A stretch of 64,000 nt of DNA from Mangrovicoccus algicola. Lineage in GTDB: Bacteria > Pseudomonadota > Alphaproteobacteria > Rhodobacterales > Rhodobacteraceae. The translations under genes and the position numbers were made by a program. Every line of letters begins with the position of its first letter. Position 1 is the stretch's first letter. Location of the stretch: contig NZ_JACVXA010000011.1 of the NCBI RefSeq assembly GCF_014903745.1, forward strand, positions 1 through 64,000, read 5' to 3'. The notes below the pieces were generated by a model that ran no database searches, was not told the DNA's origin, and saw only the letters and a list, made by a program, of their open reading frames with translations. Shown here in pieces: positions 1-64,000 of this stretch.

Positions 1-66
1 GGCCGCGGCGGGGCGCGGGCGCGCGAGGGCCTTGACGCCGGGCGCAGCGCGTCATAGCTCGCCGCC

Positions 67-1896
67 ATGGCGCGCGCACCCCTTCTCCAGTTATCCGGCA
101 TCTCCCTCACCTTCGGCGGCAATCCCGTCTTCGACGGGCTCGACCTTGTCGTCCAGCAGGGCGACCGCGTCGCGCTGGTCGGGCGCAACGGCTCGGGCAA
201 GTCCACCCTGCTGAAGGTTATGGCCGGGCTGATCGAGCCGGACCAGGGCGCACGGGTCCTCAGCCCCGGCACCTCCGTGGGCTACATGGATCAGGATCCG
301 GACCTGTCGGGCTTTGCCACGCTGGGCGATTACGCGGCCCGCGACCTGGATCCGGCGGAAAGCTACAAGGTCGAGATGGTCGCGGAAGGCCTGAAATTCG
401 ACCCGGCCATGCCGGTGGGCACGGCCTCGGGCGGGCAGAGGCGGCGCGCGGCGCTGGCCAAGCTGCTGGCCGAGGCGCCCGAGCTGATGCTGATCGACGA
501 GCCGACCAACCACCTGGATATCGAGGCGATCGCCTGGCTGGAGAAGACCCTGGCCGAGACGCGGGCGGGCTATGTGCTGATCTCCCACGACCGGGCCTTC
601 CTCAACGCGCTGACCCGTGCGACGCTGTGGATCGATCGCGGGTCGGTGCGGCGTGCCGAGCAGGGATTCGCGAAATTCGAGGAATGGCGCGACAAGATCT
701 GGGCCGACGAGGACGAGGCCCGCCACAAGCTGGACCGCAAGATCAAGGCCGAGGCCCGCTGGGCGGTGGAGGGCATCTCAGCGCGGCGCAAGCGCAACCA
801 GGGCCGCGTGCGCGCGTTGCAGGGGCTGCGCGAGGAACGCGCCAGCCAGATCCGGCGCCAGGGCACGGCCGCGCTGAGCCTTGCCGAGGGGCCGCAATCG
901 GGCAAGCGGGTGATCGAGGCGAAGGGGCTGACCAAAAGCTTCGGCGACAAGCCCATCGTGAGGGATTTCGACCTGCGCGTGCTGCGCGGCGACCGCGTGG
1001 CCATGGTCGGCCCGAACGGCGTGGGCAAGACGACGCTGCTGAAGATCTTGACCGGCGAGATCGCCCCGGATGAAGGCAGCGTGCAGCTGGGCACCAACCT
1101 GGAGATCGCGGTCTTCGACCAGAATCGCGCGCAGCTGGACCCGGAGGCGACGCTCTGGGACAGCCTGACCAACGATCCGCAGATGTCGGTCTCGGGCCGG
1201 TCCGACCAGGTGATGGTGCGCGGCCAGGCCAAGCATGTGGTCGCCTATCTGAAGGATTTCCTCTTCGACGAGGCGCAGGCGCGCGCCCCGGTCAAGTCGC
1301 TCTCGGGCGGCGAGAAGGCGCGGCTCCTGCTGGCGCGGATCATGGCGCGGGAATCGAACCTGCTGGTGCTGGACGAACCGACCAACGACCTGGACGTGGA
1401 GACGCTGGACCTGCTGCAGGACGTGCTGGGCGAGTATGACGGGACGGTGATCCTGGTCAGCCATGACCGCGATTTCCTCGACCGCGTGGCCAGCACGACC
1501 ATCGCCATGGAGGGCAATGCCCGCGTCACCGCCTATCCGGGCGGCTGGAGCGACTACCAGGCGCAGAAAGACCCCGCGCCGTCCGAAGACGCGGGAAGGC
1601 CCAGGACGGAAAAGCCGGTACAGGCTGCCGCCGCCGCGCCGGGGCCCGCGCCGAAACCGGCGGCAAAGCCGCGGCTGAGCTTCACCGAGAAGCACCGGCT
1701 GGAGGAGCTGCCCGCCACGATCGCGCGGCTGGAGGCGGAGATCGCCAAGCTGGAGCAGCTGCTGGCCGATCCCGATCTGTTCACCCGCGAGCCGGTCAAG
1801 TTCCGCAAGGCGACCGAGGCGCTGGTGGCCCGGCAGGAGGCGCTGTCCTCGGCCGAGGAGGAATGGCTGGAACTCGAGGAGAAGGCCGGCGGCTGA
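67..1896 (+). CDS. uup: ABC-F family ATPase, Uup type
   Basis: This 609-residue protein has two ABC ATPase domains and no membrane segment, which defines the ABC-F family (soluble proteins acting on ribosomes or DNA, not transporters). Walker A motifs are GRNGSGKST (about 39-47) and GPNGVGKTT (about 315-323). Signature motifs are ASGGQ and LSGGE. Walker B motifs are LMLIDEPTNHLD and LLVLDEPTNDLD. A charged linker lies between the domains. The last 70 or so residues are an acidic/basic coiled coil after a proline-alanine-rich stretch, as in Uup, which binds DNA and branched intermediates in E. coli. The length fits Uup (about 635 in E. coli). The ATG start gives the N-terminal beta strand that ABC1 expects. 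A stem (1886-1892 with 1907-1913) spans the stop codon but lacks a T-run, so it is only a weak terminator candidate. Confidence 0.93.
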   Translation: MARAPLLQLSGISLTFGGNPVFDGLDLVVQQGDRVALVGRNGSGKSTLLKVMAGLIEPDQGARVLSPGTSVGYMDQDPDLSGFATLGDYAARDLDPAESYKVEMVAEGLKFDPAMPVGTASGGQRRRAALAKLLAEAPELMLIDEPTNHLDIEAIAWLEKTLAETRAGYVLISHDRAFLNALTRATLWIDRGSVRRAEQGFAKFEEWRDKIWADEDEARHKLDRKIKAEARWAVEGISARRKRNQGRVRALQGLREERASQIRRQGTAALSLAEGPQSGKRVIEAKGLTKSFGDKPIVRDFDLRVLRGDRVAMVGPNGVGKTTLLKILTGEIAPDEGSVQLGTNLEIAVFDQNRAQLDPEATLWDSLTNDPQMSVSGRSDQVMVRGQAKHVVAYLKDFLFDEAQARAPVKSLSGGEKARLLLARIMARESNLLVLDEPTNDLDVETLDLLQDVLGEYDGTVILVSHDRDFLDRVASTTIAMEGNARVTAYPGGWSDYQAQKDPAPSEDAGRPRTEKPVQAAAAAPGPAPKPAAKPRLSFTEKHRLEELPATIARLEAEIAKLEQLLADPDLFTREPVKFRKATEALVARQEALSSAEEEWLELEEKAGG

Positions 1897-2018
1897 GGGA
1901 ATCCTCCCGCCGGTAACCGCTCTGCCTCTTTTCCTGCCGGATGCGGTCGGGCTTCACCCCGGATTAATCCTGCCAACCATAGGCTTCGCCCGTGGGAATG
2001 ACAGGAAGGTGGTGCCAG

Positions 2019-2306
2019 GTGAGACCCGGACCGGATGACCATGGCAGGGATGACCTGCTTTGCGCAGAAGTCGCGGAGCTGACCCTTGATCTGCGCAACT
2101 TCTCCTATGCCCTGAGCGATGTCTTTGCCGATGCCAGGGTGCCGGACCGGCCGGAGATGGCGGCGGCGATCCTGGCGCTGAAGGCGCGCTCGGAGGGTCT
2201 CGCCGATCGGCTGGATCGCGCGGCGCGGGAAACGGGGCCGCTGGCCGCTGCCTCGCGGCTGCAATCCGCTCAATCCGGCGCGATCAGGCCCAGTCCGCGC
2301 AGGTAG
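2019..2306 (+). CDS. Small hypothetical protein
   Basis: A frame of about 95 residues lies between uup and the convergent TetR gene. I recognise no family. The central part (VAELTLDLRNFSYALSDVFA and following) is rich in Leu, Ala, Asp and Glu and low in Arg, more like a real helical protein than a shadow frame. The GTG at 2019 is preferred because GGAAGG lies about 9 bases upstream; ATG 1998 and GTG 1992 are in frame but have no ribosome site. The last 37 bases overlap the 3' end of the TetR gene on the other strand, so the C-terminus may be artefactual. Moderate to low confidence. Confidence 0.42.
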   Translation: MRPGPDDHGRDDLLCAEVAELTLDLRNFSYALSDVFADARVPDRPEMAAAILALKARSEGLADRLDRAARETGPLAAASRLQSAQSGAIRPSPRR

Positions 2307-2884
2307 ATGCCGATCCCGGCCTCCAGCAGTTCCTCCGCCGCGAAGGGCGAGCGGCGCCCGGGCGCGCCGCGGGCATAAAGCTCGACCACGCCGTGGCTCA
2401 TCGCCCAGATATGGGCGCTGAACATCGCGGCAGGGGGGCGTTTGCCGGGCGGGATGCGTTCGCTGAGCTTTTCGGCGGCGCGTTCCAGAACGCCGCGGGC
2501 CCGTGCCGCCGCAACGGCCAGCTCGGGGCTGCGATTGACCGAGATGCCGCTTTCGAACATGGCGACGTAATGGCCCGGATACTTGCCGGCAAAGGCCAGA
2601 TAGGCCCGTCCCGTCGCCTCGAAGGCGGCGACCGCGGTGGGCCGTCCCTCGTCGAAGGCGTAGTCCATCAGGTCGGCGAAGATCTCGTAGCCCTGGCGCG
2701 CCGCCTCGGCGATGAGATCCTCGCGCCCCTGGAAATGCCGGTAGACCGCGGCCGGCGTGACGCCCGCGGCCTTGGCGGCCTCGGAAAGCGTGAAGCCGGT
2801 GGGGCCCTTCTCGGCAATCAGGACCAGCGCCGCCTCGACCAGCGCCTGGCGGAGGTTGCCGTGATGGTAGCCGCGCTTAGGCAT
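2270..2884 (-). CDS. TetR/AcrR family regulator with WHG-type C-terminal domain
   Basis: A 204-residue regulator. Residues about 8-65 form a TetR helix-turn-helix (SEAAKAAGVTPAAVYRHFQGR is the recognition region). The C-terminal half carries the WxxxHG-like stretch IWAMSHGVVEL found in TetR proteins with a WHG domain. A longer frame exists upstream, but the ATG at 2884 is chosen because it overlaps the stop of ppk2 by 8 bases, a typical translational coupling, with GGAGG upstream. It is the last gene of a minus-strand series (ATPase, metA, ppk2, TetR). It may control the series or an unlinked target; no operator was identified. Confidence 0.85.
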   Translation of the reverse strand: MPKRGYHHGNLRQALVEAALVLIAEKGPTGFTLSEAAKAAGVTPAAVYRHFQGREDLIAEAARQGYEIFADLMDYAFDEGRPTAVAAFEATGRAYLAFAGKYPGHYVAMFESGISVNRSPELAVAAARARGVLERAAEKLSERIPPGKRPPAAMFSAHIWAMSHGVVELYARGAPGRRSPFAAEELLEAGIGIYLRGLGLIAPD

Positions 2885-3755
2885 GGAAGAGGTCGGGACC
2901 TCCGCAGATCTGCGGATCGGGGGCGCAGGCAACCTCTTCGTCGCGCCCGGCATAGGGGATCTGGTGCAGGACGCTGCGGATCGCGGCGATGCGGGCCCGT
3001 CTCTTGTCGTCGGACCGGATCACCGTCCAGGGCGCGGCAACGGTATGGGTCGCATCGAAGGTCTCGCGGATCGCCTCGCCGTAATCGTCCCATTTCTTCA
3101 GCCCGTCCACGTCCACCTGGCTGAGCTTCCATTGCTTCAGGGGATCCTGCTCGCGGGCGAGGAAGCGGCGCAGCTGTTCCGCGCGGCTGACCGTGAGCCA
3201 CAGCTTGACCAGGTGGATCCCGTCCTCGATCAGCGCGGTCTCGAAATTCGGGCAGAGCCGGAAGAAGCGGGCGCGTTCCTCGGTCGAACAGAATCCGAAG
3301 ACCTTCTCGACCACGCCGCGATTGTACCAGGAGCGGTCGAAGAGCGTGATCTCGCCGGCCGCGGGCAGGTGCGGCATGTAGCGCTGCAGGTAGAACTGGC
3401 TCTGCTCGCGCGGGCTGGGGGCGGAGAGGGCCACGACCCGGGCAACGCGGGGGTTCATGTTCTCGCGGAACCGCTTGATCGTGCCGCCCTTGCCGGCCGC
3501 GTCGCGTCCCTCGAACAGCACGACGACGCGCAGCCCCTCGCGCTGGACATGGGTCTGGAACTTGGCCAGCTCGATCTGCAGCCGGTACAGCTCCTTTTCG
3601 TAAAGCTTGGCCTCCATCCGTTCGGGATAGGGATAGGCCTCGCCCAGGATATCGTCCTTGGAGGCGCCGGCGATCGCCTCGCGGATCTCCGCGGGGGCGT
3701 CGCTTTCGTAGAATCGGCTGATCTCGCCGCCGAAGGGCAGGGTTTTCTTGCTCAT
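2877..3755 (-). CDS. ppk2: Polyphosphate kinase 2 family protein
   Basis: A 292-residue PPK2-family enzyme. PPK2 proteins transfer phosphate between polyphosphate and nucleoside di- or monophosphates, favouring NTP synthesis from stored polyphosphate. The Walker A motif GRDAAGKGG (about residues 83-91) and the Walker B-like LFDRSWYNR (about 139-147) are intact, and the lid region with RRFLAREQDPLKQWKLS follows. The length fits one-domain class I PPK2. The subclass (ADP, GDP or AMP preference) cannot be read reliably here. It lies 42 bases after metA and overlaps the TetR gene by 8 bases, suggesting a common transcript. Confidence 0.93.
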   Translation of the reverse strand: MSKKTLPFGGEISRFYESDAPAEIREAIAGASKDDILGEAYPYPERMEAKLYEKELYRLQIELAKFQTHVQREGLRVVVLFEGRDAAGKGGTIKRFRENMNPRVARVVALSAPSPREQSQFYLQRYMPHLPAAGEITLFDRSWYNRGVVEKVFGFCSTEERARFFRLCPNFETALIEDGIHLVKLWLTVSRAEQLRRFLAREQDPLKQWKLSQVDVDGLKKWDDYGEAIRETFDATHTVAAPWTVIRSDDKRRARIAAIRSVLHQIPYAGRDEEVACAPDPQICGGPDLFHA

Positions 3756-3797
3756 GGCATCACCTTGCCCGAGCCGCCGCCGCGACGCCAGCCCGTG

Positions 3798-4724
3798 TCA
3801 CGTCTGCGGGGTTCCGATCCTGGAGAGATCGAATTGCGTGGTCTGGTAGATCTCGTTGATCCAGTTGCCGTAGAGCAGATGCGCATGGCTGCGCCAGCGG
3901 TTCAGGGGGGCGCGTGACGGGTCGTCATCGGGATAGTAGTTGCCGGGCACGTTGATCGGCGTGCCCGTGGCGACATCGCGGTCGTATTCGTGCTTCAGCG
4001 TGTCGCTGTCATACTCGAAATGGTTGAAGATATAGAGCGCGCGATGGCCCGGATCCTCCACCAGGCAGGGGCCGGTCTCGTCGCTGCCCAGCAGGATGCG
4101 CAGGCCCGGCACGGCCTCGATCTCGGCCTGCCGCATCTCGGTCCAGCGGCTGACGGGGATCACGAAATCATCCGAGAAGCCGCGCAGATAGGGCGAGGCG
4201 GGGGCGAGGTTGCGATGGCGGAAACAGCCGAAGGCCTTCTGCGGCAGGATGTGTTTCTGCACGCCGTGCAGCGCGTAGATCATCGCCATGCCGCCCCAGC
4301 AGACGCCGAAGGTCGAATGCACGTTGGTCTGGGTCCAGGCGAAGACCTCGCGCAGCTCGTCCCAGTAGGTGACCTGGTCGAAATCCAGGTGCTCGATCGG
4401 GGCGCCGGTGATGATCAGCCCGTCGAACTTCTCGTGCTTCACCTCCTGGAAGGGGCGGTAGAAGGTCTCCATGTGCTCGGCGGCAGTGTGGCGCGACTGG
4501 TGTTCGGTCATGCGGATCAGCTGGAAGTCGATCTGCAGCGGCGTCGCCCCGATCAGCCGCGCGAATTGCGTCTCGGTCGTGATCTTCTTGGGCATCAGGT
4601 TCAGCAGGCCGATCCTCAGCGGCCGGATGTCCTGATGCGCGGCGCGGGTGTCCGACATGACCATGACGCCCTCGCGGTCCAGCACGGAATATGCGGGCAG
4701 CTCGGCGGGCAGGGTGATGGGCAT
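3798..4724 (-). CDS. metA: Homoserine O-acetyltransferase (MetA family)
   Basis: A 308-residue MetA-family acyltransferase for the first committed step of methionine synthesis, activation of L-homoserine. The catalytic residues fall at the family numbering: Cys142 (FGVCWGG), and His235 and Glu237 (FNHFEYD). Position 111 is Glu (GAPIEHL). In this family Glu111 marks acetyl-CoA use, whereas Gly111 marks succinyl-CoA use as in E. coli. The acetyl assignment therefore follows from sequence plus published family knowledge. No SAM-II riboswitch was found in the 40-base leader after the ATPase gene or further upstream. Confidence 0.94.
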
Positions 4725-4764
4725 TGTCGGTCTCCGGATGGGTCAGGCGTCGGATGTAGCCGTC

Positions 4765-5628
4765 TCAGCCCCGCGCCTCAAGGGCCCGGGCGATGAGGTC
4801 GTTAAAACCGGCCTCGTCGCGGACCTCGGCCACGTCGCGCGCCTGCACCGTGACCCCCCAGTTTTCCGCCATCGCCTTGTAGCGCGGGCGGCGATGGGCG
4901 AGGGCGCGGGCATACATCCAGCGGATGAAGGCGTCGGGATCGACCCCGGTCTCGTCCAGGCGGTGTTCCCGCAGGTACTCGGCCCAATGCGTCCGCAGGA
5001 AACCGGGTTCGTAATACATCGGCTTGGGCGCGCGGTCGAAGCGGGCCACCAGCGCGTCGCGATGTTCGGCCGTGTCCTCGATCCAGACCATCAGCGCGGT
5101 CTGCGACAGGGCGGTCAGGACCGGATCGGCCGGATCCTGCGGATCGACCACCTCGCAGATCGACCCGCCGCTGTCGCAGACGAAATTGCCGTATCCGTAG
5201 AGATCCTTCGCGCGGCGCACGAAATGGGCCGTGTCCAGCAGCGCCGAGATCTCGGCCGTGCGATGCTGTTGCTGGCGCAGCATGTATTCCTCGAAGGGCA
5301 GTCCGCCCCGGGCCGGATCGCCGGGCTTGCCCAGATAGGTCGAGAGCGGCGCGAGATTGTCGAAGGTGATGTTGGAGGCGATGTAGATCGAGTCCGAGCG
5401 CAGCAATTCGGCCAGGAAGGGATTGCGCATCGCCTCGCGCTTGAAGTTGTCGACGATATGCTCGCCCATGTAGCGCGTGCCGATGCGGTAATCGACCGAG
5501 TAGTGGAACCAGTCGCCGGCCGCGCGCAGCGTGTTGGACAGATGGGTCTTGCCCAGCCCCGACATGCCGAAGAGCAACACGCGCTTCTCGGTCGTCGCGC
5601 GCCAGTCCTGTGCGGTGGGAAGCGTCAT
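4765..5628 (-). CDS. Uncharacterised P-loop ATPase
   Basis: A 287-residue soluble protein with a clear P-loop, GMSGLGKTH, at residues 21-28. A hydrophobic strand ending in Asp152 (NFVCDSGGS) could be Walker B. The rest (Tyr- and Arg-rich, RDALVARF, PMYYEPGF) matches no family I can name, though the shape suggests a nucleotide kinase or small ATPase. It is the first gene of the minus-strand series and ends 40 bases before metA, so it is probably co-transcribed with metA and ppk2. The ATG start has the P-loop close to the N-terminus, as expected. Confidence 0.8.
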   Translation of the reverse strand: MTLPTAQDWRATTEKRVLLFGMSGLGKTHLSNTLRAAGDWFHYSVDYRIGTRYMGEHIVDNFKREAMRNPFLAELLRSDSIYIASNITFDNLAPLSTYLGKPGDPARGGLPFEEYMLRQQQHRTAEISALLDTAHFVRRAKDLYGYGNFVCDSGGSICEVVDPQDPADPVLTALSQTALMVWIEDTAEHRDALVARFDRAPKPMYYEPGFLRTHWAEYLREHRLDETGVDPDAFIRWMYARALAHRRPRYKAMAENWGVTVQARDVAEVRDEAGFNDLIARALEARG

Positions 5629-5743
5629 GGGAACCCCGTCCTGCTATCGTCTACGGCGTCCGCCTAGCAGCGCGCGGGGGCGGGGTTCAATGGCCATTTC
5701 GCCGCCGCGCGAGGGCACCGGGCGCCCCCGGGGGGCGCCGGGG

Positions 5744-6778
5744 TCAGGCGGCGTGCGCCGCGCGTGCCATCACGTCCAGCCCGACCGGATGCCATTTCCG
5801 GCCGAAGACGCGCATCTCCGGGTCGGTCTGCGGGCAGGGGCCGGGAAGCCCGGTCTCCAGCAGCATCGACCGGTCCACCGCCACCAGCAACCCGTGTTCC
5901 TCCAGGCGGATCAGCATCTCGGTCCGGGTGGTGGTGAATTCGTCGAAGACTTCGCGCATGCCGTCCTCGCCCTTCGCCTCCAGCTGGCGTTCGAGCATGT
6001 CGAAGATCTTCTGCTTGCGCAGATCGCCGAAGGGGCGGTAGCCGCCGTGATACATCCGGTAGCGGGCCTTGACGGCAAAGGTTTCGCGGTCGCGGTTGGG
6101 GCAATGGGCCAGCATCAGCCGCCGCATCAGCCGCGGCTTCAGCTTCTCGCCGCCATTCACCCGCGCGCGATGCACGCCGAAGACCAGGTCGGGCACCCCG
6201 GTCCGCACGATGACCTTGCCGTCGATATGGCTGAGAAACCCGGTGGGAACATCCTCCCAGAACCGGGGAAAGGCCCGCTGGTGCAGTCCGCGCTCCTGTT
6301 CGGTCAGTCCGACGCGCCCGCGGAAATAGGTCACCGGCAGGCGCGGATCCAGCGGCAGCAGCAATTCCCAGGGTTCCGCCCGGACCGACAGCACCTCCTG
6401 CGGCAGGTTGCGCAGCAGCCGTTTCAGCGGCACTTCGCTGAACAGGAACTCGTCGATGTCGATATGGGCCAGCCATCCCTGGCCGCAGCGCTGATAGGCA
6501 TCGGTCGCGTTCTGGTCCTGGCGGTGCTGGAACCGCTCGGGCCGGGTCTTCCAGGAGGTCGCGGCCCAATAGGCGTCGTCGCAGCGGATGACCGTCACCC
6601 GCGGATCCGGCCCGCGGGCGCCGGGGAAGTCGTGATCGGGCCGGTCGAGATAGATGAAGACATGCGACGCGCCCGCCGCAAGGTGGAAATCGATGAAGGC
6701 GTGGATTTCGGGGCTGGGATTGATCGTCGTGCTGACGGTCGCCCAGCTGGCCGGCGCGGAAGGGGACTGGGAGGACAT
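5744..6778 (-). CDS. Glycosyltransferase family 2 / GT92-like protein
   Basis: A protein of about 344 residues. The N-terminal part matches the Glyco_tranf_2_4 / GT92-like group: an ATVSTTINPSPEIHAFIDFH strand-helix, ASHVFIYLDRPD, and a DxD-type motif in LAHIDIDEFLF. The substrate is unknown. Proteins of this type are usually linked to surface polysaccharides. The open frame extends upstream to 7030, but the ATG at 6778 (or 6820) fits the domain start; neither has a strong ribosome site, and 6778 is chosen because only a short leader precedes the first beta strand. No signal peptide or membrane segment is seen. It follows the FadL-like gene on the same strand. Confidence 0.82.
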   Translation of the reverse strand: MSSQSPSAPASWATVSTTINPSPEIHAFIDFHLAAGASHVFIYLDRPDHDFPGARGPDPRVTVIRCDDAYWAATSWKTRPERFQHRQDQNATDAYQRCGQGWLAHIDIDEFLFSEVPLKRLLRNLPQEVLSVRAEPWELLLPLDPRLPVTYFRGRVGLTEQERGLHQRAFPRFWEDVPTGFLSHIDGKVIVRTGVPDLVFGVHRARVNGGEKLKPRLMRRLMLAHCPNRDRETFAVKARYRMYHGGYRPFGDLRKQKIFDMLERQLEAKGEDGMREVFDEFTTTRTEMLIRLEEHGLLVAVDRSMLLETGLPGPCPQTDPEMRVFGRKWHPVGLDVMARAAHAA

Positions 6779-6927
6779 GGGGCGCTCGGAAAAAGGAAGA
6801 AACAGAAGGGAAACTTCCATGGATGCGCCGAGGATGCAAGCGCTTAGCCGGTCCTGCTGCCTCCTGACGCGCGGCCGCCCGCCGCCGCCGGTTCCGGGCG
6901 GCCCGCGGGCCGCCCCGGCGGGGCGGA

Positions 6928-8064
6928 TCAGAAGCGGTAGCCCACCTTCACCCCCAGCGAGACCGCCTCGTTCCCGGAGAAATCGGCCCGCGCGACATCG
7001 GCGGTCTGCGCCTTGGCATCGCCCAGCCACGTATAGCGCAGCCCCGCCGAGATATCGACCGCGCCGATCGTGTACTTGCCGCCCAGCCGCAGCGCCTGGC
7101 TGCCATGGGTGGGGGCCAGCGGCGAGACCATGTCGTCGCCATCGACATCGTCGTAGATATAGGCCAGCGAGGCCGAGAAGGCCTCGGTGAAGCGGTGGCC
7201 CAGGCCGATCGTGTAGGTGATGCTGTCATCGAGCGAGACCAGCCCCGTGCCGGTCAGCGCGGTGAACTGCTCGGGCTCCACCTTGAACTGCGAATGATCG
7301 ACCCAGCGGATCTGCCCGAAGGCCAGCCAGTCGGGCGCGATGCCGGTCTGCAGGTCCAGGTTAAGCGCGCGGGGCGTCTTGACCTTGGTCTTGCCGGATG
7401 TGCCCAGGCTGGTGCCGCCAAGCGTCTCGCGCGTGTCGAATTCATGCTCGATTTCCGAGAAATATGTGACCGCCACCAGCAGCGCGATATCGGGCCGTTC
7501 ATAGGCGCCGCCCAGCAGGTAGCCATAGCCCTCGTCGCTGTCGAGCTTGACCTCGTAGCCCGAGACCGCGCCATAGCCCAGCCCCGACAGGCCGATCGAT
7601 CCGTCCGCCGTCTGCCGCCTGATCCCGCCATGCAGGCTGAAACGGTCATCGATGCGATAGCGCCCGATCAGCGACAGCGTGTAGCTGTCCGCTTCGGCGA
7701 AGGTGCCGCCCAGCATGGAGCCCGCCGCTTCGTTGTAATCGACATCGACGCCGAAATCCTCGCCCCCCATGAAGATCAGCGAGATGCGTTCGTTCAGGTC
7801 GTATTTCAGCCCGAAGCGCAGCAGGTCGAAATCGGCTGCCACATCGTCATAGCCTTGGCCGCTGTTATATCCGAAGAAGGGCAGGCCCTGCGGTTGCGCG
7901 ACATCGCGGCCGCTGACATCGGGCCAGGTGCGGGCGAAGCCCAGCTCGACGTAATTGCCCTGCTCGAACAGAAGCCCGACCTCCTGGCCGGATCTGTCGA
8001 TGCCGCCCGCCTGCGCGGCCGCCGCGGCGCCCAGCCAGGCGAAACCGGTGATGATTGCCTTCAT
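6928..8064 (-). CDS. FadL/OmpP1/TodX family outer membrane protein
   Basis: A 378-residue beta-barrel protein of the hydrophobic-compound transport family. It has a signal peptide (MKAIITGFAWLGAAAAAQA, cut before GG), then the family's N-terminal hatch motif GGIDRSGQEVGLLFEQGNY, alternating amphipathic strands, and a C-terminal Phe (VGYRF), the signal for barrel assembly. FadL-type proteins pass long-chain fatty acids or hydrocarbons through the outer membrane. The start at 8064 is fixed by the strong site GGAGGGAGG just upstream; the longer frame to 8181 is rejected. A GC-rich inverted repeat at 6896-6915 lies just downstream but lacks a T-run. Confidence 0.9.
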   Translation of the reverse strand: MKAIITGFAWLGAAAAAQAGGIDRSGQEVGLLFEQGNYVELGFARTWPDVSGRDVAQPQGLPFFGYNSGQGYDDVAADFDLLRFGLKYDLNERISLIFMGGEDFGVDVDYNEAAGSMLGGTFAEADSYTLSLIGRYRIDDRFSLHGGIRRQTADGSIGLSGLGYGAVSGYEVKLDSDEGYGYLLGGAYERPDIALLVAVTYFSEIEHEFDTRETLGGTSLGTSGKTKVKTPRALNLDLQTGIAPDWLAFGQIRWVDHSQFKVEPEQFTALTGTGLVSLDDSITYTIGLGHRFTEAFSASLAYIYDDVDGDDMVSPLAPTHGSQALRLGGKYTIGAVDISAGLRYTWLGDAKAQTADVARADFSGNEAVSLGVKVGYRF

Positions 8065-8402
8065 GTGATCCTCCCTCCCGGCCGGATTGCTGTTGGTTTT
8101 TCGGCGGCCGGACCCCTTATCGGTGCGCCATGAGGACGCGCAGGTCAATTCCGTGATCCGCTTCCGGACCTCCTCGGACACCGCCGTGACGCAACGTTTC
8201 CGCGGCGGCGGTCGGTCCGGCCGGGATCATGATGCCGCAAGGGCAGGCCGGGCGTCGATGCCGTTCCCGGCGGGGGGCGGCGGAAAGCCGGGGGGATGGG
8301 CAGGAAGGACACAGCCGCCCCGGCAGGCGGGACGGCTGTCTTCGGCCCGGGCAGGGCCTCGATGGGATGTCAGGCGGGGCGGCCGCGACCGCCCGCCGGA
8401 TA
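8065..8402. other. Intergenic region between gyrA and the FadL-like gene
   Basis: This stretch of 338 bases holds no credible gene. A hairpin with arms at 8311-8317 and 8333-8339 (ACAGCCG/CGGCTGT, with three further inner pairs) could end gyrA transcription although it lacks a T-run. A GC-rich stem at about 8371-8397 lies nearer the gyrA stop. No convincing promoter for the FadL-like gene was recognised. Confidence 0.4.
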
Positions 8403-11141
8403 TCATTCCTCGGCGCCGCCCTCGGGATCGGCCTCTGTCTCGCCCTGATCGGCGATCCAGGCGACAGAGACGACCTCCTCGCCCTCGGCGGTGTTGAAGA
8501 CCCGCACGCCGCCCGCCGCGCGCGAGCGGAAGGAAATCCCCGCCACGGGGCAGCGGATCGACTGGCCGTTGGAGGTGGCCAGCATGATCTGGTCGTCCAG
8601 CATCACCGGGAAGCTGGTGACCAGCCGCCCGCCGCGCATGGCCTTGTCCATCGCCGCCACGCCCTGGCCGCCGCGGCCGCGCACCGGGTAGTCATGCGAG
8701 GAGCTCAGCTTGCCGAAGCCGCGCGCGGTGATCGTCAGGATCAGATCCTCCGCCGCCGACATTTCCGCATAGCGGTCCTGCGGCAGGGCGACATCGGCCA
8801 CGGCCTCCTCGTCCTCGGTCTCGGCCTCCTCGGTCATCCCCTCGACGGCGCGGCGCATCTTGAGATAGGCGGCGCGTTCCTCGGAGCTGGCCTCGAAATG
8901 GCGGATCACCGACATGGCGACGACGCTTGCATCGCCGGGCAGCTTGATGCCGCGCACGCCGGTGGACTTGCGCCCCTTGAACACCCGCACCTCGGTCACC
9001 GGGAAGCGGATCGCACGGCCCAGGTCGGTGAACAGCATCACGTCATCCTCCTCGGAACAGATGCGTGCATTGACCAGTTTGACGCCCTCGGGCAGGTCCA
9101 TCGCGATCTTGCCGTTGCGCATCACGTTGGTGAAATCGCCAAGCGCGTTGCGCCGCACGTCGCCCTCGGAAGTGGCAAAGACGATATGCAGTTCGTTCCA
9201 CTGCTCCTCGGGCCGGTCGACGGGCATGATCGCCGCGACGCCGACGCCCGGGTTGATCGGCAGGATGTTGACGATCGGCTTGCCGCGCGCCGAGCGGCCG
9301 CCCTGGGGCAGGCGCCAGGTCTTCAGCTTGTAGACCATGCCGTCGGTGGTGAAGACCAGAAGAGGCGTATGGGTATTGGCCACGAAAAGCGTGGTGACCA
9401 CGTCCTCGTCCTTCATGGACATCCCCGACAGGCCCTTGCCGCCGCGGCGCTGCGCGCGGTAATCGGCCAGCGGCGTGCGCTTGGCATAGCCGGTCTGGGT
9501 GATGGTGACGACCATGTCCTCGCGCTCGATGAGGTCCTCGTCCTCCATGTCGCCGGACCATTCGGTGATCTCGGTGCGGCGCGGCACGGCGAAGGCGGCG
9601 CGCACCTCGCGCAGCTCGTCGGAGATGATCGACATGATCCGCTCGCGCGAGCGCAGGATATCCAGGTATTCGCGGATCTTGCGGGCCAGCTCTTCCAGCT
9701 CGTCGGTGACTTCCTTGACGCCGATCTGGGTCAGCCGCTGCAGGCGCAGGTCGAGGATCGCGCGGGCCTGGGTTTCCGACAGGTTGTAGGTCCCGTCCTC
9801 GTTCATCAGATGGGTCGGATCGTCGATCAGGCGGATATAGCCCGCGATCTCGTGGGCGGGCCAGCGGCGGGTCATCAGCGCCTCGCGCGCCTCGGCCGGG
9901 TCCGCGGATTGCCGGATGGTCTGCACCACCTCGTCGACATTCGACACGGCAACGGCCAGGCCGCACAGGACATGGCTGCGCTCGCGCGCCTTGCGCAGTT
10001 CATAGGCGGTGCGCCGCGCCACGACCTCTTCGCGGAAGGAGATGAAGGAGCTGAGGAACTTGCGCAGGGTCAGCTGTTCGGGGCGGCCGCCGTTCAGCGC
10101 CAGCATGTTGCAGCCGAAGGAGGTCTGCATCGGCGTGAAGCGCCACAGCTGGTTGAGCACCACGTCCGGCGTCGCGTCGCGCTTCAGCTCGATCACCACG
10201 CGCACGCCGATCCGGTCGGATTCGTCCTGCACATGGGCGATGCCCTCGATCCGCTTCTCGCGCACCAGATCGGCGATCTTCTCGATCATCGCCGCCTTGT
10301 TCACCTGATAGGGGATCTCGTCCAGCACGATGGCATAGCGGTCCTTGCGGATCTCCTCGATCCGGGTCTTGGCACGGATGATGACCGAGCCGCGGCCCTC
10401 CAGATAGGCCTTGCGCGCGCCGGACCGGCCCAGGATGATGCCGCCCGTCGGGAAATCGGGGCCGGGCACGTATTCCATCAGGTCGGCGCTGTCGAGATCG
10501 GGATTCTCGATCAGCGCCAGCGTGGCATCGACCACCTCGCCCAGGTTGTGCGGCGGAATGTTGGTGGCCATGCCGACCGCGATGCCGCCGGCGCCATTGA
10601 CCAGCATGTTGGGGAAACGGGCGGGCAGAACGGAGGGTTCGCGGTCCTTGCCGTCATAGTTGTCCTGGAAATCGACGGTCTCCTTCTCGATATCCTCGAG
10701 AAGCGCCATCGCCGATTTCTGCATCCTGACTTCGGTATAGCGCATGGCCGCCGCGCTGTCGCCATCCATGGAGCCGAAATTGCCCTGGCCATCCAGCAGG
10801 GGCAGCGACATGGAAAACGGCTGCGCCATCCGCACCAGCGCGTCGTAGATCGCCGCGTCGCCATGCGGGTGGTATTTCCCCATCACGTCGCCGACCGGGC
10901 GCGCGGATTTGCGATAGGGTTTCTCGTGGCTGTTGCCGGTTTCGAACATTGCATAGAGAATGCGCCGATGCACCGGCTTCAGCCCGTCGCGCAGATCGGG
11001 GATCGCGCGGCTGACGATCACGCTCATCGCATAGTCGAGATAGCTCGACTTCATTTCCTCCGCAATCGAAACGGCCGGACCCTCGTAGCGAGGCGCCGGA
11101 TTTTCGTCTTTGTCGTCAGGGGTTTCCGGGGTGTCGCTCAT
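8403..11141 (-). CDS. gyrA: DNA gyrase subunit A
   Basis: A 912-residue breakage-reunion subunit that acts with GyrB to introduce negative supercoils. The catalytic tyrosine is Tyr135 in AMRYTEVRM. The quinolone-resistance region reads [15 protein letters not shown], with Ala96 where E. coli has Ser83 and Asp100 where E. coli has Asp87. The GyrA box is QRRGGKG, and a second RGRGGQG lies in the last blade of the C-terminal beta-pinwheel. An acidic insert (about [14 protein letters not shown]) sits between blades and the C-tail is acidic. The start at 11141 is chosen because upstream codons lack family similarity and AGGCAG precedes this ATG. The gene stands alone on its strand. Confidence 0.97.
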
Positions 11142-11216
11142 TTCTGCCTGCTTGCTTGTGACTGAGGGGTCCAGCTGTGACGACGGGTATAACAGAGGGG
11201 CGGACAAGCCTGCAAT
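11086..11216 (-). promoter_or_regulatory. Possible gyrA promoter
   Basis: On the minus strand TTGCAG (11210-11215) lies 17-18 bases from TTATACC (11086+100 to 11192, that is 11186-11192). This is the best sigma-70-like pair within 80 bases of the gyrA start. The -35 match is weak, so this is only a candidate. Confidence 0.3.
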
Positions 11217-11329
11217 CACGCAGTCGCGGCTGTGTCATCATCCATTCATGGAGAGTGACAACAGTTTGTTTTCGTTGACCTTTAATTCGACTCGGGCAGC
11301 ATGGAAGGGCATGAACCACGAGGTCGAGA

Positions 11330-11599
11330 ATGGCAGCAAGCGAAACCGAACTGATGCTGAAGGGCTACGGGCTGACAACCGCCGAGATGCTGTACCGGAT
11401 GCCGGATTACCGCAGCGTGCTGAACAGCTTCGTCTGGCAGGATTACGATCTGGCCCCGGACTATCCGCGATTGTTCAAGTTCATCGAATTCTGGCAGGGC
11501 GAGATCGAGGGCCCGCTTCATTCGGTCCGCTTCACCCATCGCAAGATGATCGCGCCCGGCGAGTGGCGCAACGTGGTGGGCGAATTCCGCTATCACTGA
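11330..11599 (+). CDS. usg: Usg-like family protein
   Basis: An 89-residue protein that closely resembles the alphaproteobacterial Usg-like family, with conserved LMLKGYGLTTAEMLYRMPDY, FVWQDYDLAPDYP and EGPLHSVRFTH. The family has no established function. The name was inherited from a frame near asd in other bacteria and does not indicate an enzyme. It has no signal peptide or membrane segment. GAGGTCGAGA precedes the ATG. It lies between divergent gyrA and coaD. Confidence 0.9.
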   Translation: MAASETELMLKGYGLTTAEMLYRMPDYRSVLNSFVWQDYDLAPDYPRLFKFIEFWQGEIEGPLHSVRFTHRKMIAPGEWRNVVGEFRYH

Positions 11600-11736
11600 C
11601 CGCGGGCGGCCCGCCCGGGTGGCGCCGCGCCAACGGTTCCGAAACAAAATTGCGCGCGGCTTGCCAACATTCTTGAATCCGCGGCGGTTTTGGGGTGGTC
11701 TGCCCGCCAATCACTGGCGACGAGGGACCGCCCAAT

Positions 11737-12237
11737 ATGCGTACTGGTTTGTATCCGGGCACGTTCGACCCGCTTACCATGGGTCACGTGGACATCATCA
11801 AGCGCGGCTGCAAGCTGGTCGATCACCTGGTGATCGGCGTGGCGATCAATCGCGACAAGGGCCCGCTCTTCTCGCTGGAGGAGCGGGTCGCGATGATCGA
11901 GGCCGAGACGGAGATGCTGTCCGAGGGCAGCAATTGCCGCATCACGGTGCATCCGTTCGAGAACCTGCTGATCCATTGCGCCGAGGATGTGGGGGCGAAC
12001 GTGATCCTGCGCGGGCTGCGCGCCGTGGCGGATTTCGAGTACGAATACCAGATGGTCGGCATGAACCGCGCGCTGAGCCACGAGATCGACACCGTCTTCC
12101 TCATGGCCGAGGCCCAGCATCAGGCCATCGCGTCGAAGCTGGTCAAGGAAATCGCCCGGCTGGGCGGCGACATCTCGAAATTCGTCACCCCCGCCGTGCA
12201 GGCGGCGCTGATGGACCGGGTGGCCGAGCGCCGCTAG
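11737..12237 (+). CDS. coaD: Phosphopantetheine adenylyltransferase
   Basis: A 166-residue nucleotidyltransferase that joins 4'-phosphopantetheine and ATP to form dephospho-CoA, the fourth step of CoA synthesis. It has the (T/H)xGH motif in YPGTFDPLTMGHVDI, the LRGLRAVADFEYE segment, and the C-terminal ASKLVKEIA motif in place of the usual SSSLVKEIA. Length matches the family (about 160). The frame opens 14 codons earlier, but the ATG at 11737 has GAGGGA upstream and begins directly at the first beta strand. Confidence 0.96.
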   Translation: MRTGLYPGTFDPLTMGHVDIIKRGCKLVDHLVIGVAINRDKGPLFSLEERVAMIEAETEMLSEGSNCRITVHPFENLLIHCAEDVGANVILRGLRAVADFEYEYQMVGMNRALSHEIDTVFLMAEAQHQAIASKLVKEIARLGGDISKFVTPAVQAALMDRVAERR

Positions 12238-12271
12238 GCGGACGGTCCGGCCGGGCCGGACCGGTGCCGTC

Positions 12272-12436
12272 TCAGTAGCCGTAGACCGAGCGATGCGCGA
12301 CGGCGCGGAAATCGGCGCGGCTCAGCCCCAGATCGGCGGCTTCGCGGTCGGAGAGCAGGTTCAGTTCGCTCAGCGTGCGGCGGAAACGCCCGCGCTGTTC
12401 GAAACGGCTTTTCCAGGTGTTCACGATCTTCGTCAT
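12272..12436 (-). CDS. DUF1127 (YjiS-like) micro-protein
   Basis: A 54-residue basic protein with the DUF1127 core, here LNLLSDREAADLGLSRADFR. Small DUF1127 proteins are common in Rhodobacterales, and some have been shown to bind RNA and affect small-RNA networks; the role of this copy is unknown. The ATG at 12436 has GAGG upstream; the 14 codons before it are rejected. Its 3' end faces the coaD stop 34 bases away. A second DUF1127 gene lies at 45383-45586. Confidence 0.85.
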   Translation of the reverse strand: MTKIVNTWKSRFEQRGRFRRTLSELNLLSDREAADLGLSRADFRAVAHRSVYGY

Positions 12437-12657
12437 TTTCGGCCTCGTCGGATGGGTCTGTCTGCGGTGTTGACCCATAGATAGGCGATGGCGCTAGCGG
12501 CAAAAACCGCCAAACGGGCAGTCCCGCCATGCGTGCGCCGCAATGCAGCGTAAATTATTCTTTCACCAGTGCATGGGGTTGCGGGGCGTGATTGCAGCTG
12601 GTGCATGGCAGCCCTGCTGCAACCGTATCGTGGGGGATGGGGCAGGCACGGGGCATG

Positions 12658-12688
12658 AAAAAACCGCGCAGCGGGGGCTGCGCGGTTT
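12658..12688 (-). terminator. Rho-independent terminator of gap
   Basis: There is a perfect 12-base stem AAACCGCGCAGC / GCTGCGCGGTTT with a four-base loop (12661-12688), and a T-run on the minus strand directly after it. It lies 27 bases past the gap stop codon. Confidence 0.9.
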
Positions 12689-12714
12689 CGCATCTTTCGT
12701 CGGGGGGCAGGCGC

Positions 12715-13716
12715 TCAGAGCGTCTTGCCGATCTCCGCCGCGGTATCGACCATGCGGTTGGAGAAGCCCCATTCATTGTCGTACCAGCTGAGGATCCGCA
12801 CCATGTTGCCGTCCAGAACCTTGGTCTGATCGGCCGCGAAGGTGGAGGAATGCGGGTCGTGGTTGAAATCCATCGACACCATCGGACCGTCCGCATAGCC
12901 TAGGACGCCCTTCAGCGGGCCCTCGGCCGCGGCCTTGATCAGCGCGTTGACCTCCTCGGCGGTGGTGTCGCGGGCGGCCTCGAAGGTCAGGTCGACGCAG
13001 GACACGTTCGGGGTCGGCACGCGGATCGCGACGCCGTCGAGCTTGCCCGCCAGTTCCGGCATCACGAGGCCGATGGCACGGGCGGCGCCGGTCGAGGTCG
13101 GGATCATGTTCATCGCCGCGGCGCGGGCGCGGTACAGATCCTTGTGCATCGTGTCCAGCGTCGGCTGGTCGCCGGTATAGCTGTGGATCGTCGTCATGAA
13201 GCCGCGGGTGATGCCGATGCCTTCATGCAGGACCTTGGTGACCGGCGCGAGGCAGTTGGTGGTGCAGGACCCGTTGGAGATCACCTTCTGCTCGGCGGTG
13301 ATCGTTTTGTCGTTCACGCCGAAGACGACCGTGTTGTCGGCGCCCGAGGCAGGGGCCGAGACCAGCACGCGCGCCGAGCCGTTTTCCAGGTGCAGCGCGG
13401 CCTTCTCGCGGGCGGTGAAGATGCCGGTGCATTCCATCGCGATATCGACATTGGACCAGGGCAGTTTCGCGGGATCGCGTTCCGCGGTGACCTTGATCTT
13501 TCCCTTGCCGACATCGATCCAGTCCTCGCCGGTCGTGACCTCGCCCTTGAAGCGGCCATGGACACTGTCATAGCGGAACAGATGGGCGTTGGTCTCCACC
13601 GGGCCCAGATCGTTGATGGCGACGACCTCGATATCGGTGCGCCCGCTTTCGATGATTGCGCGCAGGACGTTGCGGCCGATGCGGCCAAAACCGTTGATTG
13701 CGACCTGAATGGCCAT
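12715..13716 (-). CDS. gap: Glyceraldehyde-3-phosphate dehydrogenase, NAD-type
   Basis: A 333-residue type I GAPDH. It has the N-terminal Rossmann motif INGFGRIGR, catalytic Cys151 in SNGSCTTNCLAP, and the C-terminal WYDNEWGFSNRM. After the second beta strand it reads AINDLG; Asp36 is the residue that contacts the NAD ribose in NAD-dependent enzymes. This contrasts with the paralogue at 14433-15437, which has Ala there. It is therefore assigned to the catabolic NAD reaction (glyceraldehyde-3-phosphate to 1,3-bisphosphoglycerate). AAAGGGAGG precedes the ATG. The upstream region carries two copies of a palindromic motif shared with the other gap gene. Confidence 0.95.
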   Translation of the reverse strand: MAIQVAINGFGRIGRNVLRAIIESGRTDIEVVAINDLGPVETNAHLFRYDSVHGRFKGEVTTGEDWIDVGKGKIKVTAERDPAKLPWSNVDIAMECTGIFTAREKAALHLENGSARVLVSAPASGADNTVVFGVNDKTITAEQKVISNGSCTTNCLAPVTKVLHEGIGITRGFMTTIHSYTGDQPTLDTMHKDLYRARAAAMNMIPTSTGAARAIGLVMPELAGKLDGVAIRVPTPNVSCVDLTFEAARDTTAEEVNALIKAAAEGPLKGVLGYADGPMVSMDFNHDPHSSTFAADQTKVLDGNMVRILSWYDNEWGFSNRMVDTAAEIGKTL

Positions 13717-13747
13717 TGATGCCTCCCTTTCATGGTGCAGGGGTCGG

Positions 13748-13802
13748 CGTTAGCCCTAACAGGTCTGTCGATGCCGTCAACAGGAAGCTGGTGGCGCTAA
13801 CA
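13748..13802 (-). promoter_or_regulatory. Paired CceR/LacI-type operator candidates upstream of gap
   Basis: Two 14-base near-palindromes, CGTTAGCCCTAACA (13748-13761) and TGGTGGCGCTAACA (13789-13802), each match TGTTAGCGCTAACA at 12 of 14 positions. Their centres are 41 bases apart, about four helical turns. The proximal one lies 32 bases upstream of the ATG and would overlap or follow the promoter (TTGACG at about 13773-13778 on the minus strand is a possible -35), a position that suits repression. The CceR link rests on my recollection of the Rhodobacterales motif and is not proven here. Confidence 0.6.
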
Positions 13803-13818
13803 GGGGTAAAAGGACGCA

Positions 13819-13853
13819 ACCGCCCCGGCCGGTGCGGTGCCGACCGGGGCGGT
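13819..13853 (-). terminator. Terminator-like hairpin after the alanine-rich gene
   Basis: A 14-base stem with one mismatch (ACCGCCCCGGCCGG, 13819-13832, pairing with 13840-13853) and a seven-base loop lies 16 bases past the stop of the alanine-rich gene. The minus strand then reads TTGCG, so the T-run is poor. Confidence 0.55.
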
Positions 13854-13868
13854 GCGGGGCGCTGCATC

Positions 13869-14234
13869 CTAGCTGTCGCGGGCCGCCATGGCGCGCAGCT
13901 CGTCGGAGGCGGCATCGCTGCGGGCTTCGGCGCTGTCGGCAGCGGTTTCGGCGATCTGCGCGGCGCCCTCTGCGGTGCTCTGCGCGGCTTCGGCGCGGTT
14001 CTCGCGGCTTGCCTGCACCGCCTCCGCGACCTGTTCGGCGCTGCCGGTGACGGCCTCGGTCGCATGTTGCAGGATCTCATGCTGGGATTGCACGACCGAC
14101 CGCGTTGCCTCCTGTCCGCGCTCCTGCGCGTGGATGGCGGCCTCGGCGGCCTTGCGGCGGGCCTCGGCCTGCGCCTCGGCGACCGCGGTGATGGCGCGAC
14201 CTGCGCCGACGGGAATTTCGCTGTGTTCGGACAT
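13869..14234 (-). CDS. Alanine/glutamate-rich helical protein of unknown function
   Basis: A 121-residue protein of Ala, Glu, Gln, Arg and Ser with almost no aromatic or large hydrophobic residues, predicted to be one long amphipathic helix or coiled coil (AEARRKAAEAAIHAQERGQE and similar stretches recur). Such composition is seen in phasin-like, apolipoprotein-like and LEA-like proteins, but no family motif is clear and I assign no function. It has no signal peptide. The ATG at 14234 is fixed by a strong GGAGGAGG site. It lies between the two gap paralogues on the same strand and may be transcribed after gapB. Confidence 0.72.
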   Translation of the reverse strand: MSEHSEIPVGAGRAITAVAEAQAEARRKAAEAAIHAQERGQEATRSVVQSQHEILQHATEAVTGSAEQVAEAVQASRENRAEAAQSTAEGAAQIAETAADSAEARSDAASDELRAMAARDS

Positions 14235-14432
14235 CGTTTCCTCCTCCGGGGTGGGAAAGGCAGCACCGCCATGGGCTGCACGTTCCGGGGAGGAACGAGG
14301 AGAGAGGCCGCGTGTTCCGCCACGCGATGACGCCACGGCAACATTCCGCCCGGCGCCCGGCCCGCGACGGGAATGGCCCCGGCTCGGGGGCCGGGGCGGG
14401 ACGGCGCGCGGGACCGGCGCCGGGGCGGCAGG

Positions 14433-15437
14433 TCAGTGCAGCAAGCGCCCCATCGCCGCGGCGGTATCGGCCATGCGGCAGGAGAAGCCCCATTCATTGT
14501 CATACCAGGCCAGCACGCGCACCGTGCGCCCGCCGACGACCTTGGTCTGTTCGGGGGCGAAGATCGAGGATTGCGTCGTGTGGTTGAAGTCGATGGAGAC
14601 CTTTGGTTCGGGATCATAGCCCAGCACGGCGCGCATATGGCCTTCGGCCGCCTCGCGCACCACCTCGTTGACATCGGCGACGGTGACGTCGCGCCCGGCC
14701 TCGAAGGTCAGGTCCACACAGGAGACATTCGGCGTGGGCACGCGGATCGACGATCCGTCCAGCCGGCCCTCCAGTTCCGGCAGGACCTCCTTCAGCGCCC
14801 TTGCCGCGCCGGTGGAGGTGGGGATAATCGCCATCGCCGCGGCACGGGCGCGGTAGAGGTCGCTGTGGCGGCGGTCCAGCGTCGGCTGGTCGCCGGTATA
14901 GGAATGGATCGTGGTCATGATCCCGCGCTCGATGCCGATGGCGTCATTCAGCACCTTGGCCAGCGGCGCGAGGCAGTTCGTTGTGCAGGAGCCGTTGGAG
15001 ACCAGCGTGTCCGTGTCCAGCAGGCTGCGATGGTTGACGCCGTAGACGATGGTCTTGTGCACGTTCTTCGCGGGGGCGGAGAACAGCACCTTGCGCGCCC
15101 CGCGATCCAGGTGGACGGCGCCCTTGTCTCCGTCATTGAACTTGCCGGTGCATTCCAGCACGACATCCACCCCGCTCCAGTCCAGCTCGCGCGGCTCGTA
15201 GGTGGAGAAGACGCGGATCGGGCCGCGGCCCATGTCCAGCATGTCGCCCTCCACCTTCACCGTGCCGCCGAAGCGTCCATGGATGGAATCGTATTTCAGA
15301 AGATGCGCATTGGTCTCGATCGGGCCCGTGGCGTTGATCTTGACCACCTCGACATCGTTGCGGCCGCTTTCGGCGATATGGGCGAGCGTGCAGCGGCCGA
15401 TGCGGCCGAAACCGTTGATGCCGATGGTGATCGTCAT
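14433..15437 (-). CDS. gapB: Glyceraldehyde-3-phosphate dehydrogenase, probably NADP-using (GapB-like)
   Basis: A 334-residue type I GAPDH with intact catalytic Cys151 (SNGSCTTNCLAP) and the WYDNEWGFSCRM C-terminus. After the second beta strand it reads KINATG: the NAD-ribose-binding Asp is Ala36, as in B. subtilis GapB (INASY). The pair equivalent to Leu187-Pro188, next to the cofactor, is Arg189-Arg190. Both changes are known to favour NADP, so this copy is inferred to run the gluconeogenic direction. The frame opens upstream to 15623, but the ATG at 15437 has AGGAGCC upstream and begins with the Rossmann strand. Upstream lie a promoter-like pair and two operator-like repeats. Confidence 0.9.
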   Translation of the reverse strand: MTITIGINGFGRIGRCTLAHIAESGRNDVEVVKINATGPIETNAHLLKYDSIHGRFGGTVKVEGDMLDMGRGPIRVFSTYEPRELDWSGVDVVLECTGKFNDGDKGAVHLDRGARKVLFSAPAKNVHKTIVYGVNHRSLLDTDTLVSNGSCTTNCLAPLAKVLNDAIGIERGIMTTIHSYTGDQPTLDRRHSDLYRARAAAMAIIPTSTGAARALKEVLPELEGRLDGSSIRVPTPNVSCVDLTFEAGRDVTVADVNEVVREAAEGHMRAVLGYDPEPKVSIDFNHTTQSSIFAPEQTKVVGGRTVRVLAWYDNEWGFSCRMADTAAAMGRLLH

Positions 15438-15504
15438 GGGACAGGCTCCTGAACAGGGCTGCAGGGCGGTCGGGGACACGCCGAGCCGGTGGCGAACTGG
15501 CCTC

Positions 15505-15533
15505 GGTATACCCGTGCGTACAGCGCCGAAAAA
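15505..15533 (-). promoter_or_regulatory. Possible gapB promoter
   Basis: On the minus strand TTTTTC (15528-15533), a 17-base spacer and TATACC (15505-15510) give a fair -10 with a poor -35. This layout is often seen at promoters that need an activator. A start would fall near 15498, about 60 bases before the ATG. Confidence 0.45.
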
Positions 15534-15557
15534 GCCAAAAAGACAATCAACAGAATG

Positions 15558-15591
15558 TGTTAGCGGTAAAGGTGGGGTGTTAGCGCGACCG
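15558..15591 (-). promoter_or_regulatory. Paired CceR/LacI-type operator candidates upstream of gapB
   Basis: TGTTAGCGGTAAAG (15558-15571) and TGTTAGCGCGACCG (15578-15591) each keep a perfect TGTTAGCG half-site and match the TGTTAGCGCTAACA palindrome at 11 of 14 positions. Their starts are 20 bases apart (two turns). They lie about 65 and 85 bases upstream of the predicted transcription start, which suits activation. The palindrome CCGCTAGCGG at 15654-15663 lies farther out. Confidence 0.55.
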
Positions 15592-15703
15592 GTTGCGGTA
15601 ACTGTTCTGCGCCGCGGCGACACAAGCGGGAAAAACAGGCCAGGCGCGCGAATCCGCTAGCGGTAGCGGGCGGCCGGGACGCGCAGGCGCCCCGGCTGCG
15701 GGA

Positions 15704-16069
15704 TCAGGCATTGGCCTGGCGGATCTTCTCGGCGGCATCCTTGGAGAAGGCGACGCCTTCCTTTTCGAACAGCGCGTCGAGTTCGCCCGACAGCGTCATC
15801 TCGGTGATGATGTCGCAGCCGCCGACGAATTCGCCCTTGACGTAAAGCTGCGGGATGGTCGGCCAGTCGGAGAAATCCTTGATCCCCTGGCGGATCCCGT
15901 CATCGGCCAGGACATTCACGTCGGCGAAGTCCACGCCCATGAAGTTCAGCACGCCCGCCACGCGGCTGGAGAAGCCGCATTGCGGCATCATCTTGGTGCC
16001 CTTCATGAACAGGACCACGTCATTGGAGGTCACGGTGTCCCTGATCTGCTCTTCCACGGTGGTGGTCAT
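15704..16069 (-). CDS. grxD: Monothiol glutaredoxin (Grx4 family)
   Basis: A 121-residue monothiol glutaredoxin with the active site CGFS (Cys31) and the WPTIPQLYVKGEFVGGCDI segment, which binds glutathione. These proteins carry a [2Fe-2S] cluster with glutathione and pair with BolA proteins in Fe-S trafficking and iron sensing. bolA lies 239 bases upstream on the same strand, which supports this role. GGAGA precedes the ATG. The start codon overlaps the stop of a small upstream frame (ATGA). Confidence 0.95.
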   Translation of the reverse strand: MTTTVEEQIRDTVTSNDVVLFMKGTKMMPQCGFSSRVAGVLNFMGVDFADVNVLADDGIRQGIKDFSDWPTIPQLYVKGEFVGGCDIITEMTLSGELDALFEKEGVAFSKDAAEKIRQANA

Positions 16070-16224
16070 GCGTTGTCTCCTTGGTCTGTGGGCGGCGCGG
16101 CCCGCCTCGGGCGGAAACCGCCATGGCAGGTGCTCTGTGCGCCGATCTGGTCGTTGCGTCTCAGAAGCGCCCGGTACCCGCGGATATCGGTCGCCTCAAG
16201 TCCCAGCTCGGGATCCCCCTCCAT
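16066..16224 (-). CDS. Possible small protein between bolA and grxD
   Basis: A 52-residue frame beginning MEGDPELGLEATDIRGYRAL and ending with a TGA that overlaps the grxD ATG. Codon third positions are GC-rich as in real genes of this window. No family is recognised. It has no clear ribosome site. It may be the second half of a single protein whose first half is the overlapping frame 16196-16312, separated by a frameshift; see the finding. Confidence 0.35.
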   Translation of the reverse strand: MEGDPELGLEATDIRGYRALLRRNDQIGAQSTCHGGFRPRRAAPPTDQGDNA

Positions 16225-16312
16225 CCCGTCCGCGCCGGATCCAGGCTTCCGCGAAAGCGGCCAGCACCAGCAGCGCGGCAAGCAGGACGGGGATCCAGAG
16301 CGTTGCGCTCAC
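16196..16312 (-). CDS. Possible small membrane protein coupled to bolA
   Basis: A 38-residue frame with a GTG start that overlaps the bolA stop (GTGA). Residues 4-24 (TLWIPVLLAALLVLAAFAEAW) form one membrane segment followed by a basic tail (IRRGRD). Overlap with the bolA stop and the hydrophobic pattern argue for a real gene, but the frame is very short and may be shifted out of frame with 16066-16224. No family is recognised. Confidence 0.4.
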   Translation of the reverse strand: MSATLWIPVLLAALLVLAAFAEAWIRRGRDGGGSRAGT

Positions 16313-16551
16313 TCCGGCGCCTTGGTGGTCAGCGCCAGCGCGTGCAATTCGCCCGCCTTGCCGTCCATCCGGCCCTTCAGCGCGGCATAGACGGCGCGCT
16401 GCTGCTGCACGCGGTTGAGGCCGCGGAAGCTTTCGTCGATGACCTCCGCGGCATAATGGTTGCCGTCCCCGGCCATGTCGGTGATCTGGATCTGTGCCTG
16501 CGGGAAGGTCTCGCGCAGCAGGGTCTCGATTTCCTCGGCTTGCATCGGCAT
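16309..16551 (-). CDS. bolA: BolA family protein
   Basis: An 80-residue BolA/IbaG-type protein with the family helix and the FRGLNRVQQQRAVYAAL segment, and the conserved His in the C-terminal ELHALALTT. BolA proteins join monothiol glutaredoxins through a shared [2Fe-2S] cluster. grxD downstream on the same strand supports a BolA-Grx partnership. The upstream region to purL holds a strong hairpin but no other gene. Confidence 0.93.
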   Translation of the reverse strand: MPMQAEEIETLLRETFPQAQIQITDMAGDGNHYAAEVIDESFRGLNRVQQQRAVYAALKGRMDGKAGELHALALTTKAPE

Positions 16552-16621
16552 GAGAGTGTCCTTTGTGTCTGTCGAAATCTAGGGCCGCCGCATCCGCCCC
16601 GCAAGGCGGAAACGCGCCGAT

Positions 16622-16648
16622 CCCCCCATGCGCAGGGCGCACGGGGGG
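16622..16648 (-). terminator. Hairpin downstream of purL
   Basis: CCCCCC and TGCGC (16622-16627, 16629-16633) pair with GCGCA and GGGGGG (16637-16641, 16643-16648) around a three-base loop, about 43 bases past the purL stop. There is no T-run, so termination is uncertain. Confidence 0.4.
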
Positions 16649-16690
16649 AGGCGGGGCAGTCCCGGAGGGCGGGGCGGTCCGCTGCGCGGA

Positions 16691-18850
<2,160 letters not shown>

Positions 18851-18923
18851 GGGGTCCGTCCGTTCCTGGGTTTGGCGCACCTCTAGCGGCAGGCGCGGCA
18901 AAGCGGAAGGCCGGTGGACCGCC

Positions 18924-18944
18924 CCGCCGCGAAAAAAGCGGCGG
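18924..18944 (-). terminator. Weak hairpin after the host-attachment family gene
   Basis: A seven-base perfect stem CCGCCGC/GCGGCGG with a seven-base A-rich loop lies 22 bases beyond the stop at 18967. No T-run follows on the minus strand. Confidence 0.3.
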
Positions 18945-18966
18945 AACGGCAGGGCAGGGGTGGCGC

Positions 18967-19437
18967 TCAGGCGGCTTCGGCCATTTCCCGGGCCACGATC
19001 CGCTCGACCTCGTCGAGGGGGACATTGGTCACCACCTTGGGAATGTCGAGAACCAGCCGCGCCTGCACCTCGCCGTGAAGCTCCTTGCGCAGGGTGGACA
19101 GGACCGGTCGGCTGGCGAGGATGACGAGCGTGTCGAACCGGCCCGCATGGGCGGACTTGTAGAGCATGTCCGCCAGATCGGTTGCGAAGCGTTCCTTCTC
19201 CAGCTGGTGCCAGTCGGTTTCCTCCACCGAGGAGCGCTGGACCGAGGGGCCGTCGTTGAACCGCCCCGCGCGGTCGGTCTTCCAGTCGCCGGATGGCGGG
19301 TTCTCCTGCTCCTCCTTGGAGATCACCGCCAGGTTCATGTCGATCTCGTCGCCGACATTGCGCAGGAACAGCGCCTTCTCGCCATCCGCGATCAGCACCC
19401 AGGCGCCCTGTTTCAATCCCGAATTGCGTTCGGCCAT
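18967..19437 (-). CDS. Host attachment family protein (PF10116-like)
   Basis: A 156-residue soluble protein that matches the host-attachment family, with [15 protein letters not shown] at the N-terminus, [20 protein letters not shown] in the middle and [18 protein letters not shown] near the end. The name comes from Agrobacterium work; the fold resembles eRF1 domain 1-like proteins and the biochemical role is unknown. The first 25 bases overlap the 3' end of the DUF4112 gene, so the two are probably translated together. Confidence 0.88.
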
Positions 19438-19802
19438 CTCGTTTCCTCCTTCTTTTCATGCATGCGGGCCATTTCCCGCGACAGGAGCGCCACGTTCCGG
19501 CGGTTCGCCTTGAACGCCAGGTCGAAGACATCCCCCGCCAGCGGGACGGAGCCCAGCACCGTGTCGAGGCCGACATTCAGCCCCATCCGCGCCAGCACCC
19601 GCTTGCGCGCTCCGAGGCGGTGCGCCTCGTAGATCACGTAGAGCGACGGCAGGGCGGTGGCCGCGTCGCCGATCCCCGGGACCAGCAGCCCGATCAGGGA
19701 ATCCCAGCCGAAGCGGATGCCGAAGAGGCTGAACCGCGCATCCATCAGCGCGGCGATCCGCTCGGCCCGGGCCAGCCGCCCTGCGCGCTCAGCGTCTTGC
19801 AA
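19413..19802 (-). CDS. DUF4112 family membrane-associated protein
   Basis: A 129-residue protein with the DUF4112 core, including [20 protein letters not shown], a hydrophobic helix, [21 protein letters not shown] and a basic C-tail. The function is unknown. The only start that includes the whole domain is TTG at 19802, which overlaps the end of yqaE by 14 bases; the next ATG (19745) would cut into the domain. The chain of overlaps yqaE, DUF4112, host-attachment protein suggests one transcript. Confidence 0.82.
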
Positions 19803-19947
19803 TGATCCACACCGCGTGGACGATGCCGGGGATATAGCCCAGCAGGGTCAGCAGGATGTTGAGCCAGAAGGCTCCGCGCAGGCCGACCTGCAGCGCGACG
19901 CCCAGCGGCGGCAGCAGGATGGCGATGACGATCCGCAAGAAATCCAT
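19789..19947 (-). CDS. YqaE/Pmp3 family small membrane protein
   Basis: A 52-residue protein of two membrane helices (IVIAILLPPLGVALQVG and [21 protein letters not shown]), the signature of the UPF0057/Pmp3 family. These proteins are often induced by salt, cold or envelope stress and affect membrane potential in yeast. The ATG at 19947 has AGGTGG upstream. It begins a three-gene overlapping chain and lies about 100 bases downstream of the candidate small RNA on the same strand. Confidence 0.9.
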   Translation of the reverse strand: MDFLRIVIAILLPPLGVALQVGLRGAFWLNILLTLLGYIPGIVHAVWIIARR

Positions 19948-20047
19948 GAGTTTCCCACCTTTGGCTTATGTCTCGTGCTTCGGCAGGACAACGTGGCGGG
20001 GGCTGGGCGGTTCCGTGCCGCCTGCGCAGGACTGCCGGGAGGCGGGC

Positions 20048-20119
20048 AAAAAAAATGGCCGAGACGAAGCTCGGCCAAAGTCCAACAGGGAGGTAGAAGA
20101 AGGCCAAAACCTTCATCTG
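20048..20119 (-). ncRNA. Candidate Hfq-type small RNA with anti-Shine-Dalgarno seed
   Basis: Read on the minus strand, the segment has three parts. First is a five-base hairpin GAAGG/CCTTC (20099-20114). Next is an unpaired pyrimidine-rich stretch TTCTACCTCCCTGTTGGA (20081-20098) whose CCTCCC complements ribosome-binding sites. Last is a perfect eight-base stem CTCGGCCA/TGGCCGAG (20056-20077) followed by eight Ts, a textbook intrinsic terminator. A sigma-70-like promoter lies just upstream. No coding frame with a start and ribosome site fits. Rhodobacter CcsR-type RNAs with CCUCCUCCC loops are a known analogy; homology is not shown. Confidence 0.65.
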
Positions 20120-20124
20120 TCGCC

Positions 20125-20153
20125 GACATATGCGGCCCATCCCTGCCTTTCAA
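20125..20153 (-). promoter_or_regulatory. Predicted promoter of the candidate small RNA
   Basis: On the minus strand TTGAAA (20148-20153) and TATGTC (20125-20130) are separated by exactly 17 bases. Transcription would start near 20118-20120 and give an RNA of about 70 bases ending at the T-run. Confidence 0.55.
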
Positions 20154-20195
20154 GGTGAAAATTTCCGCAGTTGCGAAATATCGGCGGATACGGGC

Positions 20196-21107
20196 CTATT
20201 CGCTCGCGCCTGCAGAAATCTGGGCATTGCGGCGATAGGTGGCGATCTCTTCCATCACGAAGTCGCGGAAGGCGGCGATGCGCTTGGACTGGCGCAGTTC
20301 CTCTGGATAGGCCAGATAGACGGGCACCTCGCCGCTGTCGACATCGGGCAGCACCCGCACCAGGCCGGGCACGTCATGGGCGACGTAATGGGGCAGCACG
20401 CCGATGCCCAGATGGTTCAGCACGCCCTGAAGGACGCCGAAGTAATTGTTCACCGTCAGCAGGGACGGCATGTCCTCGGCCATCAGCGCCTGCACCATCC
20501 GCAGCCCGGCCATCACCTGGAAGCTGGTGGCGTTCTGGCAGATCAGGCGGTGGCTGCGCATGTCGGCGCGGGTCACGGGGGTGCCGTATTCATCCAGGTA
20601 CTGCTGGGTCGCGTAGAGCCGCATGTGCACCGCCATCAGGCGCTTGCGGATCAGGTCGGCCTGGGACGGTTCCTTCATGCGGATGGCGACATCGGCCTCG
20701 CGCATCGGCAGGTCCAGCACCCGTTCCTCCAGCATCAAGTCGATCTTGAGATCGGGATATTTCTTGTAGAGCGCGGGCAGGCGGGGCACCAGCCAGAGCG
20801 AGCCGAAGCCCGTGGTGGTGGTCACGCGCAGCTCGCCGAAGACCTCTTCCTCGCTGTCGCGGATCCGCGCGGCGGCGGCATCGAGCCGCTTGACCATCGC
20901 CGAGGTCGCATCGAACAGCAACTCGCCCTGCTCGGTCAGGATCAGCCCGCGGGCATGGCGGTGAAACAGCGTCGTGTTCAGCGACGTCTCCAGCGCCCGG
21001 ATCTGGCGGGAGACCGCCGATTGCGACAGATGCAGGTGCTCGCCCGCGTGGGTGAGGCTCCCCGCATCCGCAACTGCGTGGAAAATCCGTAGCTTGTCCC
21101 AGTCCAT
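20196..21107 (-). CDS. LysR family transcriptional regulator
   Basis: A 303-residue LysR regulator. Its N-terminal winged helix-turn-helix is MDWDKLRIFHAVADAGSLTH and HLSQSAVSRQIRALE. A periplasmic-binding-like effector domain follows (from about residue 92). The effector is unknown. The start at 21107 has GGGCAGGATC upstream and gives the standard LysR N-terminus; the longer frame is rejected. It is divergent from the acyltransferase at 21256 with 148 bases between, so the LysR protein may act on either gene. Confidence 0.93.
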   Translation of the reverse strand: MDWDKLRIFHAVADAGSLTHAGEHLHLSQSAVSRQIRALETSLNTTLFHRHARGLILTEQGELLFDATSAMVKRLDAAAARIRDSEEEVFGELRVTTTTGFGSLWLVPRLPALYKKYPDLKIDLMLEERVLDLPMREADVAIRMKEPSQADLIRKRLMAVHMRLYATQQYLDEYGTPVTRADMRSHRLICQNATSFQVMAGLRMVQALMAEDMPSLLTVNNYFGVLQGVLNHLGIGVLPHYVAHDVPGLVRVLPDVDSGEVPVYLAYPEELRQSKRIAAFRDFVMEEIATYRRNAQISAGASE

Positions 21108-21255
21108 GATCCTGCCCGTGTTGATCGTACCAAACCTGACATGGGCTGCCGAGGATTGCAATTATGAGAAATCAGCTTTGCGCCTGGACTATGGCCCCCT
21201 TGCCGCAGGAGGCGTCGCGCTGATATTCAGCCTGTCACCCAGACGAGGACAGCCC

Positions 21256-22158
21256 ATGGGCCGCATCGGCCGAGACGACCAGCAGCACAGGCGCGAGATA
21301 GCGCGCGACATCAGCTATGCAAGCTCCGCAGGCAGCCGCGGCGGGCGGGCCGTGATCCGCGTGATGGAGAACGCCACGGGGCGGATCCGGCTGATCCGCC
21401 AGGCACGGGGATATGAACAGGATGTCGCGCAGGGGCGCGATTTCTGGGAGGTGATGGCCGAACGCTACGGGCTGTCGCTGCGCATCCTGTCGGGCAGCCT
21501 GTCGAACATCCCCGCGACCGGGCCGGTGGTGGTGATCGCCAACCATCCCTTCGGCATACTCGACGGCCTGATGATGGGGCTGATCCTGCGCCGGGCGCGC
21601 GGCGATTTCCGCATCCTCGCCAACCAGGTCTTCCGCCGCGCCGAGGACCTGGAGAAGGTGATCCTGCCGATCAGCTTCGATGACAGCCGCGAGGCGGTGC
21701 TGGCCAACCTGGAGACCCGGCGCGCGGCGCTGAGCTATCTTGCCGCGGGCGGCGCGATGGGAGTGTTCCCGGGGGGCACGGTCTCCACCTCGCTCACCCC
21801 GTTCGCGCAGCCCATGGACCCGGGCTGGCGCAGCTTCACCGCGCGCATGATCGCGAAATCCGGCGCAGCGGTGGTGCCGGTCTTCTTCGTCGGCCATAAT
21901 TCGCGGTTCTTCCAGCTGGCCAGCCACCTGCACCAGACGCTGCGGCTGGGCCTCCTGATCAAGGAGTTCAAGGCGCGGGTGAACCGCCCCGTCGATGTGG
22001 TGATCGGCGCGCCGATCCCGCCCGAGGCGCTGGCGCCTTATCTCGGCGATGCGCGCGCGATGATGGACTTTCTGCGCGAAGCCACGTATCGCCTGTCTCC
22101 GACGCCCGTGAAATCCATGGGCTACGGGTTCGAATTCGAGGAAAAGCACCGGAACTGA
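21256..22158 (+). CDS. Lysophospholipid acyltransferase family protein
   Basis: A 300-residue protein with the PlsC-like active-site block [16 protein letters not shown] (about residues 91-106) and a downstream [14 protein letters not shown] acceptor-site motif. The His-to-Asp spacing is one longer than the classic HX4D, as in the NHPFG/NHPTG subgroup. The acyl acceptor is unknown; glycerolipid or ornithine lipid synthesis is possible. GAGGAC precedes the ATG. Its stop overlaps the murI start by one base (TGATG). Confidence 0.82.
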
Positions 22159-22979
22159 TGGCTGTCGGAATCTTCGACTCAGGCCTGGGCGGACTGACCG
22201 TCCTGGACGCGGTGTCCCGGCGCCTGCCGGATGTGCCCTTCGTCTATTACGGCGACAATGCCCACGCGCCCTACGGGGTGCGCACGGCCGATGACATCTA
22301 CGACCTGACCACGCGGGCGGTGACGCGGCTGTGGGAGGCGGGCTGCGACCTGGTGATCCTGGCCTGCAACACCGCCTCGGCGGCGGCGCTGCGGCGGATG
22401 CAGGAAACCTGGATCCCGGCGGACAAGCGCGTCCTGGGCGTATTCGTGCCGCTGATCGAGGCGCTGACCGAGCGGCAATGGGGCGACAATTCCCCGCCGC
22501 GCGAGGTCGAGGTGAAGCATGTCGCGCTATTCGCCACGCCGGCCACCGTCTCGAGCCGCGCCTTCCAGCGCGAACTGGCCTTCCGCGCGATCGGCGTCGA
22601 TGTCGAGGCCCAGCCCTGCGGCGGGCTGGTCGATGCGCTGGAGGCCGGCGACGAGATCCTGGCGGAGGCGCTGGTGCGGTCCCATGTCGAGGCGCTGAAG
22701 CGGCGGATGCCGCAGCCCGAGGCGGCGATTCTGGGCTGCACGCATTACCCGATCCTCGAACATGTCTTCCAGGAGGCGCTGGGGCCGGGGGTTCGGGTCT
22801 ATTCCCAGGCCAACCTGGTGGCTGCCAGCCTGGAGGATTACCTGCGGCGGCATCCGGGGATGGAGGGGCCGGGCCGCGAGACGCGGTTCCTGACAACCGG
22901 CGATGCGCGCGCCGTGTCCGACAAGGCGACGCAGATCCTGCGACGACGCATCGCCTTCGAACATGTCGACCATATCTGA
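22158..22979 (+). CDS. murI: Glutamate racemase
   Basis: A 273-residue racemase supplying D-glutamate for peptidoglycan. Both catalytic cysteines are present: Cys70 in [10 protein letters not shown] and Cys194 in ILGCTHYP. The N-terminal [13 protein letters not shown] motif is intact. The ATG overlaps the stop of the acyltransferase gene by one base, so translation is probably coupled. argC follows 24 bases later. Confidence 0.96.
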
Positions 22980-23003
22980 CCTACTGATCCGCAAGGACCT
23001 GCC

Positions 23004-24029
23004 ATGACCAAGAAAATCGCTGTCCTCGGCGCCTCGGGCTATACCGGGGCGGAACTTGTCCGGCTGATCGCCACCCATCCCTCCTTCGAGATCGCGGCGC
23101 TCAGCGCCGACCGCAAGGCGGGGCTGCCGATGGGCGAGGTCTTCCCGCATCTGCGCCATCTCGACCTGCCGGTGCTGCAGAAGATCGACGAGGTCGATTT
23201 CTCCGGGATCGACCTGGCCTTCTTCGCGCTGCCCCACGGGGTCGCCCACGGGCTGGTCCGGCAGATCCCCGACCATGTGAAGATCGTCGATCTTTCCGCC
23301 GATTTCCGCCTGCGCGACGCGCAGGAGTACCGCAAGTGGTACAAGCTCGACCATGGCGCGATGGATCTGCAGCCCGCCGTCGCCTACGGCCTGCCCGAGA
23401 TCTACCGCGACCGGATCGCGGGGGCGCGGATCACCGCCAATACGGGCTGCTACGTGGCGACCTCGCTGCTGCCCTTGATCCCGCTGCTGCGGGCCGGGGC
23501 GGTGGGCGCGGAGGATATCGTGATCGACGCCAAGTCCGGGGCCTCCGGCGCGGGCCGCGGCCTGAACGAGCCGCTGCTCTTCTCCGAGGCCAATGAGGGG
23601 TTCAAATCCTACGGCGTCGCCGGGCATCGCCACATGGGCGAACTGGACCAGGAACTGAGCCTGGCCGCGGGCCGCCCGGTGCTGGCCGCCTTCACGCCGC
23701 ATCTGGTACCGATGATCCGCGGCATGCAGGCGACGATCTACGCTGCGGGGGATGCGGCGGAAATCCAGGCGGTGCTGGAAAAACAGTATGCCGGCGAGCC
23801 CTTCGTCGATATCCTGCCGATGGGCGCCATTCCCCAGACCCAGCATGTCAAGGGATCGAACCTGTGCCGGATCGCGGTCCATGCCGACCGCCGCCCGGGC
23901 CGGGTCATCATCCTGTCGGTGCTGGACAACCTGATGAAGGGCGCCTCGGGGCAGGCGCTGCAATGCGCCAACATCATGCTGGGAGAGGCGGAGACCGCGG
24001 GGCTGAACCTGGCCCCGGTCTTCCCGTAA
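23004..24029 (+). CDS. argC: N-acetyl-gamma-glutamyl-phosphate reductase
   Basis: A 341-residue NADPH-dependent reductase, the third step of arginine synthesis. It has the cofactor motif VLGASGYTGAEL at the N-terminus, catalytic Cys149 in ANTGCYVATS, and the HRHMGELDQE segment. The length matches the type 1 family. AAGGACCTGCC precedes the ATG. It is followed by ccmE only 7 bases after its stop, so the two may share a transcript although the pathways differ. Confidence 0.96.
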   Translation: MTKKIAVLGASGYTGAELVRLIATHPSFEIAALSADRKAGLPMGEVFPHLRHLDLPVLQKIDEVDFSGIDLAFFALPHGVAHGLVRQIPDHVKIVDLSADFRLRDAQEYRKWYKLDHGAMDLQPAVAYGLPEIYRDRIAGARITANTGCYVATSLLPLIPLLRAGAVGAEDIVIDAKSGASGAGRGLNEPLLFSEANEGFKSYGVAGHRHMGELDQELSLAAGRPVLAAFTPHLVPMIRGMQATIYAAGDAAEIQAVLEKQYAGEPFVDILPMGAIPQTQHVKGSNLCRIAVHADRRPGRVIILSVLDNLMKGASGQALQCANIMLGEAETAGLNLAPVFP

Positions 24030-24036
24030 GAGGCCG

Positions 24037-24480
24037 ATGAGGGGACTGAAGAAGAAACGCCGCATCCAGATCGTCCTGCTGGCCGTCATCCTGCTGGCAG
24101 TGTCCAGCGGGCTGATCGGCTATGCGATGCGCGACGGCATCAACTTCTTCCGTTCCCCCAGCCAGGTGATGGCCGAGCCCCCGCGCGAGGCCGAGGTGTT
24201 CCGCATCGGCGGCTTGGTCGAGGAAGGCAGCCTGGTGCGCGGCCAGGGGGAGACGATCACCTTCCGCGTGACCGATGGCGGCGCCTCGGTCGCGGTGGCC
24301 TATACCGGGGTGCTGCCCGATCTCTTCGACGAGGGTCAGGGGATGGTCGGCACCGGGCGCTATGTCGGCGGGGTCTTCCGCGCCACCGAGATCCTGGCCA
24401 AGCATGACGAGACCTACATGCCCAAGGAAGTCATCGACGCGCTGAAGGAACAGGGCGTCTACGAGGCGCCGGAAAGCTGA
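24037..24480 (+). CDS. ccmE: Cytochrome c maturation heme chaperone CcmE
   Basis: A 147-residue protein with one N-terminal membrane anchor (about residues 10-30, after a basic KKKRR) and a periplasmic OB-fold. The covalent heme-binding His is His123 in AKHDETYMP. CcmE takes heme from CcmABCD and hands it to the CcmF/H lyase. The other ccm gene in this window, ccmI, is 30 kb away, so the system is dispersed. Confidence 0.96.
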   Translation: MRGLKKKRRIQIVLLAVILLAVSSGLIGYAMRDGINFFRSPSQVMAEPPREAEVFRIGGLVEEGSLVRGQGETITFRVTDGGASVAVAYTGVLPDLFDEGQGMVGTGRYVGGVFRATEILAKHDETYMPKEVIDALKEQGVYEAPES

Positions 24481-24566
24481 TCGCGGCGGGCGCGCGATTG
24501 CCGCCCGGGGTGATCGCGGCTAAGACCGGGGCAAGGCGGCCGGACCGCCCGGACGGAGCAAGGACC

Positions 24567-25475
24567 ATGGCGAAAAAGACGAAATCCGCGCGGCAGGCCG
24601 CCTGGGAAGCGGCGGCGATCCGGGCCTTGCTGAGCTGGCCTAAGGTCCTGCCTTTCGGGATGCGCCGCGCCGTGGTGGCCTGGCTGATGGCCTGGATCGT
24701 GGCGCCGGTGGCGGGCTATCGCGGGCGCATCCGCGCCAACCTGGCCCATGTGATGCCCGACCTGCCCGAGCCCGAGATCCGCCGCCTGATGCGCCGCGTG
24801 CCGGCCAATGTCGGGCGGATGCTGACCGAACTGGCCGCGGGCGAGGAATTCCTTGACCTGCTGCGCGACGAGCCGCTGACCGGTCCGGGGGTCGGTGCGC
24901 TGGACGAGGCGCGCGCGGCGGGCCGTCCGGTGATCGTCGTCTCGGGGCATTTCGGCAATTTCGATGCGATGCGCGGGGTGCTGGCGCTGCGCGGCCACCG
25001 GATCGGCGCGATCTACCGGCCGCTGAACGATGCCGCGCTGGATGCGGATTTCCTGGCCATGCTCACCGCCATCGCCGAGCCGGTCTTTCCGCGCGGCCGG
25101 GCCGGGCTGGCGCGGATGATCCGGTTTCTCAAGCAGGGCAATGCGGTGGCGATCCTGCCCGACCAATACGTCAATCGCGGCGAGGCGCTGACCTTCTTCG
25201 GCCAGCCTGCGCCCACGGCGCTGTCGGCGGCGGAGATGGCGCTGAAATACGATGCGCTCCTGGTGCCGGTCTATGGCATCCGGCGCGGCGATGGCGGATT
25301 CGACCTTGTCGTCGAGGCGCCGGTGCCCCATGGCGAGGCGCGTGCCATGAGCCAGGCGCTGAATGACAGCCTCGAGGCACGCATCCGCGACAACATGGAC
25401 CAGTGGCTTTGGATTCACCGTCGCTGGAAACCTGCGCGCCAGGCGAAACGGGCGGCGCGCGCGGCGAAGGGCTGA
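24567..25475 (+). CDS. Lipid A late acyltransferase (LpxL/HtrB family)
   Basis: A 302-residue lysophospholipid-type acyltransferase with the HX4D active site in VVSGHFGNFDAM (about residues 126-137), an N-terminal membrane helix (VVAWLMAWIVAPVAG) and a basic tail. Such enzymes add secondary acyl chains to lipid A at the inner membrane. The ATG at 24567 has GGAGCAAGGA upstream; the frame opening at 24498 is rejected. The exact chain and position are unknown. Confidence 0.88.
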   Translation: MAKKTKSARQAAWEAAAIRALLSWPKVLPFGMRRAVVAWLMAWIVAPVAGYRGRIRANLAHVMPDLPEPEIRRLMRRVPANVGRMLTELAAGEEFLDLLRDEPLTGPGVGALDEARAAGRPVIVVSGHFGNFDAMRGVLALRGHRIGAIYRPLNDAALDADFLAMLTAIAEPVFPRGRAGLARMIRFLKQGNAVAILPDQYVNRGEALTFFGQPAPTALSAAEMALKYDALLVPVYGIRRGDGGFDLVVEAPVPHGEARAMSQALNDSLEARIRDNMDQWLWIHRRWKPARQAKRAARAAKG

Positions 25476-25478
25476 GGC

Positions 25479-26174
25479 CTAGCGCGCGGTAGCGGCCGCG
25501 ATCACCGGGCCCTGGCCGCGTTCCTGCAGCAGCACCGCGACCGGCTGGTCGCCGGTCACCGGCAGGTCGAATTCCTCGGGCGCCTCGCCGGACCAGTATT
25601 CGGCCAGGTGCAGGTCGGTGACGATATTGGTATAGGTGATCTTGCGCCCGGCATTCTCGCCCTTGCCGATCTTGACCGTCGCTTCGGGCTGGTAGCGCAG
25701 CAGGTACAGCTCGGAGGGGGGGACGGCATCCCCGGTGGGGGCGACGGTGACGCGCAGCATGTCGCCGTCGCGGGCCGCGTCGACGCGGGCGGCGGGGATC
25801 TGGGCGCGGATTTTCTGGATCATCGCCTCGATCTTCTCGGCCTTGTGGCCCACCACGGCCGACAGGCCCTGGACGATCATCTGCGGCGTATAGACCATGC
25901 GTTCGCCGAATCCCTGGGCATAGGTCTTCTGGCGATGTCCGTATTCGCGGCTGCCGAACGTGTCCGTCCAGCCGATGTAATCCCAGTAATCGACATGGAA
26001 GGAGAAGGCGAGCACGTCCTTCTCGGTGGCCAGCTGGCTCAGCAATTCGTCCGCGGGCGGGCAGGCGGAACAACCCTGCGAGGTATAGAGTTCCAGAACA
26101 ACCACCGGGTCAGCCGCCGCAGGAAGTCCCAACAGGGTCAGGCTCATGCACGTCGCACCGAGGATATGTCGCAT
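25479..26174 (-). CDS. DUF1223 secreted thioredoxin-fold protein
   Basis: A 231-residue protein with a signal peptide (MRHILGATCMSLTLLGLPAAA, cut near AAADP) and the DUF1223 core LELYTSQGCSACPPADELL, a CxxC motif on a thioredoxin-like fold, followed by FSFHVDYWDYIGW. The function is unknown; periplasmic thiol redox activity is possible. The start at 26174 is chosen because it opens the signal peptide; the codons before it show no similarity. It is convergent with the lpxL-like gene (3 bases between stops) and divergent from acnA. Confidence 0.88.
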   Translation of the reverse strand: MRHILGATCMSLTLLGLPAAADPVVVLELYTSQGCSACPPADELLSQLATEKDVLAFSFHVDYWDYIGWTDTFGSREYGHRQKTYAQGFGERMVYTPQMIVQGLSAVVGHKAEKIEAMIQKIRAQIPAARVDAARDGDMLRVTVAPTGDAVPPSELYLLRYQPEATVKIGKGENAGRKITYTNIVTDLHLAEYWSGEAPEEFDLPVTGDQPVAVLLQERGQGPVIAAATAR

Positions 26175-26261
26175 TTCAGTTCCGTTCTGCCGCCAGTCCG
26201 CGGAATGGATAGGCCATAGCCCCGCATGGCGCCAATCACCCTTTTGCGAGAGCATGGCAGG

Positions 26262-26276
26262 TGTTGCAGCGCAACA
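26262..26276. promoter_or_regulatory. Palindrome in the acnA/DUF1223 divergent region
   Basis: TGTTGCAGCGCAACA is a perfect inverted repeat (TGTTGC/GCAACA around AGC) 111 bases upstream of acnA. A TATACAT element (26298-26304) lies just downstream. It is a plausible operator for acnA, but the regulator is unknown and the spacing to any -35 element is not convincing. Confidence 0.4.
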
Positions 26277-26386
26277 GTTGCCTTCCGCATACCGAGGTAT
26301 ACATAACCGATCAGCCTTCACTTGCCGCAAGCGGCGGTGGTGGTGCATACCGGTGGCATCGACCCACTCATCCGAGAGGCAGACCC

Positions 26387-29134
<2,748 letters not shown>

Positions 29135-29158
29135 TCGCGCCGATGCCGCCGACCGGAG

Positions 29159-29181
29159 GGCCCGCCCGCGCGCGGGCCTTT
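29159..29181 (+). terminator. Terminator-like hairpin after acnA
   Basis: Stem GGCCCGC/GCGGGCC (29159-29165 with 29172-29178) with a six-base loop, then TTT, 25 bases past the acnA stop. Confidence 0.55.
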
Positions 29182-29253
29182 CCACGACACCATCCCGGGC
29201 TCCGCGTGCCATCCCGGCACCGGCCGGTCCGGGCCAGAAGAAGGACTTCGTCG

Positions 29254-29691
29254 ATGCGCGCCGCCGCCCTTGCCGCCTCTCTTGCCATCCTGGCGCTATC
29301 CGCCTGCGACACGCCCAGCCCGGCGGCGGGGGGCTCCGTCTACAAGGCGATGAACGGCCGCCGCGTCGTGCCGCTGCGCGAACCCGCCGGGGCGTTCGAG
29401 GTGCTGGCCCTGCCCGGGGATGCCGGGCCGCAATTCTTCTGTGCCGCCGCCGATTACGCCTATACGATGCGCGGCGCGCGGCCGGTGGACCGGGTGGTCA
29501 TCGTGCGCAGCGCGGGCGACAGCCTGACCCATCCGGGCACGCGCGGCGTCGCCTTCCGGATCATGTCGCGCGACGAGGCGCCGCCGCTGGACGGGGTCTA
29601 CCTGAATCCGCGCAAGCAGGGCGAGGCTGCCACGATCGGACATGCCAGGCAGCTGTGCCGCCGCCCGGTCAGCTGGTTCGGCGATGACTGA
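29254..29691 (+). CDS. Predicted lipoprotein of unknown function
   Basis: A 145-residue protein with a lipoprotein signal peptide whose lipobox is LSAC (Cys21), followed by a low-complexity linker and a compact domain with two cysteines (FFCAAADYA and QLCRRPVSWFG). I recognise no family. The ATG at 29254 has GAAGG upstream; the longer open frame is rejected because it lacks a signal peptide. It lies between acnA and nrdR. A CTTGGG/CCCAAG inverted repeat (29710-29738) follows. Confidence 0.75.
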   Translation: MRAAALAASLAILALSACDTPSPAAGGSVYKAMNGRRVVPLREPAGAFEVLALPGDAGPQFFCAAADYAYTMRGARPVDRVVIVRSAGDSLTHPGTRGVAFRIMSRDEAPPLDGVYLNPRKQGEAATIGHARQLCRRPVSWFGDD

Positions 29692-29798
29692 GGCAATGGA
29701 ACCATAAATCTTGGGGCTGCGTTTCGGGACTACCCAAGAGGTCGGGGCTTCCCTATAGTTGCGGTGGAAGATGAGCCGCAAAGACCGACGGAGGCCCC

Positions 29799-30269
29799 AT
29801 GCGCTGCCCATTCTGCGGAAATGTCGACACCCAGGTGAAGGATTCCCGCCCGGCCGAGGACCATGTCGCGATCCGCAGGCGGCGGTTCTGCCCGGAATGC
29901 GGAGGGCGGTTCACCACTTACGAACGGGTGCAGCTGCGCGACCTCGTGGTGATCAAGTCGACCGGCCGGCGCGAGGATTTCGACCGCGACAAGCTGGAGC
30001 GCTCGATCCGCATCGCCTGCCAGAAACGCCCGATCGAGCCGGAGCGCATGGAAAAGATGATCTCCGGCATCGTCCGGCGGCTGGAAAGCCTCGGCGAGCA
30101 GGACATTCCCTCCAAGACCATCGGCGAGATCGTGATGGAGACCCTGGCCCGGATCGACACCGTCGCCTATGTCCGCTTTGCCAGCGTCTACAAGAACTTC
30201 CAGGCGGCCGACGATTTCGACAAGTTCGTCTCGGAATTGCGCCCCGGCGCCATGCCCCCCGAGGTCTGA
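29799..30269 (+). CDS. nrdR: Transcriptional repressor NrdR
   Basis: A 156-residue repressor of ribonucleotide reductase genes. Its zinc ribbon has Cys3, Cys6, Cys31 and Cys34 (MRCPFCG and FCPECGG), and an ATP-cone follows (about residues 49-139: [16 protein letters not shown]). NrdR senses dATP/ATP and binds paired boxes. Two such boxes lie upstream of nrdJ 10 kb away in this window. A TATAGT -10 element lies at 29753-29758. GGAGG precedes the ATG. ribD starts 4 bases after the stop. Confidence 0.97.
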
Positions 30270-30273
30270 GCCG

Positions 30274-31371
30274 GTGACGGACGACAGGCGCTTCATGGCG
30301 CTTGCCCTGTCGCTGGGGTCGCGGGATTTGGGCCATGTCTGGCCGCGTCCCGCGGTCGGCTGCGTGCTGGTGCGCGACGGGCGCATCCTCGGCCGCGGCT
30401 GGACCCGGGGGCAAGACGGCCCGCATGGCGAGGCGATGGCGCTGGCACAGGCGGGCGAGGCCGCGCGCGGCGCGACGGCCTATGTCACGCTGGAACCCTG
30501 CGCCCATTTCGGCCGCACGCCGCCCTGTTCGGCCGCGCTGGTGCGGGCGGGCGTGGCGCGGGTCGTGTCGGCGCTGGAGGATCCCGACCCCAGGGTGGCC
30601 GGGCGCGGACACGCCATCCTGCGCGAGGCGGGGATCGCGGTGGAGGCGGGGCTGATGGCCGCCGAGGCGCGGGAGACCCATGAAGGGTTCCTGCGGCGGA
30701 TCCAGCAGGGGCGGCCGATGCTGACGCTGAAGCTGGCCACCAGCTTCGACGGGCGCATCGCCACGGCCTCCGGCGAAAGCCAGTGGATCACCGGACCTGC
30801 CGCGCGGCGCATCGTGCATCTTCAGCGCGCCACGCATGATGCCGTCCTGATCGGGGCCGGCACGGCGCGCGACGACGACCCGATGCTGACCGTGCGGGGA
30901 CTAGGCATCGCCCGGCAGCCGGTGCGGGTGGTGCTGTCGCGCCGGCTGGACCTGCCGGACCAGGGGCTCCTGGCGCAAAGCGCGGACAAGGTGCCGCTAT
31001 GGCTGGTGCACGGCGCGGATGTGCCGGCCCGTCGGCGTGCCGCCTGGACGCAGAAGGGCGCGGTGCTGGTGGAGGCCGCGACCGGGGCCGACGGCCAGAT
31101 CGACCCTGCATCGGCGATGCGGGCCTTGGCGGCGGGCGGGCTGACCCGGATCTATTGCGAAGGCGGGGGAACGCTGGCGGCAACGCTGCTTCAGGCCGAC
31201 CTCGTCGACCGGCTGATCGGCTTCACGGCCGGGCTGGCGCTGGGGGCGGAGGGACGGCCCGCGCTGGGGGCAATGGGCCTGTCGCGTCTTGCGGAGGCGC
31301 CGCGCTTTGAGCTGGTGCGCTCGCAGGCGGCCGGTCCCGATCTTCTGCATCTGTGGCGGCGCAGGAGCTGA
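30274..31371 (+). CDS. ribD: Riboflavin biosynthesis deaminase/reductase RibD
   Basis: A 365-residue bifunctional enzyme. The N-terminal deaminase domain has the zinc site His51-Ala/Glu (HGEAMAL) with Cys76 and Cys85 (PCAHFGRTPPC). The C-terminal reductase domain starts near residue 146 (PMLTLKLATSFDGRIA). It carries out deamination and side-chain reduction in riboflavin synthesis. The start is a GTG at 30274, because no ATG fits the conserved N-terminus, and it lies 4 bases past nrdR. The nrdR-ribD pairing is common in proteobacteria. Confidence 0.95.
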   Translation: MTDDRRFMALALSLGSRDLGHVWPRPAVGCVLVRDGRILGRGWTRGQDGPHGEAMALAQAGEAARGATAYVTLEPCAHFGRTPPCSAALVRAGVARVVSALEDPDPRVAGRGHAILREAGIAVEAGLMAAEARETHEGFLRRIQQGRPMLTLKLATSFDGRIATASGESQWITGPAARRIVHLQRATHDAVLIGAGTARDDDPMLTVRGLGIARQPVRVVLSRRLDLPDQGLLAQSADKVPLWLVHGADVPARRRAAWTQKGAVLVEAATGADGQIDPASAMRALAAGGLTRIYCEGGGTLAATLLQADLVDRLIGFTAGLALGAEGRPALGAMGLSRLAEAPRFELVRSQAAGPDLLHLWRRRS

Positions 31372-31428
31372 GCCGCTCCGGCCGATTGGCATAGCAGGCC
31401 GGGCAGGGCGCCCGGCCGCGGCCGGTGA

Positions 31429-31718
31429 TCAGTCCTCGATGATCTCCACGAAGACCATGTCGCGTTCCGCAGCGCCCTCGGCAAAGCTCAGCGCGTGCTG
31501 GTATTCGGGACTGTTATAGCAGGCCTCGGCCGCCTCGATGCTGTCGAAGCGCAGAACCACGTTGCGCGGCCGCTCATTGCCTTCCATCCACTTGTAGCGC
31601 GTTCCGCGCGCCAGGAATTTCGCGCCGTATTTCTCCAGCGCGGGACCGGCAAGCTTCACATACTTGCCGTATTCCTCTTCGTTGGTGACGTTGACATGGG
31701 TGATCCACAGCGCAGCCA

Positions 31719-31719
<1 letters not shown>
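31429..31719 (-). CDS. DUF1330 family protein
   Basis: A 96-residue dimeric alpha-beta barrel-type protein with the DUF1330 features WITHVNVTNEEEYGKYVK and ERPRNVVLRFDSIEAAEACYNSPEYQHAL. The function is unknown. The ATG shares one base with the alaS stop codon (TGATG), so it is translated with alaS. Its stop faces ribD with a GC-rich repeat (31398-31416) between them. Confidence 0.9.
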
Positions 31720-34379
<2,660 letters not shown>

Positions 34380-34481
34380 GGCTCAGCGTCTCTTGCCGGT
34401 TCGGTTCCCGCCTCTCTAGCCTTCCCCGGTCGGGGTGTCCACACGCGCGGCGCCTGCGTCAACGAGGGGCGCGCATATGAG

Positions 34482-34506
34482 AAAACCCCGCCCGGACGGG
34501 GCGGGG
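34482..34506 (-). terminator. Rho-independent terminator of recA
   Basis: An eight-base stem CCCCGCCC/GGGCGGGG (34486-34493 with 34499-34506), a five-base loop, then TTTTC on the minus strand, 32 bases past the recA stop. Confidence 0.85.
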
Positions 34507-34537
34507 CCTGCAGGATCGGGCCGCGATGGCGACGGCG

Positions 34538-35611
<1,074 letters not shown>

Positions 35612-35660
35612 TTTGCCTGTCCTTATCTCATGCCCGCCAAGGGGCGGCAATGCCGGTTCT

Positions 35661-35675
35661 GTTCTGCTCTTGTTC
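35661..35675 (-). promoter_or_regulatory. LexA (SOS) box of recA
   Basis: GTTCTGCTCTTGTTC is an exact GTTC-N7-GTTC, the LexA site of alphaproteobacteria, 50 bases upstream of the recA start. Confidence 0.88.
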
Positions 35676-35740
35676 TCAATATGGAGAACAGACGGGAACA
35701 TTTCAACTTAAAATCTTTCCTGCACTATCGGGACGACTCG

Positions 35741-35755
35741 TTAAGGCAGATTTAA
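35741..35755. promoter_or_regulatory. CtrA-type box between recA and clpS
   Basis: TTAAGGCAGATTTAA is an exact TTAA-N7-TTAA, the full CtrA response-regulator site of alphaproteobacteria. It lies 130 bases upstream of recA and 200 bases upstream of clpS. TAATAT at 35834-35839 (with GTGACAT 18 bases before it) may be the clpS promoter. Confidence 0.55.
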
Positions 35756-35955
35756 GCCGCGCGGCGACCCGGCGGCGCGGCGGATTGCCGACCGGGCCGG
35801 ATGCGGTTGTGACATTCTTGACCAAATCGTCCTTAATATTGCCGCGACTCGGTCTCCGGCACCCTGTTGCGGCCGCAAGGCTCTTTCATCATCCGGAGCG
35901 CGACGTATATTGTGCCGCACCTGAGAGAACCCGAAGAGCCCCCGGAGCCTGCCAC

Positions 35956-36297
35956 GTGCCTCATTTCGAACCGATCCTGTCCGGAAAGGACGGCAAGACC
36001 GACGACGATGCCGGGGTCATCACCAGGACCAAGCCCCGGACGAAACGTCCGCCGCTGTACAAGGTGCTGATCCTGAACGACGATTATACGCCGATGGAAT
36101 TCGTCGTGCATGTGCTGGAGCGGTTCTTCGGCCTGAGTCACAGCCAGGCTTTCGAATTGATGCTGACGGTGCACAAGAAGGGCGTCGCGGTCGTCGGCGT
36201 ATTTTCCTTCGAAGTGGCGGAAACCAAGGTGGGGCAGGTGATGGATTTCGCCCGCCGCCACCAGCATCCGCTGCAATGCACCATGGAAAAGGAATAG
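35956..36297 (+). CDS. clpS: ATP-dependent Clp protease adaptor ClpS
   Basis: A 113-residue N-degron adaptor that delivers substrates to ClpAP. The core is [20 protein letters not shown], with VLERFFGLS and [19 protein letters not shown]. The disordered N-tail is rich in Lys, Asp and Pro. The start is GTG 35956 with GGAG upstream; the long open frame before it is not coding. clpA is not adjacent; an RsmC-like gene follows after 21 bases. Confidence 0.95.
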
Positions 36298-36318
36298 CGG
36301 CCCGCGGGCCGGTCTCCC

Positions 36319-37326
36319 ATGCTGAAACGTATTTCCCTGGCGCTCGAGACGGGCGCCGCACCGATGCCCGCAAGCGGACGCATCGCTGTCTTCGATCCTC
36401 CCGCCGCACCGCTCCTGCCCGGCATCGACCCCGCGCGGATCGAGGTGGTCTCCGCCTCGGCGCGGCTGCATGCAGATTGCGCGCGGGCGGGGATCTCCGC
36501 CGTCGAGCAGCCGCGTGGCAGCTATGCCGCCGCTCTGGTCTGTCTGGACCGGTCCCGTCCCGCGGCGCGGTTGCAGATTGCAACCGCCGTCGCCGCACTG
36601 CCCGAAGGCGCGCCTATTCTGGTCGACGGGCAGAAGACCGACGGGGTGGACCCCGCCATGAAGGATTGCCGGGCCCGGGTCGAGATATCCGACAGCTATG
36701 TCAAATCGCATGGCCGACTGTTCTGGTTCGCCGCCGCGCCCGTCTTCGGGGACTGGGCGGCGCTTGCCGCGGACTGGCCGGCGGTGGAGGGGTTCCGCAC
36801 CGCCCCGGGGGTGTTTTCCGCCGACGGGGTGGATCCCGGTTCGCTGCTTCTGGCACGGACGCTTCCTGTGCTGAAGGGCGCGGGGGCGGATCTGGGGGCG
36901 GGCTGGGGCTATCTTTCGGCAGCGGTCCTGAAAAACGACGCCGTGACGCGATTGCACCTGGTGGAGGAGGATGGCCGCGCGCTGCGGGCCGCCCGGGCCA
37001 ATCTGGACGATCCCCGGGCGCGGTTCCACTGGGCAGATGCCACGGCCTGGCAGGAACCCGAGGGGATGGAATTCGTGATCTCCAACCCGCCTTTCCATGC
37101 CCGGCGCGAGACAAGCCCCGATCTGGGCCGGGCCTTCATCGCGGCCGCGGCGCGGATGCTGGCGCGGCACGGGCGGCTGTGGATGGTTGCAAACCGCCAT
37201 CTGCCATATGAGGCGGAACTGGCGGCGCGGTTCGGTTCCGTCAGGGAAGTGGTGGCCCAATCCGGCTACAAGGTGATAGAAGCCGGCCTTCCGAAATCCG
37301 TCCGGGACCCAAGGAGACGCGCATGA
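36319..37326 (+). CDS. RsmC-like class I SAM-dependent methyltransferase
   Basis: A 335-residue protein with two halves, as in RsmC/RsmD-related 16S rRNA guanine methyltransferases. The C-terminal catalytic half has the SAM motif GADLGAGWGYLSAAVL and the target-base motif ISNPPFHARRE. RsmC methylates G1207 in E. coli; specificity is not certain here. Its stop overlaps the SDR start (ATGA), so the two are translated together. Confidence 0.87.
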   Translation: MLKRISLALETGAAPMPASGRIAVFDPPAAPLLPGIDPARIEVVSASARLHADCARAGISAVEQPRGSYAAALVCLDRSRPAARLQIATAVAALPEGAPILVDGQKTDGVDPAMKDCRARVEISDSYVKSHGRLFWFAAAPVFGDWAALAADWPAVEGFRTAPGVFSADGVDPGSLLLARTLPVLKGAGADLGAGWGYLSAAVLKNDAVTRLHLVEEDGRALRAARANLDDPRARFHWADATAWQEPEGMEFVISNPPFHARRETSPDLGRAFIAAAARMLARHGRLWMVANRHLPYEAELAARFGSVREVVAQSGYKVIEAGLPKSVRDPRRRA

Positions 37327-38129
37327 GCCTGTCCGTCGAAGGAAAGACCGCCATCGTGACGGGGGCGGCTAATGGCATCGGCCTGGCCGTCTCGCGCCAT
37401 CTGCTGGACCAGGGCGCGCATGTCATGATGGTCGATATGGACGAGGCCAAGCTGACCGAGGAATTCGGCGCGCTGCCCGATCGCGAGAACGCGGCCTGGT
37501 TCGCCGGCGACCTGCGCGAGAGGCTGACCCTGGCCAACCTGATGTCCGCCACGCTGGATGCGTTCGACCGGCTGGACATCCTGGTCAATGCCAGCCGCCA
37601 GGTCACGGCCGAGGACCCGCTGGCCGTGGCGGGGGACGAGACGCTGAAGGAGCTGCTGCAGCAGAACCTGATGCCTGCCTACCGGCTCAGCCAGCTTGCC
37701 GCGAAGCGCATGATTGCCCAGGCCGAGGGCGGCGACGAGGACGCGCCTGTCGGTTCGATCATCAATGTCTCTTCCATCGCGGCGCGCCGTTCGCCGCCGG
37801 AATTGCTGGCCTTCTCGGTTTCGACCGCGGCGCTGGACCAGCTGACGCGCTCGCTGGCCGTGGCGCTGGCTGAACATCGCATCCGCGTCAATTCCGTCGC
37901 CTTCGGTTCGGTCATGTCCGACAGCCTGAAGACGACGCTGAAGGAGAATCGCGGCTACCGCGAGGATATCGTGGAGAACACGCCGCTGCAGCGCATCGCG
38001 GGGCCCAAGGAGGTGGTGGAGACGGTGCAGTTCCTCGCCTCGGAGGGCTCGGCCTTCATGACCGGTCAGATCCTGACCATCGATGGCGGCCGCACGCTGG
38101 TCGATCCGGTCAGCGCGCCGGCGCACTGA
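37323..38129 (+). CDS. Short-chain dehydrogenase/reductase with altered active site
   Basis: A 268-residue SDR-fold protein. The cofactor motif TGAANGIG (residues 14-21) is intact. However, the catalytic YxxxK is FSVST (in LLAFSVSTAALDQ), so both Tyr and Lys are gone, and the structural NNAG is VNAS. The serine (INVSSIAA) remains. This suggests a binding or regulatory role instead of a dehydrogenase, or loss of function after duplication. It overlaps the RsmC-like gene by 4 bases and ends convergent with the lipoprotein at 38110. Confidence 0.88.
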   Translation: MSLSVEGKTAIVTGAANGIGLAVSRHLLDQGAHVMMVDMDEAKLTEEFGALPDRENAAWFAGDLRERLTLANLMSATLDAFDRLDILVNASRQVTAEDPLAVAGDETLKELLQQNLMPAYRLSQLAAKRMIAQAEGGDEDAPVGSIINVSSIAARRSPPELLAFSVSTAALDQLTRSLAVALAEHRIRVNSVAFGSVMSDSLKTTLKENRGYREDIVENTPLQRIAGPKEVVETVQFLASEGSAFMTGQILTIDGGRTLVDPVSAPAH

Positions 38130-38496
38130 CCGCGACGGGCCGCCCCTGGGCCGAGCAGCTGGATCCGCCCAGCTGTTCGCGCTTCAGCAGCAGGGAGTCC
38201 AGCTTGCGGCGCTCGGATTCCGGATCCACCGCGACGCGCCGTTCATAGGTGTTGGGGTAGTTGTCGAAACACCATCCCAGATGACCATAATAGCCCGAGC
38301 GGCCGCAGAAGGACAGGCCGACGCTGACATCGCGGGTCTCCGTCTGGTAGGCATAGCCACGGGCCAGGTTCTGGCGCGTCTCCTCGATCAGCGCATCCAG
38401 GTGACGTTCCTCGCGGCTCAGCCCGCGTTCGCAGCGCTCCTGGGCAGTGCCGCAGGCGGCCAGCAGCATCAGAACCGAAAGAACATGGGCGCGCAT
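38110..38496 (-). CDS. Small predicted lipoprotein
   Basis: A 128-residue protein with signal peptide MRAHVLSVLMLLAACG (lipobox LAAC). Four further cysteines (RCERG, SFCGRSGYYGHLGWCF, SSCSAQ) suggest disulfides. No family is recognised. GGAGG precedes the ATG at 38496. Its last 20 bases overlap the SDR 3' end on the other strand. Confidence 0.72.
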   Translation of the reverse strand: MRAHVLSVLMLLAACGTAQERCERGLSREERHLDALIEETRQNLARGYAYQTETRDVSVGLSFCGRSGYYGHLGWCFDNYPNTYERRVAVDPESERRKLDSLLLKREQLGGSSCSAQGRPVAVSAPAR

Positions 38497-38680
38497 CCGA
38501 AAGCCTCCGTCAAGACACGCCGTCACCATGTGGGAACCGCCCTCCGGCGTCAACCACGTCACCTTCGGCGGCATTTGCCCCCGGCGGAGGCGTCGGGCGG
38601 TGCGCGCCGGATCGGAAAGAGGCGTCCCGGTCCCGCTGGCTGCCGCCCGTCCCCGCGGCGCGGGGGCGGGCTTCGGTCCG

Positions 38681-39424
38681 TCAGCCCCGGCGACGGCGGC
38701 GCAGCAGCGCGGTCATGGCCAGGGCAGAGGCCATGGCAAGGGCGGTCGGGGGCACCGGAACGGGGGCGACCGGCGGGGGCGGGGAGTCCGAGCCGCCGCC
38801 ACCGCCGCCTCCGGTCCCGCCATCGATGATGGTCCGGTCGCTGATGCCGCCGGAGCCGCCCGAGGAGCTGCCGCCGCCGGGCAGGCGCCCGCCGGGCGTG
38901 TAGACCTCGAACGGGTCGGACCGGTCGCGGTCGCCGTCGGGGCGATCAACTTGGCGCGACCCGTAGCCGGGGGTCGTGGCAGCGACCGACGTCACGGAGA
39001 TGCCGGGGAAGAGATCGACGAAGCCGTCGGAAACCCTGCGGGTGACTTCGGGGGTCAGCGGCGCCTGCACGGGTTCCAGCCCGGCATATTCGTCGGGGCT
39101 GTCCGAGCTGCAGATCTCGGTCCGGCGGTCCTGGTAGCCGGACCATTCCTGGTCGGTCGCGGCCCGGCCCAGGATGTTGCGGGCATAGGACTCGCGGCTC
39201 AGCGCGGCGTCGCAAGGGCGTTCGATGCAGACCGGCGGCGGGCGCGTTCCCTTGAAGCCTTCGCGCCATGCGGATTCGAGATCCGCCTCGCGAACGCAGG
39301 TCTCGCCGAGGAAGTCGTTGTAATAGGGAACCGTTCCGGCCATCGAAATGCCCGGAAATCCGGCCAGTCCGAGGCCGAAGCATACCAAAAGGGCGCGCGA
39401 AATTGCGCGGCAAGAAGGTGACAT
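38681..39424 (-). CDS. Exported protein with VPLPA-CTERM-like sorting tail
   Basis: A 247-residue protein. Its signal peptide (SRALLVCFGLGLAGFPGISMA) ends in MAG before TVPYY. A globular domain with six cysteines follows (VREADLESAWREGFKG, CIERPCDAALSRES). The tail is a Gly/Ser/Pro linker, then a VPVPP motif, one hydrophobic helix (TALAMASALAMTALL) and RRRRRG. Motif, helix and basic end match the three-part VPLPA-CTERM/PEP-CTERM exosortase signals known in Rhodobacterales. The domain itself is not recognised. The ATG at 39424 is preceded by GGGGGAG. Confidence 0.75.
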   Translation of the reverse strand: MSPSCRAISRALLVCFGLGLAGFPGISMAGTVPYYNDFLGETCVREADLESAWREGFKGTRPPPVCIERPCDAALSRESYARNILGRAATDQEWSGYQDRRTEICSSDSPDEYAGLEPVQAPLTPEVTRRVSDGFVDLFPGISVTSVAATTPGYGSRQVDRPDGDRDRSDPFEVYTPGGRLPGGGSSSGGSGGISDRTIIDGGTGGGGGGGSDSPPPPVAPVPVPPTALAMASALAMTALLRRRRRG

Positions 39425-39837
39425 CAGGCGTCTCCCCCGTGAACGATTCTGTGTGTGTCTGAAGGTTGATCTAGGCCTGACCCCGGGTGAATGCACGGGT
39501 TTTGAATGATTAAAGTAAATCAATATACGTCAGGATATATCCCGTTTACCCGGGGGATAGGTGGCCTATCCGAACCATTTGTTGGGGTGTCAACGACTAA
39601 AACCACCAGCTGTAGTGATTTCTTCGTTGACGTGATGGGGGAGGACACGTTTAGTTGAGGTCAGGCGATGGCTGACCGCAACATCTGGTGTCATCGCCGA
39701 TCGGGGGACATTTCGGCAGCTATATCTTGTGGCCCTGCCAGGCCACCGAGCCGTCTTGCGCATCCCCGTCCCAGGCGAAAGGCGGCAGCCCCTTCCTTCG
39801 GGCTGCGCAGAACCGGCAGCGATCCGCAGAGGCCCGC
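39425..39837. other. Intergenic region with inverted repeats upstream of nrdJ
   Basis: These 413 bases separate the VPLPA-CTERM-like gene from nrdJ. They hold a plus-strand promoter-like pair (TTGAAT 39502-39507, TATACG 39524-39529), the perfect repeat GGATAGG-TGG-CCTATCC (39555-39571), a longer hairpin with arms GTCAACGA/TCGTTGAC (39589-39596, 39624-39631), and GGCGATG/CATCGCC (39664-39670, 39692-39698). Two NrdR-type boxes follow. No cobalamin riboswitch motif was recognised. A 57-codon frame (39668-39841) overlapping the nrdJ start is judged doubtful. Confidence 0.6.
39676..39732 (+). promoter_or_regulatory. Paired NrdR boxes upstream of nrdJ
   Basis: CAGCTATATCTTGTGG (39717-39732) and CCGCAACATCTGGTGT (39676-39691) each match the acaCwAtATaTwGtgt consensus at about 11-12 of 16 positions. 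They are 41 bases apart, four helical turns, as expected for cooperative NrdR binding. Confidence 0.65.
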
Positions 39838-42800
39838 ATGAAGATAGAGCGCACCTTCACCACCGACGACGCGGATGCCTATGCCGGGCTCGATTTCAAG
39901 CGGGTCTCTTCCGAGATCCGCAATCCCGACGGGCAGGCAGTGTTCCGCCTTGACGGGGTGGAGGTGCCCGCAGGCTGGAGCCAGGTGGCCTCGGACGTCC
40001 TTGCACAGAAATATTTCCGCCGCGCGGGCGTGGCGGCGCGGCTGAGGAAGGTGCCCGAGAAAGGCGTGCCGGACTGGCTGTGGCGCGCCGAGCCGGATCG
40101 CGAGGCGCTGGAGGGTTTGCCCGAGGAGGCCCGCTTCGGCGGCGAGACCTCTGCGCGGCAGGTCTTCGACCGGCTTGCCGGGGCCTGGACCTACTGGGGC
40201 TGGAAGGGCGGCTATTTCACGGCCGAGGCGGATGCCCGCGCCTATTTCGACGAGATGCGGCTGATGCTGGCCCGCCAGATGGCGGCGCCCAACAGCCCGC
40301 AATGGTTCAATACGGGGCTGCACTGGGCCTACGGGATCGACGGACCTTCGCAGGGACATTTCTATGTCGACCCCTTCACCGGCGAGATGGTCCAGTCGGC
40401 ATCGGCCTACGAGCATCCCCAGCCCCATGCCTGCTTCATCCAGTCGGTCAGCGACGACCTGGTGAATGCGGGCGGCATCATGGACCTCTGGGTCCGCGAG
40501 GCGCGGCTGTTCAAATACGGCTCGGGCACCGGCACGAACTTTTCAAGCCTCCGGGCCGAGGGCGAAGCCCTCTCCGGCGGCGGCAAGAGCTCCGGTCTGA
40601 TGGGTTTCCTGAGGATCGGCGATCGGGCAGCGGGCGCGATCAAGTCGGGCGGCACGACCCGGCGCGCGGCCAAGATGGTGATCTGCGACGCGGATCACCC
40701 GGATATCGAGGACTTCATCAACTGGAAGGTGAAGGAAGAGCAAAAGGTGGCGAGCCTGGTGGCAGGCTCGAAGATGCACGAGATGCATCTCAACCAGATC
40801 TTCGCCGGGATTGCCCGATGGGACGGCAGCATCGAGGATGCCACCGACCCGGCGAGGAACGACGCCCTGAAGACGGCGATCCGCAAGGCCAGGAAGGCCA
40901 TGATCCCGGAAACCTATGTCAACCGCGTGCTCCAGTACGCGCGGCAGGGCTACAGCTCGATCGAGTTTCCCAGCTATGACACCGACTGGGACAGCGAGGC
41001 CTATGGCACGGTCTCGGGTCAGAATTCCAACAACACGGTGCGGGTGACGGATGCTTTCCTGGAGGCGGTCCGCGAGGATGGCGACTGGGCGCTGCTGCGG
41101 CGCACGGACGGCAAGGTGGCCAAGGTCCTCAAGGCGCGCGACCTGTGGGAGCAGATCGGTCATGCCGCCTGGGCCTGCGCCGATCCGGGGCTGCAGTTCC
41201 ACGACACGATCAATGCCTGGCATACCTGCCCCGAGGATGGCCCGATCCGCGCCTCCAACCCGTGTTCGGAATACATGTTCCTCGACGACACGGCCTGCAA
41301 CCTCGCCTCGCTGAACCTGGTCGCCTTTCTCGGCGACGGGCAGTTCCGGGCGCGGGATTTCATGCAGGCGGTGCGGCTTTGGACCCTGACGCTGGAGATC
41401 AGCGTGGCCATGGCGCAGTTCCCATCCGAGGCGATCGCGCGGCGATCCTGGGAATTCCGCACGCTGGGCCTGGGATATGCCAATATCGGCGGGCTGCTGA
41501 TGAGCCTCGGCCATGGCTATGATTCCGCCGAAGGGCGGGCGCTCTGCGCGGCGATCACCGCGATCATGACCGGCACCGCCTATGCGACCTCGGCCGAGAT
41601 GGCCGCCGAGCTGGGCGCCTTTGCGGGGTACCAGCGCAATGCCCGCCACATGCTGCGGGTGATCGGCAACCATGCGCGCGCCGCCGAGGGGCAGGCCGGG
41701 GGATACGAGGGGCTGTCGGTGGCACCGGTGCCGCTGGACCGCGCCGCCTGTCCCGATTCCGAACTGCCCCGCCTGGCGCAGGCCGCCTGGGCGGAGGCGC
41801 TGCGGCTGGGGCAGGCCCACGGGTTCCGCAATGCCCAGGCCACCGTCATCGCCCCGACCGGGACGATCGGGCTGGTGATGGATTGCGACACGACCGGGAT
41901 CGAACCCGATTTCGCGCTGGTGAAATACAAGAAGCTGGCGGGTGGCGGCTATTTCAAGATCATCAACCGCGCGGTGCCCGGTGCGCTGGAGAGGCTGGGC
42001 TATGCGGCGGACCAGATCGCGGAGATAACCGCCCATGCCGTCGGGCACGGCACCCTGGCCACGGCGCCGGAAATCGATCACACCGCCCTGATCGGCCATG
42101 GCTTCGGCCCGCAGGAAATCGCCAAGGTCGAGGCGGCCCTGGCCACCGCCTTCGATATCCGCTTCGTCTTCAATCAATGGGTGCTGGGCAAGGATTTCTG
42201 CACCGGCGTGCTGGGCATTCCCGAGACGCTGATGGCCGATCCGACCTTCGACATGCTGGCGCATCTGGGCTTTTCCGCGCGCCAGGTCGAGGCGGCCAAT
42301 GACCATGTGGTCGGAACCATGACGCTGGAGGGCGCGCCGCATCTGAAGCCGGAACACCTGGCCGTCTTCGACTGTGCCAGCCCCTGCGGCCGACGCGGGC
42401 GGCGGTGCCTGTCGGTCGAGAGCCACATCACCATGATGGCGGCGGCGCAGAGCTTTGTCTCGGGGGCGATTTCCAAGACGGTCAACATGCCGGGAGATGC
42501 CACCATCGCCGCCTGCCAGGAGGCCTATGACCTGAGCTGGCGGCTGGGGGTTAAGGCCAATGCGCTCTATCGCGACGGCTCGAAGCTGAGCCAGCCGCTG
42601 GCGGCGGCGCTGATCGGCGAGGACGATGAGGCGGCCGAGACGATGGAGATCGGCACGCCGCCGCAGAAGGCGCAGCTGCTTGCCGAGAAGATCGTCGAAC
42701 GCATCGTCGTCAAGGAGGTGCGCGCCGCGCGCGAAAGGCTGCCGGAGCGGCGCAAGGGCTATACCCAGAAGGCGATCATCGGCGGGCACAAGGTCTATCT

Positions 42801-43452
42801 GCGCACCGGCGAATATCGCGACGGGTCGCTGGGCGAGATCTTCATCGACATGCACAAGGAGGGCGCGGGGTTCCGCGCCATGATGAACAACTTCGCCATC
42901 GCCGTCTCGGTGGGGCTGCAATACGGCGTGCCGCTGGAGGAATTTGTCGAGGCCTTCACCTTCACCCGGTTCGAGCCCGCGGGGATGGTGCAGGGCAACG
43001 ACTCGATCAAGTCGGCGACCTCGATCCTCGACTACATCTTCCGCGAACTGGCGGTCAGCTATCTCGACCGCACCGACCTGGCGCATGTCGAGCCGCAGGG
43101 CACCAGCTTCGACACGCTGGGCGGCGGCGTCGGAGAGAGCCTGCCGGGACCCGCGGCGCCCGGCGCGGGCTCGCGGTCGCTGGAGGTGCTGCGCCAGATC
43201 AGTTCCTCGGGGTACCTCAGGAACCGCGTGCCCGCGGACCTGGTCGGCGGGGGGTTGGGCTTCGATGCGGTGCTCGACCCGCCCCGCAGCCGCGCCCCGG
43301 CCGCGACGGAGGTCCGGGCCCAGGCCCGAACGCAGGCGCGCCTCCAGGGATTCGAGGGCGATCCCTGCGGCGAATGCGGCAACTACACGCTGGTGCGCAA
43401 CGGCACCTGCCTGAAATGCAACACCTGCGGCGGAACGTCGGGCTGCAGCTGA
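39838..43452 (+). CDS. nrdJ: Adenosylcobalamin-dependent ribonucleotide reductase (class II)
   Basis: A 1204-residue class II RNR that makes dNTPs independently of oxygen using B12. Landmarks are [68 protein letters not shown] and a C-terminal zinc/redox tail ([20 protein letters not shown] then GTSGCS). The long N-terminal and C-terminal extensions match the large NrdJ of alphaproteobacteria. The ATG at 39838 has AGAGG upstream; the frame open from 39688 is rejected. NrdR control is likely, given the boxes upstream. Confidence 0.96.
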
Positions 43453-43801
43453 TCCCATTTCCTTTCCGGTGGCGGCACCGCCGCCTCCGGCCGCTCCCGG
43501 GTCGCAGGCAGACAACCACGATCGAGCAGAAGAAGATCGAACCTGGACAGCGATACTCGCCCCCGCGCAAGCGGGGGCTTTTTCCATCCGTGGCGGCGCG
43601 GCACGGGCTGAATGAGGCCTGCAGGGGCGGCTTGCGCGCGACCTGGGGTGCCGGGGCACCCGCGCCGCCTGCACCCGCCCAGAATTGCGGCAGTGCGGCG
43701 GGGATTTCGCCGCATCCGCATGGTCGCGCTTGGCAGCGCGATCCGTCATGGCCTATTCATGTGCCAGTCTTTCGATCCCAATGGACTCGCAGGGGGCGGC
43801 C
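43453..43801. other. Intergenic region between nrdJ and the P-loop kinase gene
   Basis: Apart from the terminator at 43559-43583, these 349 bases hold no recognised gene, repeat or promoter. Confidence 0.5.
43559..43583 (+). terminator. Rho-independent terminator of nrdJ
   Basis: A perfect eight-base stem GCCCCCGC/GCGGGGGC (43559-43566, 43571-43578) with a GCAA tetraloop is followed by TTTTT, 107 bases past the nrdJ stop. Confidence 0.9.
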
Positions 43802-44389
43802 ATGCGGCACGAGACCTGGTCTAAGAAACGCAGCGGCTGCCGGATCCACATTTTCGGCGCTTCCGGATCGGGCACCTCCACCCTGGGGCGGGCGCTGGCC
43901 GGGGCGCTGGCCTCCCAGCATTTCGACAGCGACGATTTCTACTGGATGCCGACCGATCCGCCCTTCTGCGAGCGCCGCCCCGAGGCGGAGCGCCTGGCGC
44001 TGATGCAGGCGGTCTTCGTGCCGCGCAGCGACTGGGTGCTGTCGGGATCGCTGGAGCGCTGGGGACTGCCCCTCGCGCCGCGAGTGACGGTCGGGATCCA
44101 CCTGTCGCTGGAACCCGAGATCCGGCGCGCCCGGCTGGAACGGCGCGAGGCGCTGCGCTGTGCCTGCGGGCGCGGCTGGGGGCAGCCCTTCTGCCAGCGC
44201 TGCACCGCCTTCCTGTGCTGGGCCGACCGCTACGAGGCGGGCGACCGCCCCGGGCGCAACCTGCAGGTCGATGGCGACTGGGCGCGCGCGCTGGCCTGTC
44301 CGGTGCTTCTGCTGGACAGCAGCTGGCCCGTGACGGAACTTGTCGGGACCGTCCTGGACAGGCTTGACCAGATGACGGCGCTGGCCTAG
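43802..44389 (+). CDS. P-loop kinase-like protein without the Walker lysine
   Basis: A 195-residue protein resembling small P-loop kinases (adenylate kinase/shikimate kinase-like). The P-loop reads FGASGSGTSTLGRAL, with Thr where the Walker lysine is expected. A DSDDFYW acceptor-site motif, DWVLSGSLERWG and a Cys-rich patch (CACGRGWGQPFCQRC) follow. The same GSGT(T/S)T variant occurs in a bacterial group I cannot name reliably. Substrate unknown. The ATG at 43802 is preceded by AGGGGGC. prmA follows after 35 bases. Confidence 0.78.
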   Translation: MRHETWSKKRSGCRIHIFGASGSGTSTLGRALAGALASQHFDSDDFYWMPTDPPFCERRPEAERLALMQAVFVPRSDWVLSGSLERWGLPLAPRVTVGIHLSLEPEIRRARLERREALRCACGRGWGQPFCQRCTAFLCWADRYEAGDRPGRNLQVDGDWARALACPVLLLDSSWPVTELVGTVLDRLDQMTALA

Positions 44390-44424
44390 GGCCGGGGCCT
44401 GTTCCCTTCACCCCCGAGGACCCC

Positions 44425-45291
44425 ATGCCCACCTGGACCGCCCTGACCACGCTTGCCGATCGCGACAAGGCGGAGGCGCTTGCCGAGCGCCTCGAGGAGA
44501 TCGAGCCCGAGCCCTACGGCGTCGGCGCCTTCGAGATGGAGGACGGATCGGGCCTGTGGGAAATCGGCGGCTATTTCACCGAGGCCCCCGACGAGGTGGC
44601 GCTGGCGCTGCTGGCGGCGGCGCATGGGGCGAAATCCTTCACGGTCTCGGAACTGCCGGAAACCGACTGGGTCGCCAAGGTCCGCCGCGAACTGGCCCCG
44701 GTCGAGGCCGGGCGGTTTTGGCTGTATGGCAGCCATGATGCCGACAGCCTGCCCGATGACAAGGTGTCTCTGCTGATCGAGGCGGCGATGGCCTTCGGCA
44801 CCGGCCATCACGGCACCACCCAGGGCTGCCTGACCGCCTTCGACCGGCTGCTGAACCAGGGGTTCGCCACGGGCCCGGTGGCCGATATCGGCTGCGGCAC
44901 GGCGGTTCTGGCGATGGCGGCGGCAAAGGTCTGGGACATCGTGCCGGTGGCCAGCGATATCGATCCCGTCGCGGTCGAGGTGGCGCTGGCCAATGCCGCG
45001 GCCAACGGGCTGGAAGGCCGGATCCACGCGATCGAGGCGACCGGCTTCGACCATCCCGACCTGGCGGGGCATTTCCGGCTGATCTTCGCGAATATCCTGA
45101 AGGGACCGCTGATCGATCTGGCCCCGGACATGGGCCGCGCCGTCGCGCCGGCGGGCGCGATCATCCTGTCGGGGCTGCTCAACGACCAGGCCGGGGAAGT
45201 GCGTGCCGCCTACGAGGCGGAGGGCTTTGCGCTGGACGATCACCTGGTGCTGGGCGACTGGTCGACACTGACGATGATCCGCGCCGCCTGA
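44425..45291 (+). CDS. prmA: Ribosomal protein L11 methyltransferase
   Basis: A 288-residue methyltransferase. The N-terminal substrate-recognition domain is followed by the SAM domain with [27 protein letters not shown] and the FANILKGPL active-site motif. It trimethylates ribosomal protein L11. Length matches the family. A bidirectional terminator follows. Confidence 0.95.
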
Positions 45292-45320
45292 TCCGGCTCC
45301 GCGCGGCCCGCGGAAACGAC

Positions 45321-45350
45321 AAAGCCCCGGTCGCAGGACCGGGGCTTTTG
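45321..45350 (+). terminator. Rho-independent terminator of prmA
   Basis: A perfect 12-base stem AAAGCCCCGGTC/GACCGGGGCTTT (45321-45332, 45337-45348), GCAG loop and a short T-run. Its symmetry also allows it to work for the convergent DUF1127 gene. Confidence 0.9.
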
Positions 45351-45382
45351 ATTTTGCGCGGCGGTGCCGCGTCCGGGCCGGA

Positions 45383-45586
45383 TCAGGGCTTGGAGAAATC
45401 CATGTGGCGGATGTCGTAGCGCGAGATCCCCAGATCGGCCAGTTCCCGGTCGTCCAGCGCGTAAAGCTCGGCGCGCGCGGTCTCGGCTTCGCGCCAGCGG
45501 GTCCAGGCGGCGCGGGCGCGGTCGATGAGGGCGGCGGGGCCGTGGCCGGCGGTGCGGGGCAGGGTGTTGGTGGTGATGGCGGCCAT
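45383..45586 (-). CDS. DUF1127 (YjiS-like) protein
   Basis: A 67-residue protein. After an N-terminal Thr/Ala-rich part it has a helix ([18 protein letters not shown]) and the DUF1127 core [21 protein letters not shown], a much closer match than the copy at 12272-12436. AGAGGAC precedes the ATG. Function unknown; small arginine-rich DUF1127 proteins can bind RNA. Confidence 0.9.
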
Positions 45587-45620
45587 GTCGGTTGTCCTCT
45601 TCTCGGATCGGGCGGATGTG

Positions 45621-45716
45621 TCAGGACGGCTTCGATGCCGTTCGCAACAGCAGATAGGCCCCGCCGATCGCGGCCACAACCGACAGGAGAGCAAGTCCCC
45701 CTTGCGCCGGGCGCAT
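45621..45716 (-). CDS. Possible 31-residue membrane micro-protein
   Basis: A short frame ([20 protein letters not shown] and on) with one hydrophobic helix and a basic tail (LRTASKPS). It lies just upstream of the DUF1127 gene on the same strand. The ribosome site is weak (GCGAAGAC). The rest of 45587-45899 shows no other gene. Confidence 0.3.
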
Positions 45717-45834
45717 GTCTTCGCAGTTGCAGCAAGTACCTGTTAAGCCAGCCGCCTCCAGCGTTGCCCGGCCCTGCGCGGCAGGCGATTGCGACCTTGC
45801 CCCCGCGACAGGCCTGCGAAAGCATTTGCCGGAT

Positions 45835-45849
45835 GTTCGCTTTTCGTGC
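45835..45849 (+). promoter_or_regulatory. Degenerate LexA box upstream of ruvC
   Basis: GTTCGCTTTTCGTGC matches GTTC-N7-GTTC except for one base (GTGC). It lies 50 bases upstream of the ruvC start, the same distance as the exact box at recA. ruvCAB is SOS-controlled in several bacteria. Confidence 0.45.
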
Positions 45850-45899
45850 TAGCCACGGGCAAAAGCGAATGACAACAACACGGGCAGGGCGGGCAGGCC

Positions 45900-46406
45900 A
45901 TGCGCATCATCGGCATAGACCCGGGCCTGCAGCGGCTCGGTTGGGGCGTGATCGAGTCCGAGGGCTCGCGCCTGCGCCATATCGGCAACGGCGTGCTGCT
46001 TTCGGGGCAGGGGGCGCTGGCGGAGCGGCTGGCGCGGCTGTTCCACGCGCTCAGCGAGGTGGTCGCGCGCTTTGCCCCCGACGGGGCGGCGGTGGAGCAG
46101 ACCTTCGTCAACAAGGATGCGGCCGGCACGCTGAAACTGGGCCAGGCGCGCGGCATCGCGATGCTTGTTCCGGCTCTGGCCGGGCTGGAGATCGGCGAGT
46201 ATGCTCCGAATGCGGTCAAGAAGGCGGTGGTGGGCGTGGGACATGCCGAGAAACATCAGGTGGAACACATGATCCGTCTCCAGTTCCCGGGGGTGACGCT
46301 GGCCAATGCCGACGCGACCGATGCGCTGGCCATCGCGCTGTGCCACCTGCGCCACAACCAGGCCAGCCACAGGCTGAACGCCGCGATCCTGAGGGCAAGG
46401 GGATGA
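45900..46406 (+). CDS. ruvC: Holliday junction resolvase RuvC
   Basis: A 168-residue resolvase with the RNase H-like core: [17 protein letters not shown] (first Asp), [10 protein letters not shown] (Glu) and [14 protein letters not shown] (two Asp). It cuts Holliday junctions in the RuvABC complex. ATG follows GGCAGG. Its stop overlaps the ruvA start (ATGA). Confidence 0.96.
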
Positions 46407-47083
46407 TCGGCCGCCTTTCGGGACAGCTGGTCTACCGCGCGACCGACCATGTCATGATCGATGTGCAGGGCGTGGGCTACCTGGTCTATTGCGCCGAACG
46501 GACGCTGGCCGGCCTGCCCGCCCCGGGCGAGATGGTCTCGCTCTATACCGACATGCTGGTGCGCGAGGACCTGCTGCAGCTTTTCGGGTTCCGCACCCTG
46601 GCCGAGAAGGAATGGTACCGTCTGCTGTGCACGGTGCAGGGCGTGGGGGCCAAGGCGGCGCTGGCGATCCTTTCCGCGCTGGGTCCGGACGGGACCGGAC
46701 GGGCGATCACGCTGGGGGATGCCAATGCGGTGCGGCAGGCCCAGGGGGTCGGCCCGAAACTCGCGCAGCGGATCGTCATGGAGCTGAAGGACAAGGCCGC
46801 GAATGTGCTGGCCATGTCCACCCCCATCGCCGCCGCGCCCGCCATGGCGCGCCCGGTCCCGCGGGGCGCGGCGCCGCCGGTCGAATTGATCGAGGCGCCG
46901 GAGCCCTTGCCCGAACCCGTGGCGGACAACCGCCAGGCGGATGCGATCTCGGCGCTGGTCAATCTGGGATATTCCATGACCGAGGCGGCGACCGCCGTTG
47001 CCCGCGCCGCGCAGGATGCCCCCGAGGCCGATACCGCCCAGCTGATCCGCGCCGGGCTCAAGTCGCTGATGCCGAACGGATGA
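46403..47083 (+). CDS. ruvA: Holliday junction helicase subunit RuvA
   Basis: A 226-residue RuvA with an OB-fold ([20 protein letters not shown]), two helix-hairpin-helix motifs ([16 protein letters not shown] and [16 protein letters not shown]), a proline/alanine-rich linker, and the RuvB-binding C-terminal domain ([17 protein letters not shown]). It holds the junction and loads RuvB. Confidence 0.96.
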
Positions 47084-47117
47084 GCATGGCGGACGACGCC
47101 CGGGAGGGATGGCACTC

Positions 47118-48140
47118 ATGAGCGATCCGCTTCAGATGACGCCGGAGGAGACGCCGGAGGATCGCGACCGCGCCCTGCGGCCGCGGCAGCTGGAGGCCTT
47201 CATCGGCCAGGCGGAGGCGCGGGCCAACCTGGCGGTCTTCATCCAGTCCGCCCGCCAGCGCGCGGAGGCGATGGACCACACGCTGTTCCACGGCCCGCCC
47301 GGCCTGGGCAAGACGACGCTGGCGCAGATCGTGGCGAACGAGCTGGGCGTGGGGTTCCGCATGACCTCGGGGCCGGTCCTTGCCAAGGCGGGCGATCTGG
47401 CCGCGATCCTGACCAATCTGGAGGCGCGCGACGTCCTTTTCATCGACGAGATCCACCGGCTGAACCCGGCCGTGGAGGAGGTGCTGTACCCCGCGATGGA
47501 GGATTTCGAGCTGGACTTGGTGATCGGCGAGGGCCCGGCCGCGCGCACCGTGCGGATCGAGCTTCAGCCCTTCACCCTGATCGGCGCCACCACGCGGCTG
47601 GGACTTCTGACCACGCCGTTGCGCGACCGGTTCGGGATTCCGGTGCGGCTGCAATTCTACACGGTGGAGGAACTGACGCTGATCGTCAGCCGGGGCGCGC
47701 GCCTGCTGGGCGTGCCCTGCGATCCCGACGGCGCGGTGGAGATCGCGCGCCGCGCCCGTGGCACGCCGCGGATCGCCGGGCGGCTGCTGCGCCGGGTGGT
47801 CGATTTCGCCCTGGTCGAGGGGGACGGACGGATCACGCGCGCGCTGGCGGATGGCGCGCTCACCCGGCTGGGCGTCGACAATCTGGGTCTCGACACCGCG
47901 GACCGGCGCTATCTGCTGCTGCTGGCGGAGGCCTATGGAGGCGGTCCGGTGGGCATCGACACGATTGCCGCCGCCCTGAGCGAGAGCCGCGATGCGCTGG
48001 AAGAGGTGATCGAGCCCTTCCTGCTGCAGCAGGGCATGATCCAGCGCACGCCGCGCGGCCGGATGCTGGCCCGCGCCGCCTGGGATCACCTCGGCCTGAT
48101 CGCGCCGCGCCCCGCGGATCAGGGCAATCTCTTCGACTGA
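47118..48140 (+). CDS. ruvB: Holliday junction helicase subunit RuvB
   Basis: A 340-residue AAA+ motor with Walker [10 protein letters not shown] (59-67), Walker B LFIDEIH (about 107-113) and the winged-helix C-terminus ([13 protein letters not shown]). Two ATGs lie at 47109 and 47118. GGGAGGG abuts the first but is about 10 bases from the second, so 47118 is chosen. Confidence 0.96.
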
Positions 48141-48285
48141 CCGGTCGCCGGGCATGGATCGGCCCATGGCGCGGACTGGGGGGGCGCAGGGGGCCTCCGC
48201 CGACCCCGCGGCACCGGAGGCGGCCGCGCCGACAGCGGCGGGATCGACGCATCCTGGTCCGGTCCGGAGGAATTCAGGGGAATGC

Positions 48286-48359
48286 TGGAGCGGGTGAAGG
48301 GAATCGAACCCTCGTCGTCAGCTTGGGAAGCTGCTGCTCTACCATTGAGCTACACCCGC
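48286..48359 (-). tRNA. tRNA-Gly (CCC)
   Basis: The minus strand folds into a cloverleaf: acceptor GCGGGTG pairing with CACCCGC, D-loop with GTAGCTCAATGGTAGAGC, anticodon loop TTCCCAA (anticodon CCC), T-arm GAGGGTTCGATTCCCTT, discriminator T, and an encoded CCA end (48286-48288). It reads glycine codon GGG. Confidence 0.95.
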
Positions 48360-48439
48360 TTGCGAGGCTCCGGATATCCGCCCCGGAGAGGGGCGTCAAG
48401 CGGGTTTTCGCAAGGCACCGCGCCGCCTTGCCGGGCGCG

Positions 48440-49360
48440 TCACCCGCGCGGATGCGCCCCGTGATAGACATCCATCAGCCGCGCCGCGTCCAGCGCGGTA
48501 TAGGCCTCGGTGGTCGAGAGGTTGGCATGTCCCAGAAGCTCCTGGATGGTGCGCAGATCGCCGCCGCGGTTTAGCAGGTGGCTGGCGAAACTGTGGCGCA
48601 GCGCATGCGGCGTGGCGGTGGCGGGCAGGCCCAGCTGCAGGCGGGTGGCGCGGATCACCTTCTGGATGGCGCTCTGGCCCAGCTCGCCGCCGCGCGCGCC
48701 GCGGAACAGCGGCCCGCCGGGCGAGAGGTCGAAGGGACACAGGCGGCGATAGCGTTCCACCGCTTCGCGGGCCACGGGCAGCACGGGCACCACGCGTTCC
48801 TTGCCGCCCTTGCCGATGATGCGCAGGCTGTCGGCCAGGGGGGCCTGTCCCGCATCCAGTCCCAGCGCCTCGGAGATCCGCAGACCGCAGCCGTAAAGCA
48901 GCGTCACCACCGCAACGTCCCGCGCCGCCACCCAGGGGTCGCGCGCCTGCAGCTCCACCGTCTGCAGGACCGCGCGGGCGGCATCCTCGGTCAGCGGGCG
49001 CGGCAGCTTGCGGGTATAGCGCGGCGAACGGGTGGACAGCACCGCGGTCGCATCGAATCCCTCGCGCTCGGACCACCAGTTGTAGAAGCTCTTGACCGCC
49101 GACAGCGCCCGCGCCCGCGACCGGGCGGCCAGCCCCTTGCCGGTTTCGTGGGCCAGCCAGGCGCGCATCGCCGTGAGGTCGACCTCGCGCAGCCTTGCGG
49201 GGGCGGCGCCGCCTTCCAGATAGCCTGCCATGAAGCCCAGATAGTCGCGCAGATCGGCGCCATAGGCCAGGATGGTGGCGTCGGATGCATCGTCCAGCGC
49301 CTTCAGCGATGTCAGCCAGCGTTCCAGCAGGTCCCGCGTGGCGGGGGGCAGGCCGATCAT
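48440..49360 (-). CDS. xerC: Tyrosine recombinase XerC
   Basis: A 306-residue tyrosine recombinase with all catalytic residues: Arg161 (GCGLRISE), Lys184 (GKGGKER), His252 and Arg255 (PHALRHSF), His278 (LLGHANLST) and Tyr287 (EAYT). With XerD it resolves chromosome dimers at dif. The DUF484 gene overlaps its start (ATGA), the usual neighbour of xerC in proteobacteria. Confidence 0.94.
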   Translation of the reverse strand: MIGLPPATRDLLERWLTSLKALDDASDATILAYGADLRDYLGFMAGYLEGGAAPARLREVDLTAMRAWLAHETGKGLAARSRARALSAVKSFYNWWSEREGFDATAVLSTRSPRYTRKLPRPLTEDAARAVLQTVELQARDPWVAARDVAVVTLLYGCGLRISEALGLDAGQAPLADSLRIIGKGGKERVVPVLPVAREAVERYRRLCPFDLSPGGPLFRGARGGELGQSAIQKVIRATRLQLGLPATATPHALRHSFASHLLNRGGDLRTIQELLGHANLSTTEAYTALDAARLMDVYHGAHPRG

Positions 49361-50052
49361 CCGATCAGCCCGCGCAGCGTCCGTTCGCAGCAGCGCCCGA
49401 ACAGGGTCAGCAGGTCGGTGGCATGGCCGGGCAGGTACTGGTCGGCATCGGCGGAGCCGATCGCCAGAAGCGCCGGCGGCGCGGTATCGCCCAGCTCCAG
49501 CCGGAACAGCGCCTCGCTGGCAACCGGGCCGCGGCTTTCGTCATGCAGGCGCGGCATCTTCTCGGGCACGCGGCGCAGCGCCACGGGCACCGGACGGCCG
49601 GACCGCCAGCTGTCGATATAGCGGGTGATGTCGCCGGTCCCCACCGGCACCAGCACGGGGTGCTCCATCGGCATGCGGCCCTCCACCAGGATGCGGATCG
49701 AGGCGGCGCGCAGGATGTCGGCGACGTCGCTGCCCAGGCAGTCGAGGAAGGCCTCCAGCTGCAGCGGGGCGATCATGGCGAGGATCGCGCGATGCACCTG
49801 GGACGTGGTGGAGACATTGTCATAGGCGGCCGAGATCACCGTCTGATGGGTGGTCTCCAGCCGCGCCAGCCGGTCCTCCAGCCGGGCGATGGCCAGGCCG
49901 CGCAGGTCGATGACATTGCCGCCGCGCAACCCGTCATCGGCCGCGATCAGCGCCGCCATCAATTCGGTATCCTCCAGCACGGCGGAGGGGTTTGTCAGGA
50001 TCTGGTCGCGCACATCCGGCTTTACCGCCGTCGCCGTGTCGGTCTGTGTCAT
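49357..50052 (-). CDS. DUF484 family protein
   Basis: A 231-residue protein with the DUF484 layout: a short helical N-terminus (VRDQILTNPSAVLEDTELM), a coiled segment (LAIARLEDRLARLETTHQTVI) and a GAF-like C-terminal domain (LFRLELGDTAPPALLAIGSAD). Function unknown. It overlaps xerC by 4 bases. The ATG at 50052 is preferred over an earlier in-frame codon. Confidence 0.88.
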   Translation of the reverse strand: MTQTDTATAVKPDVRDQILTNPSAVLEDTELMAALIAADDGLRGGNVIDLRGLAIARLEDRLARLETTHQTVISAAYDNVSTTSQVHRAILAMIAPLQLEAFLDCLGSDVADILRAASIRILVEGRMPMEHPVLVPVGTGDITRYIDSWRSGRPVPVALRRVPEKMPRLHDESRGPVASEALFRLELGDTAPPALLAIGSADADQYLPGHATDLLTLFGRCCERTLRGLIG

Positions 50053-50188
50053 CTGCTCTGCTGCCTCGGGCGTTGTTGTTGTGCCGAGGCTAGCGCATTT
50101 TCTCACCCTTGGGAATCGCCGAACCCTTAACGGCGGCGCCCGCTGCGTCTAGGCTGGCGCTTTGACGACCCCGAAAGCGAGTGATCCC

Positions 50189-50995
50189 ATGTCCGACCTG
50201 CCGCCCGATCCCGCCGTGACCCTGCTGGGCGACGGGCCCGCCCCCGCGATGGAGGGGGAATGGCCCGACCGGCAGGTGCTGCGTGTTGCACGGCCCGAAT
50301 TGCATGCCCTGGCGGTGACGGCGCCCCGGGGCCGGGTGCTGATCCTGGCCGGGGGCGGCTATGCCCGGCTGATGTACGACAAGGAAGGCATGGAGGTGGC
50401 CCGCTGGCTGGCCCGCGCGGGGCTGGAGCCGCATCTGCTGCTGCACCGGCTGCCCGGGCAGCCGGATGGCGCGGGCGGCACCTGGCCCGCCGATGTCGCG
50501 CTGCAGGACGGGCTTGCCGCGCTGGCGCATCTCGACGCGCTGGAGCCGCTGCCGCTGTTCATCCTGGGGCTGTCCTCGGGCGGGCACCTGGCGGGGGTGC
50601 TGGCCTGCCACGCGCCGCAGGCGGCGGGGGCGCTGATCGGCTATGCGCCGCTGAACGCCAATCACCGCGACCACAAGTTCCCGCCCGGCAAGCCGGATTA
50701 CCCCCCGGCGGAAAAGCAGGATTTCTACGATGCCTGGCCGGTGGGCCTGGCGGCGCATCCCCATGGCGTGCCGCGGGTGCCGCTGTTCCTGGCCTATGCG
50801 CTCGGCGACCGTTCGGTGCCGGTGCAGCATCTGACGCGCCTGCTGGAGACCGCCGCCGCCGAGGGTCTGGATGCGGATGCGCATGTCTTCGGACGGGCCC
50901 CGCACGGATTCGCCCTGCGCGACCGTTCCGGCAGCCATGCGGACTGGCCGCAGCTGGCCCTTGCCTGGATGGACCGGCGGCTGGCCTGCGGCTGA
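50189..50995 (+). CDS. Alpha/beta hydrolase (esterase-like)
   Basis: A 268-residue hydrolase with the nucleophile elbow GLSSGGHLAG, an oxyanion-type AGGGYARLMY, a catalytic Asp in YALGDRSVP and His in GRAPHGFAL. It resembles the acetyl xylan esterase/BD-FAE group. No signal peptide, so cytoplasmic; substrate unknown. The ATG at 50189 is favoured; TTG 50162 is a longer option. Confidence 0.82.
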   Translation: MSDLPPDPAVTLLGDGPAPAMEGEWPDRQVLRVARPELHALAVTAPRGRVLILAGGGYARLMYDKEGMEVARWLARAGLEPHLLLHRLPGQPDGAGGTWPADVALQDGLAALAHLDALEPLPLFILGLSSGGHLAGVLACHAPQAAGALIGYAPLNANHRDHKFPPGKPDYPPAEKQDFYDAWPVGLAAHPHGVPRVPLFLAYALGDRSVPVQHLTRLLETAAAEGLDADAHVFGRAPHGFALRDRSGSHADWPQLALAWMDRRLACG

Positions 50996-51106
50996 GCGCC
51001 GGCTTTTGCCGCGGGCGCGGGCGGCCTATCAGCGCAGGGACTCCCCCGGCGCGGCTGTTTGCGGTAACAGGAATGCGACCCTCTGGGGAGGCCAAAGGAG
51101 AGAGCC

Positions 51107-51760
51107 ATGAAATTCTTTGTCGATTCCGCCGATATCGACGCGATCGCCGAACTGAACGACCTGGGCATGGTCGACGGCGTGACCACCAACCCGTCGCTGA
51201 TCATGAAATCGGGGCGCGACATCCTCGAGGTGACGAAAGAGATCTGTGCCCTGGTCGAAGGCCCGGTTTCCGCCGAGGTGGTTTCGGTCGACGCGGAGCA
51301 GATGATCGCCGAGGGCCGCAAGCTGGCCGAGATCGCGCCCAACATCACCGTCAAGGTGCCGCTGACCTGGGACGGGCTGAAGGCGTGCAAGGTGCTCTCG
51401 GGCGAGGGCAAGATGGTCAATGTCACGCTGTGCTTCTCGGTCAACCAGGCGCTTCTGGCGGCCAAGGCGGGGGCGACCTTCATCTCGCCCTTCATCGGGC
51501 GGCTGGATGACATCAACCTCGACGGGATGGAGCTGATCGCCGATATCCGCGAGGTCTACGACAATTACGGCTTCGAGACCCAGATCCTCGCCGCCTCGAT
51601 CCGCTCGGCCAACCATGTCGCCGAAAGCGCGCGCATCGGGGCCGACGTGATCACCGCCCCGCCGGGCGTCATCAAGGCGCTGGCCAGCCATCCGCTGACC
51701 GACAAGGGGCTGGCCGCCTTCCTCGCCGATATCGAGAAGACCGGGCAGAAGATCCTCTGA
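51107..51760 (+). CDS. Small transaldolase / fructose-6-phosphate aldolase family
   Basis: A 217-residue enzyme of the TalC/FSA type. The Schiff-base lysine is Lys83 in [10 protein letters not shown], and [20 protein letters not shown] is conserved. Small transaldolases serve the pentose phosphate pathway, and FSA-type enzymes cleave fructose 6-phosphate; the choice is not certain, transaldolase being likelier. AAAGGAGAG precedes the ATG. Confidence 0.93.
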
Positions 51761-51782
51761 TCCGGCGGATCGCCGCAGCATC

Positions 51783-51812
51783 GGGGCCGGGCCGCGGGGC
51801 GCCGGCCCCTTT
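51783..51812 (+). terminator. Terminator-like hairpin after the transaldolase gene
   Basis: Stem GGGGCCGG/CCGGCCCC (51783-51790, 51802-51809) followed by TTT, 23 bases past the stop. Confidence 0.6.
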
Positions 51813-51853
51813 GCGTTTCCGGCCCTGTCCGGCCCGGGACCGCCGCGCCAGCG

Positions 51854-51881
51854 AAAAGGGCGCATGGGGAACCATGCGCCC
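51854..51881 (-). terminator. Rho-independent terminator of the bactofilin gene
   Basis: A perfect ten-base stem GGGCGCATGG/CCATGCGCCC (51858-51867, 51872-51881) with TTTTC on the minus strand, 30 bases past the stop. Confidence 0.85.
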
Positions 51882-51911
51882 TGAAAGACGGTACCGAAGG
51901 CCCTGGACGGG

Positions 51912-52418
51912 TCAGCCCTGGCCGGGCGCAGGGCCTTCCGCGGCCTGGCGCGAGGCGGGCGGCGGCAGCGCCTCCTTGGCCTCGGCAAGCGGGTTTTCGT
52001 TGCGCTGCACCGAACCCTCGAAATGGGCCCCGGCCTCGATCGCGATGGTCTTGTGGATGATGTCGCCCTCGACACGGGCGGTGGAGGTCAGCCGGACCTT
52101 CAGCCCGCGCACCCGGCCGATCACCCGGCCATTGACCACCACGTCATCGGCGACGATCTCGCCGGAGACCACGGCGCCTTCGCCGACGGTCAGAAGCTGG
52201 GCGCGGATGTCGCCCTCGACCTTGCCCTGCACGGTGATGTCGCCCTGGGTGCGGACATTGCCGATGACCGTCAGGTCGGAGGACAGCACCGAGGCGGGCG
52301 CCTTCGGTGCTGCGGCCGGACCGGGCGCCGCCACGGGGCTGCGCGGTTCCGCCGGGGGCTTCTCGGCCTCGGCTGCAGGCTTGGATACCGGATCGGTGAG
52401 CTTATTTTTCTGAAACAT
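51912..52418 (-). CDS. Bactofilin family cytoskeletal protein
   Basis: A 168-residue bactofilin. A Pro/Ala-rich N-tail precedes a repeated right-handed beta-helix core (SDLTVIGNVRTQGDITVQGK and VVVNGRVIGRVRGLKVRL), and a Pro-rich C-tail follows. Bactofilins polymerise without nucleotide and localise peptidoglycan enzymes. It overlaps the M23 peptidase gene by 17 bases; the peptidase-bactofilin pair is a known functional unit. Confidence 0.93.
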   Translation of the reverse strand: MFQKNKLTDPVSKPAAEAEKPPAEPRSPVAAPGPAAAPKAPASVLSSDLTVIGNVRTQGDITVQGKVEGDIRAQLLTVGEGAVVSGEIVADDVVVNGRVIGRVRGLKVRLTSTARVEGDIIHKTIAIEAGAHFEGSVQRNENPLAEAKEALPPPASRQAAEGPAPGQG

Positions 52419-53712
52419 CGCGCGCTGCCGTCATATAGGTCATGGGGTTGGTCGGCTTGCCCCCCACACGGACCTCATAGTGCAGGTGCGTGCCGGTGGA
52501 GCGGCCCGAATTACCCATAGCACCGACGACATCACCTTTCGAGACTTTCTGCCCGACCTTCACGCCAAGCTTCGACATGTGGCCATAGCGCGTCTCGATT
52601 CCATATTCGTGCCGGATCGTGACCAGCCGGCCATAGCCCGACATCCAGCCCGCATGCGTCACCACCCCGTCGGCGGTGGCGTGGATCGGCGTGCCGTAGG
52701 CGGCGGCGAAATCGACGCCCTCATGCATGCGGCCCCCGCCGCGGATCGGATCGCGCCGATAGCCGAAGGGCGAGGTCACGCGATACTTGGTCTCCAGCGG
52801 CTCGGCCACGGGCAGCGCATCCATCGCCATCGAGTACAGGTTCAGCGTCTGCATGTGGGTCAGGATGTTGTTGGCGCGCCGGGTCTCGGGCGCGGCCTCG
52901 CCGCTGGTCGACAGGGCGATCGGGGTCAGGGGGCCGCCCTGGCCGTCCTGGCGGTTGCGCATGGTTTCGATCAGGCTGTCGGGATTGAGCCCCAGCCGCG
53001 CGAACATCTGGTCCAGCGGCTCCATCGAGACGGCCACCGCGTCCTCGAGCTTGGAGAAGATGCGGTCGTTCTTCTCGTTCTCGAGACGCAGGGTCAGGTT
53101 CAGGTCGGCCAGCTCGGCTTCGTTCCGTGCCAGTTGGTCGGCCAGAGCCTGACGCTCCTCGGCCATGTCGCCGAGCGCATCGGTCATCAGCGCCAGCGCG
53201 GCATTGTCCGCGGCATCCGAGGCCTCGCCCTGTTCCAGCGCTGCCAGCCGCTGCGAGGCCGAGTCGAGCTCGCCCTGGGCGGCGCGCAGCTGCGTGCGCA
53301 GCATGTCGGCCTCGTCGGTCTTTTCCTTCTGCGCCAGCTCGGCATCGAAGATGCGGGTCTGAAGCCCGGAGAGCTGGTCGAGAAGCGTCGCGAACTGCTC
53401 CTGCGCGGCCAGCGCCTCCATGTGGCGGCGGTCGCGTTCCGAGGCCAGCGCATTGATGCGGGTCTCGTAGACCGCGCGGTCCGCCTCGGCCTGTTCGCGC
53501 GCGGCGCCGCCCTGCATGAACTGCACGGTGACCAGCGCCGTCGCCGTCACGGTCCAGCCCACCAGCATCACGCCCCCGGCCCAGGCCAGGACCTGGTCGC
53601 GGGTCTTCAGCCGCACGAAACGGGTGCCGGCGCCGGATTTCAGGAAAATGCGCTTCTCCGCAAAGGGACCGGTCCGCTCCCTCGGGGCGGCCTCGAAACT
53701 TAGCGACTTCAT
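52402..53712 (-). CDS. M23 family membrane-anchored peptidase
   Basis: A 436-residue protein. A basic N-terminus is followed by one membrane helix (about 42-64, VLAWAGGVMLVGWTVTATAL), a long coiled coil (about 70-235) and a C-terminal LytM/M23 domain with MHEGVDFA and HLHYEV zinc motifs. It probably cuts peptide bonds in peptidoglycan cross-links from the inner-membrane side. The ATG at 53712 has GGGGAG upstream; earlier in-frame codons lack similarity. Confidence 0.93.
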   Translation of the reverse strand: MKSLSFEAAPRERTGPFAEKRIFLKSGAGTRFVRLKTRDQVLAWAGGVMLVGWTVTATALVTVQFMQGGAAREQAEADRAVYETRINALASERDRRHMEALAAQEQFATLLDQLSGLQTRIFDAELAQKEKTDEADMLRTQLRAAQGELDSASQRLAALEQGEASDAADNAALALMTDALGDMAEERQALADQLARNEAELADLNLTLRLENEKNDRIFSKLEDAVAVSMEPLDQMFARLGLNPDSLIETMRNRQDGQGGPLTPIALSTSGEAAPETRRANNILTHMQTLNLYSMAMDALPVAEPLETKYRVTSPFGYRRDPIRGGGRMHEGVDFAAAYGTPIHATADGVVTHAGWMSGYGRLVTIRHEYGIETRYGHMSKLGVKVGQKVSKGDVVGAMGNSGRSTGTHLHYEVRVGGKPTNPMTYMTAARDVSEK

Positions 53713-54098
53713 CCACACACTCCCCTGCTGGTCCGTCTTCCGCGACTTGACATGCCTGTGAACCTCGGGGGGGAGGCATAGCGGCAGACGGGCAGGGCAG
53801 CAACATCTAGATAGGTCGCAGGCCGGGCAGGAGATATCTGGGGGGACATCTCGGCGAAAACTCGCCGAAATTGACCTGTGCCGGGCGAATGGCCGCCGAT
53901 GCGGCAATTGCGCAACATGGGCGGGCCGAACCGGCGTTTAATCTCGTCCGGACAGAGGTTTGGCGCAGAAATTTACGTTGCGGCAGGCCGGTTTGGGAGG
54001 GCTCATGCCCCGATCGGCCCGTCCTGTCGAACAGGGGCGCACCAGGGGCGGTCCGGGCCGGCAGTGCGGCGCGCGGGGCGGAATCACCCGGGGCGCGG
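53713..54098. other. Intergenic region between the M23 peptidase and DUF1289 genes
   Basis: These 386 bases hold no convincing gene. A perfect inverted repeat TCGGCGA-AAAC-TCGCCGA (53851-53868) lies about 140 bases upstream of the M23 start and could be an operator or hairpin. A plus-strand frame (53960-54373) is Arg/Gly/Pro-rich and is judged a shadow. Confidence 0.5.
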
Positions 54099-54329
54099 TC
54101 AGTCCTGCCCCTGGCCGGTGGGACCGGCCGGGCGGCGCCGCCGGCGGCGCCGCTGCGGCACCAGCCCCGCGCGCCCCGGCAGCTGGGCCAGGATCTCCGC
54201 GCGTTCCTGGTCGCCATACATCTTCCAGCGGGCGATCTCCTCGACGCTGCGCAGGCAGCCGATGCAGATCCGGGCCTCGTGATGCACCGTGCAGACCCCG
54301 GTGCAGGGGGAGTTCAGCTTGTCACCCAT
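54099..54329 (-). CDS. DUF1289 family protein
   Basis: A 76-residue protein with the DUF1289 cysteines SPCTGVCTVHHEARICIGCL and the helix EEIARWKMYGDQERAEILAQL, then an Arg-rich tail. Likely metal-binding; function unknown. AAGGAGA precedes the ATG, which overlaps the end of ruvX by 8 bases. Confidence 0.9.
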   Translation of the reverse strand: MGDKLNSPCTGVCTVHHEARICIGCLRSVEEIARWKMYGDQERAEILAQLPGRAGLVPQRRRRRRRPAGPTGQGQD

Positions 54330-54804
54330 GGGCGTCTCCTTGCAGGTGCCGCAGCCGGTCCAGGGCGCCCTGAAGGATGAACCCTGCGGCGACATGGTCG
54401 ATCACCTCGGCACGGCGGCGGCGCGAGGTATCCGCCTCCAGCAGGGCGCGTTCGGCGGCCACGGTCGACAGCCTCTCGTCCCAGAACCCCATGGGCAGCG
54501 GCGTCAGCGCGGAGAGGTTGCGCGCGAAGGCGCGGGTCGATTGCGCCCGCGGCCCCTCGCTGCCATCCATGTTGCGCGGCAGGCCCAGGATGATCCCCGA
54601 GACCTGGCGTGCCTCGAGGATCGTCAGCAGCGCCGCCGCGTCGAGCGAGAATTTCTTGCGCCGCACCGTCTCGATCGGGCTGGCGACGCCGCGCATCGTG
54701 TCGGAGACGGCGACGCCGATCGTCTTGGTGCCCAGGTCCAGGCCTGCCACTGCGCCGAAGCGCGGCAGCGCCTCCGCGAATTCCGCCAGATCATCCGTTA
54801 TCAC
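54322..54804 (-). CDS. ruvX: RuvX/YqgF family Holliday junction resolvase-like protein
   Basis: A 160-residue RNase H-fold protein with VAGLDLGTKTIGVAVSD, IILGLPRNMDGSEGPRAQ and FWDERLSTVAAERALL. In E. coli YqgF acts in 16S rRNA 5' maturation. Its start overlaps the ccmI stop by 4 bases (ATGA). Confidence 0.95.
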   Translation of the reverse strand: MITDDLAEFAEALPRFGAVAGLDLGTKTIGVAVSDTMRGVASPIETVRRKKFSLDAAALLTILEARQVSGIILGLPRNMDGSEGPRAQSTRAFARNLSALTPLPMGFWDERLSTVAAERALLEADTSRRRRAEVIDHVAAGFILQGALDRLRHLQGDAHG

Positions 54805-56030
54805 AGGTTCAGCCCCGCCTGTCGTGCCGCCGCGTCCAGTTGTGCCATCGCGGCCGGGTCGGCGGCAAAGCTGCCCCGGGCCTCGTCATAGATCGCCTGC
54901 GCGCGCCCGGTCTGGCCCAGCACGCCGAGCGCGCCGATCAGCCGGGCCCATTCCGCCGCGCTGCCGCCCTGGTCGGCCAGCCGCGCGGCCAGCCCTTCGA
55001 CCATGCCCTCGACCATCGCCTGCCGGTCGCCGTCGGACAGATCCTGCGCGGCCGCGATATCGGCGGCCTCGGGACCGGGCAGGGCAGGCGCGGCCGGCGC
55101 GGCCGGGGGCGTGTAGCGGATGCCCGCGCGCTGCGCCGCCTGTCCGATCTGCGCGCGGATCGGCGCGACCCAGGGCGCATCGGGTCGGCTCTGCTCCAGC
55201 AGGTCGCGCCACAGGCCGAAGGCGATGTCGGGCCGCCCGGTCTGGTCATGCATCAAGGCCATGTAATAGCGCGCCAGCGGATCGCGGGGATCGCGCGCCA
55301 GCGCCTCGTCCAGGGCCGTCTCCGCCTCGGGGCTGACATAGCCGCCCGCGGCCATGACATAAAGCTCGGCCAGTTCGGACCAGCCGCTGGCCGGGGCTTC
55401 CGCGCCGGTCAGCTCCAGCAGGCGCCGCTGCGCCTCGTAGGCGGCGGTGAAATTTCCCAGATTGGCCTCGTTCTGCGCCAGGAGCTGGAAGCCGCGCGGA
55501 TCGCTGTCGCGTTCGGCCACGGTGCGGCGCAGCTGCGCGACCAGTTCCAGATATTGCGGATCGGCCTGCGGCGGCGGGGCGGGGGGACGCTCGGCCTCGG
55601 CCGCCGCCTGGGAAGGGCGTTCGGCGCGCATCCGCGCGGCCATCTCCATGCGGTGCTGCAGCGGCAGATCGCCATAGCCCGGGGCGCCCAGCCAGTCATA
55701 GGTGGCGATCGAACCGCCCAGCAGGACAGCCGCTCCGGCGGCCATGGCGGCGCGCGTGGCCCATCGCGGCGCGGCGCCCGGCCGCCGGGTGGCGCGCTCG
55801 CGATCCGCATCGAGGATGCGCCGCGAGATCTCCAGCCGCGTGCGTTCGGCCGTCCCGGGGGCGATCACCCCGCGCTCCAGGTCGCGCTCCAGCTCGGCAA
55901 GCTGTTCGCGATAGACGGCGATGTCGAAATCCGCGGCGGAGCGCCCCCCGGGCCCGCCGCGCGCCATGGCGCGCAGGAGCGGGAAAAGAACGACCAGCGC
56001 CATCAGGCAGGAGAGGATCCAGAAACTCAT
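54801..56030 (-). CDS. ccmI: Cytochrome c maturation protein CcmI
   Basis: A 409-residue protein with two membrane helices (SFWILSCLMALVVLFPLL near the N-terminus and about residues 93-112, MAAGAAVLLGGSIATYDWLG), separated by a leucine-zipper-like cytoplasmic loop (VYREQLAELERDLERG) and followed by a periplasmic TPR domain. CcmI holds apocytochrome c for the heme lyase. The start at 56030 opens the first helix. ruvX and DUF1289 follow with overlaps. Confidence 0.9.
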   Translation of the reverse strand: MSFWILSCLMALVVLFPLLRAMARGGPGGRSAADFDIAVYREQLAELERDLERGVIAPGTAERTRLEISRRILDADRERATRRPGAAPRWATRAAMAAGAAVLLGGSIATYDWLGAPGYGDLPLQHRMEMAARMRAERPSQAAAEAERPPAPPPQADPQYLELVAQLRRTVAERDSDPRGFQLLAQNEANLGNFTAAYEAQRRLLELTGAEAPASGWSELAELYVMAAGGYVSPEAETALDEALARDPRDPLARYYMALMHDQTGRPDIAFGLWRDLLEQSRPDAPWVAPIRAQIGQAAQRAGIRYTPPAAPAAPALPGPEAADIAAAQDLSDGDRQAMVEGMVEGLAARLADQGGSAAEWARLIGALGVLGQTGRAQAIYDEARGSFAADPAAMAQLDAAARQAGLNL

Positions 56031-56312
56031 GGTTCCGACATAGGCGCTCTGCGGGCCGGGCAAAAGCCGGATTCGCCGGGAGCGGATCCCGGGCGCTTGC
56101 CGCACGTCCTGCGATGCATGGGTTTCACATTAAAATCACCATGTAACGTGTTGATTTCATGTAGTGCCGTATTGGACTGTATGAGGTTCGACCAGTAACA
56201 ATCTGATTGGAATAGATTAATCGGAATTTGCCCGTGGAGGGCGCCGGAATGGGAACCGGAATGCCGCCAAGGCGTTCTCGTCGGGAATGAACATAAGAAC
56301 GGAGCAGATCAC

Positions 56313-56468
56313 ATGGCACGCAAATCCCTCAATGCAACCCTGACCTTCATTCTCGGCCTGTGTCTGGCGGCGCTGGTGGGGACCGTCGCCTATGTCTATA
56401 CCGGCGGCGATTTCGGCGGGGAGAGCGAGGCGGAGATCCAGATCGATCTGCCCGGCGACAACGGCTGA
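56313..56468 (+). CDS. Small single-pass membrane protein
   Basis: A 51-residue protein: a basic N-terminus (MARKSLNA), one membrane helix (TLTFILGLCLAALVGTVAYV), then an acidic tail (GGESEAEIQIDLPGDNG). GGAG lies upstream of the ATG. No family is recognised. It is divergent from ccmI, and the preceding AT-rich stretch (about 56125-56230) probably holds promoters for both. Confidence 0.7.
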   Translation: MARKSLNATLTFILGLCLAALVGTVAYVYTGGDFGGESEAEIQIDLPGDNG

Positions 56469-56666
56469 TCCGGCCGGGGCGCCGGGTGCCGTCATGACAT
56501 GTCCCGCGACAACCCGTCCCGGCGTTGCGCGCGTCTCGACACTGCCCGGCGCTCTTTCGCGGGGCCTTTCCTTTCAACATGTTGGCGAAGACAACGCCCG
56601 GGATGGAGGAAAGTTCCCGCCGCCGCGGCATGTCCCGGAAAAACCCCGCGGCGCCGCCTGCCGGGG

Positions 56667-56696
56667 TTGACGCGCCGCCGAAGGAGGCCTCTATAC
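56667..56696 (+). promoter_or_regulatory. Predicted sodB promoter
   Basis: TTGACG (56667-56672) and CTATAC (56691-56696) are 18 bases apart. A transcription start near 56703 would leave a leader of about 27 bases. Confidence 0.6.
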
Positions 56697-56729
56697 GGGG
56701 CAGAACTCAAAACCTGTGAGGGGTCCAAA

Positions 56730-57332
56730 ATGGCTTTCGAACTTCCCGATCTTCCCTATGCCCATGACGCGCTTGCCGATCTGGGCATGTCGAAGGAAAC
56801 CCTCGAGTTTCACCACGACATCCACCACAAGGCCTATGTCGATAACGGCAACAAGCTGATCGCCGGGACCGAGTGGGAAGGCAAGTCGCTGGAAGACATC
56901 ATCGCGGGCACCTACAATGCCGACGCGGTCGCCCAGAACGGCATCTTCAACAATGCCTCGCAGCACTGGAACCACATCCAGTTCTGGGAAATGATGGGCC
57001 CGGGCACCGGCGCGATGCCGGGCGAGCTTGAAAAGGCGATCACCGAATCCTTCGGCTCGGTCGACAAGTTCAAGGAAGAGTTCTCCGCCGCGGGCGCGGG
57101 CCAGTTCGGCTCGGGCTGGTGCTGGCTGGTGAAGGACAGCGATGGCAGCCTGAAGGTCACCAAGACCGAGAATGGCGTGAACCCGATCTGCTTCGGCCAG
57201 ACCGCGCTTCTGGGCTGCGACGTGTGGGAACATTCCTACTACATCGACTTCCGCAACAAGCGCCCGGCCTACCTGTCGAACTTCCTCGAGAAGCTGGTCA
57301 ACTGGGAAAACGTGGCTTCGCGCCTCGGCTGA
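56730..57332 (+). CDS. sodB: Superoxide dismutase, iron type
   Basis: A 200-residue Fe/Mn SOD. Metal ligands are His28 (EFHHDIHH), His82 (WNHIQFW), Asp164 and His168 (DVWEHSYYIDFRN). Gln78 in NASQHWNH is the outer-sphere residue typical of iron enzymes. It converts superoxide to hydrogen peroxide in the cytoplasm. Mixed metal use cannot be excluded. The ATG at 56730 starts the conserved N-terminus. Confidence 0.95.
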   Translation: MAFELPDLPYAHDALADLGMSKETLEFHHDIHHKAYVDNGNKLIAGTEWEGKSLEDIIAGTYNADAVAQNGIFNNASQHWNHIQFWEMMGPGTGAMPGELEKAITESFGSVDKFKEEFSAAGAGQFGSGWCWLVKDSDGSLKVTKTENGVNPICFGQTALLGCDVWEHSYYIDFRNKRPAYLSNFLEKLVNWENVASRLG

Positions 57333-57356
57333 GCCCGGTTCCACCGCTGATCGCGA

Positions 57357-57385
57357 GGGCCCGCTCCGCAAGGAGCGGGCCCTTT
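57357..57385 (+). terminator. Rho-independent terminator of sodB
   Basis: A perfect 11-base stem (57357-57367, 57372-57382) with GCAA loop and TTT, 25 bases past the stop. Confidence 0.85.
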
Positions 57386-57395
57386 GCGTGCGGGC

Positions 57396-58193
57396 TCAGG
57401 CGGCCAGCTCGATCCAGACCGGCACATGGTCCGAGGGTTTCTCGCGGCCGCGCACGGGCTTGTCGATCTGGGCATCCTCCAGGAGGTCGGCCGCCTGCGG
57501 CGACAGCAGCAGGTGGTCGATGCGGATGCCGTTGTCGCGGTCCCATGCGCCGGCCTGGTAGTCCCAGAAGGTGAAATCGCGCAACCGCGCGGCGGGCGGG
57601 CGGTGCGGTTGCACGGCGCGGATCGCATCGGTCAGCCCCAGCGCCAGCAGGCGCCGCCATGCCGCGCGGGTTTGCGGCAGGAACAGCGCGTCCTCCGTCC
57701 AGGCCTCGGGGCGGGCGGCATCCTCGGGCTGGGGGATGATATTGTAGTCCCCGGCGAAGATCACCGGTTCCTCCAGCGCCAGCAGCTCGGTCACCCGTGC
57801 TTCCATCCGGGCCAGCCAGGCCAGCTTGTAATCGTATTTGGGCCCCGGTGCCGGATTGCCGTTGGGCAGGTAGAGCCCGCAGACCCGCACCGGGCGCGCG
57901 CCGGTCACGGTGGCCTCGATCCAGCGCGCCTGGGGGTCCGCATCGTCGCCGGGAAGGCCCCGGGTGACATCCTCCAGCGGCAGGCGCGACAGGATGGCGA
58001 CGCCGTTGAAGCCTTTCTGCCCATGGGTCTCCACCCGGTAGCCGCGGTCCTCGAAAGGCTCGTGCGGCACGCCCTCATCGACCGATTTCAGCTCCTGCAG
58101 CAGCGCGACATCCGGCCGGGCCTCGTCCAGCCAGTCCAGCAGCGCGGGAAGCCGCGCCTTGATGCCGTTGATGTTGAATGTGGCGATCTTCAT
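57396..58193 (-). CDS. xth: Exodeoxyribonuclease III
   Basis: A 265-residue exonuclease III/AP endonuclease with the catalytic motifs of the EEP fold: LLQELKS (Glu34), YLPNGN, FAGDYNI, RIDHLLL and PSDHVPVW. It repairs abasic sites and 3' blocks. Length matches the Xth family. It is convergent with sodB, and divergent from the sulfotransferase gene. Confidence 0.95.
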   Translation of the reverse strand: MKIATFNINGIKARLPALLDWLDEARPDVALLQELKSVDEGVPHEPFEDRGYRVETHGQKGFNGVAILSRLPLEDVTRGLPGDDADPQARWIEATVTGARPVRVCGLYLPNGNPAPGPKYDYKLAWLARMEARVTELLALEEPVIFAGDYNIIPQPEDAARPEAWTEDALFLPQTRAAWRRLLALGLTDAIRAVQPHRPPAARLRDFTFWDYQAGAWDRDNGIRIDHLLLSPQAADLLEDAQIDKPVRGREKPSDHVPVWIELAA

Positions 58194-58342
58194 GCGTCCG
58201 GTCCCTTTCGCGCCTGCGGATGTGCCGCAGGTCGTCCGAGGGGCGGGCCCGTGTCAAGGCGTCCCTGCGTCGGCGAGGTTCTGGCCGTCGCGCACGCCTT
58301 GGGGTAGAAGATCTGAAACGGCCGCAGCAGACGGGGTAGCGC

Positions 58343-59425
58343 GTGAAGAAGTTTCTTTTTTGTCTCGGGGTGACAAAGGGCGGTACGACCTGGCTGCATT
58401 CCGCGCTGGTGCGCAATCCCGGCATCGGCCGCGTGCCGCGCAAGGAAATACACTATTACCTGCGCCAGTATGGCGGGGTGGACCGGCTGGGCGATGCGGC
58501 GCGGCTGGCGGCCTTTGCCCAGCACTGCAAGCGCGCCAGCTTCGTTCCGCCGGAGCAGGAGAAGGGCCGCGCGCTGCGCACCGATCCCGCCGATTACGGC
58601 AGTCCCTGGGACGAGCAGATGGCGGCGAACTGGGCTGCGGGCGGTGTCAGCATGCAGCGCTACAACGCCTTCCTGCGCTCGATGGACTGGTACAAGGGTT
58701 TCCTGCGCGGCCCGGTGGATGACCGCTGGTATCGCGGGCTGTTCGACGGCGTCGCCGCGCATAAATGGGCCATCGATTTCAGCACCACGAGTTTCCAGGC
58801 GAACGAGGCCGGGTTCCGCCACATGGCCGGGATCGCCGAGGATGCGCGGGCGATCATCATTCTGCGCGATCCGATCGAGCGGCTGTGGTCGCACATGAAA
58901 TTCCATGCCGACGTGACCCGCGACATCCTGCGCATGAAGGTCTGGAGCACGGCGACGCTGCGCGATTTCGCCAGCCACCATCAGCTGGTCGATGCCAGCT
59001 TCTACGGCGATGCCGTGGAAAACATGCAGCGCCATTTCGGCCCGGAGCGGTCGCTGGTGCTGAATTTCGAGGATATCGCCCGGCGGCCGCAGCCGCTTTT
59101 CGACGATGTGCAGGATTTCCTGGGGCTCGATCCCGTGGATCTGCCGCGCCGCGGCGAGACCGATGCGCGCATCATCAATGCCTCGGCCCGCATCCCGATG
59201 CCCCGGGGGTTGATGGCGCATGTCGCGGGCGAGTTCGAGCGCGACCTGGAACGCGTGGCGAAGGCGGGGGTCGGCTTTGTCGAGCCCTGGATCGAGAATG
59301 CCCAGCGGCATCAGCGCGAGAAGCCCGCGCCTGAATTCTGGGGAATGGTCCCGCTGGCCAAGCGCGCCATTAACTATGTCGCGGATGACCGCAAGCGCCG
59401 GCAGGCGCTGCAGGACGCCCCCTGA
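58343..59425 (+). CDS. Sulfotransferase family protein
   Basis: A 360-residue protein with the PAPS-binding motifs: the 5'-phosphosulfate loop CLGVTKGGTTWLHSAL (residues 7-22) and the 3'-phosphate loop ILRDPIERLWSHMKFH. It resembles heparan-sulfate-type bacterial sulfotransferases; the acceptor (perhaps a surface glycan) is unknown. No signal peptide. A single gene with no sulfur-assimilation neighbours. Confidence 0.87.
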   Translation: MKKFLFCLGVTKGGTTWLHSALVRNPGIGRVPRKEIHYYLRQYGGVDRLGDAARLAAFAQHCKRASFVPPEQEKGRALRTDPADYGSPWDEQMAANWAAGGVSMQRYNAFLRSMDWYKGFLRGPVDDRWYRGLFDGVAAHKWAIDFSTTSFQANEAGFRHMAGIAEDARAIIILRDPIERLWSHMKFHADVTRDILRMKVWSTATLRDFASHHQLVDASFYGDAVENMQRHFGPERSLVLNFEDIARRPQPLFDDVQDFLGLDPVDLPRRGETDARIINASARIPMPRGLMAHVAGEFERDLERVAKAGVGFVEPWIENAQRHQREKPAPEFWGMVPLAKRAINYVADDRKRRQALQDAP

Positions 59426-59468
59426 ACGGCGGCGCGGGCCCTCCGCCGGGGCGGCCCGCGCCGCGGGG

Positions 59469-59801
59469 TCACATCGAGAAGCTGGTGCCGCAGCCGCAGG
59501 AGGAGGCGGCGTTGGGGTTCTCGATCACGAAGCGCGCGCCGATGAGTTCCTCGGAAAAGTCGATGACCGCATCCGACAGGAAAGGCAGCGACACCTCGTC
59601 GACGATGACCTTCTGGCCTTCGCCTTCCAGCACCAGATCGCCCTCGCCGGGATCGTCCAGCGTGATCTCGTACTGGAACCCGGAACAGCCGCCGCCTTCG
59701 ACGGCGACGCGCAGCGCCTTGTGCTCGGGGGCGGATTCGTTGATCTCGGCGAGGCGGCGGAAGGCGCGTTCCGTCACTTTCGGGGGCAGGGTCAGGTCCA
59801 T
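59469..59801 (-). CDS. A-type Fe-S cluster carrier (ErpA/IscA family)
   Basis: A 110-residue HesB/IscA-type protein with the three cluster cysteines Cys39 (GGCSGFQY), Cys102 and Cys104 (SSCGCG). A-type carriers pass Fe-S clusters to target enzymes. ErpA is the likeliest subtype because no isc or suf genes are adjacent. It is divergent from dgt. Confidence 0.92.
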   Translation of the reverse strand: MDLTLPPKVTERAFRRLAEINESAPEHKALRVAVEGGGCSGFQYEITLDDPGEGDLVLEGEGQKVIVDEVSLPFLSDAVIDFSEELIGARFVIENPNAASSCGCGTSFSM

Positions 59802-59879
59802 CTGGCGATCTCCGCTCTTGGAAGCTCAGGTGAGGGAATATAAGGGTTGCGCGACGCACAGACAAGAAAGCAGCACACC

Positions 59880-61031
59880 ATGTGCCAGCCCTATGCAAGC
59901 GATCCCGCGCATCTGCGCGGTCGTCTCCATCCCGAGCAGGAATCCGGGTTCCGTTCGCCCTATCAGCGCGACCGCGACCGGATCATCCATTGCAACGCCT
60001 TCCGGCGCCTCAAGCACAAGACCCAGGTCTTCGTCGAGCACGAGGGCGATTACTACCGCACCCGGCTGACCCATTCCATCGAGGTGGCGCAGGTGGCGCG
60101 GACCATCGCCCGCGCGCTGGGGCTCAACAGCGACCTGACCGAGGCGGTGGCGCTGGCCCATGATCTGGGCCACACGCCCTTCGGCCATACCGGCGAGGAT
60201 GCGCTTCAGGCCTGCATGGAGCCCTGGGGCGGCTTCGACCACAATGCGCAGGCGATCCGCATCGTCACCCGGCTGGAAACCCAGTACGTGGCCTTCGACG
60301 GGCTGAACCTGACCTGGGACTGCCTGGAAGGCATCGCCAAGCATAACGGCCCGGTGACCGGCCCGGTGCCCGCCGCGCTTGCCACCTACAATGCCCAGCA
60401 CGATCTGGAACTGCACACCCATGCCAGCGCCGAGGCGCAGGTGGCGGCGCTTTCGGACGATATCGCCTATACCAATCACGACCTGCTGGACGGGCTGCGC
60501 GCGGGACTTTTCGCCGAGCAGGACCTGACCGCGCTGCCGGTGCTGGGGCCCGCCTTTGCCGAGGTCGACCGGCTCCATCCCGGGGCCGAGCGGATCCGCC
60601 GCCGCCACGAGGCGCTGCGGCGGGTCTTCGGCGTGATGGTGGGCGACCTGATCGAGACCAGCCGCGAACGGATCGCCACGATCGCCCCCGGATCCGTGCA
60701 GGATATCCGCGAGGCGGGGATGCCCGCGATCCTGTTCTCCGACCGCATGTGGAGCGAGCTGAGGCAGATCCGCGCCTTCCTGTTCGAACGCATGTACCGC
60801 GCCCCTTCGGTCATGGCCAAGCGCGTGGAGGCCGAACGGATCATCCGCGATCTCTTCCCGCTGTACCTGTCGCGTCCCGACCTCCTGCCGGGGCGGTGGC
60901 AGCCCCGGATCGCGCTGGCCAGCGATGCGCAGCTGGCGCGGATCGTCGCCGATTACATCGCCGGGATGACCGACCGCTATGCGATCCGCGCCCATCACGA
61001 CCATTTCCCGGGCACGCTGGAGACGCTGTGA
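59880..61031 (+). CDS. dgt: dGTP triphosphohydrolase-like protein
   Basis: A 383-residue HD-domain enzyme of dGTPase type 2. The metal-binding motif is RLTHSIEVAQVAR with LAHDLGHTPFGHTGE, then DDIAYTNHDLLDG. Such enzymes split dNTPs to nucleoside and triphosphate. The ATG at 59880 is preferred; the frame opens at TTG 59847. dNTP control genes nrdR and nrdJ occur elsewhere in the window. Confidence 0.93.
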   Translation: MCQPYASDPAHLRGRLHPEQESGFRSPYQRDRDRIIHCNAFRRLKHKTQVFVEHEGDYYRTRLTHSIEVAQVARTIARALGLNSDLTEAVALAHDLGHTPFGHTGEDALQACMEPWGGFDHNAQAIRIVTRLETQYVAFDGLNLTWDCLEGIAKHNGPVTGPVPAALATYNAQHDLELHTHASAEAQVAALSDDIAYTNHDLLDGLRAGLFAEQDLTALPVLGPAFAEVDRLHPGAERIRRRHEALRRVFGVMVGDLIETSRERIATIAPGSVQDIREAGMPAILFSDRMWSELRQIRAFLFERMYRAPSVMAKRVEAERIIRDLFPLYLSRPDLLPGRWQPRIALASDAQLARIVADYIAGMTDRYAIRAHHDHFPGTLETL

Positions 61032-61124
61032 CCTGCCGCGCGCGGGGCAGGGATTCCCGGCTGGCCTCCGGCACGGTTTGTTCCGATCCTCGATCCCGGA
61101 CGGAAAGCCGGACGGGGGCGGGCG

Positions 61125-61565
61125 ATGGCGGAATTCCTTCACGGGCTGGCGCAGAATCTCGACGCGCTGGCCAAGGTCATGGTTGCACTTGGCGGGCTGA
61201 TCGCGGCCGCGCTGGGGCTTTTGAGGCTGCTGCCGCGCCGTGGCAGGCCCCGGGGCGCCGCGGCGCGCGATACGCCGCCGCCGGACGGCCGGGAGGACCC
61301 GCCGCCGCGGCCCGGACCGGGGCGCAGCGATGCCGTGGCGGCGCGGGTGCCGGGATGGAAGCTGGCGCTGCGGGCGGCGATCTGCTTCGCGCTGGCGATG
61401 GTGTTCTCCGGTCTGTCGGATCTGGCATGGGATCCCTTCCTGCAGCCGGTGCCGGGGGGCGGCTTCTTGCTGCTGGTCGTGCTGACCATGGCCTGCCTGG
61501 CCGCGATGCTGTGGTTCGCCGGCCGGCTGGCGCTGCGCGGGCTGCGGTTCGTCTTCCGCAACTGA
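61125..61565 (+). CDS. Hypothetical membrane protein
   Basis: A 146-residue protein with three probable membrane segments (VMVALGGLIAAALGLLRLL; AAICFALAMVFSGLSDLA; FLLLVVLTMACLAAMLWFAG). A long Arg/Pro-rich loop separates the first from the rest. No family recognised. It lies between dgt and argS. Confidence 0.65.
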   Translation: MAEFLHGLAQNLDALAKVMVALGGLIAAALGLLRLLPRRGRPRGAAARDTPPPDGREDPPPRPGPGRSDAVAARVPGWKLALRAAICFALAMVFSGLSDLAWDPFLQPVPGGGFLLLVVLTMACLAAMLWFAGRLALRGLRFVFRN

Positions 61566-61620
61566 CGCGGGGGCGGCATGGCAGGCGCGCCGAAATGACC
61601 GGGGCGGACCGGGCCGGGCG

Positions 61621-61648
61621 TTGACGCGCCGCGACAGGATGCTACTAC
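61621..61648 (+). promoter_or_regulatory. Predicted argS promoter
   Basis: TTGACG (61621-61626) and TACTAC (61643-61648) are 16 bases apart. A start near 61655 leaves about 20 bases before ATG 61674. Confidence 0.55.
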
Positions 61649-61673
61649 CCGGCCGGTGGCAAAGGTGGACGTG

Positions 61674-63419
61674 ATGAACCTGTTTTCCGAAGTGAAGGAC
61701 CTGGTCCTGACCCAGCTCGAGGCTCTGGCGGAGGAAGGACTCCTGCCCGGTGGGCTCGACATGCAGAACGTGACCGTGGAGCCGCCGCGCGACGCCTCGC
61801 ATGGCGACATGGCGACCAATGCGGCGATGGTGCTGGCCAAGCCCGCGGGCAAGAAGCCCCGCGAGATCGCCGAGGCGCTGGCCGCCAGGCTGCTGGCCGA
61901 TCCGCGGGTCGAGGCGGCCGATGTGGCCGGTCCGGGCTTCCTGAACCTGCGCCTGACGGCCGCCACCTGGCAGGCGGAGGTGGCGCAGATCCTGACCCAT
62001 GGAATCACCTATGGCCGCTCGGGCCTGGGCGCGGGCAAGCGGATCAATGTCGAATATGTCTCGGCGAATCCCACCGGACCGATGCATGTGGGCCACACCC
62101 GGGGCGCGGTGTTCGGCGATGCGCTGGCCTCGCTTCTCGACTATGCCGGCTACGAGGTCACGCGCGAATATTACATCAATGACGGCGGCGGGCAGGTCGA
62201 TACCCTGGCCCGTTCGGTCTACCTGCGCTACCTCGAAGCCCATGGCCAGGAGGTCAGCTTTCCCGACGGGACCTATCCGGGCGATTACCTGATCGCCGTG
62301 GGCGAGACGCTCAAGGACCGGGTCGGCGAGGCCTATATCGACCAGCCCGAAGAGGTCTGGCTGGAGGAGATCCGCAGTTTCGCCACCGAGGAGATGATGG
62401 CCCTGATCCGCGAGGACCTGGCCGCGCTCGGCGTGAAGATGGACAATTTCTACTCCGAGAAATCGCTCTACGGCACCGGCCAGATCGAGAAGGCCCTGGC
62501 CGACCTGAAGGAGAAGGGCCTGATCTATCAGGGCGTGCTGGAGCCGCCGAAGGGCAAGACCCCCGAGGATTGGGAACCGCGCGAGCAGACGCTGTTCCGT
62601 TCCACCGCCCATGGCGACGATGTCGACCGCCCGGTGATGAAATCCGATGGCGCCTGGACCTATTTCGCCCCCGATATCGCCTATCATTATGACAAGGTTT
62701 CAAGGGGTTACGACGCGCTGATCGATGTGTTCGGCGCCGATCACGGCGGCTATGTCAAACGCATGAAGGCCGCGGTCGCGGCGCTTTCGGGCGGGCGCGT
62801 GCCACTGGATGTCAAGCTGATCCAGCTGGTCAAGCTGTTCAAGGACGGCGCCGAATTCAAGATGTCGAAACGCGCGGGCACCTTCGTGACGCTGCGCGAC
62901 GTGGTCGACCAGGTCGGCCCCGACGTGACCCGGTTCGTCATGCTGACCCGCAAGAACGACGCGCCGCTGGATTTCGATTTCGACAAGGTGCTGGAGCAGT
63001 CCAAGGACAACCCGGTCTTCTACGTGCAATACGCCCATGCCCGGGTCTGTTCGGTTCTGCGCAAGGCGGCGGAGCAGGGGGGCGACATCTCGGATGCGGC
63101 CCTGTCGCGGGCCGACCTGTCCGGCCTTGCCGATCCGGCCGAGCTGAAGCTTGCGCGGACCCTGGCCGAATGGCCGCGCCTGGTGGAAATCGCGGCGCGC
63201 GGAAACGAGCCGCATCGCATCGCCTTCTACCTCTACGATCTGGCCAGCGACTTCCACGCCTTGTGGAACCGCGGCAACGACAATCCCGCGCTGCGCTTCG
63301 TCCAGGATGGCGATCCCGCGGGGACATCGGCGAAAATTGCGCTTCCGCGTGCGGTCGCCGTTGTGATTTCGGCGGGTCTTGGTATTCTTGGCGTGACCCC
63401 GCTGGAGGAAATGCGCTGA
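61674..63419 (+). CDS. argS: Arginyl-tRNA synthetase
   Basis: A 581-residue class I synthetase with the HIGH-type motif [14 protein letters not shown], the KMSK-type [10 protein letters not shown] and the C-terminal anticodon-binding domain ([14 protein letters not shown]). ATG 61674 with AAGGTGG upstream is chosen. GTG 61656 would lie at the predicted transcription start and is rejected. Confidence 0.96.
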
Positions 63420-63506
63420 TCTAACGGCGACCCCGGCGGCGGGCATTGAGGCAGAACCGCAGACAAGAGGACGGGCCGGTCAACAGGTCCGCCGCATGGG
63501 GCATAG

Positions 63507-64000
63507 ATGGCAAACCCGGAATTCACCGAGGACTTCACGCACGACGTCTCCTCCGAGGCTGTCGTTTCCTCCTTCATGGGCTGGCTGGGCGCAGGCTGTT
63601 CGCTGGCGCTGGTCGTCGGCGTCGGCTGGTGGGGCTATGACCTGGCCATGCGCGAGACGAACGGCATCCCCGTGATCGCCGCGCTGGAGGGTCCGGCCCG
63701 GGTCGCCCCCGAGGATCCCGGCGGATTCGAGGCCGCCCACAAGGGCATGTCCGTCACCGAACTCTCCTCGGCGGCCGATGTGATTCAGCCCGAGCAGATC
63801 ACCCTGGCCCCGGCGCCGGTCGCGCTGCAGGACACCGACCAGCCCGTCGCCGAGATCGCCCCGGTCGCCAAGGCGCGCACCCTGCGCGACGCGGTCAACG
63901 AGGCCCTGCAGGATGCCGGCGTGCTGCCGAGCGCCGCGGAGGCCGCGCCGTTTCCCGACGACGCCGGCTCCGCCATCGCCGCGCCGCTGCCGCCGACGAT
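63507..64000 (+). CDS. Probable SPOR-domain protein, N-terminal part
   Basis: The frame runs off the window end (164 codons seen). An acidic cytoplasmic N-terminus precedes one membrane helix (SFMGWLGAGCSLALVVGVGW), then a Pro/Ala/Glu-rich periplasmic linker. The SPOR domain itself is not in view. The assignment rests on the layout and on the usual argS-SPOR gene order in Rhodobacterales. SPOR proteins bind denuded septal peptidoglycan. Confidence 0.65.
   Translation, partial: MANPEFTEDFTHDVSSEAVVSSFMGWLGAGCSLALVVGVGWWGYDLAMRETNGIPVIAALEGPARVAPEDPGGFEAAHKGMSVTELSSAADVIQPEQITLAPAPVALQDTDQPVAEIAPVAKARTLRDAVNEALQDAGVLPSAAEAAPFPDDAGSAIAAPLPPT

Follow-up and report, generated by a model that had tools for sequence, protein, structure and literature searches.

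The window, i.e., the whole stretch of 64,000 nucleotides that was analysed, contains a gene for a LysR-type regulator, followed on the same strand by the elements of a small RNA gene and, on the purL side, by three inserted genes. The features at the locus are as follows:

20196..21107, minus strand: LysR-type regulator, VtlR/LsrB orthologue (Pfam HTH_1 and LysR_substrate; class-wide tree); a longer form with a TTG start at 21161 is possible
20160..20190, minus strand: place of the LysR-type operator, proximal half GCAACTGCGG in register (comparison with 58 relatives)
20126..20154, minus strand: RpoH-like promoter CTTG-N18-CATATGT (pattern comparison over lysR-linked loci)
20153-20148, minus strand: -35 element TTGAAA, followed by 17 bases
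20130-20125, minus strand: TATGTC, 3' of the 17-base spacer
20048..20119, minus strand: small RNA of the SorY type, about 72 nt long, 5' end assigned from the mapped Rhodobacter sphaeroides SorY start, with which it is in register
20095..20118, minus strand: 5' hairpin AGA-U-GAAGGU(UUUG)GCCUUC-U-UCU (fold and covariation of the arms)
20095-20086, minus strand: exposed anti-Shine-Dalgarno stretch TACCTCCCTG (sequence)
20078..20095, minus strand: unpaired conserved core of 18 nt, UACCUCCCUGUUGGACUU, with the anti-Shine-Dalgarno motif CCUCCC (identical to SorY in the Rfam alignment)
20048..20077, minus strand: intrinsic terminator, perfect 8-bp stem and eight Ts (sequence and fold)
18967-19947, minus strand: yqaE (Pmp3), a DUF4112 gene and a baeRF_family12/Host_attach gene, between the RNA and purL

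The 5' hairpin consists of a 6-bp inner stem (GAAGGU/GCCUUC) and a 3-bp outer stem, while in the terminator positions 20077-20070 pair with 20063-20056 and the Ts occupy 20055-20048. The predicted fold of the RNA is more stable than that of shuffled sequences (z = -3.55) and leaves the core mostly unpaired. The promoter-like boxes, the 5' hairpin, TACCTCCCTG and the perfect terminator thus all lie at the minus-strand positions given in an earlier sequence-only reading of this DNA. Its proposal of a small RNA, about 72 nt long, with its own promoter, an exposed anti-Shine-Dalgarno segment and a terminator is borne out by sequence and by strong conservation, and the 5' end that it predicted (20119) is exactly the one given by register with the SorY start.

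Identity of the small RNA

At the gathering cut-offs of Rfam, a search of the whole window recovered a tRNA only and no match at the small-RNA locus. Under an E-value threshold the RNA matched SorY (RF02651) with 53.6 bits (E 2.7e-10) and SorX (RF02784) with 37.4 bits. The gathering score for SorY is 111 bits and was passed in one of 296 Rhodobacteraceae genomes, that of R. sphaeroides (G051:C4:1632645-1632727), where the match agrees with the published SorY start at 1,632,642 of strain 2.4.1 (PMC6238624). There, SorY sits between a LysR gene and purL, whose products are 76% (LysR) and 82% (PurL) identical to those of the window, and this gene order is found again in the window with the additional genes on the purL side. 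The LysR gene is located 5' of the RNA in all 29 best relatives, and most of the 30 best matches to the SorY model likewise lie 3' of the same LysR gene. In the Rfam alignment, the core UACCUCCCUGUUGGACUU and most of the terminator, including GGCCGAG, are identical to SorY; the promoter pattern is of the RpoH type, with the predicted start in register. Because the RNA has the same place and the same sequence features, we regard it as the SorY orthologue, and since it scores below the cut-off we use this term and do not call it a member of RF02651 as curated. It is one further SorY, a kind of RNA already known.

The sequence-only reading had linked the RNA to a stress cluster around yqaE. Among the relatives compared, the yqaE insertion occurs only in the Mangrovicoccus congener (L009), and the cluster is therefore a local neighbour; the conserved neighbour is lysR. 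Searching with the yqaE protein gave matches mainly in unrelated bacteria.

Conservation, structure and promoter

A match to the window RNA was found in 290 of 296 Rhodobacteraceae genomes, and the element is more than a product of chance. Covariation of the 5' hairpin was assessed in 30 loci that had been picked for a similarity lying mostly in the 3' half. The hairpin arms paired with their own partners at a mean of -14.4 kcal/mol vs -9.65 kcal/mol for arms swapped between species, and none of 5000 permutations was as good as the true pairing. Since the sequences of the arms vary widely (GAAG/CTTC, AGTG/CACT, ATGAG/CTCAT and others), their good pairing reflects compensatory changes. The CCUCCC core is near-invariant in the alignment, which is not independent evidence since the loci were partly selected on it. 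The core UACCUCCCUGUUGGACUU with CCUCCC is likely the seed of the RNA.

An open frame starting at 20140 traverses the RNA and might suggest an encoded small protein. An in-frame start codon lies inside the transcript in only 24 of 61 loci, however, and the distance from the core to the end of the frame varies without pattern from 15 to 402 nt. Open frames are not common to the relatives; a coding frame was therefore rejected, and we consider this reading extremely improbable.

The pattern CTTG-N18-nnTAnnT is present in 57 of 60 lysR-linked loci, the window included, where shuffled sequences yielded a mean of 0.2. We take this to be the alphaproteobacterial RpoH promoter type, and it fits the locus in place of the sigma-70 promoter that had been claimed. 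SorY of R. sphaeroides is reported to depend on RpoHI/RpoHII, to be bound by Hfq and to limit malate import (PMC5036791), and to be transcribed directly, without processing (PMC8307010). These data bear on the idea, also raised in the sequence-only reading, that the RNA is released from the lysR 3' end. In its strict form, the RNA would be the mere terminator or 3' UTR of lysR, at most a processed 3'-end RNA, and its conservation would reflect termination. The RNA does follow lysR directly and in the same orientation, and its relative SorX is a 3'-UTR product (PMC6238624). Yet the promoter that separates lysR from the RNA is conserved in those 57 of 60 loci, the covarying hairpin is not needed for termination, and the SorY start was mapped as that of a primary transcript without processing (PMC6238624, PMC8307010). 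With a conserved promoter and a primary, unprocessed counterpart, release from the lysR 3' end is the less likely origin, and we judge the 3'-UTR reading very unlikely.

The LysR partner and the class-wide comparison

The orthologue group of the window LysR was found in 83 of 142 genomes, sampled at about one per family of Alphaproteobacteria. A tree of 103 proteins separates it from its paralogues with a support of 100/100 and places inside it the LysR proteins adjoining ar15 (AbcR) RNAs. Judged by this tree, the window LysR is an orthologue of VtlR/LsrB. In Agrobacterium tumefaciens, abcR1 and abcR2 directly follow vtlR, and VtlR activates abcR1 through a box of the form GCAT-N3-TG-N3-T (PMC7486931). 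AbcR1/2 of Sinorhizobium meliloti are located between lsrB and SMc01226; abcR1 is driven by LsrB and abcR2 by RpoH1, and the anti-Shine-Dalgarno motifs of the RNAs repress transporter mRNAs (PMC8844928). Among 25 ar15 loci fetched from Rhizobiaceae by a search centred on this family, 17 are situated 3' of the LysR orthologue. The window LysR (20196-21107, minus strand) contains a single cysteine, at position 191. It has no evident counterpart of C144/C273, the redox cysteine pair reported in LsrB of A. tumefaciens (PMC11975290), and is therefore not expected to sense redox state through such a pair.

Most SorY and abcR genes are preceded by an operator of the form CGCAT-N7-ATG. Of the 58 SorY loci, 36 contain GCAT-N7-ATG, against a mean of 2.1 and a maximum of 7 after shuffling, and its spacing to the promoter hardly varies among them. 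The motif is also present in 13 of 17 lysR-linked ar15 loci (shuffle mean 0.9, maximum 4). The consensus is CGCATagCGGccATGctGCa upstream of Rhodobacteraceae SorY and CGCATGGCTGnCATGCA upstream of lysR-linked ar15, and the box upstream of sorY in R. sphaeroides 2.4.1 reads GCATGGCGGCCATG. The published VtlR form with TG is present in only 4 of 58 SorY loci because Rhodobacteraceae mostly have GG at this place. In the window and in the congener the distal half of the operator is degenerate and only the proximal half, GCAACTGCGG, is kept in register, which makes LysR control of the window copy uncertain. Such control may have been lost, or the copy may have been partly replaced; a second copy in the genome, described below, keeps the distal half.

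To look beyond the family, 70 loci were compared, with the window and a single further Rhodobacteraceae locus among them. In 44 of these, CCTCCCTG follows the LysR orthologue on the same strand at a distance of no more than 700 nt, usually as part of ACGTCTCCCAGACGTGAAGCCTCCCTGTT with a terminator after it. The class-wide RNA found 3' of the LysR orthologue (loci L162-L229) has a hairpin, ACGTCTCCCAGACGT, in which CCC is exposed; GAAGCCTCCCTGTT and a terminator come next. None of the Rfam small-RNA families reached its cut-off for this RNA in the loci scanned. A covariance model (R1) was built from 34 of the class-wide RNAs, without Rhodobacteraceae. Although it comes only from other alphaproteobacterial families, this model recovered the window RNA with an E-value of 7e-9; the second-best match in the window had 0.056. 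R1 matched at E 0.001 or better in 81 of 142 genomes. Among the 57 genomes with strong matches, 44 have one no more than 1 kb 3' of LysR and on its strand, and 2 more have one within 6 kb. This count is partly given by construction since R1 was trained on linked loci; the model also picks up copies unlinked to LysR. According to our analysis, a related un-named RNA follows the LysR orthologue in most of the alphaproteobacterial families sampled.

The ar15 model (RF02345) had no match in a class-wide sample of roughly one genome per family, nor in the genome studied here at E 0.001. R1 gave only weak terminator matches on ar15 loci, and hence AbcR and SorY share place and operator, while common ancestry of the RNAs is not claimed. 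We somewhat favour the view that these loci represent an ancient class-wide module, composed of a VtlR/LsrB-type LysR gene and an anti-Shine-Dalgarno RNA that it would control. The local forms would be SorY in Rhodobacteraceae, AbcR in Rhizobiaceae and, in most other families, the un-named RNA, which has two anti-Shine-Dalgarno sites (ACGUCUCCCAGACGUGAAGCCUCCCUGUU).

In the whole genome, R1 detected exactly four sites below E 1e-6, which are the window RNA and one site each on contigs C73, C117 and C91. The second SorY-like RNA (G000:C73:31215-31294) lies away from lysR and has the canonical operator GCATGACGGGCATGC; it is flanked on one side by an ion-channel-like gene and on the other by a gene containing RTX-like repeats. 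The C73 copy might be the working SorY of this genome and the window copy a decaying duplicate: C73 combines its operator with a long 5' hairpin like that of other SorY RNAs and scores 59.7 bits with the SorY model vs 53.6 in the window, where the hairpin is shortened and the distal operator half degenerate. The window copy nevertheless retains a stable hairpin along with the core, the terminator and the promoter, and congener L009 carries an almost identical RNA part. It therefore appears constrained, and we regard decay as unlikely. The C117 site (G000:C117:11077-11144) is a SorX orthologue with 69.5 bits, above the Rfam cut-off, and lies directly 3' of an OmpR-type response regulator gene, as in R. 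sphaeroides. SorX was rejected as the identity of the window RNA, which stays below the SorX cut-off (37.4 vs 46.6 bits) and lies 3' of lysR, the SorX of this genome being the C117 copy. The fourth member (G000:C91:98736-98789), with the core CCTCCCTGTTGACCTGG, is the best of the four with R1; the gene 5' of it encodes a CBS-domain (CorC/HlyC-like) membrane protein.

Proposed function and comparison with known systems

We are confident that the best joint explanation is a SorY orthologue that would be stress-induced via an RpoH-type factor, modulated by LysR, bound by Hfq and directed against mRNAs of uptake systems. An RpoH-type sigma factor would transcribe the window SorY under stress, and the LysR protein may modulate it, in most relatives through the CGCAT-N7-ATG operator. 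LysR and RpoH would then be two inputs on one promoter, which S. meliloti splits over two RNA genes. Hfq probably binds the RNA, by analogy with SorY; as a SorY it would also be expected to respond to singlet oxygen and to repress takP. The single-stranded ACCUCCCUGUUGGAC would pair with ribosome-binding sites of uptake-system mRNAs (TRAP or ABC transporters) and lower their translation, an action reported for SorY in the case of a malate transporter and for AbcR in that of ABC transporters. The RNA is most likely a stress-induced RNA of the Hfq type that blocks ribosome-binding sites of transporter mRNAs; its expression and targets in this organism we infer. In Rhodobacterales, the circuit would correspond to the one formed by VtlR/LsrB and AbcR in Rhizobiaceae.

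In a crude pairing screen whose regions were not fully matched, the seed paired somewhat better with regions upstream of 30 DctP-type genes than with 83 controls (-18.2 vs -15.8 kcal/mol), which is suggestive; the strongest control was the antisense of the RNA locus itself. The best match lies beside a gene for an enolase-type sugar-acid dehydratase and is not evidently takP; for this reason, and because of the incomplete matching, we do not use the screen as evidence.

Several named RNAs resemble the window RNA. The CcsR1-4 RNAs of Rhodobacter have a similar C-rich seed of the anti-Shine-Dalgarno type and a similar stress context; the four are homologous to one another and share a transcript with ccaF1 (PMC8307010). 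The seed CCUCCUCCC, named for them in the sequence-only reading, is absent from the window RNA, which gave no CcsR match; kinship with CcsR was rejected, and the RNA is a relative of SorY and SorX. SuhB/mmgR (RF00519) shares with the window RNA the order CCUCCCU...GACUU followed by a terminator, but its match of 26.4 bits is below the cut-off of 41, and it occupies a different place in the genome. SorX (RF02784) likewise has the ACCUCCCUGUUGGAC core and then a terminator; it derives from the 3' UTR of an OmpR-type gene, whereas the window RNA lies 3' of lysR. With R. sphaeroides SorY (RF02651), the window RNA has in common the LysR neighbour, the nearby purL, the 18-nt core, the terminator, the RpoH-like promoter and the 5' hairpin. 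It differs in a shorter arm of the 5' hairpin, in the degenerate distal LysR box and in the yqaE-DUF4112-baeRF genes inserted before purL.

In the literature searched, we did not find SorY named together with AbcR or LsrB in such a sense, nor the core sequences in the texts, and the link between LysR, SorY and AbcR appears unreported there; the primary SorY and SorX papers lay outside this search and may mention the lysR neighbourhood. The comparison joins the Rhodobacter RNA SorY, the AbcR RNAs known from rhizobia and Brucella, and the LysR-type protein VtlR/LsrB, three subjects that this literature treats apart. A candidate protein controlling SorY and a candidate operator emerge from it, and it indicates that dozens of alphaproteobacterial families have in common a type of RNA beyond the reach of the Rfam cut-offs. 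A regulator described as 'unique to Rhizobiales' in a heading of one recent paper (PMC11975290) is also extended to the whole class. The RNA sequences of AbcR1/AbcR2 (ar15, RF02345) are not recognisably homologous to the window RNA, but the two are alike in their place 3' of the orthologous VtlR/LsrB gene, in their anti-Shine-Dalgarno seeds and, for most SorY relatives, in an operator of the same form; the same LysR switches on the AbcR RNAs in plant- and animal-associated relatives.
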